Source of the DNA: Desulfobacterales bacterium
GTDB lineage: Bacteria > Desulfobacterota > Desulfobacteria > Desulfobacterales > JAHEIW01
Direction: 5' to 3'
Length of the DNA stretch: 64,000 nucleotides
Assembly (NCBI GenBank): GCA_030066985.1
Contig: JASJAN010000035.1
Location: 1-64,000 of the forward strand
Shown here: positions 1 to 64,000 of the stretch, one piece after another
How the letters are laid out: each line of letters opens with the position of its first letter
How positions within the stretch are numbered: position 1 is the stretch's first letter
Program-made: the position numbers and the translations under genes
The notes under the pieces: generated by a model
What the model was told of the DNA's origin: nothing
What the model saw: only the letters and a program-made list of their open reading frames with translations
Databases searched by the model: none

Positions 1-2
1 TT

Positions 3-407
3 ATCGGCAGTCCTATCATGAATATCCTGAACTGCACACTGGATACAGATGAGAATCATACTCTTTGTTTCGTAGGGGAAGATGAATCTGCCATGCGGTT
101 TTCAAAATCATTATATCATCAAATCGAATCGAAAGCCGCACTCAACGGCAAACTGGCATTGGGTGTTCGACCGGAGGCAGTTCGGCTCACCAGACAGGCA
201 ACCGAAAACTACATTCGATCAGAGGTCCATGTCATAGAACCCCTGGGGCCCTACGACATCGTCGATATTAAGGTCGGCGGACAGCTCATGCGTGTCAAAA
301 GTGCGTCTAACTATATTCAAAAACCCGGAGAGGCGGTTTGGATTCAGCTGGACGAAAAAAGGACCCATTTCTTTGATAAAGAAAGCGGCACGTCTTTGAA
401 CTTTTAA
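3..407 (+). CDS. Sugar ABC transporter ATP-binding protein, C-terminal part (truncated by window edge)
   Basis: The reading frame is open to the left edge. The first codons read IGSPIMN, the FxGSPxMN motif that joins the nucleotide-binding domain to the C-terminal regulatory (TOBE/MalK-like) domain in sugar-importer ATPases of the UgpC/MalK type. The remaining 130 or so residues contain LGVRPEAVRL, the usual 'GIRPE' strand of that domain. The ATP-binding half lies outside the window, so the ATG at 18 is an internal Met, not the start. It ends 16 bp before a second complete ATPase gene. The pair implies a heterodimeric importer whose permease and binding-protein genes would lie further left. 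Confidence 0.85.
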   Translation: MGSPIMNILNCTLDTDENHTLCFVGEDESAMRFSKSLYHQIESKAALNGKLALGVRPEAVRLTRQATENYIRSEVHVIEPLGPYDIVDIKVGGQLMRVKSASNYIQKPGEAVWIQLDEKRTHFFDKESGTSLNF

Positions 408-423
408 CCTTTAGAGGTATCAG

Positions 424-1506
424 GTGGCGCACGTAAAACTGGAAGACTTAACCAAGCGATTCGGCCGTGTTGCGGCTATACAAAAATTGAATCTCGAGAT
501 TCATGATAAAGAATTTTTTGTTCTTTTAGGCCCTACCGGCGCCGGCAAAACCACTACGCTGCGGTGTATTGCCGGTTTGGAAAAATTGAATGAAGGTCGC
601 ATTTATATCGATAAGCAGGATGTCAATGGCCGGGGACCTGCGGAAAGAGATGTCGCACTGGTGTTCCAGTACTATTCACTTTACCCTCATTACACGGTCA
701 AACAAAATCTCGAATTCCCGCTAAAGTCCAAGATCAGAAATTTTAGCACCCAGGAGATCGACCGGCGGGTAACAAAGGCGGCTAAAACGCTTCAAATCGA
801 CCATCTAATGAACCGCAAAACAGATAAGCTCAGTGGCGGCGAGATGCAAAGGGTCGCAATTGGCCGGGCCATCGTAAGGGATCCGAAAATATTTTTAATG
901 GACGAACCTCTTTCTAATTTAGATGCTAAACTGCGAGAGGTATTAAGATCCGAATTAAAAGGCCTGCAGATGAATCTGGGTGCCACGTTTCTTTACGTAA
1001 CACACGACCAGGTGGAGGCCATGACCATGGGAGAGCGCATCGGAGTGCTTCACAATGGGCAGTTATTGCAAATTGGAACTCCCTATGAGGTTTACAACAA
1101 TCCGGTCAATAGATTCGTAGCAGAGTTTGTCGGGACCCCGTCGATGAACTTATTCAGCAGTATAATACATGATGGCCGTTTGATAATTGCCACAGATAAA
1201 TTCGAAACCACCCTTACCCCAGAGACGCTAAATCGCCTTAAAGGATTTGATGGAGAAATCGACATCGGTATCCGATCCGAAGATATCACGCTTTTTGACG
1301 AAAATGGTATTGAAGCCAGAATTTACGGTATCGAAAATATGGGAATGGCAAAAATCCTTACACTTAAGCTAGCAGACTTTCTTCTCAAGGTGACCGTCGA
1401 TGCAGATATAGACATCGACCTCGATACGATAATCCGATTTCAAATGAATCAAGACAAACTCCACTTTTTCAACAAAACAACAGGTGAAAATCTTCTGGCA
1501 CTTTAA
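424..1506 (+). CDS. Sugar ABC transporter ATP-binding protein (UgpC/MalK type)
   Basis: This 360-aa cytoplasmic ATPase would energise sugar import. Visible motifs are Walker A GPTGAGKT (residues 36-43), signature LSGGE (136-140), Walker B FLMDE (about 157-161), the D-loop region SNLDAKLR and the H-loop histidine in YVTHD (194). VGTPSMN leads into a TOBE domain, with GIRSEDITL as its conserved strand. The start is GTG at 424. It directly follows a sister ATPase and precedes sugar-isomerase and xylose genes, so the substrate is probably a pentose, ketose or related polyol. This assignment rests on context only. The Q-loop (FQYYSLYPH) is intact, so the subunit should be active. Confidence 0.9.
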   Translation: MAHVKLEDLTKRFGRVAAIQKLNLEIHDKEFFVLLGPTGAGKTTTLRCIAGLEKLNEGRIYIDKQDVNGRGPAERDVALVFQYYSLYPHYTVKQNLEFPLKSKIRNFSTQEIDRRVTKAAKTLQIDHLMNRKTDKLSGGEMQRVAIGRAIVRDPKIFLMDEPLSNLDAKLREVLRSELKGLQMNLGATFLYVTHDQVEAMTMGERIGVLHNGQLLQIGTPYEVYNNPVNRFVAEFVGTPSMNLFSSIIHDGRLIIATDKFETTLTPETLNRLKGFDGEIDIGIRSEDITLFDENGIEARIYGIENMGMAKILTLKLADFLLKVTVDADIDIDLDTIIRFQMNQDKLHFFNKTTGENLLAL

Positions 1507-1527
1507 TACACGAAAGGGGGTGTTTAA

Positions 1528-2376
1528 ATGAAATACGGAATGAATTTGCTACTTTGGGCCGACGACATGCATGATGAAATGATTCCATTGTTGGAACAAA
1601 TAAAGCTGATAGGCTTTGATGGCATAGAGGTTCCCCTTTTTGATCTCAACATTGAAAAGTGGCAAAGCTGGGCTAAGCGTTTAGATGATCTCGGTCTGGA
1701 AAGAACTGCCGTGACAGTTTGCAATGAAGAGGCGAATCCGATCAGTCAAGATCCCTCCGCTCGTTCTCAGGGCGTGGACACATTGAAAAAAACATTGGAT
1801 TGCTGTCAGGCTCTGGGGGCCTATGCCCTTGTCGGGCCGCTACATTCAGGTCTGGGCGTGTTCAGCGGCAAAGCTCCCAGTGAACAGGAATGGGAATGGG
1901 GTGTCGAAAATTTGAAAAAAGTTTCGGAACATGCGGGCCAGTGCGGTGTAAAATTGGGTATCGAATTCCTAAATCGCTTCGAAACCTATTTTCTCACCTG
2001 TGCCGCGGATGCAGCGAAATTTGTTAATGCCATCGATCATCCGAACTGCTGTATGATGTATGATACCTTTCATGCCCACATTGAAGAAAAGGATATTGCG
2101 GGTGCGATTCGTTCTTGTGCCCAACATCTCATTCTTGTGCACACCTCGGAGAATGATCGCAGCACACCGGGTACCGGTGGTGTTAACTGGGCTGCTACCT
2201 TTGATACATTGAGGGAAATCGACTATGACGGATGGCTCACGATAGAGGCTTTTGGTCAATCACTCGAAGATCTGCTTGCCGCTACGAAAATTTGGCGTCG
2301 TATGTATGAAACAGAAGGACAACTGGCAAGTGATGGACTCAAATTCTTAAAAGAAGAAGTTGCCAAACGATGGTAA
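1528..2376 (+). CDS. Ketose 3-epimerase, D-tagatose/D-allulose 3-epimerase family (TIM barrel)
   Basis: The 282-aa protein has the AP-endonuclease-2-type sugar isomerase fold. Its active-site residues fit the D-tagatose 3-epimerase family with a constant offset of 6 from the residue numbers I recall for the Pseudomonas cichorii enzyme. Metal ligands are E146, D179, H205 and E240 (family 152, 185, 211, 246). Second-shell residues E152, H182 and R211 are also present (158, 188, 217). It would interconvert ketohexoses or ketopentoses at C3 with Mn2+ or a similar metal. A strong ribosome-binding site (AAAGGGGG) precedes the ATG. It sits between the ABC ATPase and a Gfo/Idh dehydrogenase, consistent with an oxidation-epimerisation route for an unusual sugar. 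The exact substrate cannot be read from sequence. Confidence 0.75.
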   Translation: MKYGMNLLLWADDMHDEMIPLLEQIKLIGFDGIEVPLFDLNIEKWQSWAKRLDDLGLERTAVTVCNEEANPISQDPSARSQGVDTLKKTLDCCQALGAYALVGPLHSGLGVFSGKAPSEQEWEWGVENLKKVSEHAGQCGVKLGIEFLNRFETYFLTCAADAAKFVNAIDHPNCCMMYDTFHAHIEEKDIAGAIRSCAQHLILVHTSENDRSTPGTGGVNWAATFDTLREIDYDGWLTIEAFGQSLEDLLAATKIWRRMYETEGQLASDGLKFLKEEVAKRW

Positions 2377-2397
2377 GCAAATGTGAGGAGGGAACTT

Positions 2398-3513
2398 ATG
2401 AGTGACAAAAAAAACATTGCCATTGTCGGCCTTGGATTTGGTGCCGAGTTCATACCGATATACCAGCGCCACCCCAATGCAAATATGCACAGTATCTGTC
2501 AACGCACCGAAAGCAAACTCAATGCAATTGGAGATTCACTTGGAATCGAAAAACGCTACACGGATTTTGATGAACTTTTGAAAGATCCGGAAATTGACGC
2601 CGTTCATATCAACACTCCGATTCCCGATCATGCCCCCCAATCCATCAAGGCATTAGAAGCCGGCAAACACGTTGCGTGCACCGTTCCTATGGCTACAACA
2701 GTAGAGGAATGTAAACAAATCGTTCAGCTCAGTCGCGAAACCGGCAAAAAATATATGATGATGGAAACCGTCGTATACAGCCGGGAGTTCTTATTCGTAA
2801 AGGAGCTTTACGAAAAAGGGGAGCTTGGAAAAATTCAATTCTTACAGGCAAGCCACCAGCAGGATATGGACGGGTGGCCGGATTACTGGCCGGGTTTACC
2901 GCCGATGTATTATGCGACCCATTGCGTGGGTCCCTGCCTGGCGCTGACGGGTGCAATGGCAGAACGTGTGTCCTGTTTCGGGTCCGGGACCATTCGAGAC
3001 GAACTGATTCCAGAGTATAATTCACCATTTGCCGTTGAAACGACTCACATCAAACTTAAGGATTCTGATTTGTGCGCCCGTATTTATCGCTCGTTGTTTG
3101 ACACTGCCCGTCAATATCGCGAAAGTTTCGATGTTTATGGCAGTAAAAAAGCATTTGAATGGCCCCTTATCGAGGGTGAATCGCCTGTCATTCATACAGC
3201 TAAAAAACCGGAGCCGGATATTCCTGAACCTGTAAAAGTACCGGATTATGCCCATCTGTTGCCGGAGCCGATTCAGATGTTTACGACGAAAGGCGTTTAT
3301 GACTTGGATGAACACCAGCATCTCTCCTTTACCCAGGGTGCCGGTCATGGAGGCTCGCATCCACATCTGGCGCATGAATTTGTAATGAGCCTGGTGGAGG
3401 ATCGTGACCCATTCCCGAATGCAGCGCAATCGGCAAATTGGACTTGTGTGGGTATTTTGGCGCATGAGTCGGCCCTGAAGGGGGGGGAAGTCATCAATTT
3501 GCCGGAGTTCTGA
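2398..3513 (+). CDS. Gfo/Idh/MocA family oxidoreductase (atypical EKP motif)
   Basis: An N-terminal Rossmann fold (IAIVGLGFGAEF, residues 6-17) is followed by a Gfo/Idh/MocA C-terminal domain; 371 aa. Such enzymes oxidise or isomerise sugars with NAD(P). I place the start at ATG 2398, because AGGAGG sits 6-7 nt upstream; an in-frame GTG at 2383 overlaps that site. The conserved lysine of the family's EKP motif is missing: the stretch reads HVACTVPMATT. The related protein at 9254 keeps CDKP. This variant may bind substrate differently or use another general acid. It is part of the sugar operon, 21 bp after the epimerase gene. Confidence 0.8.
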   Translation: MSDKKNIAIVGLGFGAEFIPIYQRHPNANMHSICQRTESKLNAIGDSLGIEKRYTDFDELLKDPEIDAVHINTPIPDHAPQSIKALEAGKHVACTVPMATTVEECKQIVQLSRETGKKYMMMETVVYSREFLFVKELYEKGELGKIQFLQASHQQDMDGWPDYWPGLPPMYYATHCVGPCLALTGAMAERVSCFGSGTIRDELIPEYNSPFAVETTHIKLKDSDLCARIYRSLFDTARQYRESFDVYGSKKAFEWPLIEGESPVIHTAKKPEPDIPEPVKVPDYAHLLPEPIQMFTTKGVYDLDEHQHLSFTQGAGHGGSHPHLAHEFVMSLVEDRDPFPNAAQSANWTCVGILAHESALKGGEVINLPEF

Positions 3514-3546
3514 TGACCAACGGGTCTTCAATCAAGGCGTCGCCGC

Positions 3547-4605
3547 ATGAGGAGCGAAAAACAAAATTTCGGCTATACAGATCATGATGAGCAAGCAGAT
3601 CTTTACCGCCTGTCGAATAATCGTGGTATTGATGTGGGCATTACAAACTACGGTGCCACCCTTGTTAAACTGGATGTTTTAGATCGAAACGAAAAAAAAG
3701 CCGATGTTGTTTTAGGTTACGATTCACTCGCTGATTATCTTAGCCATAATGACTATTTCGGCGCAACTATTGGTCGCTATGCGAATCGGATTGCCGGAGG
3801 CTCATTTCTACTTAAAGATGAGCAATATCACCTGGCGCAAAATGATGGTGAAAATCATCTCCACGGTGGAATTAAGGGTTTTGATAAAGTTATTTGGCAG
3901 GCTGAAGAATTTCGAAGCCCCGGTAGTATCGGTCTCAGGCTTTCTTATTTCAGCTGCCACGGCGAAGAAGGCTACCCCGGCAATCTAAATGTGACGGTGG
4001 TCTATACCCTGTCCATCGATAATTCATTGAAAATCGATTATTTTGCCACCACGGATCAGATGACGATTGTTAATCTGACCCATCATTCTTATTTTAATCT
4101 GGCAGGGGAAGGCTCCGGCGACATATTGGATCACAAGCTTTGGATCAATGCGGACCTTTTTACCCCGGTTAAAAGAGATCTGATACCGACCGGCGAACTG
4201 CGGCATGTAAAAGACACCCCGCTGGATTTTAGCCAACAAACACCGATTGGTACCCGTATCGATCATTCTGATGAGCAGCTTTTCTATGGGGAAGGGTATG
4301 ATCATAATTGGGTGCTTAATCAAGTCGGCGGTAAACTCACATTCGCTGCCAAAGTTTATGAACCCGTCAGCGGTAGAACTATGGAGGTCTATACGACCGA
4401 GCCGGGCCTCCAGTTTTATTCGGGTAATAATATCCAACGATCTGTTGTGGGCAAGAGAAGGCATGAATATGGCCGGCGACATGGTTTCTGTCTGGAACCT
4501 CAGCATTTCCCGGACTCCCCGCATCAACCTGGCTTTCCCTCTGTGATGCTGGGCCCGAAAAAGCAATACCGGCAAACATCTATTTTTAAGTTCTATGTTT
4601 CATGA
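3547..4605 (+). CDS. galM: Aldose 1-epimerase (mutarotase)
   Basis: The 352-aa length is normal for GalM. It interconverts alpha and beta anomers of aldoses, feeding xylose isomerase, which follows. Visible motifs are NRIAGGSF and ENHLHGG near the N-terminus, the catalytic histidine region LTHHSYFNLAGEG, and the catalytic glutamate in CLEPQHFPDSPHQP near the C-terminus, after EPGLQFYSGN. No good ribosome-binding site precedes ATG 3547, so the gene may be read by coupling from the upstream gene, whose stop is 33 bp away. The protein is cytoplasmic; no signal peptide is seen. Confidence 0.9.
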   Translation: MRSEKQNFGYTDHDEQADLYRLSNNRGIDVGITNYGATLVKLDVLDRNEKKADVVLGYDSLADYLSHNDYFGATIGRYANRIAGGSFLLKDEQYHLAQNDGENHLHGGIKGFDKVIWQAEEFRSPGSIGLRLSYFSCHGEEGYPGNLNVTVVYTLSIDNSLKIDYFATTDQMTIVNLTHHSYFNLAGEGSGDILDHKLWINADLFTPVKRDLIPTGELRHVKDTPLDFSQQTPIGTRIDHSDEQLFYGEGYDHNWVLNQVGGKLTFAAKVYEPVSGRTMEVYTTEPGLQFYSGNNIQRSVVGKRRHEYGRRHGFCLEPQHFPDSPHQPGFPSVMLGPKKQYRQTSIFKFYVS

Positions 4606-4669
4606 TTAAAACAAACGTCTTATTCACAACGATACAAGAAAGCTTAATTCACTGCAAAGGGAGCATAAA

Positions 4670-5983
4670 ATGAATAAATTTTTCCCGGAGTTACCAGAGA
4701 AAATACCGTTTGAGGGGCCTGAGTCAAAAAACCCTTTAGTTTTTAAGTATTATCTTCCCACACAAGTTGTTGGCCAAAAAACAATGGAAGAGCATTTGAG
4801 ATTTTCGGTTGCCTACTGGCATACGTTCAAAGCGACAGGTCTGGATCCTTTTGGCGGCCCGACTTTTAACAGACCCTGGATAAAGGCCGAGACTCCCCTG
4901 GAAATGGCTGAATTGACCCTGCGGGCTGCATTTGAGTTTGCTCAAAAATTGGGGGTCCCTTTTTACTGTTTTCATGACCGGGACCTGGCGCCCGAAGGCG
5001 AGACATTTGCAGAATCCTGCAAAAATCTGGAAATTATGGTGGAGAAGGCAAAACGATTGCAGGAGGAAACCGGCATCAAACTGCTCTGGGGTACAGCTAA
5101 TCTGTTTGGTCATCCGCGGTACGCCCACGGTGCAGCAACAAATCCTGATGCCCATGTTTTCGCTTATGCTGCCGCTCAGGTAAAGCATGCGATTGCAGCC
5201 ACCAAAGAACTCGGCGGTTCCGGCTACGTCTTCTGGGGAGGAAGAGAAGGGTATGAGACATTGTTGAATACCGACATGAAAAGAGAGCAGGAACAAATGG
5301 CCCGCTTTTTTCAAATGGCTGTCGATTATGCCCAAAAAATCGGCTTTGAAGGTCAGTTATTGATAGAGCCTAAGCCCATGGAACCGACAAAGCACCAGTA
5401 TGATTTCGATGCTGCTACCGTACTTGGCTTTTTGCGTGCATACGATTTGTTTGATCACTTCAAACTTAACATTGAAGCCAATCACGCCACCCTGGCCGGT
5501 CATTCTTTTGAGCATGATCTAACCGTAGCTGCGATCAACGGGCGGTTGGGGAGTATCGATGCCAACGTTGGTGATCCTCTTTTGGGATGGGACACCGATC
5601 AATTCCCCACCGAGCCGAGAATGTGCACCCTTGCGATGCTGGTCGTCTTAAGCCAGGGAGGACTCGGCAAGGGGGGACTCAATTTCGATGCAAAACCCCG
5701 GCGGGGTTCGTTCGATGAAACCGATTTGTTCTATGCGCATATAAGTGGGATGGATACATTTGCCAGGGGTTTGGTGGCGGCGAATCAAATCATCGAAGAT
5801 GGGATCCTGGATAATTTTATTGAAGAACGCTATGCCAGTTATTCCGAAGGGCTTGGTAAGAGGATCATGAACGGCCAGGAGACTATTGAATCTTTGGAAA
5901 AATATGTAACCCAGGAAGGCGAACCGGATCTTAAAAGCGGTCGCCAGGAAATGTTGGAAAACATTATAGCGTCTTACATTTAG
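4670..5983 (+). CDS. xylA: Xylose isomerase
   Basis: This 437-aa class II xylose isomerase converts D-xylose to D-xylulose with two divalent metal ions. The catalytic pair H102 and D105 lies in CFHDRD. Metal ligands E233, E269, H272, D297, D308, D310 and D340 are all present (in [29 protein letters not shown] and NFDAKPRR). K235 is the conserved lysine. AAAGGGAG precedes the ATG. xylB follows after 8 bp. Genes for xylose use are not common in sulfate reducers, and the nearby tRNA fragment suggests this block could have been acquired. Confidence 0.97.
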
Positions 5984-5991
5984 GATCAGCC

Positions 5992-7500
5992 ATGTCTGAG
6001 GACCAATTATTTATCGGTATCGACAGCGGTACACAGGGCACTAAAGCCGTTGTCTTCAGCCGTGAACAGGGGAAGATTATAGGCGAAGCCTATGCGGAAC
6101 ACCGTATCATTGAAAGCCAAGAAGGCCGGCGTGAGCAGGAGCCAGTTTGGTGGATTGAAGCTTCCACAGCCGTGATCGGCAGGGTGCTTAAAGAGCGTAA
6201 AGTTTCTAAGCAGTTGATTCGCGCTATCGGGGTGTCGGGACAGCAGCATGGAATGGTGGCACTCGATTCGGACGGTAGCGTGATTCGGCCGGCCAAATTA
6301 TGGTGTGATACAGAAACCTCACAACAATGCATTGACATGACGCAAGAGATTGGGAGTTCGGAAAAAGTCATTGAACTCATCGGCAATTCGATTGCTGCAG
6401 GCTTTACGGCTTCAAAAATTCTCTGGCTAAAAGACCATGAGCCCGAAAACTATGGGAGGCTTGACACAGTTCTGTTGCCTCACGATTACATCAACTTTTG
6501 GCTGACAGGTGAGGTAAAAACAGAATTTGGTGATGCCTCCGGTACGGCCTATTTTGATGTCAGAACTCGCACCTGGTCGAAGGCCATTCTTGACGTAATT
6601 GATGATTCTGGGAAATTGCAGGATTGTTTACCAGAGTTGATTCCTCCTGATGCGCCTGTTGGCAAAATCAGGGCCGAAATTGCCGAACAGTTTCAGCTCA
6701 ATCCAGATGTCTTGGTTTCATCCGGCGGCGGCGACAACATGATGGCCGCTATTGGAACCGGCAATGTGAAACCCGGCATCGTTACCGCCAGCCTGGGCAC
6801 ATCCGGTACCATCTATTCTTTTTCGAACAAGCCCATCATCGACCGGAATGGCGAGTTGGCGGCTTTTTGCTCCAGTACCGGCGGCTGGCTGCCCCTGGTG
6901 TGTACTATGAACGTGACGGTTTCGACTGAGCTCACGCGCGAGTTGCTCGGATTGAGTGTCTCGGATCTCAATAAGGTCGCATCTACTGCGGAATTGGGTG
7001 CCGACGGCATCCTTCTTCTCCCATACTTCAACGGAGAAAGAACCCCTGCTCTACCAAACGCAAAAGCTGTCTTTTTCGGATTAACCAGCACAAACTACAA
7101 TTCAAGGAACCTTGCTCGGGCATCAATGGAAGGGGCGACATTTGGGTTGCGTTATGGGCTCGATGTTTTAAAGCAGCTTGGAATTGGTCCCTCCGAGATA
7201 CGATTAGTCGGCGGGGGCGCTAAAAGCCCGCTATGGCGCCAGATGGTTGCAGATGTGTTTAATTGTCCGGTTGTCTGCCCGGAATCCTCTGAAGCAGGCG
7301 CTGTGGGGGCTGCCTTGCAGGCAATGTGGTGTTACCTGCGCCAGCAGGAAGGAAATGTTTCAATCAGTAGCCTTACGGATCAATTTATAGCGCTGGATGA
7401 AACGACTCGAACCGAGCCTGATGCTTCAAATGCCTCCCGTTATACTGATATTTACCAGCATTATTTACGGTTAAACAATATAATAAAGCCTTTATTTTAA
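5992..7500 (+). CDS. xylB: Xylulokinase
   Basis: This 502-aa FGGY-family kinase phosphorylates D-xylulose to xylulose 5-phosphate for the pentose phosphate pathway. The N-terminal phosphate loop is IGIDSGTQGTKAVVF (residues 8-22). GVSGQQHGMV and FGDASGTAYFDV, which carries the catalytic aspartate, are typical of XylB. The C-terminal domain shows the adenosine motif RLVGGGAKSPLWRQ. It lies 8 bp after xylA and closes the plus-strand operon. Confidence 0.95.
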   Translation: MSEDQLFIGIDSGTQGTKAVVFSREQGKIIGEAYAEHRIIESQEGRREQEPVWWIEASTAVIGRVLKERKVSKQLIRAIGVSGQQHGMVALDSDGSVIRPAKLWCDTETSQQCIDMTQEIGSSEKVIELIGNSIAAGFTASKILWLKDHEPENYGRLDTVLLPHDYINFWLTGEVKTEFGDASGTAYFDVRTRTWSKAILDVIDDSGKLQDCLPELIPPDAPVGKIRAEIAEQFQLNPDVLVSSGGGDNMMAAIGTGNVKPGIVTASLGTSGTIYSFSNKPIIDRNGELAAFCSSTGGWLPLVCTMNVTVSTELTRELLGLSVSDLNKVASTAELGADGILLLPYFNGERTPALPNAKAVFFGLTSTNYNSRNLARASMEGATFGLRYGLDVLKQLGIGPSEIRLVGGGAKSPLWRQMVADVFNCPVVCPESSEAGAVGAALQAMWCYLRQQEGNVSISSLTDQFIALDETTRTEPDASNASRYTDIYQHYLRLNNIIKPLF

Positions 7501-7503
7501 GGC

Positions 7504-7564
7504 AATATTCAATGTAACGGTATACTGTCAACCGGCTGAGCAATAAAGGGGGCTATTGAATATT
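7504..7564. repeat. 10-bp inverted repeat downstream of xylB
   Basis: AATATTCAAT (7504-7513) and ATTGAATATT (7555-7564) form a perfect 10-bp inverted repeat with a 41-nt loop. It lies in the gap between the convergent xylB and ROK-repressor genes. There is no T-run directly after it, so it is not a textbook terminator. It could be a weak bidirectional terminator or a protein-binding site. Confidence 0.5.
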
Positions 7565-7638
7565 ACCAGCGTGAAGAGATTCGCCGTACAGCAAACTCAA
7601 CGTTCTATTTTTTCACGCCTATCCTTTTTTCCAAACGA

Positions 7639-8883
7639 CTAAATCACGAGCCGGATCCGGTCAAGCGGCGATTTATACAATTCCTGCAAAACCAGACTGG
7701 CTGCACCGCGAGCCCAATCGGTGTCCTTCCAATTTTGAATTGCAATCTGGAGTGTTTCAAGCATTTGAGGCGTCGTATGTTTTTTGATCATTTTTTGCAT
7801 GGGCATAAACAGAAGTTCGCCCGCCCGGACACCCTCTCCGGCTATAATAATTTTTTCAGGATTGAAGATTTGAACCAGGCCAGAAATTCCTAACCCCAGA
7901 ATTTCCCCCGCTTTTTTAAAAATTTTGCGAAGTGCAGGCTCCCCGCGCTTGGCAATATCGGTAACCTCTTCAATGGTCAAAGAGGAAATGTTATTGCATT
8001 TCCAATCTCCAGCCTTACAGGCCTCTATGGCATTTGCCAGAATGCGATAATCGGCAACATAACTCTCGATACATCCGCGTTTACCACAACGACATGGTGC
8101 GCCCCCAGGTCGAATAACCAGGTGTCCAAATTCGGCACCGATTCTGTTCACACCCCGGTGTATCTGTCCTTTAACAACAATACCCATACCAATGCCATGC
8201 TCAACTGTGACGACGATAAAATTATCGACGTCTCTGCCCTCACCAAACCATTGTTGGGCCAATGTAACTGTATTTGCATCATTTTCAATATACGTCTTGA
8301 TTTTAAAACGAGATTGAATGAGATTCCTTAGCGTTGTGTTGCCCCTTTTGTACAATGGCGACCAGTAGGCAACTCCCTTCTCGCTGTCAATAAGACCGGG
8401 AATACCGATGCCGATTCCGGAAATTTTTCTCATGTTCAAGCGCGCTTCGGCAACACAATGGCGGATGCCTTCTTCAATCAGATCTGCCATAAATTCGACG
8501 GTTTTTTTACCTGTGCGAACGGGCACAATCAATGAACTCAAAACATCGGCCTGTAAATTGGTGACCGCAAAGCTTACCTGGAAAGCGGACAACTTGACCC
8601 CAACCACATGAGCTGCTTCCGGATTAAGTGCCAGCAGTATCCGGCGTCGCCCTCTGGAAGAAGATGCTTCGGTTTCCTTTTCAAAAATCATTTTTTCCTT
8701 TATAAGGCGAGCTGTAATATTGGTCACAGCGGCACGACTCTGCCCGGTTAACTCTGAGATTTCAACGCGGGAAATCAAGCCTGCTTTGCGGATGGTGTTT
8801 AAAATGTTGAATTGATTGATGGTTTTGGTTAATTCTCGATCTGCGACTTCCATAGGAGATTTACCATTTTTTGATTCTATCAT
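7639..8883 (-). CDS. ROK-family transcriptional repressor (XylR/NagC type)
   Basis: The 414-aa protein has an N-terminal winged helix-turn-helix (around residues 18-65, QFNILNTIRKAGLISRVEIS and onward) followed by a ROK sugar-kinase-like domain. The zinc-binding motif CRCGKRGCIE and the ExGH-type sequence (GAEFGHLVI) are visible. ROK repressors release DNA on binding a sugar such as xylose. It is convergent with xylB and divergent from the Gfo/Idh gene at 9254, so it is the likely local regulator of both sugar operons. The start is taken at the first Met; Met11 (MEVADREL) is an alternative. Confidence 0.88.
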   Translation of the reverse strand: MIESKNGKSPMEVADRELTKTINQFNILNTIRKAGLISRVEISELTGQSRAAVTNITARLIKEKMIFEKETEASSSRGRRRILLALNPEAAHVVGVKLSAFQVSFAVTNLQADVLSSLIVPVRTGKKTVEFMADLIEEGIRHCVAEARLNMRKISGIGIGIPGLIDSEKGVAYWSPLYKRGNTTLRNLIQSRFKIKTYIENDANTVTLAQQWFGEGRDVDNFIVVTVEHGIGMGIVVKGQIHRGVNRIGAEFGHLVIRPGGAPCRCGKRGCIESYVADYRILANAIEACKAGDWKCNNISSLTIEEVTDIAKRGEPALRKIFKKAGEILGLGISGLVQIFNPEKIIIAGEGVRAGELLFMPMQKMIKKHTTPQMLETLQIAIQNWKDTDWARGAASLVLQELYKSPLDRIRLVI

Positions 8884-8970
8884 TAAATTAATTTAGATGA
8901 TTCTACAGATTTTTGGTTTCTCACGTGATCGGTCAGCCAAACTTCCTGCCCATTAAAATAGCTATTACTA

Positions 8971-8992
8971 CCTTATTTTTATGGAAATAGGG
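8971..8992. promoter_or_regulatory. Candidate ROK-repressor operator (palindrome 1)
   Basis: CCTTATTT and AAATAGGG are arms of an inverted repeat matching at 7 of 8 positions, separated by 6 nt. The site lies in the 370-bp region between the divergent repressor and Gfo/Idh genes. AT-rich arms of this kind suit ROK regulators. A perfect 12-bp palindrome, TAAATTAATTTA (8884-8895), also abuts the repressor start codon and may be an autoregulatory site. Assignment to the ROK protein is inference. Confidence 0.35.
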
Positions 8993-9051
8993 CCTATAAA
9001 CAAAATCATCTTGACAAAAAAATGGCATTGATGCAAGTTCAAATGTGTTTA

Positions 9052-9074
9052 TTTGATTCACTAAATGAATTAAA
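9052..9074. promoter_or_regulatory. Candidate operator (palindrome 2) in the divergent promoter region
   Basis: TTTGATTCA and TGAATTAAA pair at 8 of 9 positions around a 5-nt centre. A TTGACA -35-like hexamer at 9011-9016 lies just upstream on the plus strand, though no good -10 box is spaced from it. The palindrome would sit over or just downstream of a promoter for the gene at 9254. The rest of the 8884-9253 gap shows no coding potential. Confidence 0.35.
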
Positions 9075-9253
9075 AGGCCATTGCGACTTTCCGACAAGAT
9101 CATACTTCTATGCAGAGTATCCTATTACGCCCTTAGATTGTTCGGGTTCCCGGAATGCTAAATGAACCGCCCATCTCGTGCTCTGGTAAGAAAAATCATG
9201 AATTCTGATTATATCAACGTCCCAACATTCATATTTTTGTGAAAGGAGAGGCT

Positions 9254-10420
9254 ATGGAACTTGATAGAACATTAAAAATGGGAATGGTAGGTGGCGGAAG
9301 AGACGCCTTCATCGGCGCAGTACATCGAAGCGCAGCCTTAATGGACGGAAAGGTCGAATTTGTTGCCGGCGCTCTATCCTCGGATCCGGAGAAAGCAAAA
9401 GCATCGGCGCAGGATCTGCTGATTAGTGAAGACAGGTCTTATGCAACCTGGCAGGAAATGGTTGAAACGGAGTCAAAACTTCCAGAAGGTCAACGAATCG
9501 ATTTCGTCTCTATCGTCACGCCTAATTTTATGCACTTTCCGATCGCCAAAGCCTTTGCAGAAGCCGGAATTAACATCGTATGCGACAAACCGATGACCTA
9601 TACCCTGGCGGAGGCAAAAAAACTTACAAGTATCGTTGACAATTCGGGCATTATTTTTGGCTTAACTCACAATTACACCGGCTATCCGATGGTTAAGCAG
9701 GCACGCCATATGGTGCAGAGTGGTGAACTCGGAGACATTTTAAAAATTGTGGTTGAATATCCGCAGGGTTGGCTTTTGACGGCCCTTGAAGAAGATGGAC
9801 AAAAACAAGCCTCCTGGAGAACAGATCCCAAGCAATCCGGTGTTTCCAATTGTATTGGAGATATCGGTTCCCATTGTGAAAATTTAGCGCATTATATTAC
9901 AGGGCTGGAAATATCGGAAATTTGTGCTGATCTGAAAAGTATTTTAGACCGACCATTGGACAATGACGGCAATATTTTGCTGCGCCTGGAAAAAGATGTC
10001 TGTGGAATTCTATATGCTTCACAATTCTCAGCCGGGGAAGAGAATAATTTGCGCATCCGGGTCTATGGCACCCAAGGCGCCTTGGAATGGCACCAGGAAG
10101 AACCCAATCATTTATGGTTTAGAACCAATGATGGACCGGCTCAGCTTTACAGAAGGGGAAATGGGTATTTATGTGAAGCTGCTCAAAGAGCCACCCGGTT
10201 ACCTCCGGGCCATCCTGAAGCCTTTATTGAGGCATTCGCCAATATATATATGAACGTGACGGATACGATGCGTGCAAAACTTCTTGATAAAGACCCGACC
10301 GAGCTGGAACTGGATTTTCCGAATGTTATTGACGGCGCAAGAGGCTTGGCGTTCATAGAATCTGCGGTGGAAAGCAGTAAAAGCAAAGAGAAATGGTTTC
10401 CGATGAAAAGCTTTAAATAG
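9254..10420 (+). CDS. Gfo/Idh/MocA family oxidoreductase
   Basis: This 388-aa NAD(P)-dependent sugar or polyol dehydrogenase family member begins [19 protein letters not shown], which holds the Rossmann glycine motif. The lysine motif is intact ([13 protein letters not shown]), and a Gfo/Idh C-terminal domain follows ([13 protein letters not shown] carries the usual histidine region). I choose ATG 9254 because AAAGGAGAGG lies just upstream; GTG 9239 would overlap this site. It forms a two-gene operon with the TIM-barrel isomerase at 10453, a common pairing in inositol and rare-sugar pathways. The substrate is unknown. Confidence 0.82.
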
Positions 10421-10452
10421 TACCCCAAAATTACGACAAAGGAGGCGCAATC

Positions 10453-11448
10453 ATGGCAAGACCGGTAACTTTATTTACAGGACAATGGGCTGATCTTCCA
10501 CTTACGGAACTGTCTAAAAAGGCCAGTGAGTGGGGATATGACGGGCTTGAACTCGCTTGTTGGGGAGATCATTTCGATCCGGCCAAGGGCGCATCTGATA
10601 CAGCCTATTGCGAACAGCAAAAAAATATACTCAAAGAAAATAATTTAGATGTCTATGCGATCTCCCATCATCTGGCCGGACAACTGGTCTGTGATCTAAA
10701 CAACGATGAAAGGTCTGATGCCTTTGCACCTGGCGATTGTGCGGGAGATGCCGAGAAAAAAAGGGCCTGGGCTGTGGAGACCATGAAGCAGACCGCAATA
10801 GCCGCCAAGAATATGGGGCTTAAGGTCGTTAACGGTTTTACTGGATCCTCGATCTGGCACCTGATTTACTCTTTTCCGCCTGTCAGCGAAGCGCAGATTG
10901 AAGAGGGATTCCAATATTTCGCGGAGCTATGGAATCCTATTCTCGATGTGTTTGATCAAAACGGTGTAAAATTTGCTTTAGAAGTTCATCCAACAGAAAT
11001 TGCATTTGATATCGCTACAGCGGAACGTGCCCTTGAAGCCATTGGTCGTCGAGAAGCCTTTGGCTTCAATTTTGATCCGAGTCATCTAGAGTGGCAGGGT
11101 GTTGATCCTGTTAAATTTATAAAGACTTTTCCGGATAGAATTTATCATGTGCACATGAAAGATGCCGTCGTTACACTTGATGGCAGTTCGGGGATTCTCA
11201 GCAGCTATTTGAACTTCGGTCAGCCCGGACGAGGATGGGATTTCCGATCTTTAGGAAGGGGCCAGGTTAATTTTGAAGAAATCATTCGGGCCTTAAATGA
11301 AATCCAATACGATGGACCGCTGTCAGTGGAGTGGGAAGATGCGGCCATGAATCGCGAGGCCGGGGCAAGAGAAGCTGCGGAATTTGTAAAAGAGATTGAT
11401 TTCGCGCCTTCGGGGCGTCTGTTTGATGAAGCATTTTCCACCGATTAA
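10453..11448 (+). CDS. Sugar phosphate isomerase/epimerase (AP-endonuclease-2-like TIM barrel)
   Basis: This 331-aa member of the xylose isomerase-like TIM barrel superfamily has metal-ligand positions visible in FALEVHP (Glu), NFDPSH (Asp), HVHMKD (His) and SVEWED (Glu). AAAGGAGG lies 8 nt upstream of the ATG. It follows the Gfo/Idh gene by 32 bp and ends the operon before a strong terminator. It is longer than the epimerase at 1528 and not closely similar to it, so it likely acts on another sugar or polyol. Confidence 0.78.
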
Positions 11449-11541
11449 TCAGGTACCAAAACAAGGGATTTCACTGATACCGGGTTACTTTGAAAATTAA
11501 GATCCTATAATTTTTTTAAATTAACAATCTGATAATAAATG

Positions 11542-11568
11542 AAGACAGAGCTGTTTTAGCTCTGTCTT
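11542..11568 (+). terminator. Rho-independent terminator of the Gfo/Idh-isomerase operon
   Basis: A perfect 11-bp stem (AAGACAGAGCT / AGCTCTGTCTT) with a GTTTT loop is followed by TTATTTT. It lies about 90 bp after the stop of the TIM-barrel gene. Confidence 0.85.
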
Positions 11569-11733
11569 TATTTTGGGGGAAGGTGTGGGAATGTAAATTT
11601 GTGATCGCTGCACCTGGTCGCCATATCGCATACGAAATCAGCTGCAACCTGGCTATCGGCGGTGAAGTTGGCAAGGATGGCTGGGTGTATAAGCCGGACG
11701 GCAGGTAAGCTCAAAAGTTCAACCTGTGACAGC

Positions 11734-11798
11734 TCCAACATATCTAAGGTTTTGCATCACTTAAAAACCTGCGATATTCATTTTATATCACAGGTGAG
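11734..11798 (+). repeat. 65-bp direct repeat with internal stem, copy 1
   Basis: It begins TCCAACATATC and ends with a stem-loop CCTGCGATAT / ATATCACAGG (9 of 10 pairs, loop TCATTTT). It matches the copy at 11955-12020 over its length, most strongly in the last 30 bp. Confidence 0.6.
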
Positions 11799-11954
11799 AT
11801 AATCCGCTAAAACAGCATCTTTTCAAGATTTTATATTAATGGTTGCATCCCACATTTTGGCTGGATTTTAGGTTTCGGCTATGAAGACGCAATCGCAAAC
11901 AATTGCATGTATCATCTGGGAAACCAAAATATCTTCGAACTAAAAAAGTTGCGA

Positions 11955-12020
11955 TCCAACATATCCAAACTTCTGAACCTGTCCCAAAACCTGTGATACT
12001 CATTTTATATCACAACTGAG
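11955..12020 (+). repeat. 65-bp direct repeat with internal stem, copy 2
   Basis: TCCAACATATC is followed by a diverged middle and then CCTGTGATACTCATTTTATA and its continuation. The stem GTGATA / TATCAC is kept. It lies 221 bp downstream of copy 1 in the same orientation. Confidence 0.6.
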
Positions 12021-12796
12021 GAAGGAAGTAGGGACAGAGCCATAAACGACTCTATCCCCGCAAATTGTCAAAGAGCCTATTTCAATTCCTGTTTTTTCGA
12101 ATTACGATAGTGCAGATGCCCACAGGAGACGCTATGCTTCCAACTATCTCTACCAGCAAATGTAAATAGCGGCTTTTTTTCTGATATATCTACTGACCAT
12201 TTTTTTAAAAAAATATTGGCTAACAAATTTAATTTATTTATATTTTTTACCATGGCTACAAAAGGGAAGTAGCAATAAGATCAATACACAATTAATCCAT
12301 ATAAACACTTTATATAACTACGTTAGTTTAGTTACCTATTTTTTCACCTCTTACATTGATGTCACCTGAGTAGAAATCATCAATAATTTCAGTATTATTA
12401 GTGCAGTTTTCGAAATTTAGTTGAGTTCTCAATGTCAACATTTCAAATTATCAACGTGTACCCCGTCGCACCAATCCACCCTACCCATTAGCTCTTCAAA
12501 ATTTTCTTTTCCCGTGTGTGCTGTGTTTACCCCTACAAAAATAACCACTGGATTCAAAGCCCACTGCGCTTTGTTTCATCCTTTAGTGCGGCTAAGTGTG
12601 ACAAGCGGGACGACTGTGTGTCGATATAAGGGTGTGCATATTAGATCCGGTCTCCCCCCGAATCGTACCCCTAACCGTACCCCTTTTTTATATTCTATCT
12701 CCATTTTACAGATTTTGATAAACACAAGATAGATCTTTGATATTGATTGCACATAGAAAACACAATGCATTACTATCTATATGAAATCATGTATTT

Positions 12797-12858
12797 GCCT
12801 GCTAAGCGAGTATGGGGCGAAAGTTCCATCGAGGGTTCGAATCCCTCTCTCTCCACCA
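12797..12858 (+). pseudogene. 3' fragment of tRNA-Ser(GCU), candidate attachment-site remnant
   Basis: From 12797 the sequence matches the 3' part of a serine tRNA: anticodon loop CTGCTAA (GCT at 12801-12803), 3' anticodon strand GCGAG, a long variable arm (ATGGGGC / GTTCCAT around GAAA), T-arm GAGGGTTCGAATCCCTC, acceptor strand CTCTCTCC, then A and CCA. The 5' half (acceptor strand, D-arm, 5' anticodon strand) is absent; TATTT precedes the break. A terminator follows directly. A break in the anticodon arm is typical of tyrosine-recombinase integration, which leaves the displaced 3' half at the far end of the island. Confidence 0.85.
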
Positions 12859-12867
12859 TAGTTATGA

Positions 12868-12903
12868 AAAGAGCCGATTTTCTATCTGGAAAATCGGCTC
12901 TTT
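12868..12903 (+). terminator. Terminator after the tRNA-Ser fragment
   Basis: A perfect 14-bp stem (AAAGAGCCGATTTT / AAAATCGGCTCTTT) with an 8-nt loop is followed by ATTTTG. Its retention suggests the fragment is the original chromosomal 3' end of the tRNA gene. Confidence 0.85.
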
Positions 12904-12982
12904 ATTTTGAGATAGTCTAAGAAACAAAATGCAATTGATCGCGTTTCCAATTTCTTATTTCACAGCTAGACATTAATTAGGA

Positions 12983-14185
12983 CTAAGATTTGATTTCAGA
13001 TGCATTGTGTGGCGCGGCTGAATATATTTCATAAAGGTAAAGCACCCAGATGGTGTAGGCGATCATCAATGGATAATAGCGCCACATCAGCGACGACAGG
13101 AAATCGAATCCGGGTAGCATCAGGTGGGGAGCGGCCAAAATGGAGAGAACAAATATAAACGGAAAGGCCTTTTCCAAACGCGTTGTTTTCATGATGTAAT
13201 ATGATGGCACTATGAGCAGCATATAAGCATAATCCTTGAAGCGCGGATGGATCAGAGCGTAAACCAGGCAAACCAGAAAAAGAGCAATTTTTTCGCGGTC
13301 CGGATGGTCGATAAGGCCGCGTTTGAGCATCAGAGTAGCTTTGCCGCTCAGATATATCACCAGGAGCGCCAGTCCGATAACGACCACGGATGTGACGGCA
13401 GGAGGGACCGGCCCCAACAATTGCGATATCAATGCAAATATTTCTTTGACAAATTTTTCAGTTGATGGTCCGACAACACCGCTTTCGCCGACGACCGTCA
13501 GGGCATTGCGGATAAAACCGGTAAACATATCCGGATAAAAAAGATATTGCATCAACAGATAGGCCAGAAAAATCCCTGCTGCAGAGCCAAAATAAAGCCA
13601 TCTTTTGGGATGATCGGAAATGAGCAGCAAAACAATGAAAAAAAGCGGCGTCATTTTAAAACTGGCGGCCAAGAGCGCAAAAACGCAAAATAGAACCAGT
13701 TTTCGTTTTAAGTAGAAAAAGAAAGCGACCCAGAGCAGGATTTGTTCCAGCAGATTTATATTGCCGGCAATAAAGTCGGCAAAAAGGGCACTGTTAAATG
13801 CCAGCAAGCAAAACAGAAAAAATAATGAATCGCCCGCAGGCCCCAGTATTGCGCTTCGCCAGAAAATAACCAGCCCGATCAGCAAAACGCTTTTTACCAG
13901 CAGAAAAATATGGAACGCGGTATGATCATCTGTTTGGTTGAACAATGCGTAAAAAAAAAGCGTAAAGGGTGGGTAAGTGTATAAAAAATTGGCCTCTTTT
14001 TGACTGAGTAAAACATCGGGCTGGTAGGGATTGGTTCCGGCAGCAAAAATCTCAGCGGCTTTGCGGTGGGTTCGAAAATCCCATTGATATTGATCAGCGT
14101 GGCTGGAAACATGCAGAATAAGGGTCACAAAATAGGCCAGTAACAGCAACGGGCCCGCTATTCGCAAGATCTTTTTTGCCATCAT
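12983..14185 (-). CDS. Glycosyltransferase family 87-like integral membrane protein
   Basis: The 400-aa protein has about ten hydrophobic segments. The N-terminal loop has DFRTHRKAAEIFAAGTNPYQ followed by YTYPPFTLFFYALF, the pattern of GT87/DUF2029 polyprenyl-phosphate-mannose-dependent mannosyltransferases; the Asp of DFRTH is the likely catalytic acid. It would add a sugar to a lipid-linked or surface glycan on the outer face of the inner membrane. The next gene upstream encodes a polyprenol-phosphate sugar synthase-like GT2 enzyme, 27 bp away, which could supply the donor. The exact sugar is unknown. Confidence 0.75.
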   Translation of the reverse strand: MMAKKILRIAGPLLLLAYFVTLILHVSSHADQYQWDFRTHRKAAEIFAAGTNPYQPDVLLSQKEANFLYTYPPFTLFFYALFNQTDDHTAFHIFLLVKSVLLIGLVIFWRSAILGPAGDSLFFLFCLLAFNSALFADFIAGNINLLEQILLWVAFFFYLKRKLVLFCVFALLAASFKMTPLFFIVLLLISDHPKRWLYFGSAAGIFLAYLLMQYLFYPDMFTGFIRNALTVVGESGVVGPSTEKFVKEIFALISQLLGPVPPAVTSVVVIGLALLVIYLSGKATLMLKRGLIDHPDREKIALFLVCLVYALIHPRFKDYAYMLLIVPSYYIMKTTRLEKAFPFIFVLSILAAPHLMLPGFDFLSSLMWRYYPLMIAYTIWVLYLYEIYSAAPHNASEIKS

Positions 14186-14212
14186 TACTCCCAGGGATCC
14201 TTCAAATCGATA

Positions 14213-14899
14213 TTAATCAAAAAACCGAAACCACAGGATCGTAAATATCGCCGACAGACCGTCTACCCATCCGATTTTTTTACCTTCTTCATAGGTGCGG
14301 CCGCTATAGCTGATCGGAACTTCGTAAATCCGGAAGCCTTTTTTGGCTATTTTCATGGTAAATTCCGGTTCAAAACCAAAGCGATTGGATTTAAGGGTTA
14401 TGTCGTTAAGCACCTCTTTTTTAAATACTTTGTAACCGGTTTCCATGTCCGATAAGTTTAGGTTGCTAAATGCATCCGACAAAAGCGTTAAAAATTTATT
14501 ACCGACATAATGCCAGAAGAACAGCACACGTTGGGGTCCCCCCAAAAACCGGGAACCGTAAACAACATCCGCCCTGCCATCTAAAATGGGTACCAGCAGG
14601 TTTTGATAGTCACGCGGGTCGTATTCCAAGTCGGCATCCTGAATAATCATCACATCCCCGGTGGCTGCAGCCAGACCGGTCCGCAAGGCTGCACCTTTGC
14701 CGCAATTTTTCTTGTGATACAAAACCTTCGTATTCGCAAATGAGGAATCAATGTTTTTTAATTTTTCCTGGGTACCATCGCTGGAGCCGTCATCGACAAT
14801 GATAATTTCCGTTTCCAGATCGACCGCTTGCACACGCGCAACAATTTCTGCTATCGTCTGTTCCTCATTGTATACAGGTATAATAACCGATATTTGCAT
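14213..14899 (-). CDS. Glycosyltransferase family 2 (dolichol/polyprenol-phosphate mannose synthase-like)
   Basis: The 228-aa GT2 protein has [11 protein letters not shown] at the N-terminus, [12 protein letters not shown] and the metal-binding motif [11 protein letters not shown]. It has no C-terminal membrane domain, as in the short DPM1 type. It would transfer mannose or another hexose from a nucleotide sugar to polyprenyl phosphate at the cytoplasmic face. It is co-oriented with the GT87 gene and lies just upstream of it, consistent with a two-enzyme donor/acceptor pair. Confidence 0.85.
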
Positions 14900-15091
14900 C
14901 AGGTCTTCTCTCTTTTTGCTTTGGCGATTGGATAACCGTAACTACCTGATAACGGTGTCCGGTTTAATGTGATTGGCCTGATTTAGCATTGGCGGATTGA
15001 TTATTCAAACAATTTTTCTACGTAACTGAGGGCAAATCAACAAAACATCAATACCTTCGCTTAGTTGTTAAGATGTAATAAAATTTCAAGC

Positions 15092-15180
15092 TTACGTGTT
15101 TCGAGTTCCGGGTTGCGAGTTGACCAATAGAAATGGATACCGCGGTGCAAAACACGTAACACGTAACACGAAACACGCAA
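15092..15180. repeat. Heptad-built inverted repeat (xCGxGTT units)
   Basis: The left arm (about 15094-15122) reads as successive 7-mers ACGTGTT, TCGAGTT, CCGGGTT, GCGAGTT. The right arm (15148-15180) on the opposite strand reads GCGTGTT, TCGTGTT, ACGTGTT, ACGTGTT. The arms pair imperfectly around a 25-nt loop. It lies in the 473-bp gap upstream of the gene at 15373; no gene or clear promoter is seen in the rest of that gap. Confidence 0.7.
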
Positions 15181-15372
15181 TGATATGTCAAATCCCAAAT
15201 TTCAATTTCCCCGATTTTAATCGTTGCCTTGTCCTTTACTTTGTAAACAAAAACAGCCACACACAGGTCTAACAAAACCAGTAACAGTGGCCATTTTGCA
15301 TTGCTTGACACCCAATTGGCCAAATCTTATGTTTACCGTGTGCATATTTGCATTTAAGGATGCGAAACTGTG

Positions 15373-16515
15373 ATGAAATCAATACAAAAAATAAAATCAA
15401 TTGGCATAGTTTCAGCTATATTGGCAGCTTTCTGGTTTACGGCCTGTAAAACAACACCGCAGCCCAGCTCGCCGACAATTCCGCAGCCGCAGACTCAAGA
15501 GACCGACCAGAAGGCACCAGCGCCACCAGCATCTGAAAACCGCAAGCCGGATTCAGCCGGAGCACAGCAGGAGTCACAGGCGCGTCAGAAAAGCAGTCAT
15601 GAATCCAAGCAGCCTCCTGAGCAAACGTCAACAGAAACTGCGGTTTCTCAGCCGGCAGCATCCAAACAGACAGATCCTTCCCGTTCAGCGCAATCCACTC
15701 AAAAAGCGGACGCCGGTCAACCCAAAGCGCCAACCACCGCAAAAGGTAAATTGGACATGGCCCGGGAAGATTTGCGCGTCAGCGAAGCCACCGAACAAAA
15801 AATCGCGGACAAGCTGGAACAGCTCAAAAAATCCGGCAGTGCCTCAGACGAGGATATTCGCAATTATGAAATCTATCATGAACGCGTTGAGGCCATGGTG
15901 GCCGAACATCGTAAGAGAGTAGAAGATATGGAGCGCGCTTATCGCCAGCATACGCCACAAGGAAAACCATCATCTCAGACGCAAGCCGGCAAAGGGCCGT
16001 CTGCTTCGGATGAGACCATGCCGGAGGGGCAATACAGCCAGGATCAAGTGGCCGAACTGGATCGTCAGCTCAGCGCCTCTCTCAGCCAATTTGATACCAT
16101 GCTACTCAAAGAGATGGAAACGATTGAAACTCAGTCTGAAGCCAAAATGCGAGATCTGGCGCAAGAAGCAGCTGAGGCTGCCAAACGGTTAAAGGCAAAA
16201 GGTATCGATCTGGGAAGTAAAGAATCGGAATCATCGGATGGGACTTCGGAGGAAAGTGCGGAGAATCAAGAGGCATCGGGCGAACAAGATGGCTCAGAAA
16301 CCGAACAGGGTGACGTCGATGGTGCAGTGGCCGCCAGTGATCAACCGTTAGGCGAAGGTTCGGGTCCAAAGGGGGGCCGGGGGAGTCGTTACAGCAAAGA
16401 GGACGATGATATCGTTGCCCGGCAGCTGCGCGAGGCTGCTGAAAATGAAACTGATCCAGAGCTCAAAGAAAAGCTTTGGAAAGAATATGAAGACTACAAG
16501 AAAAACACACAATAA
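15373..16515 (+). CDS. Putative lipoprotein with Pro/Gln/Glu-rich and coiled-coil regions
   Basis: The 380-aa protein has an N-terminal signal segment ending in FTAC, giving a lipidated cysteine at residue 25. Residues about 26-125 are low complexity (Pro, Gln, Ser, Ala). The middle (about 125-280) is charged and predicted coiled coil. The tail is acidic and Gly/Ser-rich with an RQLREAAENE helix. I recognise no family. The start is ATG 15373; GTG 15370 is immediately in front of it. It is the first gene of the kinase/vWA locus and probably a periplasm-facing structural component. Confidence 0.7.
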   Translation: MKSIQKIKSIGIVSAILAAFWFTACKTTPQPSSPTIPQPQTQETDQKAPAPPASENRKPDSAGAQQESQARQKSSHESKQPPEQTSTETAVSQPAASKQTDPSRSAQSTQKADAGQPKAPTTAKGKLDMAREDLRVSEATEQKIADKLEQLKKSGSASDEDIRNYEIYHERVEAMVAEHRKRVEDMERAYRQHTPQGKPSSQTQAGKGPSASDETMPEGQYSQDQVAELDRQLSASLSQFDTMLLKEMETIETQSEAKMRDLAQEAAEAAKRLKAKGIDLGSKESESSDGTSEESAENQEASGEQDGSETEQGDVDGAVAASDQPLGEGSGPKGGRGSRYSKEDDDIVARQLREAAENETDPELKEKLWKEYEDYKKNTQ

Positions 16516-16616
16516 TCAGGCTGATAGAAACATTAACCATAAACATAACAGCGCTTCCATGCCCGGCAAAGTCGCTCTGAGGCGCGACACGGAGCACTGG
16601 TAAGGATAAATATAAA

Positions 16617-17843
16617 ATGAAAAAAAATGCGCTATATTGCCTTTTCATATTGGTGATCCTCATTGCGCCATGGGGTTGCGCCACTTACAATGCCCAAAAG
16701 GTGGGCCCGACCGCAATTGAGCAAGCCACAACGGAAATTCCGGAAGCGCAGCTGCTTGACGTTGGTATAATGGTTTTTGAATCCAAAGAGCTCACACCGG
16801 AAGTGGCAAAAAAAGAGGGCACCAACTCAAATATCCGCAATGCTGAAACGCATTTTATTCCTTATCATCTGAAAAACACACTGCACCAGAGCAGCCACTG
16901 GGGTGCCATCCAAGTAGTACCGGCTGAGACAAACAGTGTTGATTTATTGGTTAAAGGCAAAATCCTCGAATCCAATGGTGAGCATCTGGTACTGGAAATT
17001 GATGTGGTGGATGCCACCGACATGCGCTGGTTTAAAAGGACGTACCGCGCCGAAGCGTCGGAAACGTATTATTCCGGGAACAGGGCGGGAGAAAAAGATG
17101 CTTACCAGGACCTGTACAATACCATTGCAAATGATATGGCCAAATACAAAATGAAGCTCAAAGTTTCCCAAATTGAAAATATCCGCACGGTGGCTAAGCT
17201 CAAATTCGCGCAGGAGTTTGCGCCGGATGCATTTGAAGGTTATTTGACGACAGATAAAAAAAAGCGTTTGAGCGTCAATCGCCTGCCGGCGGACTATGAC
17301 CCCATGATGGAGCGCCTGCTGCAAATTAGAGAGCGAGAATACATGTATGTGGATACGCTCAACCAGCAGTATGAAAACTTTTATGCTGAAATGTGGCCCG
17401 CTTACGAAAATTGGCGTCAGTTGAATTTAACCGAGCGCGAAGCCGTTAAAAAGATCAAACGGGAAGCAATGACCCGTCAATTGGTCGGCGCACTTTTGGT
17501 TGCCGGAGCGATAGCGGCCGGTTCACGGGATGCCAACATGGCCCGTGCGATGGCACCGGCAATGGTGCTTATCGGGGGGCAGGTGTTTATAAGCGGCTGG
17601 AATGTGTCAAAAGAAGCCGACATGCATAAAGCCGCCATCGAAGAGCTCAGCGAATCATTCGGTGCCGAAATGCAGCCGGTAACCATGGAATTTGAAGGGC
17701 AGCAATACAAATTGACTGGAACCGCCGAAGAACAGTTTAAAACTTGGAAAACCATGCTGCGCCAGATTTATTTTGCCGAAACAGGCTTTGATCCAACCCC
17801 TCCAACCGATCAAGCGGAAACGGAACAAGACCAAAAGCTTTGA
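16617..17843 (+). CDS. Putative lipoprotein of unknown function
   Basis: This 408-aa protein has a signal segment ending APWGC (lipidated Cys at 21), so it is probably envelope-anchored. Residues about 45-180 look like a mixed alpha/beta domain (LLVKGKILE..., LVLEIDVVDATDMRWF). A hydrophobic Ala/Gly-rich stretch near residues 280-325 could insert in a membrane or pack in a core. No known family is recognised. It lies 101 bp after the other lipoprotein and upstream of the kinase gene. Confidence 0.65.
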   Translation: MKKNALYCLFILVILIAPWGCATYNAQKVGPTAIEQATTEIPEAQLLDVGIMVFESKELTPEVAKKEGTNSNIRNAETHFIPYHLKNTLHQSSHWGAIQVVPAETNSVDLLVKGKILESNGEHLVLEIDVVDATDMRWFKRTYRAEASETYYSGNRAGEKDAYQDLYNTIANDMAKYKMKLKVSQIENIRTVAKLKFAQEFAPDAFEGYLTTDKKKRLSVNRLPADYDPMMERLLQIREREYMYVDTLNQQYENFYAEMWPAYENWRQLNLTEREAVKKIKREAMTRQLVGALLVAGAIAAGSRDANMARAMAPAMVLIGGQVFISGWNVSKEADMHKAAIEELSESFGAEMQPVTMEFEGQQYKLTGTAEEQFKTWKTMLRQIYFAETGFDPTPPTDQAETEQDQKL

Positions 17844-17936
17844 TATTTTTGCATTTTCATTTTGTTAAGGAATGTCGGCGATCGGTGAAGTTCAATACGA
17901 CGTTCGGCCGCAAACCAGTATCCGAAACCAATTCCT

Positions 17937-17991
17937 AAAATCACGAAAATGGCTGTGCTTAATCCCAGGCCTTTCATATTTTCGTGATTTT
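17937..17991 (+). terminator. Terminator-like 14-bp inverted repeat before the kinase gene
   Basis: AAAATCACGAAAAT (17937-17950) pairs perfectly with ATTTTCGTGATTTT (17978-17991) across a 27-nt loop, followed by TTTATA. It could end transcription of the lipoprotein genes. The long loop makes the call uncertain. A 55-codon minus-strand frame (17810-17977) also crosses it. Confidence 0.45.
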
Positions 17992-18101
17992 TTATATAGT
18001 TGTTCCTTCAAGAGCGTATGGCCTTTTGGTAAACATATTATCTGAAACCCATACAAAAACCTCAAACAACACTCGATAACTGAACTGCAGATGTCTATCG
18101 C

Positions 18102-20513
18102 ATGTTGAATTTAGCAAAAGACCAAGTATTGCTTTCCCGCTTTTGCCTGCTGGAGATGATCGGCGAGGGCGGCATGGGACAGGTCTGGCTAGTTTGGGAT
18201 CAAGAGCTTGAAATCCAAATTGCCGCAAAAATTTTGCACCCGCAGATCGTCTCCGATCAGAATCGCGTCAAACTATTAAAAAATGAATGTCGCAATACCC
18301 GTCGATTGGCGCACCCTAATATTGTACGCGTATTTGATTTTCATCGATCCGCCGATTTGGCCTTCATCTCCATGGAATATGTGGACGGCCAAAATCTGAA
18401 CGATTACCGCAGCCCATTGGAACACATCAGCTTTTCGCAGCTCATCAAGCTGATAAAGCCTGTCATCAATGCCCTTGGGTATGCCCATGAAATGGGTCTG
18501 GTTCATCGAGATGTCAAAGCCGCCAACATCATAATTGATCGGCAGCATGTTCCACGCCTGACCGACTTTGGCATCGCCGGCGTTTTCAAGTCAGGCCAGC
18601 AGGCAATGGAAATTACCTCCGGCGGCTCTCTGTTTTGCATGAGCCCGCAACAATTGGGACATCATCGCCCAGCTCCATCCGATGATATGTATGCCCTCGG
18701 TGTGCTGCTCTATCAAATGTTGACCGGATATCCGCCGTTCTATCCGGATATCACCCGAGAGCGAATTCGGCATGAGGTTCCGGCTCCCGTCAATCAACGG
18801 CTACAGCAACTTGCCATCGATGCAACTATTCCGGATTCAATGGAAAACTTGATTGCCGAGATGTTGGCCAAAAATCCTGCTGATCGCCCGGCGCGCATGC
18901 AGGAAATTGAAGCCTTCTTTGATCGGATGTCGAGCCCTGTGATCAGTCAAACGATAGCACCGCGAAGTCCAGCGCCAAAGGTCATCAGTTCGAGGCCAGC
19001 TTCAGATCCTGCGGAAATGATTGCGCCGGTGAGCGTAAGTCCGATAAAACACCATAAGGGTTTGCGGCAAAGACCACACGCCAATTTGGTCAAAGGGGCG
19101 GCCTTGATGGTTGCTTTTGTCGTGCTGCTGGCCGGTGGATTTTGGTTGTGGCAATATCTGGGCGGTCTGAACAAAAAATCAACCCCACCGAAAAGCCCGG
19201 TGAGCAAGCAACAACAAGCGGAATCTGAAAAGACGTCCACACAGACTGAGAAGGCACCGGTAAAAACGCCGCATCCGCCACAGTTGGCTGCTGATAAAAA
19301 GAAAGCAGATAACAAGCTGGGCGAATATATGCAGCTTAAACAGAAATTGGAGACCAAAGGTGCTTCTCAATGGGGTAACCAGATTTATGCTGATATGTCG
19401 CAATTGGCAGATGAAGCTGATCAGTTTTTAATCGAAAAACAGTATGCCCCGGCAGCCGCAAAATATGCAGCCGCTTCGGCTAAAGCGCAAGAGTTGGTCA
19501 ACCAGATGGCGCCGGTTTTAAAAAGACTGCTAATCGAAGGTCAAGATGCACTCGAAGAAGGCAACGGTGAGTTGGCTGAAGAAAAATTTTCGATCGCTTT
19601 GCTAATAGATCCGTCCAATGCAACGGCCAAAAAAAGTTTGCAACGCGCGAAAAACACCGAGGCCATTATGCAGTTGCTCGAATCCGGAAACCGCCATGAA
19701 GCTGCAGGTAATCTTGCTGCCGCCTCAACCGACTACCAGGACGCGGTCAAACTGGATCCGGCTTCAAAGAGAGCCCAGGCATCTCTGACACGGGTCGACG
19801 AACAGCTCCGTGAGCAAAAATACCAACAATTAATGTCAGAAGGTCTGACAGCCGTCCATCGCAAAGACCATCAACTGGCTCGCCAAAAATTGCGCCAAGC
19901 CCTGAAAATCCGGCCAGAATCGCGTGAAGCCAGAGAATCCCTTGCCCAGGTGGATCAGTCTATCCGTCTGTCACAGATTGAAACCTATCGCAGACAGGCC
20001 GCTGCTTCAGAAAAGTCTGAAAACTGGCAGCAGGCCTTTAGCGCTTACCAGAAGGTTTTGGAAATCGACCCTAATGTAGCGTTTGCCGTGCAGGGCAAAC
20101 AACGCGCATCGAAACATATGCGTATTAATAAACGCCTCGATTTCTTTCTGCAACAGCCGACTGCTCTGGAATCGGATCGTCAGCTTGAAAATGCTCTTGA
20201 GCTAGTTGCCGAAATTGAGGCGCTGAAAACGCCCGGGCCGCGCCTTAGAGAACAATTTAATCAGCTGGTAGGTATCGTTAATGCGGCTAAAACGCCGGTA
20301 AAGATAGTCCTTGAATCCGATACTTTCACCGATGTTGCCGTATATAAAGTTGGCAAGCTAGGCCGTTTTAGTAGCCGAGAGCTGCGTCTGCGACCCGGCT
20401 CTTATACCGTTGTGGGGACGCGGAACGGATACCAGGATGTGCGCAAAAAAATCATCGTCAAACCCGAGCAAGGGCCGATACGGGTCATTATTCGATGTGA
20501 GGTTAAAATTTGA
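18102..20513 (+). CDS. Transmembrane serine/threonine protein kinase (PknB-like) with TPR-like and PEGA-like extracytoplasmic region
   Basis: The 803-aa protein starts with a complete Hanks-type kinase domain (residues about 13-275): glycine loop GEGGMGQVW (21-29), ATP lysine K43, catalytic HRDVKAAN (D137), DFG (155-157), and GGSLFCMSPQQ in the activation/APE position. It is an RD kinase, so activation-loop phosphorylation is expected. A Ser/Pro linker and one membrane segment (about 332-353) follow. The outer part has about three helical repeats of TPR type (LLIDPSNATAKKSL, VKLDPASKRAQASL, LKIRPESREARESL, LEIDPNVAFA) and a C-terminal PEGA-like domain. It overlaps the next gene by 4 bp. Phosphothreonine made here could be read by the FHA protein at 24843. 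Confidence 0.9.
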   Translation: MLNLAKDQVLLSRFCLLEMIGEGGMGQVWLVWDQELEIQIAAKILHPQIVSDQNRVKLLKNECRNTRRLAHPNIVRVFDFHRSADLAFISMEYVDGQNLNDYRSPLEHISFSQLIKLIKPVINALGYAHEMGLVHRDVKAANIIIDRQHVPRLTDFGIAGVFKSGQQAMEITSGGSLFCMSPQQLGHHRPAPSDDMYALGVLLYQMLTGYPPFYPDITRERIRHEVPAPVNQRLQQLAIDATIPDSMENLIAEMLAKNPADRPARMQEIEAFFDRMSSPVISQTIAPRSPAPKVISSRPASDPAEMIAPVSVSPIKHHKGLRQRPHANLVKGAALMVAFVVLLAGGFWLWQYLGGLNKKSTPPKSPVSKQQQAESEKTSTQTEKAPVKTPHPPQLAADKKKADNKLGEYMQLKQKLETKGASQWGNQIYADMSQLADEADQFLIEKQYAPAAAKYAAASAKAQELVNQMAPVLKRLLIEGQDALEEGNGELAEEKFSIALLIDPSNATAKKSLQRAKNTEAIMQLLESGNRHEAAGNLAAASTDYQDAVKLDPASKRAQASLTRVDEQLREQKYQQLMSEGLTAVHRKDHQLARQKLRQALKIRPESREARESLAQVDQSIRLSQIETYRRQAAASEKSENWQQAFSAYQKVLEIDPNVAFAVQGKQRASKHMRINKRLDFFLQQPTALESDRQLENALELVAEIEALKTPGPRLREQFNQLVGIVNAAKTPVKIVLESDTFTDVAVYKVGKLGRFSSRELRLRPGSYTVVGTRNGYQDVRKKIIVKPEQGPIRVIIRCEVKI

Positions 20514-22951
20514 ATCGAACTTATAAAATCATAGACCACAGCGGCGATCGGACCGTTGCGACGGAAGATTTTCCGATTGTCATTGGTGCAGGCCCGGCCG
20601 CTGCGATCATCATCTCAGATGTTGAAAAGGCGACTGAGGCTGCCTTCATCGGTCTATCGCAGCAGCGACCCTTCGTGCAGGCGGGCCACAGCGATGTGGT
20701 CGTCCGCTACAACGGGCGAAAATTAAAAGACAGTGTCTGGCTGATGCATGGTGACCGGCTTGAGGTCGGCAGCTGCAGAATACAATTTGAAGCCCGTGGC
20801 AATGATTTTATCATCCGAGTTGCGGGCCAAAAAATGGCAGATGTGCCGACCCCAACATCGGACAGCATCCGCTCACCTGAAAAGGCATTGAAAATCGACC
20901 CTGTGTCCTTTCGGTCCAAACGAAGACAAAGACGCGCCGGAGCCATACATCGCTATCGCAGATGGCTTAGCATGGCGGTTGGTCTGTGTTTACTCCTACT
21001 GCTGGCAATCGGCTGGTTTGTTTTTACCGCCCGTCAAATTACGATTCAAATTGAGCCACAGCCGGAGGAAGTTTCGATCGGCGGCAGTCTGCTAGCCCCT
21101 CGCTTTGGCGGCCACTTTCTGCTAAGGCCAGGCAAATACACCCTCATTGCCACTAAAGACTGCTATGCTGACATGAAAAAGGCATTCGAGGTGGGAGCCG
21201 AAAAAAACCAAACAGTCCAATTTGAAATGGAAAAACTTCCCGGACGCATTTCCGTACAGGCCTATCCAGAGGGCCAAGCGGGTGTGCCGCTGACCGGTGC
21301 ACGGCTCATAATTGACGGACAAGAAGTTGGCGCCACCCCAATTTTAAACCTGGCGGTTAAAGCGGGTCGGCGAGTGCTGGAAATTCAGGCCGATAATTAT
21401 CAGGATGTCAAAACCGAAGAGCAAATTATCGGTTGCCCAGAGAAACAGACGTTTGAATATACATTGATCCCCGGCTGGTCGGATGTGTTCATCAGCTCGA
21501 TTCCAGAGGGCGCTGCGGTATCGATAGACGGCAAGCCCGCCGGCAACACGCCTATAAAAGTGGAGTTGCCCGAGGGCACTTATCGCCTCAAAATAAGTGC
21601 TGAAGGATTTAAACCCTGGCAAAAGCAACTGGCTGTGGTGCCCAATCAACCCCAATCCATAAAAGATGTCCAATTGCAACCGGCCGACGGCACCTTGGCT
21701 TTGCAAACCACACCATCCGGGGCCAATGTGACCATTGACCGGAAATTTGCCGGGAAAACCCCTTTAACCATTTCTCTACAGGCAGATGTCCAGCATGAAG
21801 TTCAAATCTCCAAGGCGGGTTATGAAAACTTGGCCCGAACTGTTCAGGTGGCAACCGGCAAAAAGAAAACACTGGCCATTCAATTGAAACCGGAGTTCGG
21901 GGTTATTCAATTTGTGGTTGAGCCACCTGATGCTCAACTTTTTGTCGATGGGAAGAATCAGGGTCCCGTACCGGCCAAATTAAATTTGTTGGCAATCGGT
22001 CACCAGCTGGAGCTCAAAAAACCAGGATATGAAACCTTCCGAACCCGGATCACCCCCCGGCCTGGCTTTCCGCAAATCGTAAACATCACCTTGAAGCGAA
22101 GCCATTCAGCTCCTGCGGATCCGGAAGGCGTTATCACGGCCCAAAATGGCTACAAGCTAAAACTGGTAGAACCGCAGTCGTTCATCATGGGATCATCGCG
22201 ACGCGAACAGGGCCGGCGCACCAACGAAACCCTCCGCAATATAAATTTGCAGCGGCCGTTTTATATGGGCTTGAAAGAAGTAACCAACCGGCAGTTTAAA
22301 CAGTTTTTAGCCAGTCACAATTCCGGGGCCTTTAACGGCCAACCGTTATCCCTGGAAGATCATCCGGTCGTTCAGATTACATGGCAGCAAGCAGCCTTAT
22401 TCTGCAACTGGTTGAGCGCGAAGGAGTCTTTGCCGCCGGCATACGTGAAAAAGGGCGGTCGCCTCGTCGCTGCCGACCCTATTGGCATCGGATACCGGCT
22501 AGCCACCGAAGCCGAATGGGAGTATTGTGCCCGCTTCTCAGGTAATTCAGCCAGCCTCAAATACCCATGGGGAAATCTATTTCCACCGACGACGCCTTCG
22601 GGCAATTATGCCGACGCATCTGCCAAAAAGTTGTTGGCCACTGTGCTCGAAAAATACAATGACGGTTTCCCGGGATCGGCGCCACCGGGCAAATTTAAAG
22701 CCAACGACCTGGGGTTGTTCGACCTGGGTGGCAATGTAGCCGAGTGGTGCCATGACTTTTACTCGATTTATACCTATAATAGCAGTAAGACCGATGTCGA
22801 TCCCACCGGACCCTCACAGGGAAACCATCATGTGGTCAAAGGATCGAGCTGGAAACATGCCAGCATAAGCAATTTGAGGCTGGCCTATCGCGGATATAGC
22901 AATGGAAAACGCCCGGATCTGGGGTTTCGTGTATGCCGGTACGCAAAATGA
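20510..22951 (+). CDS. Membrane protein with FHA-like, multiple PEGA and C-terminal FGE/sulfatase-modifying-factor-like domains
   Basis: This 813-aa protein starts with TTG overlapping the kinase stop (TTGA), so the two are translationally coupled. Residues 1-105 resemble a degenerate FHA domain (LMHGDRLEVGSCRIQFE). One membrane segment lies at about 153-173. Several PEGA-type repeats follow (VSIDGKPAGNTPIKVELPEG; VTIDRKFAGKTPLTISL; LFVDGKNQGPVPAKL). The C-terminal about 270 residues form an FGE-sulfatase domain (FIMGSSRRE, YRLATEAEWEYCARF, GLFDLGGNVAEW, LGFRVCRY). The cysteine pair of true formylglycine-generating enzymes is not seen in the final helix region, so a binding rather than catalytic role is likely. 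Confidence 0.82.
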   Translation: MNRTYKIIDHSGDRTVATEDFPIVIGAGPAAAIIISDVEKATEAAFIGLSQQRPFVQAGHSDVVVRYNGRKLKDSVWLMHGDRLEVGSCRIQFEARGNDFIIRVAGQKMADVPTPTSDSIRSPEKALKIDPVSFRSKRRQRRAGAIHRYRRWLSMAVGLCLLLLLAIGWFVFTARQITIQIEPQPEEVSIGGSLLAPRFGGHFLLRPGKYTLIATKDCYADMKKAFEVGAEKNQTVQFEMEKLPGRISVQAYPEGQAGVPLTGARLIIDGQEVGATPILNLAVKAGRRVLEIQADNYQDVKTEEQIIGCPEKQTFEYTLIPGWSDVFISSIPEGAAVSIDGKPAGNTPIKVELPEGTYRLKISAEGFKPWQKQLAVVPNQPQSIKDVQLQPADGTLALQTTPSGANVTIDRKFAGKTPLTISLQADVQHEVQISKAGYENLARTVQVATGKKKTLAIQLKPEFGVIQFVVEPPDAQLFVDGKNQGPVPAKLNLLAIGHQLELKKPGYETFRTRITPRPGFPQIVNITLKRSHSAPADPEGVITAQNGYKLKLVEPQSFIMGSSRREQGRRTNETLRNINLQRPFYMGLKEVTNRQFKQFLASHNSGAFNGQPLSLEDHPVVQITWQQAALFCNWLSAKESLPPAYVKKGGRLVAADPIGIGYRLATEAEWEYCARFSGNSASLKYPWGNLFPPTTPSGNYADASAKKLLATVLEKYNDGFPGSAPPGKFKANDLGLFDLGGNVAEWCHDFYSIYTYNSSKTDVDPTGPSQGNHHVVKGSSWKHASISNLRLAYRGYSNGKRPDLGFRVCRYAK

Positions 22952-22953
22952 TC

Positions 22954-23193
22954 TAAATTGAGCGTTTCAAATTAAAAATATGGAGAATACTTTTCTTTGA
23001 GGAATTCTATCGATTTAACATTTTTAATTTGAAACCCAGCGGGGTTGCTGATCTTACTCCGCCTCAGGCGGATTAGATGCCGTTCCGCATAGTATACTAT
23101 AGCGGAACAACATCTGCCGTGTAGCTGCGGCAATCCTCCAGAGGCGGATCTTCGACCTCGACAAGCGCTCAACTTAGACCCTAAATTGAGCGT
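22954..23193. repeat. Nested palindromic element after the PEGA/FGE gene
   Basis: Outer arms GTTTCAAATTAAAAAT (from 22966) and ATTTTTAATTTGAAAC (to 23033) flank the first part. CTAAATTGAGCG occurs at both ends of the gap (22954 and 23182). Inside lie TCCGCCTCAGGCGGATTAG (about 23056), also found exactly at about 49053, and a palindrome GTTCCGC...GCGGAAC centred on GTATAC. Confidence 0.65.
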
Positions 23194-23211
23194 TGATGAG
23201 AGTACAAAGAT

Positions 23212-23514
23212 ATGGACGCAAAAAAACGTTCATCTTTCAAATGGTTGGCCATCGTCATGTTTACGGCAGTGGCTTTTGTGGTGATGGCATATCAACTTCT
23301 TCCGGCCGCTGCTGCAGAGGTGATCGTCGCACAGAGCACAAACCAAACAACCGCACCTGAGGGGGAAACATCGTCATCTGAAAGTCAGCCCACTGAATCG
23401 AAAGCAGCAGAAGAAAAAGAAACGAACGCAACCAAAAACAGAAAACTAAAGGATTTCCGCCCCTCAGAAAAAATCGAAGCGGAGCAGGCAGTGGACTTCC
23501 CCTATGACATTTAG
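23212..23514 (+). CDS. Small secreted or membrane-anchored acidic protein
   Basis: The 100-aa protein has an N-terminal hydrophobic segment (residues 11-35) that is a signal peptide or single anchor. A low-complexity Glu/Ser/Thr/Lys linker follows, and the C-terminal motif is RPSEKIEAEQAVDFPYDI. A similar ending (RPSEK...AVxFPxDI) seems familiar to me from small proteins of related bacteria, but I cannot verify that here. It lies between the PEGA/FGE gene and the channel-type gene and may be an accessory subunit of that complex. Confidence 0.65.
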   Translation: MDAKKRSSFKWLAIVMFTAVAFVVMAYQLLPAAAAEVIVAQSTNQTTAPEGETSSSESQPTESKAAEEKETNATKNRKLKDFRPSEKIEAEQAVDFPYDI

Positions 23515-23656
23515 TTTTCAAATAGTAATGGCCTTTTTCCCGATGAGCTGTGTTCTCCGCGTTTTTAAGCTTTCGACGTACGACCAGTACGCCGAAAGCT
23601 TAAAAACTTGTGCGGCCGAGCTCATCAAAAAAAATTCTCATTTCTATTTTGAAAAC
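23514..23656. repeat. Nested palindromic element, copy A of the CCCGATGAGCT type
   Basis: Three nested arms are visible. The outermost is GTTTTCAAATAG (starting at the last base of the upstream stop codon) with CTATTTTGAAAAC. The middle is GATGAGCT/AGCTCATC. The inner is a perfect 15-bp GTTTTTAAGCTTTCG/CGAAAGCTTAAAAAC, with GTAC at the tip. The middle part matches the element at 46929-47074. Confidence 0.75.
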
Positions 23657-23689
23657 AACCCGATATAAATTAAAAAAACTTTGGACCGA

Positions 23690-23859
23690 AAACCTCAGAT
23701 TTTGTTCGAGGGCAAGGCACAAGACGATGAAAAAGCGGAGCGTACACGTCAGTAGGTGAGCATTTTGAAGCGTCTTGATGCACGCCTTTGATGTACATAA
23801 AATAGATGTGCAATCCATTTAGCCTGGGCAACACAGCCATCGGGCAAAATATGAGGTTT
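23690..23859. repeat. Nested palindromic element of the GCAAGGC / AATCCATTTA type, copy 1
   Basis: Outer 24-bp arms (AAACCTCAGATTTTG... at 23690-23713 and its partner to 23859) pair at about 20 positions. Inside lie GCAAGGCACAAGACG, then AAAAGCGGAGCGTACACG, then a conserved tail GATGCACGCC...AATCCATTTAGCCTGGGCA. The tail and the GCAAGGC block match the element at 49015-49168. The AAAAGCGGAGCGTACACG block matches the one at 57322-57467 in reverse. Confidence 0.75.
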
Positions 23860-23893
23860 AGAAACCCATAATATAACCTATGGTTTAAAAAGT

Positions 23894-24697
23894 ATGAAAA
23901 AAACATTCCCTTTTTCGTTTGAGTTAATCTACCAAGTTTTTTCTTTGATTGTGATCGTCATCATTGTGCATGCCATCTATGTGGCGGTAATTCGGCCCAA
24001 AGCCGATGCCATTTTAGAAAAGCAGGCTATTGCGATGGCCGAAGACAAATCACAGGTGATGGAGCGCTCGGTGTTCGTCCTCATTCGTGATTACGAACAG
24101 GAAGCTTGTTTTATTCTGATGTTTTGGGCAATGGCCATTATGGGATATAAGGCCTTTAAAACGTCACGCCAGCGCGCTTTGCTTCAAATGGATCTGATCC
24201 CTTTGGCCGAGGGCGTGCGCATTTTACCGGAAGACACCCGGGATGTATCCCGGCAGATTCAAGCCCTGCCGGCTCAGCAACGCGAAGCGCTGTTGCCCAG
24301 AGCGTTGTTGGCTGGTTTGCAACGATTCAGCACTACCCGCAATATTCAGGATGTGGCCAGCGCCACCCGCGCCTATTGCGATTCGGAGGCCGAACGTCTC
24401 GAGTCTGAACTATCCATGATTCGTTATATCGCTTGGGCCATTCCATCGGTTGGCTTTATTGGAACGGTGCGGGGCATTGGCGATGCACTGGGCCAGGCCC
24501 ACAAGGCCATCGAAGGCGATATCTTTGATGTCACCCGCAGCTTGGGCGTGGCCTTTAATTCAACTCTAATAGCACTGCTGATCAGCATTGGCTTGATGTT
24601 TTTGCTGCACCAATTGCAGCAAATGCAAGAGCGCTATGTGCTGGATTCGCAAACCTATTGCGATGAAAACCTTATCAGTCATCTATACGTTAAGTGA
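23894..24697 (+). CDS. MotA/TolQ/ExbB-type proton channel family protein
   Basis: The 267-aa inner-membrane protein has four hydrophobic segments (about 11-33, 70-86, 178-195, 218-240). TM3 begins WAIPSVGFIGTVRGIGDALG (181-200), the ExbB/TolQ signature. TM4 has GVAFNSTLIALLISIG, with the family threonine (T224). Such proteins form pentameric proton-driven stators around a dimer of single-pass B subunits (ExbD, TolR, MotB). No ExbD-like gene is present, but the two vWA proteins downstream have matching N-terminal membrane segments. It probably energises the complex encoded here. Confidence 0.85.
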   Translation: MKKTFPFSFELIYQVFSLIVIVIIVHAIYVAVIRPKADAILEKQAIAMAEDKSQVMERSVFVLIRDYEQEACFILMFWAMAIMGYKAFKTSRQRALLQMDLIPLAEGVRILPEDTRDVSRQIQALPAQQREALLPRALLAGLQRFSTTRNIQDVASATRAYCDSEAERLESELSMIRYIAWAIPSVGFIGTVRGIGDALGQAHKAIEGDIFDVTRSLGVAFNSTLIALLISIGLMFLLHQLQQMQERYVLDSQTYCDENLISHLYVK

Positions 24698-24776
24698 GGT
24701 GTCAAGTGTCAGTGTTCAGGTGTCAGCATCAGAAATATCTGAATTTCAACTCGATCAAACCTGACACCTGACACCT
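24698..24776. repeat. Heptad-built inverted repeat (GGTGTCA units)
   Basis: The left arm reads GGTGTCA, AGTGTCA, GTGTTCA, GGTGTCA (24698-24725). The right arm, CCTGACACCTGACACCT (24760-24776), is its complement. It begins directly after the channel gene's stop and precedes the FHA gene. Confidence 0.75.
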
Positions 24777-24842
24777 AATGGCATAATTATGAATGCTGAG
24801 TTTAAAGCTTGTAACCTAACAAAAACTTAAAGAAACGAATGC

Positions 24843-26270
24843 ATGAACATGAGCGTATTAGGATTAGAGTTGAGCGATGCCGGTATTCTGGTCGCCGGAG
24901 GCGATCCACCCGGACTGCTAAAACTCGATGGTAACAGCGTTGAAAGCCCCGGGTTTGCTCTACCAGAAAAAAAAAGGTTGGTCGTCGGCATAGCAGCTGA
25001 AAGAAAAGCACACCAATATCCCCGTCAGATTCTCAATCATTTCTGGGACCAATTAAATACCGAACCCCTGGAGCAGCACATTCCATTTGCACACAACCAC
25101 GCTGAAATTGCCTTCGAGCATCTTGCCCATATCTTTCAGAACGTCAAACCGCACGGATCCGAAATGATTATAGCCGTGCCGGGGTTTTATACACACAAAC
25201 ATTTGGGATTGATTTTGGGGATTACGAAAGAATTGGCCATCCCTGTAAAGGGTTTTGTTCCGCTCGCTGTCGCCGCAGTTCCGAATCAGCTGCCACAGGG
25301 GTTGTTGCTGCACCTGGACCTGCATTTACAGAGATTTGAACTCACCTATCTTCAGCGCAAAGACCAAATAAGCCGTGAGGAATCACTGTCCGTTGAAGGC
25401 AGCGGTCTGAGTGCCCTATTCCGAAGATGGGTGGATGCCATCGCAGAAGAATTTGTCCGCCATACCCGTTTCGATCCCCTGCATCAGGCCACCACCGAGC
25501 AAGAGTTATACGACCGCTTACCTGGAATTCTCACGCAGCTCAACCAAAAGCCCTCAGTTCATTTTGAAATGACAGGCGGTTCCAAGGTATATCACATAAC
25601 ACTGACAACAGAGTTGTTTTCAGAAGTCGCAGCACCTATTTTCGATAAAATCCGCAGCCTGATAGATCGGTTCTGCGATCGCTATGGTAAACATGCCCCG
25701 GCAAGCGTTTTGTTGATCACCGATCGACTTGCTCGTATACCAGGAATCCACAATGTGTTGACCGGCAGTCATCATCGCAACGTTATCACGTTGCCCGCCG
25801 GGGCGGGTGCTCTGGGAGCCCTATGGTTTTTGGATGCCCTGCGCGATCAACGACATGAGAGCAGCGCTCCGTTTCTGATCACCCGGCCCTTGCCGCATGA
25901 GCAGCAAATTTCGGTTGAGGCGCCCCGTCAACCGGCTGAAAGGCAACAGCGGCCCACGCATATCCTTTATCGCGACATCGCCTATCCGATTGCGCAGAAA
26001 CCGCTGCCAATTGGCTTAGAAACACCTCCAGACGGGTATGGCATTAAAATCCGCGGTCAAATTGCCGGCGTGTCTCGTAAACACTGTTCGGTTCAACGGA
26101 GTGGTAATACCGTTGTTTTAAATGACCACAGCACCTACGGTACTTACGTAAACGAAAAACCGGTGGCTGGAAAAAAGAACTTGGAGCTTGGCGAGGTGAT
26201 TCGTGTCGGCACACCGGGCGAAAATCTTAGATTAATTGCATGTTTGGATGGCGAAACCGATGAAACGTAG
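24843..26270 (+). CDS. Hsp70/actin-like (ASKHA) protein with C-terminal FHA domain
   Basis: This cytoplasmic 475-aa protein has an N-terminal actin/Hsp70-fold region (LGLELSDAGILVAGG at the start; LVVGIAAERKAHQYPRQILN; MIIAVPGFYTHKH; LPAGAGALGALWFL), resembling DnaK-like ATPases but without full motif conservation. The C-terminus (about residues 385-475) is an FHA domain with VSRKHCSVQ and DHSTYGTYVN, the phosphothreonine-binding signature. It likely docks on phosphorylated partners of the transmembrane kinase and links them to the channel. It overlaps the next gene by 11 bp, indicating translational coupling. Confidence 0.78.
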   Translation: MNMSVLGLELSDAGILVAGGDPPGLLKLDGNSVESPGFALPEKKRLVVGIAAERKAHQYPRQILNHFWDQLNTEPLEQHIPFAHNHAEIAFEHLAHIFQNVKPHGSEMIIAVPGFYTHKHLGLILGITKELAIPVKGFVPLAVAAVPNQLPQGLLLHLDLHLQRFELTYLQRKDQISREESLSVEGSGLSALFRRWVDAIAEEFVRHTRFDPLHQATTEQELYDRLPGILTQLNQKPSVHFEMTGGSKVYHITLTTELFSEVAAPIFDKIRSLIDRFCDRYGKHAPASVLLITDRLARIPGIHNVLTGSHHRNVITLPAGAGALGALWFLDALRDQRHESSAPFLITRPLPHEQQISVEAPRQPAERQQRPTHILYRDIAYPIAQKPLPIGLETPPDGYGIKIRGQIAGVSRKHCSVQRSGNTVVLNDHSTYGTYVNEKPVAGKKNLELGEVIRVGTPGENLRLIACLDGETDET

Positions 26271-27348
26271 AGCCGTCAACGTATTTAACCTATCTTTTTT
26301 GGATATCATAACCTGCGGGCTGGGGGCTGTCATCCTTTTGTTTGTGTTGGTCAATGCCAAAAGCGCCGCCCAGCGGGATTCGATTACCTCGGATTTTCGT
26401 GCAGAAGCCGAGCGTGTTGAACAGGAAGTCCTCGATGCCAAAAAAGAGCTGGTCCTCGCACGCAATACATTAGAGCAGACCGAAGCGCAACGGGTGCGTA
26501 CAGAGGGCCTTTCTCGCAAAATCATTGAAATACTGGAACAAAAAAAAGTCGAGTTGTCTGATCGTCAAGAAGATACGCTAGCGACCACCGAACATGTCAA
26601 TAAATTAAAAGCAGATCTGAAATCAATAGAGGAAGAGCTCAAACGCCTGAGAGCCGGGGCCAAGACCGAGGATGATCAAGGCTCCCGGCTGCGAAAATTC
26701 CCCGGAGAAGGAGACCGTCAGTATTTAACCGATCTGAAGATGGGCGGCAAGCGGATATTTATCCTGGTGGATGCCTCCGCCAGCATGCTGGATGAAACGG
26801 TCGTTGGCGTCATCCGGCGCCGCAACTTGAGCGCCAAAGAAAAACTGAAATCCCCTAAATGGCAACAGACGGTCGCCACCGTCAACTGGCTTGCCACACA
26901 GCTGCCATCGACAAGCCAGTTTCAAATTTACGCCTTTAATGAAGATGCCAGTCCCTTACTTGCTGGCACGGCAGGAGCCTGGTTGGATGCTGGTAATGTG
27001 GACCAATTAAACCAGGCCGCCAACGGCATTCGCAGCGTCATTCCGCAAAAGGGTACCAGTCTTTTGAATGCCATCACCGCCCTTCGCACGATGAAGCCTG
27101 CTCCGGACAATATTTTTTTGCTGACCGACGGCCTGCCGACGATGGGAAAGGGTAAACCCTGGCGCAAACGGGTGTCCAGCGATAAGCGCCTGAGTCTTTT
27201 TAAAGCTGCCATTGGTGAATTACCAAAGGCGCCGGTTAATGTCATATTATACCCGATGGAAGGTGATCCTCTGGCGGCCGATGCCTATTGGCGCTTGGCC
27301 AAGCGCACCCGCGGATCATTTTTTTCACCGTCAAAGGATTGGCCTTAA
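26260..27348 (+). CDS. vWA-domain protein with ExbD/TolR-like N-terminal membrane segment (paralog 1)
   Basis: I set the start at ATG 26260 (MKRRAVN), which matches the MKR start of the paralog; the frame is open further upstream to a TTG. The protein is 362 aa. Residues 7-31 (NVFNLSFLDIITCGLGAVIL and onward) form one membrane segment whose Asp15 sits where ExbD/TolR/MotB carry the proton-binding aspartate. A coiled coil follows (about 35-135), then a vWA domain with an intact MIDAS start, DASAS (171-175), KGTSLLNAI and LLTDGLP. The vWA domain should lie in the periplasm. It may act as a mechanical or ligand-binding B subunit of the channel. Confidence 0.82.
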   Translation: MKRRAVNVFNLSFLDIITCGLGAVILLFVLVNAKSAAQRDSITSDFRAEAERVEQEVLDAKKELVLARNTLEQTEAQRVRTEGLSRKIIEILEQKKVELSDRQEDTLATTEHVNKLKADLKSIEEELKRLRAGAKTEDDQGSRLRKFPGEGDRQYLTDLKMGGKRIFILVDASASMLDETVVGVIRRRNLSAKEKLKSPKWQQTVATVNWLATQLPSTSQFQIYAFNEDASPLLAGTAGAWLDAGNVDQLNQAANGIRSVIPQKGTSLLNAITALRTMKPAPDNIFLLTDGLPTMGKGKPWRKRVSSDKRLSLFKAAIGELPKAPVNVILYPMEGDPLAADAYWRLAKRTRGSFFSPSKDWP

Positions 27349-27478
27349 GTTCGGCGAAAGGCTCAGGGCGCAAGGATGACGGTAAAAACAATAACATTTT
27401 TAGCCTTGGGCCGTATGCCGTGTGCCTTGGACCAGTTGGGGTTGTTCAAGAGAAAATCGAAATCAAGTAGTTAAAATC

Positions 27479-28480
27479 ATGAAAAGACCTCGTAAAAATA
27501 TCCAGATTTTTAGCTTATCCTTCTTGGATTGCATTTGCTGTGGTTTCGGTGCGGTAATTTTGCTGTTTGTTCTATCTAAATTCGCCGAACCCATGATCAT
27601 TGAAGAGGTTAAGGAAGATCTGGAAGCCAAGATTGTTAAACTGGAAGAAGAGCTCGTCGAGATTCGGGGGGAAACAGCGATACTCAACCGGGAATTGACA
27701 GCGAAAAAAGAACAGTTGTCAGAAGAAAAAATCCGACTGGCTCGTCTGCAGGGCGACATATCCAAAATCAAGGGTCAATATGCGGCATCAAAAGATCGGG
27801 CCCAGGTCCAGAATATTATCGAGGGGCAGTTGGCCCGTGCAATGCAGGAATTAACTGAAGAAATGCGGCGTCTGCTCAAGACACAACCCCGTAAAATCGA
27901 AAGTTCCATCGGTGGCATTCCAGTAGACAGCGAGTACATCATTTTCATCATCGATACATCCGGCAGTATGCAGCGCAATGCGTGGTCTCTGGTCCAGCGA
28001 AAACTAAGAGAAACGCTGAATGTATACCCGAAAGTTAAAGGCATTCAGATCATGAATGATATGGGTGAATACATGTTTTCGCAATATCGCGGCAAGTGGA
28101 TTCCAGATTCACCGGCCCGCCGGCGAGCCATTATTTCGCGGCTCAGTTCATGGCGCGCTTTCAGCAACTCCAGCCCGGTGGAAGGCATCACAGCCGCCAT
28201 TCGGACCTTTTATGCCACAGACAAAAAAATAAGCCTGTATGTTTTTGGAGATGAATTCAGTGGGCCGCGCATGCAGCCGGTTGTTGATGCCGTAGATCGT
28301 ATCAACAAGCGAACAAAAGACGGTTCCCGGCGGGTGCGAATACATGCCGTCGGCTTTCCGGTGGTAATGGGAAAAACAAACATGCGGGGAAATACGGGAG
28401 AACGCTTTGCGACGCTGATGCGCATTTTGTGTCACAAAAACGGCGGCACTTTTGTGGGGCTAAATTCAACGAGACCATAG
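27479..28480 (+). CDS. vWA-domain protein with ExbD/TolR-like N-terminal membrane segment (paralog 2)
   Basis: This 333-aa paralog of the preceding gene product has the same plan. The membrane segment is FSLSFLDCICCGFGAVILLF (11-30) with Asp17, followed by a coiled coil (about 40-135) and a vWA domain with MIDAS DTSGS (159-163). The start MKRPRKN is chosen by analogy with MKRRAVN. Two different B-type subunits next to one channel gene would fit a heterodimeric B subunit in a 5:2 stator. The 130-bp gap between the two genes shows no other feature. Confidence 0.82.
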   Translation: MKRPRKNIQIFSLSFLDCICCGFGAVILLFVLSKFAEPMIIEEVKEDLEAKIVKLEEELVEIRGETAILNRELTAKKEQLSEEKIRLARLQGDISKIKGQYAASKDRAQVQNIIEGQLARAMQELTEEMRRLLKTQPRKIESSIGGIPVDSEYIIFIIDTSGSMQRNAWSLVQRKLRETLNVYPKVKGIQIMNDMGEYMFSQYRGKWIPDSPARRRAIISRLSSWRAFSNSSPVEGITAAIRTFYATDKKISLYVFGDEFSGPRMQPVVDAVDRINKRTKDGSRRVRIHAVGFPVVMGKTNMRGNTGERFATLMRILCHKNGGTFVGLNSTRP

Positions 28481-28483
28481 AAA

Positions 28484-28625
28484 GGTTCTGGGTTCAGAGG
28501 TTCAGGGTTCAGGGTTAAGTTATTTTGGCCACTGGCTTCTCGGTCCCAGTCGTTAACCGCTTTATACTACAAGGTGCAGCTTGAAAACCTCAACAAGCAA
28601 CCTTTGAACCCTGAACCTTTGAACC
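28484..28625. repeat. Heptad-built inverted repeat (GGTTCAG units)
   Basis: The left arm holds GGTTCTG, GGTTCAG, then shifted AGGTTCA, GGGTTCA (28484-28511). The right arm (28599-28625, AACCTTTGAACCCTGAACCT and onward) is complementary. It begins 3 bp after the stop of the second vWA gene. Confidence 0.7.
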
Positions 28626-28694
28626 AGTCGATTGAACCGCAATACCAATAATATTTTGGCAACTCCTATTCAAAGGATATAGGCGACAAAACAA

Positions 28695-29195
28695 ATGAAC
28701 CTGAAATGCCCCAAATGCAACCAGGCGTTACCGGAAGTCAAAACGTTCAAGTATCGTTTTTGCCCGCATTGCGGAGCCGAAATGGCCCCTGAACCAGAGA
28801 AACTCGATGAGGCCTATTTGACCATACCGCCCGATTCACCGTTGCCGCCGGCAGACCAAAAGCCTGATAATGCAAAGGCCAAAACGGACCATAAATTGGC
28901 TGAGGCCGTGCGGTTGGACGATCATACCATTGCGCCGCAACCCATCACCCCTCAAAACCGACCCTCCATCAAACCGCCGGCTCAACCCCCTCCGTCCAGT
29001 TTCTTCCGAACCCCGCCCTCAGAGAATTATCCGCCGCCACCCATACCCACCAAAAAGCAAGTTAAAAAAGCCCAGCCACCGCCACCAGAACCCTCCCCTA
29101 AAAAACCGACAAAAAACCATCAAAAGGTCATTATCGCTATTTTGATTTTACTGGCTTTGGTAATTTTAATATTAGGTGGGTTGTTTACCTTCTAA
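28695..29195 (+). CDS. Zinc-ribbon, proline-rich protein with C-terminal membrane anchor
   Basis: The 166-aa protein has an N-terminal zinc ribbon with two CxxC pairs (CPKC at 5-8, CPHC at 23-26), then about 100 residues rich in Pro, Lys and Gln. A single C-terminal membrane segment (about 145-164, IIAILILLALVILILGGLF) suggests a tail-anchored topology with the ribbon in the cytoplasm. It closes the kinase/channel/vWA locus and may be a scaffold. No specific family is recognised beyond the zinc-ribbon fold. Confidence 0.7.
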   Translation: MNLKCPKCNQALPEVKTFKYRFCPHCGAEMAPEPEKLDEAYLTIPPDSPLPPADQKPDNAKAKTDHKLAEAVRLDDHTIAPQPITPQNRPSIKPPAQPPPSSFFRTPPSENYPPPPIPTKKQVKKAQPPPPEPSPKKPTKNHQKVIIAILILLALVILILGGLFTF

Positions 29196-29295
29196 TATCG
29201 TCCTCGTAGCAAAATACGAAACACTGCGGCGAGAAGGATGTGGCAGTTCGGATGGTACATCGCATTCGAATACAGGCGATTCCGAGGCATAATTT

Positions 29296-29685
29296 TTAAG
29301 TTTCACCGATAGTATGATATTCAATGAAGCGATCCAATTTCAGGCGTTGTTCAGATGTTAATTTTCCAAACTTCAATCCGATTTGCCGCATTTTGACGCT
29401 ACTGAAACTGAATTCACTCTTGATTTCAAAATCAGATATTTTTTTAAAGGGCACTCTATCCAGATAAAGCCCCGCACGACCCAAAATGATCTTTAGCTCT
29501 TTCGCACTTTCAAGCTTCTCATCGCCGTCGATATACCGGAACGAAAGGCCCCGGATACTGATATCTTTAATCTGACCCAATCGGCTTTCCTGATCAACCA
29601 GGGCCGCAAATGCACCTTCCGCAGCTTTGAACCGTTTTTGCTGTCGCCGCTCCGCTAAGATCTTAACTGCTGGCATCATCAACAC
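29296..29685 (-). CDS. PilZ-domain protein (probable c-di-GMP receptor)
   Basis: This 129-aa protein is a single PilZ domain. The c-di-GMP-binding motifs are an arginine-rich ERRQQKRF near residues 12-19 and DISIRG (D/NxSxxG) about 25 residues later. It may link c-di-GMP to the envelope system encoded next door on the other strand, but that is inference from position only. The first Met is used; a start at Met4 (MPAVKIL) is equally possible. Confidence 0.8.
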   Translation of the reverse strand: MLMMPAVKILAERRQQKRFKAAEGAFAALVDQESRLGQIKDISIRGLSFRYIDGDEKLESAKELKIILGRAGLYLDRVPFKKISDFEIKSEFSFSSVKMRQIGLKFGKLTSEQRLKLDRFIEYHTIGET

Positions 29686-29905
29686 TCCGACTTCTGAAAA
29701 ACAGAGTTTTCGGTTTGCACGCTAATCTATATTTGATGTGGATTCGTCTTGGCCGGTGGGATAAAACGTACCGCTTTCATTACCCGGGGTAGGCCTCCAA
29801 ATCAAGCTAAAATTTCATAAATCAACCTTTTTAAGCCTTCAGCCGGCTGCTTTTAAAAAGGTGTCAAAATATCGTTAATTCTTTGGTTTAAGCGTGGAAT
29901 TCCGC

Positions 29906-29985
29906 TTGACAAAAGCGGTCAACCCTATTAATCAATATCCTTTTATACAAAAAAATTAAGATCGCTCGCAGAGGCGAGACGATCT
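29906..29985 (+). promoter_or_regulatory. Candidate sat promoter and leader hairpin
   Basis: TTGACA (29906-29911) is followed after 17 nt by TAATCA. The -35 overlaps an inverted repeat TTGAC-N7-GTCAA (29906-29922) that could be an operator. In the leader, AGATCG CTCGC / GCGAG A CGATCT (29959-29985) forms a stem with one bulge, ending about 25 nt before the Shine-Dalgarno AAAGGAG. The rest of the 29686-30022 gap shows nothing else that I can name. Confidence 0.45.
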
Positions 29986-30022
29986 AAAACTAGCAAATCA
30001 GATTGAAAGGAGATGTAAACAA

Positions 30023-31297
30023 ATGGCTAATTTAATTCCACCTCATGGCGGAAAAGGACTGACCTGTTGCCTGCTCGAGGGCGCTGAGCTGGAAGCTGAA
30101 AAGAAAAAGGCTGAGGGCCTTAAGAAGATTTCGGTTTCACCGCGTGAAAAGGGCGATTTGATCATGATGGGTATCGGCGGATTCAGCCCGCTGACCGGCT
30201 TTATGACCAAAGCGGATTGGAAAGGCGTATGTGATAACTTTCTGATGGCTGATGGGACGTTTTGGCCCATCCCGGTGACCTTATCGGCGTCAAAAGAGGA
30301 TGCCGAAAGCATCAGTGAGGGTGATGAGATTGCCCTGTATGACGCCGAAGGCGATGAAATCATGGCCACTATGACGGTCACCGAAAAATATGAAATGACC
30401 GAGGCGGATAAAAAGTTTGAGTGTGAAAAAGTGTATATGGGTGAAGGCACTGCCACAGCTGAAGAGTTTTGGAAAATTGCCAAAGACGATCACCCGGGTG
30501 TTCAGATGGTTATGGAGCAGAAAGATGTCAACCTTGCCGGACCGGTCAAGGTGCTCACTGAAGCCGAGTATCCCACCAAATATGCCGGTGTCTATATGCG
30601 GCCGGAAGAATCCCGCAAAATGTTTGAAGAACGCGGTTGGAGTGAAGTGGCTGCATTACAGCTGAGAAACCCCATGCATCGTTCCCATGAGTATCTGTGC
30701 AAAATCGCCGTTGAGGTTTGCGATGGTGTTTATATCCACTCGCTGGTCGGAAATCTGAAACCGGGTGACATCCCGGCTGAAGTCCGCGTTAAATGCATCG
30801 ATACCCTGGTTAAAAATTATTTTGTTGAAGATAAAGTCGTCCAGGGTGGCTATCCGCTGGATATGCGTTACGCCGGCCCCAGAGAAGGTCTGCTGCACGC
30901 GACTTTCCGGCAAAATTATGGGTGCTCCCGCATGATCATCGGCCGCGACCATGCCGGTGTGGGTGATTTCTACGGTATGTTCGAAGCCCAGACCATTTTT
31001 GACAAAATCCCGACTCCGGAAGAAGAAGGCAAAGCGCTGCTTTGCACACCGTTGAAAATCGACTGGACCTTTTACTGCTACAAATGCGACGGCATGGCAT
31101 CATTGCGAACCTGCCCGCATGATAAAGAAGACCGCGTCCTGCTCAGCGGGACCATGCTCAGAAAGATGCTTTCCGATGGCGAAGCATTGCCGGATCACTT
31201 TGGGCGTGACGAAGTCGTTGAAATTCTGCGTGGATACTACGAAGGCCTGACCGACAAAGTTGAGATCAAGCTGCACGGAGCTGCTACCGGAGATTGA
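30023..31297 (+). CDS. sat: ATP sulfurylase (sulfate adenylyltransferase)
   Basis: This 424-aa homo-oligomeric enzyme activates sulfate with ATP to adenosine 5'-phosphosulfate (APS), the first step of dissimilatory sulfate reduction. Visible motifs are [13 protein letters not shown] (the HxxH active-site loop, usually QxRNPxHxxH), [12 protein letters not shown], and a zinc-site-like [15 protein letters not shown] near the C-terminus. AAAGGAG precedes the ATG. It is monocistronic, between its own promoter and terminator, and converges on the qmoC end of the apr-qmo block. APS made here is the substrate of AprBA. Confidence 0.97.
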
Positions 31298-31326
31298 TTT
31301 GATCATCTAAAACACGCGCAGAAATC

Positions 31327-31359
31327 AAAAGGGAGCCGCCGCAAGGCGCGCTCCCTTTT
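31327..31359 (+). terminator. sat terminator
   Basis: AAAAGGGAGC CGCC, loop GCAA, GGCG C GCTCCCTTTT forms a strong GC-rich hairpin with a one-base bulge, followed by CTTTTATA. It lies 30 bp after the sat stop. Confidence 0.85.
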
Positions 31360-31369
31360 CTTTTATAGA

Positions 31370-31442
31370 GGTTTCAGGTGTCAGTGTTCAGGTGTTTGTC
31401 CTTCTAAGTGTCCCTGACACCTGACACCCGACACCTGAAACC
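31370..31442. repeat. Heptad-built inverted repeat (GGTGTCA units) between sat and qmoC
   Basis: The left arm reads GGTTTCA, GGTGTCA, GTGTTCA, GGTGTTT (31370-31397). The right arm reads TGACACC, TGACACC, CGACACC, TGAAACC (31415-31442). It sits exactly between the two convergent terminators. Confidence 0.8.
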
Positions 31443-31448
31443 AACAAA

Positions 31449-31477
31449 AAAGGGGATGCTTTACAGCAATCCCCTTT
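31449..31477 (-). terminator. qmoC terminator
   Basis: AAAGGGGAT-GCT, loop TTAC, AGC-A-ATCCCCTTT. On the minus strand the hairpin is followed by TTTTTTG, ending the apr-qmo transcripts. Confidence 0.8.
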
Positions 31478-31501
31478 CAATTTGTGTTTTAAGCTTATCT
31501 C

Positions 31502-32659
31502 TTAGAAGTTTCTTCCAGCGTATTCATTATACGCCATCGCCACCGTCCGGTAAACCAGATGGGCCAGCTTTGAAAACGGCAGATAGGCAAACAGGGCCCA
31601 CACCAAAATCAGATGCACAAAATAAGTGGCAAAGGAAATAAAGGCCCAGTCGGCCAGCCGGGTCAGTTGGGCGCCCATGCCGGTGACACCCAGCCCAAAG
31701 GCAAGGTAAACCAGATACCAATCAAAATATTTGGAAACCTGATCTTTTTTGGCAAGGCGATTTTTGATCAGCAAGCTGGTTCCGACAATCAGGGCGATAC
31801 CGCTGATGTTTGCCAGCCATTTGACCGGATTCATCTGGGACCAGGGGCCATGCAGCGGGCCGCTGGGAAGCAAATAGGACCCATACATGACGACAAAGAA
31901 AATATTGGTCACGATAAACAGCCCGATAAAACCCCATAATGTCAGAAAGTGAGCAATTTCGCGATTCCTATTTTCAGTACAGTCCGAAAATTTGCGATGG
32001 AACAGAATGGTCGGAATAACCTTGATCAACGATTCGATAAATCCGCGAACCTCGATGGTTTCTTTATTGGTTTTACCTTCAACCAGCGCATTTTGATGCA
32101 AATCACCCAAAAACCGTTTGAGACCCAATGCAAAAACCGCCACGGCAAAAATGGCTGCCGGCAGCATTGTCATGTCCACCAGCCAGGTTGAGAAAAATTT
32201 CCAATGTTTGATGCCTTCGCTCATATCCGGTGTGAAATCCAACAACCCGGTGATGGTACCCACAACCAGGAATAAAAGTGCGGGAATGGCCAGCAGGATC
32301 GGCAGTTTCTTGGGATCTTTCAAGGCTTTGGCAAGTATTTTCGGTTGCGCATACTCCTCGATCGCATAGGATCGCACCGCAGCCAGAACATCCGCCGGCT
32401 TGGCCTCACGCGGACAACGGGTAGAACAATCGCCACAGTTGTGGCACAACCAGATATCTGAATTGCCCACCAGCTTGTCTTTTAAGCCCCACGAAGCGGC
32501 TATCATTTCTTTGCGGGGAAACGGTTTGTTATCCGGCGAGATGGCGCAGGCCACCGAACAGGTTGCGCATTGATAGCATTTTTTGAGGTCTTCGCCCCCC
32601 AAGGCGCCAACTTCTTTAATAAATTCCAAATCAGGCTCGATAACATAAGGTTCAGCCAT
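31502..32659 (-). CDS. qmoC: Quinone-interacting membrane-bound oxidoreductase subunit QmoC
   Basis: This 385-aa protein is an HdrC-like iron-sulfur domain fused to an HdrE/NarI-like membrane domain. Two 4Fe-4S motifs are visible: CYQCATCSVAC (28-38) and CHNCGDCSTRCP (about 71-82). Six or so hydrophobic segments follow and should bind heme b. QmoABC passes electrons from menaquinol to APS reductase and helps couple sulfate reduction to energy conservation. GAGGAGG precedes the ATG. It is the last gene of the block, 93 bp after qmoB. Confidence 0.95.
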   Translation of the reverse strand: MAEPYVIEPDLEFIKEVGALGGEDLKKCYQCATCSVACAISPDNKPFPRKEMIAASWGLKDKLVGNSDIWLCHNCGDCSTRCPREAKPADVLAAVRSYAIEEYAQPKILAKALKDPKKLPILLAIPALLFLVVGTITGLLDFTPDMSEGIKHWKFFSTWLVDMTMLPAAIFAVAVFALGLKRFLGDLHQNALVEGKTNKETIEVRGFIESLIKVIPTILFHRKFSDCTENRNREIAHFLTLWGFIGLFIVTNIFFVVMYGSYLLPSGPLHGPWSQMNPVKWLANISGIALIVGTSLLIKNRLAKKDQVSKYFDWYLVYLAFGLGVTGMGAQLTRLADWAFISFATYFVHLILVWALFAYLPFSKLAHLVYRTVAMAYNEYAGRNF

Positions 32660-32752
32660 ATTCTTACCTCCTCAACCAATTGAAAATTGATTGTACCCTA
32701 TAAAAATTGTTTAAACCCGATTGAAGCATTTTCAATCGAACATCATCAAATA

Positions 32753-35089
32753 TTAGAATCCCTTAAAGGGGTTCGGACCCATTTCCTCAACAGAGGCCAC
32801 AAAATCATCAATGATCTGCGGAAGCTTGTCATATTCATCGATGGCCACCTGGAATTGGGCCACGCGTTCTTCTTCAAGCGCCAGGCTCGACAGGGCATCG
32901 CCGATTTTCTTCATGCGGATTTCGGCCAACTCACTGCCCTTGACGAAATGACACTGGTAGTCGTCACCGTGTTTGCAGCCCAGCAGAAACACACCGTCCA
33001 TACCCTGGGCCAGCGCGTCCTTAATCCAGATCACATTAACCGATCCCAGACACCGTACCGGTATGAAGCGCACATCGGCTGAATATGAGAGCCGGTTGAG
33101 CGCCGCAATATCCAGGGCCGGGTAAGCATCATTTTCACAGATTAGCCCGAGGATACGCAACGGCGGCTCCTCATAATCGTCTTCAGATGGCACGCCAATA
33201 GCTTTGACCATCGATCCGATGCTGTCAATGCTGTAATCGGAAAAGTTGATAATGCGCTCCGGGCAGCAGCCCATACAGGTGCCGCAGCGACGGCAGCGTG
33301 CCGGATTCGGCTTGGGCGTTCCCTTTTCATCGTCATCGATGGCGCCGAAGGGACATTCTTCAGTGCAGCGTTTGCACTGGGTGCAGCGCTGAAAGAAAAA
33401 GTCGGGAAAGGTCATATCGCCTGATCGCGGATGAACCGAAACACCGCGGTTGACCGATTCCAGACATTGAATCGCTTTCAAGGCCGCTCCGCTGGCATCC
33501 TCTACGGCTTCTTCGGTGGTCATACTGCGCCGAATGGCCCCGGCGGCGTAAATACCGGTTCGCTGCGTTTCGTAAGGGAAACAGATAAAATTGGAATCCG
33601 CATACTCGTCAAAGAGTGCGTTATCACGAAATCCGGGTCCCTGGCGGTAAGCCAGATTGATCACCGGGTCATCGGCGGTTACCGGAACCATACCGGTTCC
33701 CAGCACCACTATATCGGCTTTGACCTGAACCTTTTCACCCAGCAGGGTATTGTCGGCTTCAACAATGAGACCGCCACCGTTTTGCGAAACGCTGGTGACC
33801 TCTCCTTTGGTTAAAAAGATTCCCGGATCCTGCTGAATGTTTTTGTAAAAGTTTTCCGTCAAACCCACGGCACGCATATGCTGGTAAAAGACATAGGATT
33901 TGGCGTCTTCATAATCTTCGCGCAGATACTTGGCCTGTTTGAGCGCCACCAGGCTGGTCACCGCACCGGCATAACCAAAGTCTTTGTCGTCTCCCTGACC
34001 GGGGCTCTGAATGAATACAACGGATTTGGCCTCTTTGCCGTCTGACGGCCGCACAATTTTACCGGCAGCGGCAATCTCTTCAAACTGGTGGTTGGTGACC
34101 ACATCGGCCATCTGGCCATAGCCCAGATGGGCAAATTCATCATCTTCCGGTTCATACGGGCGCCAGCCGGCCGCCAGAATGACAGCTCCGAATTTTTCGC
34201 CATTGGGATCCAGCTGCAAAATGTCCTGCTTGCCCTTGTTGTATTCCATAAAGGCTTCGTGCATTTTTTCGGCATCCAGTTCCTGGCCCTTCTCATCGAC
34301 CTTCATCTCATCCGGCAGGGGGAACGGAACGTCGAATTCGGTCCTATCACCTGGCTTTTTAAGGGTTACTAAAAAATCACCCGGTTCCCCGGCGATGCGG
34401 CCGACCACGGTCTCGGTTTTGACGGTGATGTTGGCATACTGGCCCAGTTCCTCGATTTTTGATTCGATCGCCGGTGGGATCAAATTCTCATAGGGATATG
34501 CGCCGGGTAGCTGTTTTCGCCAACGGTTGGCATTGCCACCTAAAGACGCTTCTTTCTCAACGATAGTGACCTCATACCCGATTTTGGCGGCATCGATAGC
34601 CGCGGAGATGCCCGTTATACCACCGCCGATCACCAGGATCTTTTTATTCAGCGCCTCCAGCAGATAAGGCTCAGGCAGCTCTATTTTTTCAACCCGCGCC
34701 ATACCCATCTTTAAATAGTCTTCAGCCAACAGTTGAACGTGATCGACGAAATTTTCATCGTCTTTTTGTTCTTCGGTGGGAGCCGGATATTTCGATCGCG
34801 GATGGGTCCAAACCACCCCTTCTCTGAGGTTGACCCGATCCACGATGCAGCCGTCAAAACGGAAAACATCGTACAGCACCCGACGGGAACAGGCGGCAAT
34901 GACCAGCGTGTTGACGCCTTCATCGGCAATATCCTTTTTAAGGAGTTCAACCCCGGTCTGACCGCATAATATCGGGCAGGTTTTAACCGCGAGACCTTCC
35001 TCCTTGGCGACATCGCCCAGCTTTTCAATATCGATGGCGTCTCCGATCCCACAACCTTCGCAGATATATACACCGTATTTTTTATCCAT
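32753..35089 (-). CDS. qmoB: Quinone-interacting membrane-bound oxidoreductase subunit QmoB (HdrA-like with MvhD-like C-terminus)
   Basis: The 778-aa protein has an N-terminal cysteine region (YICEGCGIGD, CPILCG), FAD-binding ILVIGGGITGISAAIDAAK (about residue 150), two 4Fe-4S motifs CTQCKRCTEECP and CRRCGTCMGCCPE (about 565-610), and an MvhD-like C-terminal domain (VRCLGSVNVIWIKDAL, LLGCKHGDDYQCHF) that binds a 2Fe-2S cluster in related proteins. It is a cytoplasmic flavin/iron-sulfur subunit of the Qmo complex. It lies 14 bp after qmoA. Confidence 0.95.
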   Translation of the reverse strand: MDKKYGVYICEGCGIGDAIDIEKLGDVAKEEGLAVKTCPILCGQTGVELLKKDIADEGVNTLVIAACSRRVLYDVFRFDGCIVDRVNLREGVVWTHPRSKYPAPTEEQKDDENFVDHVQLLAEDYLKMGMARVEKIELPEPYLLEALNKKILVIGGGITGISAAIDAAKIGYEVTIVEKEASLGGNANRWRKQLPGAYPYENLIPPAIESKIEELGQYANITVKTETVVGRIAGEPGDFLVTLKKPGDRTEFDVPFPLPDEMKVDEKGQELDAEKMHEAFMEYNKGKQDILQLDPNGEKFGAVILAAGWRPYEPEDDEFAHLGYGQMADVVTNHQFEEIAAAGKIVRPSDGKEAKSVVFIQSPGQGDDKDFGYAGAVTSLVALKQAKYLREDYEDAKSYVFYQHMRAVGLTENFYKNIQQDPGIFLTKGEVTSVSQNGGGLIVEADNTLLGEKVQVKADIVVLGTGMVPVTADDPVINLAYRQGPGFRDNALFDEYADSNFICFPYETQRTGIYAAGAIRRSMTTEEAVEDASGAALKAIQCLESVNRGVSVHPRSGDMTFPDFFFQRCTQCKRCTEECPFGAIDDDEKGTPKPNPARCRRCGTCMGCCPERIINFSDYSIDSIGSMVKAIGVPSEDDYEEPPLRILGLICENDAYPALDIAALNRLSYSADVRFIPVRCLGSVNVIWIKDALAQGMDGVFLLGCKHGDDYQCHFVKGSELAEIRMKKIGDALSSLALEEERVAQFQVAIDEYDKLPQIIDDFVASVEEMGPNPFKGF

Positions 35090-35103
35090 GTCTAACTTTC
35101 CTC

Positions 35104-36381
35104 CTATCTGCTCACCAGGGTTTGAATCGCCTTAAGGGCCATTCCGGTAGCATTTTGGTTGGATGAAACCACGTCAGCCGGTTTATTGGCGCAGCCAGCT
35201 GCAAACATACCGCCCTTTTCGAAATCATTGACGATAAATCCATCATCATTGTAGATTAAATCAGCCGGAAGTTTGCCAGCGGCCACTGTCGGCTGCATTC
35301 CGGTGGCCAGAACGACCATCTCCACTTCCTGATGGACTTTTTCACCAGTTACCGCATTTTCGGCCACTACGGTTACATTTTGGTTACCCGCGTCCGCACT
35401 GACCTCGGCCACTTTGCCCTTGATCAAAAAGATGTTTTCATCCTCCTTAATCGATTCATAAAAGCGTTCATAACGATAACCCGGGGTCCGCAAATCGATA
35501 TAGAAAATGTATATCTTGGCATCCGGATAGCGCTCGCGCACATAGGTGGCCTGCTTTAAAGATGCCATGCAGCAAATATAGGAACAGTAAGGCAGATGAT
35601 TTTCATCCCGGGAGCCCGCGCACTGGACAAAGGCAACACTTTTGGGCTCTTTGTTGTCCGAGGGGCGCAGAATTTTGCCCTGGGTGGGCCCGTTAGGCGC
35701 GGCCAGCCTTTCCATCATCATATTGGTGACGATGTTCGGATATTCGCCGAAACCCAGATTGTCGATCTGGGCGGCATCATAAGGCTGCCAGCCGGTGGAC
35801 CACACAATGGCGCCGACGTTCAAATTCAGGGTTTTGGCTTCCATTTCAAGATCGATCGCATCATACTTGCAGGCTTCCTGAACCCGGGCGGCATCGGAGG
35901 TGCCGATGATCTCCGGCGCCACCACATACCGGGCCGGAAAGGCCATCTCAAACGGCAAATATGCGCCTTTAATCTTTTGCATCCCGAAATCGTATTCGCT
36001 GTCGATTTCCGCCTGACAGGCTTCGGTACAGGCATTACAGCAGGTACAGTTCTCATTTACATACCGGGGATTGACTTTGACGGCCACTTCATAATTGCCC
36101 GCATCGCCGGAAACCGATTCGACTTCCGCCAACGTCAAAACCTTGATTCGGGGATTATCTTTAATCCGTCTGTAATTAATTTCCAGGCCGCAGGTGGGCG
36201 GGCACAACTTGGGAAAATATTGATTCAGCTGTGCGACCCTTCCTCCCAGATACGGATTTTTCTCGACCAGGAACACCTCATACCCCACTTCGGCAGCTTC
36301 AATTGCCGTGGTCAGACCGCTGATACCGCCGCCAACGACTAATATGCTTCCGCTTGCCGGAGCTGCTTTTTCGTCAGTCAT
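35104..36381 (-). CDS. qmoA: Quinone-interacting membrane-bound oxidoreductase subunit QmoA (HdrA-like)
   Basis: This 425-aa HdrA-like flavoprotein has FAD motif ILVVGGGISGLTTAIEAAE (13-31), CPPTCGLE and CTCCNACTEACQ cysteine groups, and a C-terminal MFAAGCANKPADV FAD segment. It is shorter than full HdrA, as usual for QmoA. With QmoB and QmoC it gives electrons to AprBA. GGAGGGAAGT precedes the ATG. The leader holds a 16-nt element shared with aprB (36418-36433). A heptad repeat and the aprA terminator separate it from aprA, so it probably has its own promoter. Confidence 0.95.
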   Translation of the reverse strand: MTDEKAAPASGSILVVGGGISGLTTAIEAAEVGYEVFLVEKNPYLGGRVAQLNQYFPKLCPPTCGLEINYRRIKDNPRIKVLTLAEVESVSGDAGNYEVAVKVNPRYVNENCTCCNACTEACQAEIDSEYDFGMQKIKGAYLPFEMAFPARYVVAPEIIGTSDAARVQEACKYDAIDLEMEAKTLNLNVGAIVWSTGWQPYDAAQIDNLGFGEYPNIVTNMMMERLAAPNGPTQGKILRPSDNKEPKSVAFVQCAGSRDENHLPYCSYICCMASLKQATYVRERYPDAKIYIFYIDLRTPGYRYERFYESIKEDENIFLIKGKVAEVSADAGNQNVTVVAENAVTGEKVHQEVEMVVLATGMQPTVAAGKLPADLIYNDDGFIVNDFEKGGMFAAGCANKPADVVSSNQNATGMALKAIQTLVSR

Positions 36382-36417
36382 ACTTCCCTCCGCACTTTTA
36401 GTAAAGTTCGATTATGT

Positions 36418-36433
36418 GTGGCAAACCTTCACC
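36418..36433 (-). promoter_or_regulatory. Conserved apr/qmo leader element upstream of qmoA
   Basis: Read on the minus strand, GGTGAAGGTTTGCCAC lies exactly 36 nt before the qmoA ATG. The aprB leader has GGTTAAAGTTTGCCAC at the same 36-nt distance. Fourteen of 16 positions agree. Around it, TATGTGG and CCACACATA also form an imperfect inverted repeat here. Confidence 0.55.
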
Positions 36434-36484
36434 ACATAAACTCCAATTTCTTCTCTGTGTGTCCCAATTTGATGTTAACTTTCA

Positions 36485-36635
36485 GGTGTCAGGTGTCAGG
36501 TATCAGTCTTCAGAAGACAGAGGTCAGACGACAGAAGACAGATTGAAAAATTTGTAATGGAGACGCTTTATCTGTCCTCTGTTTTCTGTTCTCCGACATC
36601 TGTTCACTGACACCTGACACCTGAACACTGAAACC
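36485..36635. repeat. Longest heptad-built inverted repeat (8 + 9 units)
   Basis: The left arm is eight consecutive 7-mers: GGTGTCA x2, GGTATCA, GTCTTCA, GAAGACA, GAGGTCA, GACGACA, GAAGACA (36485-36540). The right arm is nine: TGTCCTC, TGTTTTC, TGTTCTC, CGACATC, TGTTCAC, TGACACC x2, TGAACAC, TGAAACC (36573-36635). The 7-nt frame is unbroken in each arm, and the arms pair unit by unit. It lies between the aprA terminator and qmoA. Confidence 0.85.
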
Positions 36636-36716
36636 TATTAATGAAGTGTGAAGTAAAGAGAAATGCTGTCAGCCTCTCGCATTGCATTAATGCCACACGA
36701 GCGCCAACAACAAAAA

Positions 36717-36744
36717 CCTCCAGGTGTCAGATGACACCTGGAGG
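36717..36744 (-). terminator. aprBA terminator
   Basis: A perfect 13-bp stem, CCTCCAGGTGTCA / TGACACCTGGAGG, with 2 nt between, is followed on the minus strand by TTTTTGTTGTTGG. It lies 49 bp beyond the aprA stop. The stem contains the same GGTGTCA heptamer as the dispersed repeats. Confidence 0.85.
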
Positions 36745-36792
36745 CATCTGTTGGTTAATTATTATTGATTCGTCTACTTCTGAGCTGATCCA

Positions 36793-38775
36793 TTAGGCAT
36801 CCGGAATGATCTTGACATAATCTTTCTTGAAGACATCCCATTTCTGCTCTTTGGGATCAAACTTGGAATTGACAAAGCAGAACCAATTTTCGTCATCCTG
36901 GCCCGGATAATCGGCTTGATAGTAAAAGCCCGGATAACGGGTCTCTTTACGGAACTGAATGTGACGCAGGTGCGATTCAACCGTCCAGATGCGGTGCTGA
37001 ATCTCCCAGGCTCTCATCAGTTCATGCAGATCACCGGCAGCCAGTTTTTCGTTATCTTCCCGCATGGTGGCCAGCAGATCCATGACGATCTCAAGGTTCT
37101 TGGAGGTCGTCTGGTAGTAAGTGGAGGTTCCGGCACCATACTCGTGGGTGGCCTTCATCATACGATACATCATGCCGTTGGGTTTGATGTATTCGGGATT
37201 GATGTCATCGTCGGTGGTGTAGGCACAATTATCCAGATAATGGCGTACGGGTTTGTAGACAATGTCGACCAGCTCGTCAGCTGACTGGCTGATGGCCGGG
37301 GAATAATCGGCGTGGTCTTTGGCATAGCGGACCATTTCTTTGACAGCCATTCGACCTTCGGCATGGGAACCGGAGGAGAATTTATGACCGGAGCAGCCCA
37401 CGCCGTCACCGGCGGTGAACAGGCCATCTACTGTGGTCATACGGTTGTAAACCTTACCATTGGCAGCTTTGATCTTGTATGCATCCGGTACCCAGTCAAA
37501 ATCCGGGCCGGAGGTCCACAGACCGCAGCAACCGGAGTGGGATCCGAGCAGATAAGGCTCGGTGGGCATAACTTCAGAATTTTTCTTTTCAGGCTCGGTA
37601 TTGGTGGCGCACCACAGATTGGCCTGCCCGCAAGTCATATCCAAGAAATCTTCCCAGGCTTCGGATTCAAGATGCTTGAGCTCTTTTTTGTCCATGGTCT
37701 TGCCGAGCTCGGCCAGAGCGGTAACGGTATCCATGATAATGGGCCCGCGGCCCTCTTTCATCTCAAAAAGCATCAGGTGGTTTCGCAGACAGGTCGGTGT
37801 AATGGCTGCGGTTCCATAAGGCGCATATTTTTCCAGCTCGGCTTTGGCGGCATCGCTGCCGGCAAAGGCTTCGCCCAGACCGTTGAGGGTTTTGGCCTTG
37901 AACAGCAGGAACCAGGCCCCCACCGGGCCGTAACCGTCTTTAAAACGGGCCGGGGTGAAACGGTTTTCCATCATGGACAGCTCGGCGCCGACTTTCATGC
38001 ACAGGGTGTAGGTGGAACCGGAATTCCAGACCGGATACCAGGCGCGGCCCTTTCCTTCACCCACTGAGCGCGGCTGATAAATATTGACAGCCCCGCCGCA
38101 GGCTACCATCATCGTCTTGCATTTGATGATGAAGACTTTGTTTTCGCGCACGGAGAAACCCACCGCACCGGCGATTTGATTTTCTTTGTTGGCATCCAGC
38201 AGCAACTCAACGATGAAGACCCTTTCCAGAATATTTTCTTCACCAATGGCCAGCTTGGCTGCTTCGGCCACGATGCGTTTGTAAGATTCGCCGTTGATCA
38301 TGATCTGCCATTTGCCCGTACGCACCGGCGTGGCGCCCGCTTTCAGGGTGCCCAATTTCTGGCCTTTTTTACCATCCAGGTTTTTGCCGTCTTCGGTTTT
38401 TTTCCAGATCGGCAGGCCCCACTCTTCAAACAGATGCACGGAGTCATCCACGTGGCAGCCCAGATCAAATATCAGGTCTTCGCGCACGATGCCCATCAGG
38501 TCGTTGCGGACCATGCGCACATAATCATCAGGCGTGTTTTCGCCGATATAGGTGTTGATGGCCGAAAGGCCCTGGGCAACGGCGCCGCTTCTTTCCAAAG
38601 CCGCTTTATCCACCAGCAGAACGCTCTGGTCATCAGACATCCATTTTTTAGCTTCAAAAGCAGAGCCGCAGGCAGCCATACCGCCACCGACGATCAAAAT
38701 ATCAACTTCACGCTCCTCAACTTCAGGGTCCCTTACAGCTTTGAGTTCCCCCAATGGTTTATTCGGTAATGCCAT
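36793..38775 (-). CDS. aprA: Adenylylsulfate (APS) reductase alpha subunit
   Basis: The 660-aa flavoprotein catalyses reduction of APS to sulfite and AMP. It shows an FAD motif ILIVGGGMAACGSAFEAKKW (25-44), the fumarate-reductase-like capping domain, and family stretches ACGGAVNIYQPRS, WYPVWNSGSTY, MMENRFTPARFKDGYGP and SHSGCCGLW. Length is normal for AprA. It lies 65 bp after aprB and is followed by a strong terminator, so aprBA forms its own transcript. Electrons come from QmoABC, encoded next on the same strand. Confidence 0.98.
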   Translation of the reverse strand: MALPNKPLGELKAVRDPEVEEREVDILIVGGGMAACGSAFEAKKWMSDDQSVLLVDKAALERSGAVAQGLSAINTYIGENTPDDYVRMVRNDLMGIVREDLIFDLGCHVDDSVHLFEEWGLPIWKKTEDGKNLDGKKGQKLGTLKAGATPVRTGKWQIMINGESYKRIVAEAAKLAIGEENILERVFIVELLLDANKENQIAGAVGFSVRENKVFIIKCKTMMVACGGAVNIYQPRSVGEGKGRAWYPVWNSGSTYTLCMKVGAELSMMENRFTPARFKDGYGPVGAWFLLFKAKTLNGLGEAFAGSDAAKAELEKYAPYGTAAITPTCLRNHLMLFEMKEGRGPIIMDTVTALAELGKTMDKKELKHLESEAWEDFLDMTCGQANLWCATNTEPEKKNSEVMPTEPYLLGSHSGCCGLWTSGPDFDWVPDAYKIKAANGKVYNRMTTVDGLFTAGDGVGCSGHKFSSGSHAEGRMAVKEMVRYAKDHADYSPAISQSADELVDIVYKPVRHYLDNCAYTTDDDINPEYIKPNGMMYRMMKATHEYGAGTSTYYQTTSKNLEIVMDLLATMREDNEKLAAGDLHELMRAWEIQHRIWTVESHLRHIQFRKETRYPGFYYQADYPGQDDENWFCFVNSKFDPKEQKWDVFKKDYVKIIPDA

Positions 38776-38840
38776 ATCTTATCCTCCTTGATTTATAGTG
38801 CTAATTGATCATTTACTTTAATTTAACTAACCACGCGTCG

Positions 38841-39278
38841 TTAGACAGTTGCTTGTGGCGTCGGAAGGGTATAGCCGTCGGCTTCTTCGGTTGACAGCAA
38901 GCCGCTTTCCAGATCCTTGCCTTTCAGCTCTGCATACGCATTGGCCTGTCCTTCGGGAGTGGTCCGGATGGGGAACTTAAAGCGTTTGATGGTTCCGTTA
39001 CGGAACTTGCAGGTCCACATAACATCTTCGGTTCCCAGCATCGGCATAACACTGCTTCCCAGGGGAACAAAGTCGGCATAGCCTCTGACTTCAATTGCCT
39101 GGGTGGGGCAGATCTTGACGCATGAGAAGCATTCCCAGCACTGATCCGGCTCCTGGTTATAAGCCTTCATCTCGTTGGGTTCAAGAACCATCAGGTCATT
39201 CGGACAAATGTACATGCAGGCAGTTTTGTCCCCGCCTTTGCATCCATCACATTTTTCGTCTATTACATAACTTGGCAT
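38841..39278 (-). CDS. aprB: Adenylylsulfate (APS) reductase beta subunit
   Basis: The 145-aa iron-sulfur subunit carries two 4Fe-4S clusters that move electrons to the AprA flavin. The cysteine motifs are CDGCKGGDKTACMYICP (10-26) and CWECFSCVKICP (47-58). A C-terminal tail wraps the alpha subunit in known structures. GGAGG lies 8 nt before the ATG. Upstream are the shared 16-nt leader element and a good promoter about 240 bp away, giving a long leader. Confidence 0.98.
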   Translation of the reverse strand: MPSYVIDEKCDGCKGGDKTACMYICPNDLMVLEPNEMKAYNQEPDQCWECFSCVKICPTQAIEVRGYADFVPLGSSVMPMLGTEDVMWTCKFRNGTIKRFKFPIRTTPEGQANAYAELKGKDLESGLLSTEEADGYTLPTPQATV

Positions 39279-39314
39279 TTATCATACCTCCTAAAATTAA
39301 TGTGGTAAGTAATT

Positions 39315-39330
39315 GTGGCAAACTTTAACC
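39315..39330 (-). promoter_or_regulatory. Conserved apr/qmo leader element upstream of aprB
   Basis: On the minus strand GGTTAAAGTTTGCCAC lies exactly 36 nt before the aprB ATG, the same spacing as the qmoA copy. Further upstream in the leader, AACCGGT-ACCC-ACCGGTT (39409-39426) forms a perfect 7-bp hairpin. Confidence 0.55.
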
Positions 39331-39515
39331 GTCAAGAAGAATTACGTGGTTGCACCTCCCTTCATATAGCTAAGTTTTTATTGAATTTAATGGGCTATTT
39401 ATCGGTTGAACCGGTACCCACCGGTTAATATTTGAGAAAAATCAGGGATTTTTACGGCCAAAGGCAGTAAATATTTCCTATAAAATCAGCAAGATACAGT
39501 TTGTCCAAAGGGGAA

Positions 39516-39544
39516 AACATATCATTGAACTTTTACCTTGTCAA
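39516..39544 (-). promoter_or_regulatory. aprBA promoter (sigma-70 type)
   Basis: On the minus strand, TTGACA, a 17-nt spacer and TATGTT. This predicts a transcript start near 39509 and a leader of about 230 nt before aprB. The rest of the 39279-39908 gap holds the leader elements and the 9-mer repeat. Confidence 0.65.
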
Positions 39545-39751
39545 GGGTTTTTGGCCCCGCAAAAACCAAAATTTCAGACAGTTATGAGACAATGTTCGTA
39601 ACTTCTATCGGCTGTATTTGGCCGGTTAATCTATTACTATATGTTGTATTCGCTTCCCTAAATCCAGCTGAAAAAAAATTCAAATCAGAAATTCCTTTGA
39701 TACACTGTTGAAACCTGATATCGCAAGGTTCAGGGGTTTGGGAAAATGTTA

Positions 39752-39836
39752 AATTAGTTTTGTTTGTTTAATTGGTTGAATTGGTTGGCTTAAACCGAAC
39801 CAATTGAACAAATTTAACCAATCAAACCAATTAAAC
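39752..39836. repeat. 9-mer-built inverted repeat (TTGGTTGAA units), copy 1
   Basis: The left arm reads as 9-mers TTAGTTTTG, TTTGTTTAA, TTGGTTGAA, TTGGTTGGC. The right arm (AACCGAACCAATTGAAC... to 39836) is complementary. Copy 2 lies at 40660-40733. Confidence 0.7.
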
Positions 39837-39908
39837 AGAGGAAAAAAGATCCCAGATGATATCTGACACCTGAAAGCTAATGCTATAAGATTGGAGGTTA
39901 AGAATATT

Positions 39909-40634
39909 TTGGACGACCACCTGTATCCCATACCGCCGGACGGAAAATTCCGGTTTGCTTGTTCTCCTGAAGTGGCTTGTTTTAATGAATGCTGCCGGAA
40001 CTTGAATCAATTTTTATACCCTTACGATATCTTACGCCTCAAAAAAGGACTGGAAATATCGTCCAGTGAATTTCTGGAGCGCTACACAGTCCAGCACATC
40101 GGGCCCGAATCCGGGCTGCCAATGGTGACACTGAAAGCCTCAGATGAGCACCGGCGGATATGCCCGTTTGTTACCCCCAAAGGATGCCATGTCTATCCGG
40201 ATCGTCCCGCATCCTGCCGCACTTATCCGCTGGCGCGGGCCATCGCCAGCAATCGTGAAACCGGAAAAGTCACCGAACATTTCGTGTTGATTAAAGAGCT
40301 GCATTGTTTGGGCTTTAAAGCCTCTAAATCGCAGACCGCGAGGCAATGGACAGACGACCAGGAAATTGCCATTTACAACCATTTCAATGATCAGATGCTG
40401 GATATCATCCGTCTGAAAAACCAGCTGCGGCCGGGCCGGCTGGATCTAAAATCCCGCCGGCTGTTTTATATGGCGCTTTACGATCTGGACCGATTCAGAA
40501 CCCAGATATTTAAAAACAAACTTTTAGATCAGATTGAGGCGGACCCGCAAAAACTGGCTTCGGCCAGGACCGATGATACGGCCTTGCTGGAAATCGGCAT
40601 GGCCTATGTTAAGCAGGCGTTGTTCAACTCATAG
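39909..40634 (+). CDS. YkgJ-family cysteine cluster protein (paralog 1)
   Basis: The protein is about 241 aa, with FACSPEVACFNECCRNL followed by PYDILRLKKGL, then CPFVTPKGCHVYPDRPASCRTYP. These are the conserved cysteines of the YkgJ/UPF0153 family, thought to bind zinc or an iron-sulfur centre; function is unknown. The start is uncertain: GGAGG at 39893-39897 points to TTG 39909 (or ATT 39906), while the frame also opens with TTG 39891. Two relatives lie at 41735 and 42583. Confidence 0.8.
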   Translation: MDDHLYPIPPDGKFRFACSPEVACFNECCRNLNQFLYPYDILRLKKGLEISSSEFLERYTVQHIGPESGLPMVTLKASDEHRRICPFVTPKGCHVYPDRPASCRTYPLARAIASNRETGKVTEHFVLIKELHCLGFKASKSQTARQWTDDQEIAIYNHFNDQMLDIIRLKNQLRPGRLDLKSRRLFYMALYDLDRFRTQIFKNKLLDQIEADPQKLASARTDDTALLEIGMAYVKQALFNS

Positions 40635-40659
40635 GTTCAGAGGTTCAAGGATTTTTTAC

Positions 40660-40733
40660 ATTAGTTTGATTTGTTTCATTGGTTGAATTGGTTGGTTAAA
40701 ACCGAACCAATAAAACAAATCAAACTAATTAAA
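40660..40733. repeat. 9-mer-built inverted repeat, copy 2
   Basis: The left arm reads TTAGTTTGA, TTTGTTTCA, TTGGTTGAA, TTGGTTGGT. The right arm (ACCGAACCAATAAAACAAAT and onward) pairs over more than 20 bp. It shares its units with the copy at 39752, so the two bracket the YkgJ gene. Confidence 0.75.
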
Positions 40734-40784
40734 CATATGTAACACCTGACACCTAACAAACATAAAATAAACACGGTGGACGAA

Positions 40785-41600
40785 ATGGAACTTCAGAACA
40801 AAGTGGCTTTAGTGCTGGGCGCCATCAAGGGTATCGGTAAAGGTATCGCTCTGTCCCTGGCACAGGCCGGGGTGAAGGTCGCCTTAACCTACTTTGACTG
40901 GGAAGAAGAGCTGCCAGCGTTGAAAAAGAATTTGACCGCTGAAGGCAGCGATCACCTCATCTTGAAGACCAACCTGCTTGAAACCGCAGCCATACCCGCA
41001 ATGATTGATGCGGTAATCGAACGTTTCGGACGCCTGGATATTTTAATCAACAATATTGAGCGCGGCGGCTGGCCGGTGGTGCATGGACCTTATCAGCAGC
41101 AGCAATGGGATCTGGAAATGGAGACCACCTTGCGCGCCAAACGCTGGGTATTTGATACTGCCCTGCCGCATTTAAAAGCCAGCGGCGATGCGGTTGTTAT
41201 CAATCTGTCTTCCATCGCCGGTGTTGTCGGTCGGTCCGGTCCTGCCGGCATGGTCTTTAACGAGGGCTACGCTGCCGCCAACCGTGGCGTGTCTTTGCTA
41301 ACCGAGACCTGGGCACGCATGGGTGCCCCACAGGTGCGGGTTAATGAAATCATGCTCGGCTTTGTTGAAACCCGGCACGCCCGGCAAACCAGAGGCTGGG
41401 GGTTGCTCACAGCCGATCAAAAAAAAGCGATTATCGATCACACGCTTTTAGCGCGTACCGGCGTCATTGAGGATGTCGTTAAGGCCGTCAATTTTATCAT
41501 CACAGATGCCCCATTTATGACCGGCAGCGTTATACGGCTTGATGGCGGCTACATTCTCGGCGGTGAGGTCGTGCCCGATATGCCCAAGGGCGTCCTTTAA
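40785..41600 (+). CDS. Short-chain dehydrogenase/reductase-family protein lacking the catalytic lysine
   Basis: This 271-aa SDR-fold protein shows cofactor motif LGAIKGIGKGIA (near residues 11-22), ILINN, and the serine region VINLSSIAG. The YxxxK active site reads YAAAN: the tyrosine is kept but Asn replaces the general-base lysine. C-terminal PFMTGSVIRLDGGY is typical. Activity as an oxidoreductase is therefore doubtful. The start is ATG 40785 with GGTGGA upstream; GTG 40776 is an alternative. Confidence 0.82.
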   Translation: MELQNKVALVLGAIKGIGKGIALSLAQAGVKVALTYFDWEEELPALKKNLTAEGSDHLILKTNLLETAAIPAMIDAVIERFGRLDILINNIERGGWPVVHGPYQQQQWDLEMETTLRAKRWVFDTALPHLKASGDAVVINLSSIAGVVGRSGPAGMVFNEGYAAANRGVSLLTETWARMGAPQVRVNEIMLGFVETRHARQTRGWGLLTADQKKAIIDHTLLARTGVIEDVVKAVNFIITDAPFMTGSVIRLDGGYILGGEVVPDMPKGVL

Positions 41601-41610
41601 AAGCAATAAA

Positions 41611-41688
41611 CCTCTCGCAAAGGCGCAAAGACGCCAAGAGTTTTTCTATTAGTGATTTTTTCTTTGCGACTTGGCGGCTTTGCGTGAG
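41611..41688. repeat. 8-mer-built inverted repeat (CGCAAAGG units)
   Basis: The left arm reads CGCAAAGG, CGCAAAGA, CGCCAAGA (within 41611-41640). The right arm on the other strand reads CGCAAAGC, CGCCAAGT, CGCAAAG (41662-41688). It lies between the convergent SDR and YkgJ genes with T-rich flanks, so it may also terminate both. Confidence 0.75.
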
Positions 41689-41734
41689 AAAAAATAAAAA
41701 CGATAGAATTCCTTTAATTTTTTTTAGGTCGTCT

Positions 41735-42517
41735 CTAACGCAATCTGATTTTTTTGGTTTTAATGCCCCACAAAAAAAGCTGCACCCAATCCATGCCGAA
41801 TTTAAGCAGCGCCACATCATCTGTTTTTATTTTTTTAAGCAGTGCGGATTTAACCTTGTAACGCTGCAAAAAGCTGCTGTTAAGGACAAATTCACGAAAG
41901 CGGTCAATATTATAGGTGGCCATAAATGCCATTTTGGCGCGGGATCCTTCCGGTCCATCAACACCCCAGGGATCATCTATAAACAGTCGCTTAAATTGCG
42001 CCCAGCGGATTGTCATCCGTTGATAGCTCTGGGCATCCTGATCCTCGGCCCAGCTGGCAACATCCCACTGGTCATCCTCGTGCTGCCCCAGGCAAAATTC
42101 CGGCGGCCGGTAAAAAAAGATCGGGGTATCTTTTTTGCGGGTGGCATCATACTGAACGCCCTGCTCGATGGGAAAGGAGCGGCAGGTGTCCGGGCGGTCG
42201 GCATAAACCGAGCAGCCGTAATTCGTCAGAAAAGGACAGGTTTTCTCCTGGTCTTCAGACATCCGCAGCAGCACTTCCGGGAAAAAATTGCCCGGGCACA
42301 GGACGGCATCCACGTGCTGCTCTAAAAATTCATCCGAGGAAATTTTTAAAAAATTTTTTAACCGCAACACGTCGTAAGGATACAAAAACAAGTTTAAATT
42401 TCGGCAGCAGCGGTTAAAACAGCCAATTTCCGGATAGCAGCGAAATGAAAACGTATCCTTCTCGTCAATCTGTCTGCCCGGCAGATCATCTTTTTTATCT
42501 ATATCGATATACTTCAT
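41735..42517 (-). CDS. YkgJ-family cysteine cluster protein (paralog 2)
   Basis: The 260-aa protein has FRCYPEIGCFNRCCRNLNLFLYPYD followed by CPFLTNYGCSVYADRPDTCRSFP, aligning well with paralog 1. The C-terminal half (YNIDRFREFVLNSSFLQRYKV) also matches. The cysteine set probably binds zinc or an iron-sulfur cluster; no reaction is known. It is convergent with the SDR gene and co-oriented with paralog 3, 65 bp away. Confidence 0.85.
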   Translation of the reverse strand: MKYIDIDKKDDLPGRQIDEKDTFSFRCYPEIGCFNRCCRNLNLFLYPYDVLRLKNFLKISSDEFLEQHVDAVLCPGNFFPEVLLRMSEDQEKTCPFLTNYGCSVYADRPDTCRSFPIEQGVQYDATRKKDTPIFFYRPPEFCLGQHEDDQWDVASWAEDQDAQSYQRMTIRWAQFKRLFIDDPWGVDGPEGSRAKMAFMATYNIDRFREFVLNSSFLQRYKVKSALLKKIKTDDVALLKFGMDWVQLFLWGIKTKKIRLR

Positions 42518-42582
42518 ATTTGCGACTCACATGGCCCATAGTGCCCGGTGCATGGAGAAAGGAATCATTTAATCGCAAACTC

Positions 42583-43221
42583 TTATCCCCGTGCCCCAGT
42601 CCCCGCGCCATTTGCATGCAAGACAATCATTTGCGCTATCGACATTTTAATTTTTGTTGTGAAGTCCATTGAGCGCCTGACATCCTGCTCAAGTTTAGCC
42701 ATCTCACGATAGACGGGTGTACGATCAAACCCAACATAACGCTGGTGACCACAGCGCTCGCCAAAAGTGCTGCAGCCCGGGCCCATAATGTTTGGCTGAC
42801 CGGGTTTTCGCAGCTCGTGGGGGAGTCCATGCAGGCGGCAAATCATGGGGCGATAAGAATACAGGATACAGCGCGTATCAACATTAAGGGGGCACATCAT
42901 TCTAATCGCTGCCGGGTTGTCGTGGGCTTTTTCAATCGCATCAATCACGGTTAAAGCCCGCTGTTTTACCTGTTCGTCGACATCGGCCTTGAGGGTCATC
43001 AGGCCTTGTTTTAGATAGGCAACCTCAATGACGGTGTGATGATAAAACCGCGTCCGGCAGCAATTGTCCTGGCATCCATCGCAGGTAAAGCCGTATTGTT
43101 TGGCCGCTCGGTTATAAGCATCGTCCATGCTGGCATAGATCTGCTGCAGCCGTTGAATAAAAACAGCCAGATCAGGGGCTTCAATACGCTCTATTCCATG
43201 AGATAAGTTCATTACTTTCAT
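42583..43221 (-). CDS. YkgJ-family cysteine cluster protein (divergent paralog 3)
   Basis: This 212-aa protein has the cysteine pattern FTCDGCQDNCCRTRFYHH, CPLNVDTRCILYSYRPMICRLHG and CSTFGERCGH. It is more distant from the other two but has the same CC and RPxxCR elements. It lies only 13 bp from the end of the dNTPase gene, on the same strand and downstream of it, and may be co-transcribed. Function is unknown. Confidence 0.8.
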   Translation of the reverse strand: MKVMNLSHGIERIEAPDLAVFIQRLQQIYASMDDAYNRAAKQYGFTCDGCQDNCCRTRFYHHTVIEVAYLKQGLMTLKADVDEQVKQRALTVIDAIEKAHDNPAAIRMMCPLNVDTRCILYSYRPMICRLHGLPHELRKPGQPNIMGPGCSTFGERCGHQRYVGFDRTPVYREMAKLEQDVRRSMDFTTKIKMSIAQMIVLHANGAGTGARG

Positions 43222-43234
43222 AGATATCTGGGTT

Positions 43235-44290
43235 CTAAACGACGGGAGATGGAAAAAATATACTCTGATAAAGGTTCATGGCGTAGCGGTCAGTCATGCT
43301 GGCAATCAAGTCACAAACGGTGCGCTCTTTGCTCTGATTGTTGTTGTTGCCCCCCAGCATCTGCAATTCGCTTAATTTTTGACGGAGCATCTCCTCATGT
43401 TCCAAAAAATAGGCGTACAGATCGGACAGCATTTTTTTGGCTTTTTCAAAATCCTGATGCACCTGCGGGGAGCGGTAAACGTTTTCATAAAGAAATTGCC
43501 TCAATGCTGTCATGGCGGCATAGATCTTATCATCTATCTTTAGATGCAGCTCTCCATTGTGGGCCTTGCTGGAAGTGATCAGCCCTCGAATCATGGTTTC
43601 CGCCCTCTGGGAATGCGTGCGGCCCAGCGTATCCATGCAGATCCCCGGCACCTGTTCGGAGCGGATAACACCGCTGCGAATGGCATCCTCCAGATCATGG
43701 TTTAGATAAGCCATAATATCGGCTATGCGGACAATGCGACCTTCATACGTAATGGCCATCTTGTCCGGGTCATCGGGCAGTATCTTTCCGTACCCCTTGG
43801 AATGCTTTAAAATACCATCGCGAACCTCATATGTGAGATTCAACCCTTTTCCGTTGTTTTCAAGAACCTCCACCACCCGCAGACTCTGAACATTGTGGGA
43901 AAAATCAGCTGAATATATCTCTCTTAAAACCGTTTCACCGCTATGACCGAAAGGCGTGTGGCCAAGATCATGCCCTAAAGCGATGGCTTCAACCAGATCC
44001 TCGTTTAAAAACAATGCTCGGGCCATAACCCTTGCCATCTGTGATACTTCCAGCGTATGCGTCAGCCGGGTGCGGTAATCATCACCCAAAGGTGCCAGAA
44101 AAACCTGTGTTTTATGCTTTAAGCGTCGAAAGGCATTCGAAAACACAATTCGATCCCGATCCAGCTGAAATGCGGTTCGAACCGAGCAGGATTTTTCGTC
44201 AACAGCACGTCCCTTTGAATCGGAGCTCAAACACCCGAAAGGAGCCATGAATTTTTCCTCGCGGCGCTCATATTCTTCGCGAATGGACAT
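43235..44290 (-). CDS. dgt: Deoxyguanosinetriphosphate triphosphohydrolase-like protein (HD domain)
   Basis: The family start is MSIREEYERREE, so I place it at ATG 44290 with AAGGG upstream (351 aa). The frame extends 69 codons further upstream, but that part looks non-coding. The HD motif residues are RLTHTLEVSQ and GHDLGHTPFGHSGE. RLKHKTQVF is the usual N-terminal motif. It hydrolyses dNTPs to nucleosides and triphosphate. It is divergent from the nuclease-fold gene at 44483. Confidence 0.9.
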   Translation of the reverse strand: MSIREEYERREEKFMAPFGCLSSDSKGRAVDEKSCSVRTAFQLDRDRIVFSNAFRRLKHKTQVFLAPLGDDYRTRLTHTLEVSQMARVMARALFLNEDLVEAIALGHDLGHTPFGHSGETVLREIYSADFSHNVQSLRVVEVLENNGKGLNLTYEVRDGILKHSKGYGKILPDDPDKMAITYEGRIVRIADIMAYLNHDLEDAIRSGVIRSEQVPGICMDTLGRTHSQRAETMIRGLITSSKAHNGELHLKIDDKIYAAMTALRQFLYENVYRSPQVHQDFEKAKKMLSDLYAYFLEHEEMLRQKLSELQMLGGNNNNQSKERTVCDLIASMTDRYAMNLYQSIFFPSPVV

Positions 44291-44482
44291 ATAAAAACCC
44301 TTAAAAGGTTTGGCGTTTAAGATCTGCGAATTTGATAATTTCGCCAAGTTGTCTTTGAACCCTTGAAATTTTAAGCAAAAAGCTAATATAAATATCTGTA
44401 TAGTGGTTTGTAAAGGAATATTTAATTTACCTGTTAACTGGAAACAATAGCTTCCATATTGAGATCGGGTCAGGCATAAACT

Positions 44483-45034
44483 ATGGAAGGTCATCACCTC
44501 ATACTGGGCGAACTGGTCGATTATATCTCCGGCGAGGTCTTAAAAGATACTCACGACGAGCGCCACCGTCAGGATATCGCACGCCGACTTGTCGAGCAAA
44601 ATGGGTATGCCAAAACAGATATCGAGCCCCGCAAAGCATTGGTGGCTCAAGCCGATGACAAAAAGGCGGTTTTGAAAGTTGATTTTATCATCACTCTAGC
44701 AGGACAGATCTTGATGGTCGTCAAGTATGCACCCGGATCCTTAGTCACCCGTCGGCGATCGGCACTGGCCGTATCGCGGCTGATTGCTCCGTATCAGGTT
44801 CCGGTGGTTGTTATGACCAACGGTCAGGATGCTGAAATCATCAGCGGGCCATCTGGTGACGTCATCGACTCGGGTCTGGATGCGATCCCCTCTAAACGGG
44901 AATTAACACAGCGTCTGGCCGGCAAGACCTTTGAATCGATAACAAAACACCGAGCCGAAATGGAGTCCAGAATCCTTTATTGTTATGAAGTTGATGACAG
45001 CTGCGAATGTGATGAGGATATCTGTCGGTTGTAG
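44483..45034 (+). CDS. HsdR-N-terminal-domain-like protein (nuclease fold, standalone)
   Basis: The 183-aa protein resembles the stand-alone type I restriction R-subunit N-terminal domain family (PD-(D/E)xK-like fold). RQDIARRLVEQNGY, then KVDFIITLAGQILMVVKYA, carries the D...VK core, although the middle acidic residue of a full catalytic triad is not evident. The C-terminal tail is Cys/Asp-rich (CECDEDICRL). No methylase or helicase gene is nearby, so it is probably not a restriction system. Confidence 0.7.
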   Translation: MEGHHLILGELVDYISGEVLKDTHDERHRQDIARRLVEQNGYAKTDIEPRKALVAQADDKKAVLKVDFIITLAGQILMVVKYAPGSLVTRRRSALAVSRLIAPYQVPVVVMTNGQDAEIISGPSGDVIDSGLDAIPSKRELTQRLAGKTFESITKHRAEMESRILYCYEVDDSCECDEDICRL

Positions 45035-45093
45035 ATGCCCATGTCACTCGTTATGATTTTTTAACCGGAGTAGTCACTAATGTTGCTTTATTA

Positions 45094-45205
45094 GGTTTCA
45101 GGTGTCAGGAAACATCGAAAACATGCAACCGTTACCTCATCTGAGTAGCAAGAACTTGAAGATAGCTGCCGAAGGCCTGACACCCGACACCTGAAACCTG
45201 AAACC
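45094..45205. repeat. Heptad-built inverted repeat (GGTTTCA/GGTGTCA units)
   Basis: The left arm is GGTTTCA, GGTGTCA (45094-45107). The right arm is TGACACC, CGACACC, TGAAACC, TGAAACC (45178-45205). It lies between the nuclease-fold and deaminase genes. Confidence 0.75.
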
Positions 45206-45262
45206 AACTATTTGATAAGATCTAAGAACTGAAAACCGGCACACAAGCATAAGGATGTCTTG

Positions 45263-45763
45263 ATGGATGACGAATTCTATATGAACAAAGCATTGGAGCA
45301 GGCTCGCATGGCGCTGTCAAACGGCGAGTTTCCCGTCGGATGCGTCATGGCGCTGGGTAACAACATCCTGGTGACCGGCGCCCGGGAAGGCACCACCGGA
45401 GATAGCGTTAATGAAGTCGATCATGCCGAAATGATGGCCCTGCGAGAGCTGAGTCGCCTGGATCGAAACGTAAATATGAAAGAGGTCTCGGTGTTTTCAA
45501 CCCTCGAGCCCTGCCTGATGTGTTTTGGAGCACTGGTCATCAGCGGCATTGGCAGGATTGTTTATGCCTATGAAGATGCGATGGGCGGGGGCACCCGTTG
45601 CGATTGTGCCCCTCTGCCGCCATTGTATAAAGAAAATCAGATCGAAATTATATCCGGCATATTGAGAAGTGACAGTCTTGAATTATTGAAATCCTATTTT
45701 TCACAAACCGAACATACCTATTTAAAAGACAGCTTCCTGGCCGCCTATACCCTGGACCAATGA
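45263..45763 (+). CDS. Nucleoside deaminase (TadA/guanine deaminase-like)
   Basis: This 166-aa zinc-dependent deaminase shows the zinc ligand and catalytic Glu in HAEMMAL, and PCLMCFGALVISGIGRIVYA with the second and third zinc ligands. It belongs to the cytidine/deoxycytidylate deaminase superfamily. The EPCLMC form fits TadA or guanine deaminase, but the C-terminus is not typical enough to choose. The start is ATG 45263 with TAAGGATG upstream. Confidence 0.8.
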   Translation: MDDEFYMNKALEQARMALSNGEFPVGCVMALGNNILVTGAREGTTGDSVNEVDHAEMMALRELSRLDRNVNMKEVSVFSTLEPCLMCFGALVISGIGRIVYAYEDAMGGGTRCDCAPLPPLYKENQIEIISGILRSDSLELLKSYFSQTEHTYLKDSFLAAYTLDQ

Positions 45764-46039
45764 AAACCGCTTTGCAAATGGGGTTATTTTGATCAACATT
45801 TCAACTTAATCACAGCACGTTTTTCTTGCATTTTTTTCTTGCATTTCTTAATGTTGTTATATATTGGAGATTTTAAAAATACTGGATTTGAAGGAATTTA
45901 AAACTTAATATGTAGATGACCCAGCGGGTATAAAGGCAGGCTGATTGCCAACCTGAATAAGAATGGGGATTTGTGCCATTCTGTGTTGACTGCAACCTGG
46001 CGTCATCCCAAATGAAACCATAGATGAGGAGGTGCACGC

Positions 46040-46579
46040 ATAGCTGTTCCCAGAAGATTTCAGAGACCCAGACGCACGAACAAAGCAAACATTAATCAAA
46101 GAATTCGAGCAAAAGAAGTCAGATTGATTGACTCTGAAGGCAACCAAGTCGGTATCATACCAACCAAAGAAGCCCTTGAAGCTGCAGCTGAAGCAGGCCT
46201 GGATCTGGTTGAAGTATCACCGAATGCGAATCCCCCGGTCTGTAAAATAATGGACTATGGCCGCTATCGTTACGAGCAAACCAAAAAGAAACATGAGGCC
46301 AAGAAAAAACAAAGTACTTTTCAGCTCAAGGAGATAAAGGTTCGCCCCAAAACCGGTGAGCATGACCTGCAGGTTAAAATCGGCCATATAAAAAAATTCA
46401 TTGGCAAAAAAGATAAGGTCAAAGTCAGTGTTATCTTCAGAGGGCGCGAAATAACACTTTCAGAGCTGGGAAGAACGGTGCTTCAAAAAATAATTGATGA
46501 AACCGAAGAAATTGCCATGATAGAGCAGGAGCCCAAATTTGAAGGTCGAATCCTGGTCATGGTTCTGGCACCGAAATAG
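46040..46579 (+). CDS. infC: Translation initiation factor IF-3, AUA start codon
   Basis: IF-3 binds the 30S subunit and proofreads start codons. A frame beginning ATA GCT GTT CCC AGA AGA gives a 179-aa protein, AVPRRFQRPRRTNKANINQR and onward, the full IF-3 length. GAGGAGG lies 7 nt upstream of ATA 46040. The next usable start in frame, TTG 46124, would remove the conserved first 28 residues. Non-AUG starts (AUU, AUC, AUA) are well known for infC and allow autoregulation by IF-3. The 276-bp leader is T-rich with possible short stems (for example GGCAGG...CCAACCTG) but no motif I can name. Confidence 0.92.
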   Translation: MAVPRRFQRPRRTNKANINQRIRAKEVRLIDSEGNQVGIIPTKEALEAAAEAGLDLVEVSPNANPPVCKIMDYGRYRYEQTKKKHEAKKKQSTFQLKEIKVRPKTGEHDLQVKIGHIKKFIGKKDKVKVSVIFRGREITLSELGRTVLQKIIDETEEIAMIEQEPKFEGRILVMVLAPK

Positions 46580-46658
46580 CTTGATCTTATATCAAAAGTG
46601 TTCTAAATACGACCCGTAAAGGGCGTTGCCCCTATATCCAACTGAATATTTCTCAGGG

Positions 46659-46692
46659 TGGCGTGAGCCGAGATGTGTGATTGCTCACGCCA
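46659..46692 (+). terminator. Hairpin between infC and rpmI
   Basis: TGGCGTGAGC and GCTCACGCCA form a perfect 10-bp stem with a 14-nt loop, followed by TCTATTTTTAAAA. It may be an attenuator or an autoregulatory ribosomal-protein site for rpmI-rplT. Confidence 0.55.
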
Positions 46693-46730
46693 TCTATTTT
46701 TAAAATAGTAAGACCAAAGGAGTGTCCTAG

Positions 46731-46928
46731 ATGCCTAAGATAAAAACCAATCGCGCTGCCGCCAAACGCTTCCGCAAAACCGGCACCGGAAAAATCGTTT
46801 ATAATAAGTCCTTTGCCAGTCATTTATTGACCAAAAAAACGACCAAACGAAAACGCTCTTTGCGCAAAGGCAGAATCGTTGACAGAACCAATGCTAAGGC
46901 CATAAAATTATTGCTACCCAACGGCTAA
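46731..46928 (+). CDS. rpmI: 50S ribosomal protein L35
   Basis: The 65-aa basic protein begins [20 protein letters not shown], the typical L35 sequence, and includes [17 protein letters not shown] Shine-Dalgarno AAAGGAG precedes the ATG. It sits in the conserved infC-rpmI-rplT order, though a 362-bp gap with a nested palindrome separates it from rplT. Confidence 0.98.
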
Positions 46929-47074
46929 AATTTCTAATTTCTAAATGGCTCTTTTCCCGATGAGCTTCGTTCTCCGCGATTTTCCGCCTTCAACGTACTT
47001 CAAGTACGCCGAAGGCAAAAAACCTTGTGCGGCCTTGCTCACCGAAAAAAGCCCTCATTTATAAATTAGAAATT
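46929..47074. repeat. Nested palindromic element, copy B of the CCCGATGAGCT type
   Basis: Outer arms AATTTCTAATTTCTAAATG (starting at the base after the rpmI stop) and CATTTATAAATTAGAAATT pair at 18 of 19 positions. Inside, CCCGATGAGCT, TTCTCCGCG, AGTACGCCGAA and CTTGTGCGGCC match the element at 23514-23656. The tip is the palindrome CGTACTTCAAGTACG. The rest of the gap before rplT has a small CCCGCC/GGCGGG hairpin (47172-47191). Confidence 0.75.
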
Positions 47075-47290
47075 AAACCAATATCAGAGAATTTGTGTTT
47101 CAGGTTCACTTCAGTGAAAGTGATTAGGCGCCTCGTTGAACACCTTAATGTTTAGGATCAAGATGTGAAATCCCGCCGTTACCTGGGCGGGGCTCTCGAA
47201 CATGGGAGCGGCTTATAAAACCACTTTACTTTTTTATAAAAGTTAATAGTTTGACGATAGCTTTTATGATTTATCGATAGAGAGGATAAA

Positions 47291-47641
47291 ATGAGAATCA
47301 AACGCGGCTTCAAAGCCAGAAAAAGACGGAAAAAAGTTTTAAAATTAGCCAAAGGATTTCGCGGTGGTCGCAGCAAATTGTTTCGCACAGCCGCAGACGC
47401 GGTGGATAAATCCCTAATGTACGCCTATCGCGACCGGCGCCAACGTAAGCGCGACTTTCGCAGGCTCTGGATAGCGCGTATTAATGCAGCCGCGAGGATG
47501 AACAAGCTGTCATACAGCAAATTTATGCACGGTCTCAAACTGGCAAACGTTGATCTGGATCGCAAAGTTCTGGCTGACCTGGCCATTACGGATCCGGCCG
47601 GTTTTACTAAAATTGCGGAATTGGCTGCACAAAAACTTTAA
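47291..47641 (+). CDS. rplT: 50S ribosomal protein L20
   Basis: This 116-aa basic protein has [35 protein letters not shown] and SYSKFMHGL, all diagnostic for L20. GAGAGGAT precedes the ATG. It binds 23S rRNA early in 50S assembly and often represses its own operon through the mRNA leader. The upstream leader holds the CCCGCC/GGCGGG hairpin, a possible site. Confidence 0.98.
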
Positions 47642-47903
47642 CCTGAATTTGCATGAAAATTAATGAGAACTTGCCATTCTTTTGGCTGGTAGCATGAGAA
47701 ACAAAACGGTAAAGTAGTCGCTTATACCGGTTATTACATGGAGAAAAATCATTTTATCTCATTAATTTTCACCCTAAAAACAACGCGGCGAGCCAGAGGC
47801 TTTCATGTGCTGTGTTATTAAGACCGAGGTATAGTTAACTATAACCTCGCCCTTAAATGCCTCGCACATAAAAACCTCTGGCCCGTGCAAACTTCAGGTT
47901 AAA
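47637..47903. repeat. Compound nested palindrome spanning the rplT-pheS gap
   Basis: The outer arms are TTTAACCTGAATTTGCA (containing the rplT stop) and TGCAAACTTCAGGTTAAA, complementary with one indel. Within lie a perfect 15-bp repeat TGAAAATTAATGAGA / TCTCATTAATTTTCA (47654-47668, 47757-47771) and a second unit GCCAGAGG ... CCTCTGGC (47792-47882) whose tip is GAGGTATAGTTAACTATAACC. Confidence 0.75.
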
Positions 47904-47931
47904 CCATGATTGATCGTTTCAAATTTTGAAA

Positions 47932-48939
47932 ATGGATAACTCCATTGATCAAATTTATCAGGAAGCCCTGGACGGGCTTAACACGGCAACAGACCGCCAG
48001 GCAGTTGAGGATATTCGCGTCCGTTATCTGGGACGCAAAGGGGTTATCACTCAGTTCTTAAGGAACATTTCAAACCTACCCGCCGAACAGCGCCCATCAG
48101 CCGGCCAGCAGGCAAACCAGGTTAAACATCTGCTGGAGAAGGCCTGTAAAGAGACCGCCCAAAAGCTTGAAAGCACCGCTAAAGCCGCCGAGGCTGGCAT
48201 TGATGTTTCATTGCCCGGCCGACCGGCACCGTCCGGCTCAACGCATCCGATTACCCAAATCAATCAGCGCATCTGCGACATTTTTACCCAAATGGGATTT
48301 GACATCGCTGAAGGGCCGGAGGTTGAGTTGGATTATTATAATTTTGAGGCCCTCAATTTTCCCAAAGATCATCCGGCCCGGGACATGCAAGACACCTTTT
48401 TTGTTTCCGATGATATTGTTCTGAGGACGCATACATCTCCGCTTCAAATTCGCACCATGGAAAAACAGCAACCACCGGTACGGATCATCATGCCTGGCAA
48501 GGTCTATCGTTGCGATTCGGATTTGACCCACACACCTATGTTTCACCAGGTGGAAGGCTTGTTGGTGGATGAGAATGTATCATTCGGGGATCTGAAAGGC
48601 ACACTGACCGCCTTTGTCCATCAGATGTTTGACGAGCAAACAAGCCTGCGTTTTCGGCCGGGATTCTTTCCTTTCACCGAGCCCAGTGCCGAGGTCGATA
48701 TTTTGTGTGTGATGTGTCGGGGCAAAGGTTGTCGCGTATGTTCTCGAACCGGCTGGCTGGAAATTCTCGGTTCTGGAATGGTTCATCCGGCCCTGTATGA
48801 AAATGTAGGATATGATGCCGACCGCTATACCGGTTTTGCCTTCGGGATGGGTGTGGACCGCATCGCCATGCTTAAATTCGGAATAGATGACATCCGCAAA
48901 TTTTTTGAAAATGATGTGCGGTTCCTATCCCAATATTAA
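47932..48939 (+). CDS. pheS: Phenylalanyl-tRNA synthetase alpha subunit
   Basis: The 335-aa class II synthetase subunit has an N-terminal coiled coil and a catalytic core with GFDIAEGPEVELDYYNFEAL (motif 1), TSPLQIRTM, RCDSDLTHTPMFHQVEGL (motif 2) and GFAFGMGVDRIAML (motif 3). It pairs with PheT to charge tRNA-Phe. ATG 47932 is used; a TTG two codons earlier is possible. A zinc-like CVMCRGKGCRVC stretch occurs in the core. Confidence 0.97.
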   Translation: MDNSIDQIYQEALDGLNTATDRQAVEDIRVRYLGRKGVITQFLRNISNLPAEQRPSAGQQANQVKHLLEKACKETAQKLESTAKAAEAGIDVSLPGRPAPSGSTHPITQINQRICDIFTQMGFDIAEGPEVELDYYNFEALNFPKDHPARDMQDTFFVSDDIVLRTHTSPLQIRTMEKQQPPVRIIMPGKVYRCDSDLTHTPMFHQVEGLLVDENVSFGDLKGTLTAFVHQMFDEQTSLRFRPGFFPFTEPSAEVDILCVMCRGKGCRVCSRTGWLEILGSGMVHPALYENVGYDADRYTGFAFGMGVDRIAMLKFGIDDIRKFFENDVRFLSQY

Positions 48940-49014
48940 ACAAAACGTACAACATACAATCTGGAATAGAAGTTTTAGAAAATAATCTCAAAAGCGGGTT
49001 CAAGGTATTAGAAT

Positions 49015-49168
49015 ATGTTCGATAGCAAGGCGCAAACCGATTCGAAAGTTAAGTCCGCCTCAGGCGGATTAGTATTCGAGCATTTCGAATCGGTTTGATG
49101 CACACCTTAGTGTTCATAAAAAATAGATGTGTAATCCATTTATCCTGGGTAACACAGCTATCGGACAT
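49015..49168. repeat. Nested palindromic element of the GCAAGGC / AATCCATTTA type, copy 2
   Basis: Outer arms are ATGTTCGATAGC / GCTATCGGACAT. The inner arm is a perfect 14-bp AAACCGATTCGAAA / TTTCGAATCGGTTT (49034-49047, 49083-49096). The tail GATGCACACC...AATCCATTTATCCTGGGTA matches copy 1 (23777-23850). A TCCGCCTCAGGCGGATTAG block, also found at about 23056, sits in the loop as if inserted. Confidence 0.78.
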
Positions 49169-49206
49169 TAGATGATGTCTTGACCCTTCTTTTAGGAACT
49201 GAATAA

Positions 49207-51627
49207 ATGAAAGTTAGTCTCAGCTGGCTCAATGATTATGTAGGCATCAAAATGGCACCGTCGGAATTGGCGGATGCACTGACGATGGTTGGACTCGAAA
49301 TTGAGTCGGTATCCGAACGCTACCGTTATCTGGATACGGTCTTTGTCGGTCGAATTGAAGCGATCGAACCGCATCCCAATGCGGACAAACTGCACCTGTG
49401 TCGGGTTGATACCGGTCGCGGAAAAGTTACGGTCGTCTGCGGCGCGCCCAATGCTGAGCTCGGAATGTTATCACCGATTGCACTGCCGGGCACCGAATTT
49501 CCGGAAGGTTTTATTTTAGAACTGAGCGTTATCCGTGGACAAACATCCGAGGGCATGCTTTGCAGTGAAGGTGAACTGGGACTGGGGGAGGATCGCAGCG
49601 GCATTATGCAGCTTGACCCAAAGCTGTCGGTCGGCGACCCGTTGGCCTCCGCCCTGGAACTGACAGATACCGTTTTTGAAATCGAAATCACCCCCAATCG
49701 CCCCGATTGTCTGAGTGTCCTCGGCGTGGCGCGCGAGATCGCAGCCATTCAAAACAGTCGTCTGAGGTATCCGGATTTTCAACTCAATGATGCCGACGAC
49801 CGCATATCCCAACTAACATCCATACAAATTGAAGCACCGGACCACTGCCCGCGCTATGCCGCCCGCTTACTTGCGGATATTCAAATAAAACCATCCCCCT
49901 TTTGGCTACAGCAGCGACTTTTATCTGTTGGACTGCGACCGATTAATAATATCGTGGATGTGACCAATTTTATTTTGATGGAAACCGGTCAGCCGTTGCA
50001 TGCCTTTGATTTTGACCGTCTGGCGCAAAACAGAATTGTGGTGCGAACCGCCAACAAAGGCGAAACTTTTATTACCTTGGATCAAAAAGAGCGTCTGCTG
50101 GACGCAGAAATGCTGATGATCTGTGACGGCGAAAAACCGGTGGCCATCGGCGGGGTCATGGGAGGTCTCAATTCCGAGATTGAAAACGATACCACCCGGG
50201 TATTGCTGGAAAGTGCCTATTTTAATTCGGTCAGTGTTCGTCGGACATCAAAACAGCTTGGTCTGAGTACTGACGCTTCTTATCGCTTCGAACGCGGGGT
50301 TGATCCGGGGGGAACCATTGCGGCGGCCAACCGGGCCGCCAAGCTGATGGCTGAAGTCAGTGGCGCAAAAATTATCTCTGGTTTGATCGACGAATATCCA
50401 AATCGACAGACTGTCAAAAGTCTGAAGCTCAGCACCAAAAAGACCAACCGCTTGTTGGGAACACGTCTGCAACGCAGGCAAATTGAAAAACTTCTCAAGT
50501 CCATAGAATTTGCGGTAAAGCCCAGCGATACTGAAAAAGATACCCTCAAGGTGACCTCTCCGACTTTCCGGGTGGATATTTCAAGACCCGAGGACCTGAT
50601 GGAGGAAGTCGCCCGTCTATACGGGTATAACAATATTCCAACGACATTTCCGCAAATGCCAGCCACCGGGCGATCATCTACAAAAGAGATCCAATTGCGC
50701 AACCGGGCCCGTCAGCTTATGGAAGGGTTTGGTTTCCGCGAAACGGTTAACTACAGTTTTGCCCATCTCCAATCGGGTGACCATTTGAGAGTGGCTGACG
50801 CTGATCCGCGCCGAAAGCTCGTGCATATTTTGAACCCGCTGACCGAAGATCAGGCCGCCATGCGCACCTCTTTGGTGCCCGGATTGTTGCAAACCACACA
50901 TTATAATTTGGCCCAGCAGATCAAAAATTTAAAAATTTTTGAAATTGGCAAAATTTTTATCCATAAAGATTCGCAACAGCTACCGACAGAAACGGAGATG
51001 GTCGCCGGGCTGTGGACCGGATCCCGTTATGATGCGTCCTGGCATGGTCAGGAGACAGCCTGTGATTTTTATGACATCAAGGGTGTCGTCGAACGCTTTT
51101 TAAACGCACTGCAGATCGATGATGTCCGGTTCAGTCGACTGTCTGATAATGAATGCAGCTATACCCAACCCGGCTACAGCGCGCAAATCTTGTGCAACCA
51201 GATCCCGTTGGGGTTGGTGGGGCAAATTCATCCGCGGGTGCTTGCCACTTTCGACTTGGAGCAAACAGCATTTTTATTTGAGCTCAACTTCGACCATCTG
51301 ATACCACTGCTTAAGGATTCAACAGTTTCCAGACCGATTCCCAAATTTCCGGCTGTTTTCAGGGACATCACCATCATCGTAGACAAGGCACTTGAAGCCC
51401 AAGAAATTGTCAGCACCGCCGGGAAACAGCCACATGAGCTGGTGGAAGACATCGACTTGCTAAGTGTATTCGAGGGAGCTCCTATTGCTCCGGGCAATAA
51501 AAGTGTATCGCTGCGAGTGACCTATCGGTCAGCTCACAAAACACTTGAAGACGAAGATGTAACGCCCATCCATCAATCAATTGCGGATAGGTTGGTTGAG
51601 ACATTTAATGCCAGTTTACCGACCTGA
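49207..51627 (+). CDS. pheT: Phenylalanyl-tRNA synthetase beta subunit
   Basis: The 806-aa protein has the full PheT layout: tRNA-binding EMAP-like domain (about residues 40-150, VGRIEAIEPHPNADKLHLCR), B3/B4 editing domain (ITPNRPDCLSVLGVAREIAA; NIVDVTNFILMETGQPLHAF), B5, core pseudo-catalytic domain, and C-terminal ferredoxin-fold anticodon-binding domain (PKFPAVFRDITIIVD). It has normal length. The protein lies downstream of pheS after the 267-bp repeat-bearing gap. Confidence 0.97.
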   Translation: MKVSLSWLNDYVGIKMAPSELADALTMVGLEIESVSERYRYLDTVFVGRIEAIEPHPNADKLHLCRVDTGRGKVTVVCGAPNAELGMLSPIALPGTEFPEGFILELSVIRGQTSEGMLCSEGELGLGEDRSGIMQLDPKLSVGDPLASALELTDTVFEIEITPNRPDCLSVLGVAREIAAIQNSRLRYPDFQLNDADDRISQLTSIQIEAPDHCPRYAARLLADIQIKPSPFWLQQRLLSVGLRPINNIVDVTNFILMETGQPLHAFDFDRLAQNRIVVRTANKGETFITLDQKERLLDAEMLMICDGEKPVAIGGVMGGLNSEIENDTTRVLLESAYFNSVSVRRTSKQLGLSTDASYRFERGVDPGGTIAAANRAAKLMAEVSGAKIISGLIDEYPNRQTVKSLKLSTKKTNRLLGTRLQRRQIEKLLKSIEFAVKPSDTEKDTLKVTSPTFRVDISRPEDLMEEVARLYGYNNIPTTFPQMPATGRSSTKEIQLRNRARQLMEGFGFRETVNYSFAHLQSGDHLRVADADPRRKLVHILNPLTEDQAAMRTSLVPGLLQTTHYNLAQQIKNLKIFEIGKIFIHKDSQQLPTETEMVAGLWTGSRYDASWHGQETACDFYDIKGVVERFLNALQIDDVRFSRLSDNECSYTQPGYSAQILCNQIPLGLVGQIHPRVLATFDLEQTAFLFELNFDHLIPLLKDSTVSRPIPKFPAVFRDITIIVDKALEAQEIVSTAGKQPHELVEDIDLLSVFEGAPIAPGNKSVSLRVTYRSAHKTLEDEDVTPIHQSIADRLVETFNASLPT

Positions 51628-51655
51628 TCGCAACAATCCTTACAGGGTCTTAAAA

Positions 51656-52000
51656 ATGCAAGATCAAAAATCAACGCCTATGGACATACCCGACAAACTT
51701 TATTTCAGGATTGGCGAAGTCAGCAAAATAGCCCAAATCCCCGCTTATGTTTTACGATTTTGGGAAAGTGAATTTTCTCGGATTCGACCGAAACGAACCG
51801 CCGCAGGTCAGCGATTGTATTCCCGGGCTGATATCGAGCTGATTTTAAAAATCAAAACACTGCTTTACGAGAAAAAGTTTACCATTCAGGGCGCCCGACA
51901 GCATTTATCTGTCAGATCGCGCAAAAATGAGGCAGCCGAAAAGCACTTGCTGGCGGATTTGCATGCAGAACTCAAATCCATCAGGGATATGCTCGACTGA
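51656..52000 (+). CDS. MerR-family transcriptional regulator
   Basis: The 114-aa protein starts at ATG 51656, where the conserved region begins soon after (IPDKLYFRIGEVSKIAQIPA). The winged helix-turn-helix continues with YVLRFWESEFSRIRPKRTAA and RLYSRADIELILKIKTLLYE. No effector domain is present. MerR-like genes next to pheT are common in proteobacteria; the ihfA gene often found between them is absent. An upstream in-frame extension overlapping pheT is unlikely to be translated. Confidence 0.85.
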   Translation: MQDQKSTPMDIPDKLYFRIGEVSKIAQIPAYVLRFWESEFSRIRPKRTAAGQRLYSRADIELILKIKTLLYEKKFTIQGARQHLSVRSRKNEAAEKHLLADLHAELKSIRDMLD

Positions 52001-52050
52001 ATTCGAGCTCTGAATGTTTTTTCGCTAAAATCTGAAAGCAACGAATTTAC

Positions 52051-52104
52051 CACGAAAGCACGAAAAATAAAAAAATTTCGCGCTTTCTCAATTTCGTGTT
52101 TTCG
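52051..52104. repeat. 8-mer-built inverted repeat (ACGAAAGC units)
   Basis: The left arm is CACGAAAG, CACGAAAA. The right arm is TTTCGCGC, TTTCTCAA, TTTCGTGT, TTTCG (52076-52104). It lies downstream of the MerR gene. Confidence 0.6.
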
Positions 52105-52178
52105 AGGTTGGCTTTAAACTGTATTACCTCAAACCGGCCCTCATTCCAAGTAAACCGTTTCATATTTATTGAATTATA

Positions 52179-52206
52179 TTGACAACGGCCCGATTTTGTC
52201 ATAATC
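52179..52206 (+). promoter_or_regulatory. Promoter of tRNA-Gly
   Basis: TTGACA (52179-52184), a 15-16-nt spacer and CATAAT/ATAATC, about 15 nt before the mature tRNA. Confidence 0.55.
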
Positions 52207-52220
52207 ATTTAAGGTGAAGA

Positions 52221-52296
52221 GCGGGCATAGCTCAGCTGGTAGAGTACAAGCTTCCCAAGCTTGGTGTCGCGAGTTCGAATCTCGTTGCCCGCTCCA
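52221..52296 (+). tRNA. tRNA-Gly(CCC)
   Basis: A complete 76-nt cloverleaf. The acceptor is GCGGGCA / TGCCCGC with discriminator T and encoded CCA. The D-arm is GCTCAGCTGGTAGAGT. The anticodon stem CAAGC/GCTTG has loop TTCCCAA, placing CCC at 52254-52256. The T-arm is GCGAGTTCGAATCTCGT. It reads glycine GGG codons and lies between merR and rimP. Confidence 0.95.
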
Positions 52297-52434
52297 GTTT
52301 GGTTCGTTTCCTTTTAGTTGGCGAGGGTAGGACTTTTTAGGGACTGTGAGATGGAATTAACTATTACCTTATGGTCGGTGTCATGAACTGATAACTTTTA
52401 CCGCGCAAAGGCAAAGGTCTACCTGGAGTTAAGG

Positions 52435-52460
52435 AAACGGGCGTCAGCCCGTTTTTTGTT
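52435..52460 (+). terminator. Terminator/attenuator upstream of rimP
   Basis: AAACGGGC, loop GTCA, GCCCGTTT then TTTGTTTTTTC. It follows the tRNA-Gly region and precedes rimP by about 30 bp, so it either ends the tRNA transcript or attenuates the rimP-nusA-infB operon. Confidence 0.8.
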
Positions 52461-52486
52461 TTTTCAGGCTAAGCTAAATAGATTCG

Positions 52487-53023
52487 GTGAAAACGAAACA
52501 GCGTAAATTTAAGAAAAAAAAATCGGACAACCGGAACAGGTCATTCGGGCCCAAAAACGAGAAAGAGATCATCAAGCAGATAGGGGCATTGGCCGAACCG
52601 CTTTGTGACAGCGAGGGTTTAGAGCTGGTGCACATCGAATTTCAGCGCGAATCCGGTGGCAGGATCTTACGCTTGTATATTGACCAACCTGCAGGCGTCA
52701 GCCTCGACGATTGTGTCAATGTCAGTCGCCAGTTAAATGATCTGCTCGATGTGAAGCTTGATGATATCGGACCTTACACATTGGAAGTGACATCACCAGG
52801 ACCGGAGCGGCCTCTGTCTAAGTTAAAGGATTATGAGCGTTTTAAAGGCCGCAAGGCGAAGATAAAGACACAGCTGCCGATTAATGAACAAAGGAACTTT
52901 ACCGGTGTTATTGTGGGAACATCTGCTGAACAAATAAAATTGTTATTTAATGAAAAAACCGTCGACATCCCGTTTGGTTATATCGCCAAAGCGCGGCTTG
53001 TCGATGCTGATGGAGAAATCTGA
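52487..53023 (+). CDS. rimP: Ribosome maturation factor RimP
   Basis: The 178-aa protein is needed for 30S maturation. It shows LCDSEGLELVHIEFQRE, RLYIDQPAGVSLDDCVNVSRQLNDLLD and YTLEVTSPGPERPLSK, all typical of RimP. An extra lysine-rich N-terminus of about 25 residues follows the GTG start at 52487; a later start is possible. It overlaps nusA by 1 bp (TGATG), so translation is coupled. Confidence 0.93.
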   Translation: MKTKQRKFKKKKSDNRNRSFGPKNEKEIIKQIGALAEPLCDSEGLELVHIEFQRESGGRILRLYIDQPAGVSLDDCVNVSRQLNDLLDVKLDDIGPYTLEVTSPGPERPLSKLKDYERFKGRKAKIKTQLPINEQRNFTGVIVGTSAEQIKLLFNEKTVDIPFGYIAKARLVDADGEI

Positions 53024-54603
53024 TGCAAATTTCAGATATCAAACGTGTTGTTGAACAGGTCAGCCGGGATAAGGGTATCGAACGAAAAGTGTTGATCAAA
53101 GCCCTGGAAGAGGCATTAAAATCTGCCGCGCGGAAAAAATTCGGCAACAAAATGGATATAGAGGTCCAATATAATGAAGATTCCGGAGAGATTGAAGTTT
53201 TTCAATTCAAGGATGTTGCTGAAGTCGTGACTGAACCGGCCCTTGAAATCAGTCTGGAAGAAGGCCGCAAGCTGGATCCGGGATGTGAAATCGGAGACAG
53301 CCTGGGCACAAAAATGGACACCAGCACCTTCGGCCGTATAGCGGCGCAGTCGGCCAAGCAAGTCATTATCCAGAAGATGAAAGATGCCGAAAAAGATGCT
53401 GTTTATTCCAGTTTTGTTGATCGCAAAGGTGAAACCATCAACGGTATTGTGCAGCGTATTGATCGAGGGGACATCATTGTCAACTTGGGGCACACTGAAG
53501 GTATCGTTCACGTTCGCGAGCAGGTTCCCAGAGAATCCTATCGACGCGGAGACCGCATCCGGGCATACATTTTAGATGTCCTGCATGAATCTCGCGGACC
53601 ACAGATCATTCTGTCGCGGACCCATCCGAATTTTCTGATTCATCTGTTTCGCACTGAAGTGCCTGAAATCAGGGAATCAATCGTAACCATTATGGGAGCA
53701 GCTCGTGAGCCGGGCATCCGCGCCAAAATTGCAGTGGCCTCCAATAACTCAGATATCGACCCCGTCGGCGCCTGTGTCGGCATGAAAGGCAGCCGCGTCC
53801 AAAATGTCGTCCAGGAGCTAAGAGGTGAAAAAATCGATATCATCCCTTGGCATGTCGATCCGGCCAAATTCGTATGCAATGCGCTGGCGCCAGCTGAAAT
53901 CTCCAGGGTAATTATCGATGAAGCCAATCAGACCATGGAGGTCATTGTGCCGGATGAGTTTTTGTCGATTGCCATCGGCAAAAAAGGACAGAATGTCCGA
54001 TTGGCGTCAAAATTGACCAGTTGGAATTTGGATGTCAAAAGTGAAACCAAATACACGATTGCTATGCAAAGCGGATATGATTCACTGGTTGCTTTGCCGG
54101 GCGTTGGCATCAGTATGGCGGATGCGCTCTATGAATTAGGCTTTTATTCAGCCGAAGAGGTCGGCAATGCTACGCCGGAAGATTTGATTCAGATCAGGGG
54201 GATCGGAGAAGAAACGGCCAAAAAATTGATTGCCGCCGCTCAAAAAGCTGTCGAAGAAACCGAGCAAGCTGAAGAACTGGAAGAGGACACCGTAAGCAAC
54301 GATGCGGACACCGCCGAAATAGATGCGACCGAGAGCGATGAAGCCGATGCTGCTAACCAGGCGCCTGTTGAGGAGAGCGAGCAAGCTGAAGAAGCAGCCA
54401 ATAGGGAAGCCGAAGCAGTCAACCAAACGGATACAAGCGAAACCAACGATTCCAGCGACGAAGTGCCGTTGGATGCTGAAGCACAGGATAATCAGTCCGC
54501 ATCAGAGGAGGTCGACGAAACGCCTGGTAATGCAGCTGAAATTTCCGAGACCGATAGTGCCAGCGATACTGAGCGCTCCGATGAAGAAACCGATAAGGCT
54601 TAA
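53023..54603 (+). CDS. nusA: Transcription termination/antitermination factor NusA
   Basis: The 526-aa protein has an N-terminal RNA polymerase-binding domain, an S1 domain (INGIVQRIDRGDIIVNLG), and KH1 and KH2 domains (DPVGACVGMKGSRVQNVVQE; FLSIAIGKKGQNVRLASKL). A helix-hairpin-helix pair follows at about 350-410. The last about 110 residues are an acidic Glu/Ala/Asp/Ser tail (SDEADAANQAPVEESEQAEE), an unusual extension compared with short NusA proteins. It is the second gene of the rimP-nusA-infB operon; no ylxR gene lies between it and infB. Confidence 0.96.
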   Translation: MQISDIKRVVEQVSRDKGIERKVLIKALEEALKSAARKKFGNKMDIEVQYNEDSGEIEVFQFKDVAEVVTEPALEISLEEGRKLDPGCEIGDSLGTKMDTSTFGRIAAQSAKQVIIQKMKDAEKDAVYSSFVDRKGETINGIVQRIDRGDIIVNLGHTEGIVHVREQVPRESYRRGDRIRAYILDVLHESRGPQIILSRTHPNFLIHLFRTEVPEIRESIVTIMGAAREPGIRAKIAVASNNSDIDPVGACVGMKGSRVQNVVQELRGEKIDIIPWHVDPAKFVCNALAPAEISRVIIDEANQTMEVIVPDEFLSIAIGKKGQNVRLASKLTSWNLDVKSETKYTIAMQSGYDSLVALPGVGISMADALYELGFYSAEEVGNATPEDLIQIRGIGEETAKKLIAAAQKAVEETEQAEELEEDTVSNDADTAEIDATESDEADAANQAPVEESEQAEEAANREAEAVNQTDTSETNDSSDEVPLDAEAQDNQSASEEVDETPGNAAEISETDSASDTERSDEETDKA

Positions 54604-54757
54604 ACGGATACCAAAGATCGTTAGTGAGGATCGTCAAGAAATAAGAACATCCATTAATAGTGAATGGATCGATTACTGAACCAACAACTATAGCGCCGGG
54701 TGCGGCTGCCAAACAGTAGCCACATAGCGGTACAGAACTAACTTTTTGGGGGAAACA

Positions 54758-57322
54758 ATGGCCAAGCTCAGGGTGTACGAACTTGCCAGAGATTTGAATA
54801 TGACCAACAAGGTGTTGATTGCCAAGCTCAATGACTTGGATATCGACGTAAAAAGCCATATGAGTGCCTTGGAAGAGGACATCATTACCAAAATCAAATC
54901 TTCTCTGTTTGGTGCCAAAGAAGAAACCGTTGAAGAAACACGGGTAAAACCAACAGTCATTCGGCGGCGTCGCAAAACAGTTAAAGTCGAAGTGGTCGAG
55001 TCTTTAGATGCAGAGGCAGAGGCGCAGGAAACTGATGCGGCTGAAACCCAGGCGGATACCGTATCTGAAGAAGCGGACGCAAAGGCTGCTCCAGAAGAGA
55101 TTGCTGAGAAAACGGTTGAACCCGAAAAGGTGGAAGAACCGGTCTCTGAGGAAAAATTGGTCGTCAAAGAAGAGGCCAAACCCCCCAAGGTTCGCAAGAA
55201 AGAACCTTCGGCTAAAATTATAAAACTGCCAATCAAACCGCCCGCAAAGCCATTAAAAGAGAAAAAGGCCGCTCCGCAGAAAGCAAAAATTCAAGCATTG
55301 CCTTCCCGCAAAGATATAGCTGAAACTCCAGCGAGGGGAGATGAGCCTTCGACGGCGGATAAAAAGAAAAGAAAACGCAAGAAAAAGTATGAAGAATCCG
55401 AAGTCGACAAGAAGTTTCTTAAGAAGAAAATTTCATTCCGCCGAAAAGCAGTAATCGAGGGAGAGGATCTTTACGGGGCAGGATATCGACCACGCAAGCA
55501 GCGCAAGATGGGTAAAGGTAAGAAACCTACCGGCGGTCAAAAGACTCAGATAACGGTTGCCAAAGCGATCAAGCGACGCATTAAAATTGATGATGCCATT
55601 GTTCTATCGGAACTGGCAAAACGCATGGGAATTAAAGCTGGTGAGATCATTAAGTTTATGATGGGGATGGGCTCCATGGCCACGGTCAATCAAACCATTG
55701 ATTTTGATACCGCCACACTCATCGCCAATGAATTTGATTATGAAGTGGAGCGCGCCAGCTTCGAGGAAGGGGCCCTGATAAAGCAAGAAACCGATGACCC
55801 TGCCAAACTGATACCGCGTCCACCGGTTGTTACCATCATGGGACATGTCGATCACGGTAAAACGTCTCTGCTGGATGTCATTCGTCAATCGCGAATATCA
55901 GAAATGGAAGCCGGCGGAATAACGCAACATATCGGCGCCTATCTTGTAGACACGGATAAGGGGCACATCGCCTTTTTAGATACCCCGGGGCACGAGGCCT
56001 TTACGGCAATGAGAGCACGCGGGGCCCAGGTGACCGATATTGTAGTTCTGGTAGTTGCAGCCGATGATGGTGTCATGCCGCAGACCAACGAGGCGATAAA
56101 TCATGCCAAGGCCGCGGATGTCCCCATCATCGTAGCCATCAATAAAATAGACAAACAGAATGCCGAACCCGATAAAGTACAGCGTGAACTTGCCGAAATC
56201 GGTCTGACACCTGAAGATTGGGGCGGGGATACAATTTATGTCAAAGTATCGGCTAAAGAGGCTGAAGGAATTGACGAACTACTCGAAATGATTTCGCTTC
56301 AGGCTGAAGTTCTTGAACTCAAAGCCAACCCCGACAAACTGGCCACGGGTCATGTTGTTGAAGCTAAAGTCGACTCAGGTCGGGGATCCATCGCAACCGT
56401 TTTGGTAAAAGAAGGTACGCTGCGCGCGAGTGACCCGGTCGTTTGCGGTATGCATTATGGCAGAATCCGGGCAATGCTTGATGACAGAGGCAGCTTGATT
56501 GAATCCGCAGGGCCCTCGATACCGGTTGAAATTGTTGGATTGTCTGGTGTGCCCATGGCCGGCGACGAATTTTTTGCACTAGATGATGAAAAAAATGCCA
56601 AGCAGGTCAGTGAAAATCGACAGCAAAAACAAAGATCAAAGGAGCTGGCCCAATCGAACCGCTTGAGCCTCGATAAGCTTTACGAGCGCATGCAAGAAGG
56701 TGAAATCAAAGATTTAAACCTCATCATTAAAGCCGATGTTCACGGTTCAATCGAAGCCTTAAACGATTCGCTGACGAAACTTTCCAATGATGAGGTTAAT
56801 GTAAACGTTGTTCATTCCGCCAGTGGTACGATCGCCGAATCCGATATTTCCCTGGCGACGGTTTCAAATGCCATTATTATCGGTTTTAATGTACGTCCAA
56901 CGCCAAAAGTCCAGGCTCTGGCCAACGATGAAAAAGTGGACATGCGGTTTTACAGTGTCATCTATGATGTTATCAAAGATGTCAAAAGCGCAATGGCTGG
57001 AATGATGGCATCCACATATGAGGAGCAGGTATTGGGTACGGCGGAAGTCCGCGAAGTTTTTCAGATTCCCAAAATTGGTAATATTGCCGGCTGTTATGTA
57101 ACCGATGGCAAGATTGAACGCGGCCAAAACCTGCGCCTTTTAAGAGATGGCGTTGTGGTGTTTGAAGGCAAAAATTCTTCGTTGCGCCGCTTTAAAGATG
57201 ATGTCAAAGAAGTCCAGGCCGGCTATGAGTGCGGCATCGGCATAGAGCATTTTAATGACATCAAAGTCGGCGATACGATTGATTGTTATTATATGAAGGA
57301 GATTAGGCCCGAAATAGAATAA
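54758..57322 (+). CDS. infB: Translation initiation factor IF-2
   Basis: The start is ATG 54758 ([13 protein letters not shown]) with GGGGGAAAC upstream; 854 aa. The N-terminal IF2-N domain is followed by a long Glu/Lys/Pro-rich linker, then IF2-N2. The GTPase domain shows G1 [16 protein letters not shown] (G3) and NKID (G4). The C-terminal domains bind fMet-tRNA. It positions initiator tRNA on the 30S subunit. Confidence 0.97.
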
Positions 57323-57467
57323 AAACTGTTTCAAGCCATTCATGTTTTGTCCGCTGGACTGCGTTATAATTTGGTTCAAAATACTCGCGTACTATCGTGT
57401 ACGCTCCGCTTTTGAACCATATCAAGCCTTGCCAGCGAACAAAACCTAAACGCCTTGAAACAGTTTT
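57322..57467. repeat. Triple-nested palindromic element after infB
   Basis: The outermost arm AAAACTGTTTCAAG starts on the last base of the infB stop and pairs perfectly with CTTGAAACAGTTTT (57454-57467). The middle arm is GTTTTGTCCGCTGG / CCAGCGAACAAAAC (13 of 14). The inner arm is GGTTCAAAA / TTTTGAACC, with tip GCGTAC/GTACGC. Read in reverse, GTTCGCTGGCAAGGC and AAAAGCGGAGCGTACACG match the element at 23690-23859. Confidence 0.8.
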
Positions 57468-57571
57468 AACTTATATTAAAAAATTGCTTCTGACAGAGAT
57501 CCTCTTGTGGGGAGTTTAAAGATAAAACCTAAGTTTACAACACAGCGGCCCTTTCAGAGAATAAAAAGACT

Positions 57572-57859
57572 ATGGTCGTAGGAATTGGAACGATTACCTT
57601 TAGACTGCATGACTGCCGCTCTTTAAAGGGAAAACGAAAAGTGGTTCGGGCGATCGTCAGTCGGCTGCGCAATAATTTTAATGCATCGATAGCGGAAGTG
57701 GCATCAAACGATATACATCAGCGCGCCGAAATTGGCTTTTCGATGGTCGGCAATGATAATGCTGTCATTAACTCAAAACTGGACAAGATCATTAATATGG
57801 CCGAAGACCTCGGCCTGGCGGAAATTATTGACACTGAGATAGAAATCATTCATTTATGA
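57572..57859 (+). CDS. ylxP: DUF503 family protein (YlxP-like)
   Basis: This 95-aa ferredoxin-fold protein has LHDCRSLKGKRKVVRAIVSR and VASNDIHQRAEIGFSMVGND, the DUF503 signature. It commonly lies between infB and rbfA, as here, and its role in ribosome biogenesis is suspected but not defined. It overlaps rbfA by 4 bp (ATGA). Confidence 0.9.
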   Translation: MVVGIGTITFRLHDCRSLKGKRKVVRAIVSRLRNNFNASIAEVASNDIHQRAEIGFSMVGNDNAVINSKLDKIINMAEDLGLAEIIDTEIEIIHL

Positions 57860-58218
57860 TCCCTTTTGCACGATCAGACCGGGTTAGCGGATTAATTCAA
57901 AAAGTATTATCTGAGTTAATACAAAAAGATATCAAAGACCCGCGGTTGACAATGGCTACCATTACCGGAGTAGACGTTTCGCGTGACTTGAAGCTGGCCC
58001 GCATATATTTTACGACCCCCAAAGGCGAGCAGAAAAAAGATGCGGCCATCAAAGGGTTTAACAGTGCCCGCGGGTTTATCAAGCGGACCCTGGCAAGTGA
58101 GCTGGATCTAAAATACATGCCGGATTTGAAATTTTTTTACGATGAATCCATCGAGTATGGTGCTCAGATTGACAGCTTGATCAAAATAGCCAAAGAAAAA
58201 AATGGAGAAGATTCTTAA
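57856..58218 (+). CDS. rbfA: Ribosome-binding factor A
   Basis: This 120-aa KH-type protein needed for 16S 5'-end maturation and cold adaptation contains RVSGLIQKVLSELIQKDIKD, RDLKLARIYFT and the C-terminal PDLKFFYDESIEYGAQID, all conserved in RbfA. It overlaps ylxP (4 bp) and the DHH phosphoesterase gene (17 bp). Confidence 0.95.
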   Translation: MIPFARSDRVSGLIQKVLSELIQKDIKDPRLTMATITGVDVSRDLKLARIYFTTPKGEQKKDAAIKGFNSARGFIKRTLASELDLKYMPDLKFFYDESIEYGAQIDSLIKIAKEKNGEDS

Positions 58219-59173
58219 ACACATTAAGACCAGCCGAAGCATTTTGGTCGCATCACATGCAGAACCTGACGGAGATTGTCTCGGTTCGCTGGTGGCGCTG
58301 GGATTGGCATTGAGCAAACTTGATAAAAAGATCACCATGTTTAATCCAAGCCCCATACCAGCCGTTTACCGATTTCTGCCGGGTGTTGAACGCATCGTAA
58401 CACAAATCAAAGAAGCTGAAGCCTATGATTTGGCCATCATACTGGATTGTGGCGACATTATCAGAGTCGGTGATCAAAGTGCCCTTGTTGACCAGATAGC
58501 AGTCGTGGTTAACATCGATCACCACGTTTCCAACACCGGCTTTGGGCACATCCAGCTCATTGATACCGATGCCTGCGCGACTGCTGAAATCGTCTATCGA
58601 TTGATCAATGCGCTTGATATCCCTTTTGACAAAGCAATTGCAACTTCCATTTACCTTGGCATATTAACGGATACGGGCTCTTTTCGTTTTTCAAATACCA
58701 ACCCGGCGGCCTTTGAGATCAGTAAAGCCATGACCGACATTGGTGTTGAGCCCCACACGGTGGCGCAACGTGTATTTGGAACCTATTCTTTGGGACGTAT
58801 CAAACTGTTAAATATGGCCTTAAATTCGATTGAAATTTCAGGAAACGGCAAATTGTCATTGATGACTGTAAGCCGCAGTATGTTAAATTCAACCGGAACG
58901 AGTACCGAAGATATAGACGGTTTGATCAATTATGCGCGCCGTATTGAAGATGTTAAGGTTGCAGCTCTTATCCATGAGATTAAAAACGGAGCCGGTAAAT
59001 TTACCAATATGAACCGCTACCATGTCAGTTTGCGTTCGGACAACACGGTAGACGTTGCTAAAATTGCCGGTAATTTTGGCGGTGGCGGTCATACCAGTGC
59101 TGCCGGATTTCAGATTGAATCAACTCTGGTGGCATTGAAAGAAAAGATCATCGAGCTGGCAGATGACCTATAA
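58202..59173 (+). CDS. nrnA: Bifunctional oligoribonuclease/PAP phosphatase NrnA (DHH family)
   Basis: This 323-aa protein has a DHH domain with SHAEPDGDCLGS, ILDCGD and the DHH motif NIDHHVSN, followed by a DHHA1 domain with GGGGHTSAAGF. It degrades short oligoribonucleotides and 3'-phosphoadenosine 5'-phosphate in an Mn2+-dependent manner. The ATG lies within rbfA, giving a 17-bp overlap and likely translational coupling. Confidence 0.93.
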   Translation: MEKILKHIKTSRSILVASHAEPDGDCLGSLVALGLALSKLDKKITMFNPSPIPAVYRFLPGVERIVTQIKEAEAYDLAIILDCGDIIRVGDQSALVDQIAVVVNIDHHVSNTGFGHIQLIDTDACATAEIVYRLINALDIPFDKAIATSIYLGILTDTGSFRFSNTNPAAFEISKAMTDIGVEPHTVAQRVFGTYSLGRIKLLNMALNSIEISGNGKLSLMTVSRSMLNSTGTSTEDIDGLINYARRIEDVKVAALIHEIKNGAGKFTNMNRYHVSLRSDNTVDVAKIAGNFGGGGHTSAAGFQIESTLVALKEKIIELADDL

Positions 59174-59233
59174 ACCGACCGGTTAACGCGCGAAAGGATC
59201 GCGTTCGTAAACCGCGCATGAAAAGAACACCCC

Positions 59234-60160
59234 ATGCAGGCACAGCAGCAAAGCGGGATAATCGTTGTCAATAAACCTACGGATATCTCCTCTGCAAAGG
59301 TCGTTGCAAAGGTCAAACACCTGTTAAACGCGAAAAAGGTTGGTCATGCCGGCACGCTGGATCCCTTCGCAGAAGGTGTTTTGGTTTGTTGCATAAATGA
59401 CGCCACTCGCTTGGCGCAGTTTCTGCTGACAGGTAATAAAACTTACGATGCAACCCTGAAGCTGGGAATCGAAACCGATACGCAAGATTCGACCGGAGCT
59501 GTTATTGCCACCAAAGCGGTTAGGGGCTATACGGAAAAAGAGATAACATCGACTGTTCAAAAATTCATCGGGTCGATTAAACAGCAGCCACCCATTTTTT
59601 CGGCCTTAAAACACAAAGGAACACCGCTATACAAATTGGCACGGCAGGGTCGACCGGTTCAAAAGCCGGCGCGACGCGTTTATATAACAGACATAAAAAT
59701 TCTTGAAATAAATCTGCCGCTGGTTCATTTAGAGGTGTCGTGTTCCGCCGGAACTTACATTCGCACCTTGTGTGCCGATATCGGCAAGCAGCTGGGATGT
59801 GGCGGCCATTTGCTGGCCCTCAAGCGCACCGAGAGCAGCGGTTTCACAATTCATCAGGCTATATCGCTGCCACAACTGGAAAAGCAGGCAACAAACCGGG
59901 CATTTAATGGCAGTATAATCAGCATGACAGATGCCCTGGCAGATATGCCGGGGTATACGGCCGATCAAGATTTGAAAAAAAAAATCAAATATGGTCAGCC
60001 GGTTCAAAAAACAGATATTGATCTGGATCGTATGCCAGCAGATGTATTCAAACAAGACACTTATCTGAAAATTATAGATGCCAACAATGCATTGCTGGCT
60101 GTGATCAGGTATTTGAAAAACCAGGACAAATTTGCTTACACCTGTGTTTTTCAAAATTAA
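59234..60160 (+). CDS. truB: tRNA pseudouridine(55) synthase
   Basis: This 308-aa protein forms pseudouridine 55 in the tRNA T-loop. Catalytic Asp43 lies in VGHAGTLDPFAEGVL, followed by TKTYD-like NKTYDATLKLG and SAGTYIRTLCADIGKQLG. A C-terminal PUA-like region is present. It lies 60 bp after nrnA and 51 bp before rpsO. Confidence 0.96.
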   Translation: MQAQQQSGIIVVNKPTDISSAKVVAKVKHLLNAKKVGHAGTLDPFAEGVLVCCINDATRLAQFLLTGNKTYDATLKLGIETDTQDSTGAVIATKAVRGYTEKEITSTVQKFIGSIKQQPPIFSALKHKGTPLYKLARQGRPVQKPARRVYITDIKILEINLPLVHLEVSCSAGTYIRTLCADIGKQLGCGGHLLALKRTESSGFTIHQAISLPQLEKQATNRAFNGSIISMTDALADMPGYTADQDLKKKIKYGQPVQKTDIDLDRMPADVFKQDTYLKIIDANNALLAVIRYLKNQDKFAYTCVFQN

Positions 60161-60211
60161 ACATGACAGAAGCACCATCAAGGACCATTATCCGAACAGG
60201 AGGCTGTAACA

Positions 60212-60481
60212 GTGGTTTTCGACACAGAAGAAAAAAAGAAATTGATTGACAAATTCAAACTTCACGAGACAGACACCGGATCGCCGGAAGTTCAGGTCGG
60301 TTTATTGACCTACCGTATTTCCTCCCTCACTGAGCATCTAAAAATTCACAAAAAGGATCATCATTCCCGCAGAGGTTTGCTGATGCTCGTCGGCAGGCGC
60401 CGCAGGCTGTTAAACTATGTGAAACACAAAGATGTCAATCGCTACCGGGCGATCATCGATACGCTGGGGCTGAAACGGTAA
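60212..60481 (+). CDS. rpsO: 30S ribosomal protein S15
   Basis: The 89-aa protein shows [38 protein letters not shown] and [11 protein letters not shown], the standard S15 pattern. The start is GTG at 60212, with AGGAGG upstream. It binds the 16S central domain. In the usual order it precedes pnp; the 243-bp gap between them holds small AT-rich stems but no named element. Confidence 0.98.
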
Positions 60482-60724
60482 ATTGCAGAATCGGCGCATC
60501 CCTTTCGTGTCAAATTTCAACGGTTTCAGCGCTGGAATCTCAGACCGTTGCGGACCGGCGCGGCAACGATACATGACATATTCGCTGCTAGAAACCCAAT
60601 TCTTAAGACATTTAGAATTGATCGCTCAAGACCGTTTACCGTAATGTATTTTAAATTGCCAGATTGAACAGCTGGCTTAATGCCAACTTAAAATGACGGC
60701 ATGGTTTACAATTTAGGAGAAAAA

Positions 60725-62824
60725 ATGGAAATTTTAGTAGAGGAAGAACTGGGAGGCAAAACTCTCAATATCCAGGCCAATAAAGTTGCCAAACAGGCAT
60801 CCGGGTCCGTAGTCGTCCAATATGGAGACACGATTGTCCTCGTCACTGTAGTGGCTGCCCATGAAGAGAGGATATCAGATTTTTTGCCCCTGACCGTAGA
60901 ATATCAAGAAAAAATTTATGCCGCCGGGCGCATTCCCGGTAACTATTTTCGTCGTGAAATTGGACGACCTAGTGAAAAAGAAACCTTAACTGCCCGCCTG
61001 ATCGATCGACCGATAAGGCCCCTATTTCCGAAAGATTGGCGCTATGAAATTCAAGTTATTGCAACCGTATTATCCATGGATCAGGAAAATGACCCGGATA
61101 CGCTGGCAATGATCGGCGCTTCGACGGCACTGGAGATTTCAGACATCCCATTTGCAGGTCCGATTGCCTGTGTGCGGGTGGGCCGCATCGACGGTCAGTT
61201 GAAAATCAATCCCCCCACATCGGAATTGGAAAATAGCGATATCAACATCATCGTTGCCGGCTCCAAGACCGGTGTGGTGATGGTGGAAGGCGGCAGTGAT
61301 GTGGTCAGTGAAGCCGATATGCTCGAAGCGATTTTTTTCGGTCATCGCGAAATGCAGCCACTGATTGATCTGCAGCTTAAACTAAAAGAAACACATGGAC
61401 GGCCGAAAAGAACGTATACCCCGCCGGAAAAAGATCCGAAGCTGGTCGATATGCTGAATGAAACGGCAGCCGGGCGGTTGCGAGAAGCAATTTTAATCCC
61501 TAAAAAAACAAAACGCTCAGCAGCCGTACGCGAACTCAAGGCCGAAATATTTGAGAACCTGGGCGAAGACTATGAAGACCGCAAATCGGAAGTGTACGCC
61601 ATATTAAAAGACCTGCAGAAAAATATCAGCCGAGACCTGATTTTGAAAGAAAACCGTCGTATCGATAATCGCAAATTCGATGAAATCCGACCGATCACCT
61701 GTGAGGTGGGGTTATTACCCAGACCCCATGGCAGCGCCCTATTCACCCGTGGCGAAACCCAGGTTCTGGGCGTATTGACACTGGGCTCCGGACAGGATGA
61801 GCAACGGGTTGAAACATTGTATGGCGAAGAATTCAGACCCTTTATGCTGCATTATAATTTTCCGCCATATTCTGTGGGCGAAACCCGGCGTATCTCCGGC
61901 CCGTCGCGCCGTGATATCGGACATGGCGGGTTATCGACCCGCGCGATCGAAAGAATATTGCCGGATAAAGAAAAATTCGATTATACCATTCGACTGGTCT
62001 CAGAAGTTTTAGAATCCAACGGTTCTTCTTCTATGGGCACCGTGTGTTCCTGCTGTATGGCCTTAATGGACGGCGGAGTGCCCATCAAGACGCCGGTGGC
62101 CGGTATTGCCATGGGCCTGGTAAAAGAAGAGGATCAAGTCGTCATTCTTTCTGACATCTTGGGAGATGAAGACCATACCGGTGATATGGATTTTAAGGTG
62201 ACGGGCACCGAAGAAGGAATCACCGCGCTGCAAATGGACATCAAAATCCACGAACTGTCCAAAGAAATCATGCAAAAGGCTTTGGAGCAGGCCCGTGTGG
62301 GACGGATTCATATCCTCAACAAGATGTTGGAAACCATTCGAGAGCCGCGCAAAGAAATTTCACCGTATGCACCGACGATCACCACGATTAAAATTAACCC
62401 GGACAAAATCCGTGAGGTCATCGGACCCGGTGGTAAAATCATTCGCGGCATCCAAAGCGAAACCAATACCAGTATTGAAATCGATGATTCCGGAATGGTA
62501 AAAATCGCCGCCTACTCCAAAGAAGAAGGCCAGGCGGCAATTAAAATGGTGGAAGATCTTACCCAGGAACCCGAAATCGGCGCTATCTATGAAGGAACCG
62601 TTGTCAAAGTTACTGATTTCGGTGCTTTCGTGCAGATCCTGCCGGGTACAGATGGCCTGGTGCATATCTCTCAGCTGGCCAATCGGCGCATCACCAAAGT
62701 AACCGATGTTGTCAAAGAGGGGGATTCGCTAAAGGTCAAGGTGCTGGAAATCAGCCGGGATGGCAAAATCCGGCTCAGTCATAAAGCTGTCCTGGAAGAA
62801 AAACATGGCCGCGAACGTAAATAA
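60725..62824 (+). CDS. pnp: Polynucleotide phosphorylase
   Basis: This 699-aa enzyme carries out phosphorolytic 3'-5' RNA decay. It has two RNase PH domains ([39 protein letters not shown]), a KH domain ([20 protein letters not shown]) and an S1 domain ([20 protein letters not shown]). I choose ATG 60725 because TAGGAG lies directly upstream; an in-frame ATG at 60701 has no ribosome-binding site. It overlaps the next gene by 20 bp. Confidence 0.97.
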
Positions 62825-64000
62825 GACTGAGTTAAAAAATGGTATCCGTATTTTAAGCCAAAAAATGCCGCACACCCGTTCGGTGTCCATGGGTGTTTGG
62901 GTCAGTGTCGGGGCCCGCGATGAAAAACCGGCTGAAAGCGGGCTTTCTCATTTTATCGAGCACATGATTTTTAAGGGCACCCAACGGCGATCCGCCTATC
63001 AGATTGCCAAAGAATTCGATGCGATCGGTGGTCACACCAATGCATTTACGACCATGGAAAGTACCTGCTATCATGGCAAGGTAATGGACACCCACTTGGA
63101 TACCATGGTCGACATTCTCTCTGATATCTTCTTAAATTCCGTATTTGATCCCCAGGAAATCGAAAAAGAACGACCGGTCATACTGCAGGAAATCAAAATG
63201 GTCAAAGAAAGCCCGGATGAGTATGTCCATCTGCTTTCTGGTAAAAACTTCTGGGGGGACAATCCTTTGGGACGTTCCATTTTGGGCACTCAGGAAAATA
63301 TCATTCAGTTTGACGCCGATCAGATCAAAAATTATTTCCATCGTCTTTATCAACCAGATCGAATTTTGATATCGGTTGCCGGCAATGTCGACCATGCACA
63401 TTTAATCGATCGACTGGGGCCGGCTTTTGAATCTATCAAACCCGGCAATGGCATCAACGATCGTGTCACCCCCCAAAGCCAGGGTCTGGTCAATTTGAAC
63501 TACCAAGACCTGGAACAGGTTCACATTTGTTTGAGTACCCCCGGGCTAGCCGTAAACGACCCGGGTCGTTACGCCTGTTCTCTGCTCAACACAATTCTTG
63601 GCGGCAATATGAGTTCACGCCTGTTTCAGCAAATCAGGGAAAAAAGAGGATTGGCCTATACGGTGTATTCCTTTATGATGTCCCATGTGGACACCGGTAT
63701 GTGCGGCATCTATCTGGCGGTGGATCCCGCCAGAGCTCTGGAAACCACGAATCTGGTGCTCCAAGAATTAGATCGGTTATGCGCCGAACCCGTATCGGCT
63801 GCCGAGCTGAAAGGAGCCGTTGAGTATACCAAGGGCAGTCTGCTGCTGGCATCGGAAAGTAATGAAAACCAGATGGTCCGCTGTGCCCAGAATGAAATTC
63901 ATTTTAAACGTGACATCCGGCTGCAAGACGTTATCAGGCGTGTTGAATCGGTAACAGCTGCAGATATTTTAGAGCTTTCTCAAAGCCTATTTGTCAGAAA
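62805..64000 (+). CDS. M16-family zinc metallopeptidase (insulinase-like), truncated at window end
   Basis: The frame opens at ATG 62805, inside the end of pnp (20-bp overlap), and runs open to the window edge, giving 398 codons. The zinc motif HFIEH (49-53) and a downstream glutamate (near 129, LQEIKMV) are in place for M16B peptidases. [24 protein letters not shown] is the conserved R/Y loop. The pnp-M16 order is common in bacteria. No signal peptide is seen, so it is probably cytoplasmic; its substrate is unknown. Confidence 0.92.

Follow-up and report, generated by a model that had tools for sequence, protein, structure and literature searches.

Analysis of a 64,000 nt stretch of DNA from a Desulfobacterales bacterium (GCA_030066985.1, contig JASJAN010000035.1, positions 1–64,000 of the forward strand; hereafter the window) showed a conserved gene cluster that probably encodes a trans-envelope proton motor of the 5:2 class (MotA/TolQ/ExbB), with a vWA1/vWA2 rotor, a set of envelope partners and optional kinase–FHA gating. 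To our knowledge, the output of 5:2 proton motors is known in few cases, and how they are switched is often not understood. New here are the complete set of conserved genes that accompanies a predicted motor core, two tail-bearing periplasmic proteins, a catalytically dead FGE domain, and the joint occurrence of kinase and FHA. The cluster points to the probable envelope partners of predicted TPH-vWA motors, and natural versions with and without the kinase/FHA module exist, so that deleting genes in a gammaproteobacterium that can be cultured could test both what the motor does and its control by phosphorylation. The genes of the cluster are:

15370–16515 (+): lipoA, a lipoprotein that has a long linker of low complexity and is conserved in its C-terminal tail
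16617–17843 (+): lipoB, a lipoprotein with an AF2-predicted fold, encoded upstream of the kinase gene
18102–20513 (+): Ser/Thr kinase-TM-TPR-PEGA-like protein (Pkinase, E = 2.7e-47; kinase domain 1–300, TM 329–347)
20510–22951 (+): PEGA/FGE-like protein, with an FHA-like domain (1–110), a TM segment (153–171), five PEGA repeats (E = 1.8e-56) and an FGE-sulfatase match (E = 9.2e-41)
23212–23514 (+): small secreted protein with a disordered middle and a conserved C-terminal tail
23894–24697 (+): MotA/TolQ/ExbB-type channel (MotA_ExbB, PF01618, E = 7.6e-14; 52 bits against a cut-off of 22.9)
24843–26270 (+): cytoplasmic Hsp70-like (ASKHA)/FHA protein, with a C-terminal FHA domain (E = 3.2e-9) and an Hsp70-like predicted fold
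26260–27348 (+): vWA1, with a pore helix, a coiled coil and a periplasmic vWA domain with a MIDAS (weak Pfam VWA match, E = 1.4e-5)
27479–28480 (+): vWA2, of the same build (weak Pfam VWA match, E = 0.03)
28695–29195 (+): zinc-ribbon protein with a C-terminal TM segment, an accessory gene

Profile searches bore out the first-pass annotation in its naming and ordering of the genes between kinase and zinc ribbon, all on the + strand. The junction overlaps that it reported were also correct: the kinase and PEGA/FGE genes overlap by 4 bp (20510–20513), and the Hsp70-like/FHA gene and vWA1 overlap by 11 bp, provided that vWA1 begins with the ATG of the conserved MKRR, at 26260. This start, and that of vWA2 at 27479, are backed by orthologue alignments. 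The range first assigned to the system, 18102–29195, proved too narrow, as lipoA and lipoB (15370–17843) are conserved members of the unit. The zinc-ribbon membrane protein is present as described, but is restricted to close relatives. Just downstream of its gene, on the opposite strand, lies a gene for a PilZ-domain protein of the c-di-GMP receptor type (29296–29685, −).

The channel aligned with solved TolQ structures (E = 4e-4), with T191 and T224 falling on the pore threonine positions, and both residues were kept in 71 of 72 orthologues. Each vWA protein begins with basic residues, after which comes a helix with the pattern SFLDxxxCGxGAxxL. The TM aspartate was invariant in vWA1 (D23 in the 26236 numbering, 61/61 orthologues) and in vWA2 (D36 in the 27422 numbering, 54/54), as was the MIDAS motif DxSxS (61/61 and 54/54, respectively). 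No ExbD or TolR gene was found within the locus. In ExbBD, TolQR and MotAB, an Asp-bearing partner lies within the channel ring, and by analogy the vWA proteins would be the Asp-bearing partners inside the ring here. Because both vWA proteins are always present and differ from one another, a 1+1 rotor of vWA1 and vWA2 would be the simplest inference. The cluster shares its channel family, pore threonines and Asp-bearing partner helix with the ExbBD/TolQR/MotAB 5:2 motors, but its partners bear vWA domains and come from two different genes, whereas the partner in those motors carries an ExbD/TolR or OmpA domain. The proton-motor reading proposed in the first-pass annotation is thus well supported by the invariant aspartates, the pore threonines and the linkage of the vWA genes to the channel.

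The motor core is not in itself new, since the excerpted text of PMC12204202 (Mol Biol Evol 2025) already predicts such a motor: a TolQ-like channel with a heterologous vWA pair, a TolR-like pore helix and a proton-binding Asp, in tight TolQ/vWA synteny and without TolR, for an Idiomarina loihiensis family of TPH-vWA proteins. With the motors predicted in those excerpts the present cluster shares the TolQ-like channel, the heterologous vWA pair, the TM Asp, the Thr ring and the absence of TolR/ExbD. The lipoproteins, the PEGA/FGE protein, the secreted tail protein, the Hsp70-like/FHA protein and the kinase module are present here and are not mentioned for those motors in the excerpts. An earlier statement that no such system had been described therefore holds for the full gene set and falls for the channel and the vWA pair with its Asp helix. 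In the open-licence literature, no description of the full gene set or of optional kinase control was found beyond the PMC12204202 core.

The same excerpts of PMC12204202 also describe TolA/TonB-like vWA transducers, which have an SHLS motif in the TM helix and separate TolR-like genes, and so raise an alternative arrangement in which vWA1 and vWA2 would bind to the side of the channel as force transducers, while the channel would use an ExbD/TolR encoded elsewhere. The transducers described there lie beside tolQR-like genes, and the present genome does have one ExbD gene. That sole ExbD gene, however, adjoins a different TolQ-type gene of its own, which led us to reject a TolR/ExbD encoded elsewhere as the channel partner. 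The invariant Asp is present in the helices of vWA1 and vWA2 alike, and no His for an SHLS motif was found in their TM segments. We consider a side-binding arrangement very unlikely and retain the vWA pair as the putative pore partners.

Relatives were sought by scanning GTDB genomes with the channel alignment, and at least 578 were confirmed. The best 80 of these at least 578 channel relatives came from Desulfobacterota, Gammaproteobacteria and Acidobacteriota, with the gene order lipoA, lipoB, kinase/TPR-PEGA, PEGA-FGE, small secreted protein, channel, Hsp70-like, vWA1, vWA2. Genes were then counted over channel-chosen loci, distant Gammaproteobacteria included, using only contigs that reached far enough. 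The PEGA-FGE gene was at the channel locus in 80/80, the TPR-PEGA part in 68/69, lipoB in 60/62, the Hsp70-like gene in 77/82, and lipoA, which is 61–86% identical in distant loci, in its conserved upstream position in 51/57. For vWA2 the count was 64/65, which may include vWA1 cross-hits; in the L084 genome, vWA2 sits on a separate contig. The first-pass annotation had set co-occurrence of the kinase, channel and vWA genes elsewhere as a test of its reading, and such neighbourhoods were seen across three phyla, vWA1 adjoining the channel in 74 of 75 loci.

As the locus set had been selected by the channel, co-occurrence was also counted genome by genome, in an even draw of 274 gammaproteobacterial genomes. 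The vWA pair was scored in 20 of them (18 by strong matches to vWA2, and G441 and G452 by the vWA1 and channel genes on their short contigs). Both the pair and lipoB were present in 18 genomes, the pair only in 2, lipoB only in 1, and neither in 253 (p = 5e-25). The Hsp70-like protein occurred in 11 of the 274, all 11 with the vWA pair (p = 1e-14). The system is rare, being found in 5/297 Desulfobacterota and, among 199 Acidobacteriota, in 1, the centre genome itself. Cross-phylum synteny and genome-level co-occurrence together exclude a chance origin of the cluster. These data support the locus as a conserved bacterial cluster whose vWA genes accompany the channel. Two departures from the usual layout were seen. 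In a close relative (L016, genome G004) the kinase gene is truncated and the locus ends after the channel gene, the remainder having perhaps moved or been lost, and in a distant gammaproteobacterial locus (L135) the channel gene is relocated behind vWA2 with the other genes in their usual order.

FHA domains occur on the PEGA-FGE protein (FHA1) and on the Hsp70-like protein (FHA2). Around half of the loci have no kinase domain and retain the TM-TPR-PEGA part of the same gene, which indicates that signalling is an optional module. Where an active kinase was present, FHA2 was found in 23 loci and missing from 0, against 10 with and 14 without where there was none (Fisher p = 8e-6, uncorrected for relatedness). 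The corresponding numbers for FHA1 were 25 with and 1 without, against 4 with and 24 without (Fisher p = 3e-10, likewise uncorrected for relatedness). A six-frame recount that mixed FHA1 and FHA2 matches was left out of these counts. Mapped on the channel tree, changes number 7 for the kinase, 5 for FHA1 and 3 for FHA2; the direction agrees, the independent changes being too few for a significant phylogeny-aware test. Kinase-less Desulfobacterota retain FHA2. In three loci with a kinase-less fused gene and FHA kept, a kinase is encoded elsewhere in the locus, either as an ORF of its own directly preceding the fused gene (L034, L036) or farther downstream (L045). A PP2C phosphatase is found in 15 loci, 13 of which have the kinase domain fused in the TPR-PEGA gene. 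The kinase–FHA link originally suggested is thus upheld in that an active kinase always comes with FHA2, but the kinase is not obligate, and many of the loci without it also have no FHA. Overall, the counts partly support kinase–FHA signalling as an optional module in which the kinase is evolutionarily tied to FHA. Five loci (L035, L037, L038, L054 and L070) have a kinase domain without the catalytic HRD motif and have lost both FHA domains, the pattern of a decaying kinase module.

Alignment of FHA2 showed that the Ser/His and GT-x-x-N positions are mostly kept and the canonical Arg mostly is not, while FHA1 is degenerate. From these alignments, only FHA2 appears able to read phosphothreonine. 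The N-terminal part of the Hsp70-like protein has a predicted fold (pLDDT 89) that matches DnaK nucleotide-binding domains (Foldseek TMt up to 0.80), and its glycine-rich phosphate loops are degenerate in the alignment.

The most stable part of the kinase gene is the periplasmic TPR-PEGA region, as might be expected if the system were a sensor and not a motor, with the proton channel and the vWA/PEGA domains reporting envelope stress to the kinase. Loci without a kinase nevertheless keep the channel, Asp, Thr and MIDAS invariant, which makes a sensor very unlikely.

Outside the motor core, two disordered periplasmic proteins, lipoA and the small secreted protein, have conserved tails. Strong conservation in lipoA is confined to the C-terminal ~35 residues (tail DDDIVARQLREAA-E-DPEL-LW-EY-YK). 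The tail of the secreted protein, F-x-P-[ST]-E-x-I-x(2)-[DE]-x(2)-V-x-F-P-x-D-I, is encoded directly ahead of the channel gene in no fewer than 54/71 loci. These features suggest that both tails are docking peptides. For lipoB, a sequence search against the PDB gave nothing useful. Its AF2 model (mean pLDDT 81) was closest by Foldseek to the flagellar LPHT ring, an H. pylori protein, the TolB N-domain and LptE (best E = 1.7e-5), a domain-level likeness with low TM-scores. In the PEGA/FGE protein, the PEGA and FGE-like domains noted in the first reading were found, together with the N-terminal FHA-like domain that it had overlooked. Across 72 orthologues, the stretch of the FGE-like domain aligned ahead of the C-terminal GFR motif lacks Cys, and a lone Cys column after that motif is occupied in 14/72. 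An active modifying enzyme was ruled out by the absence of the catalytic cysteine pair; judged by its sequence, the domain is catalytically dead, not a formylglycine-generating enzyme, and would have a binding or structural role.

Our best inference for the cellular task is that the machine exerts force, or adheres reversibly, at the outer membrane. One sub-case would be an adhesion or surface-motility machine, in which the vWA MIDAS and the lipoproteins would make and break substrate contacts as happens in Agl/Glt gliding, with the kinase as the switch. The vWA, PEGA and C-type-lectin-like FGE folds are all binding modules, and outer-membrane genes adjoin the Woeseiaceae-type loci, where a Gly-zipper/OmpA protein is encoded just downstream. 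No Glt/Cgl homologue, however, was identified in the core, and we regard this specific form of the motor as unlikely.

Parts of the cluster recur in other systems. The T9SS motor GldKLMN/PorKLMN likewise combines a periplasmic FGE-like protein with a proton motor, and the NCBIfam GldK model matched here (E = 1.2e-33), far below its cut-off; the motor subunits differ, and the FGE domain here is fused to PEGA and anchored in the inner membrane. In the Arn system of Sulfolobus, the vWA protein is a soluble regulator, unlike the vWA domains here, which are proposed to be the periplasmic motor output. Excerpts of PMC12852372 describe ArnA/ArnB/ArnC as regulating a motility machine with a Hanks kinase, FHA and vWA proteins, a set shared with the present cluster. 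The TerY-type triad joins a cytoplasmic TerY vWA protein with a kinase and PP2C, whereas here the vWA domain follows an N-terminal TM helix and PP2C is present in some loci only.

Zorya (ZorAB) also has a MotA-type channel with an Asp-bearing partner, and a Zorya-related defence system was weighed. PADLOC gave only a weak ZorA match for the channel (E = 0.037) and generic kinase matches, the kinase domains fitting defence-kinase models as most Hanks kinases do, and the candidate was rejected. The cluster has no ZorC, ZorD or ZorE, no OmpA-type ZorB or ZorB-type peptidoglycan domain, and no helicase or nuclease. The gene order is the same across phyla, the Desulfobacterota channels form one supported clade, and the flanks of the cluster in the window are sulfate-reduction genes. 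A defence function is barely credible on these grounds.

For the preferred reading, a proton motor, the following working can be proposed. Five channel subunits would surround a pore holding one vWA1 helix and one vWA2 helix. As in known 5:2 motors, protons would flow past the aspartates of the two helices and the threonine ring of the channel, making the vWA pair turn, and the coiled coils would pass this motion to the two periplasmic vWA (MIDAS) domains. These may act on the PEGA/FGE protein, lipoA, lipoB and the secreted tail protein, resulting in force, or in contacts made and broken, at the outer membrane. In about half of the lineages, the TM kinase, with its periplasmic TPR-PEGA sensor, would phosphorylate a threonine, and the FHA domain of the cytoplasmic Hsp70-like protein would bind that phosphothreonine, so gating or assembling the motor. 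It is conceivable, though we lean against it, that the cluster represents a functional class of its own, the sixth among trans-envelope proton motors, in which an asymmetric vWA1/vWA2 rotor acts on outer-membrane lipoproteins via conserved C-terminal tail peptides and is switched by an optional TM Ser/Thr kinase through a phosphothreonine-reading Hsp70-like adaptor. If so, it would be the first kinase-gated 5:2 motor.

Two further loci contain MotA-type channels with other partners. In L020 (3488–16050), the channel and two Asp-bearing pore-helix proteins, whose output domains were not recognised, lie beside a GAP1-N2 (GTPase-associated conflict system) protein. A Desulfobacterales locus (L019, 2575–10364) encodes PP2C, kinase, PP2C, FHA, a MotA-type channel and one Asp-bearing pore-helix protein, the output domain of which is not vWA (weak DUF5697), and so shows the same motor logic with a different output domain.
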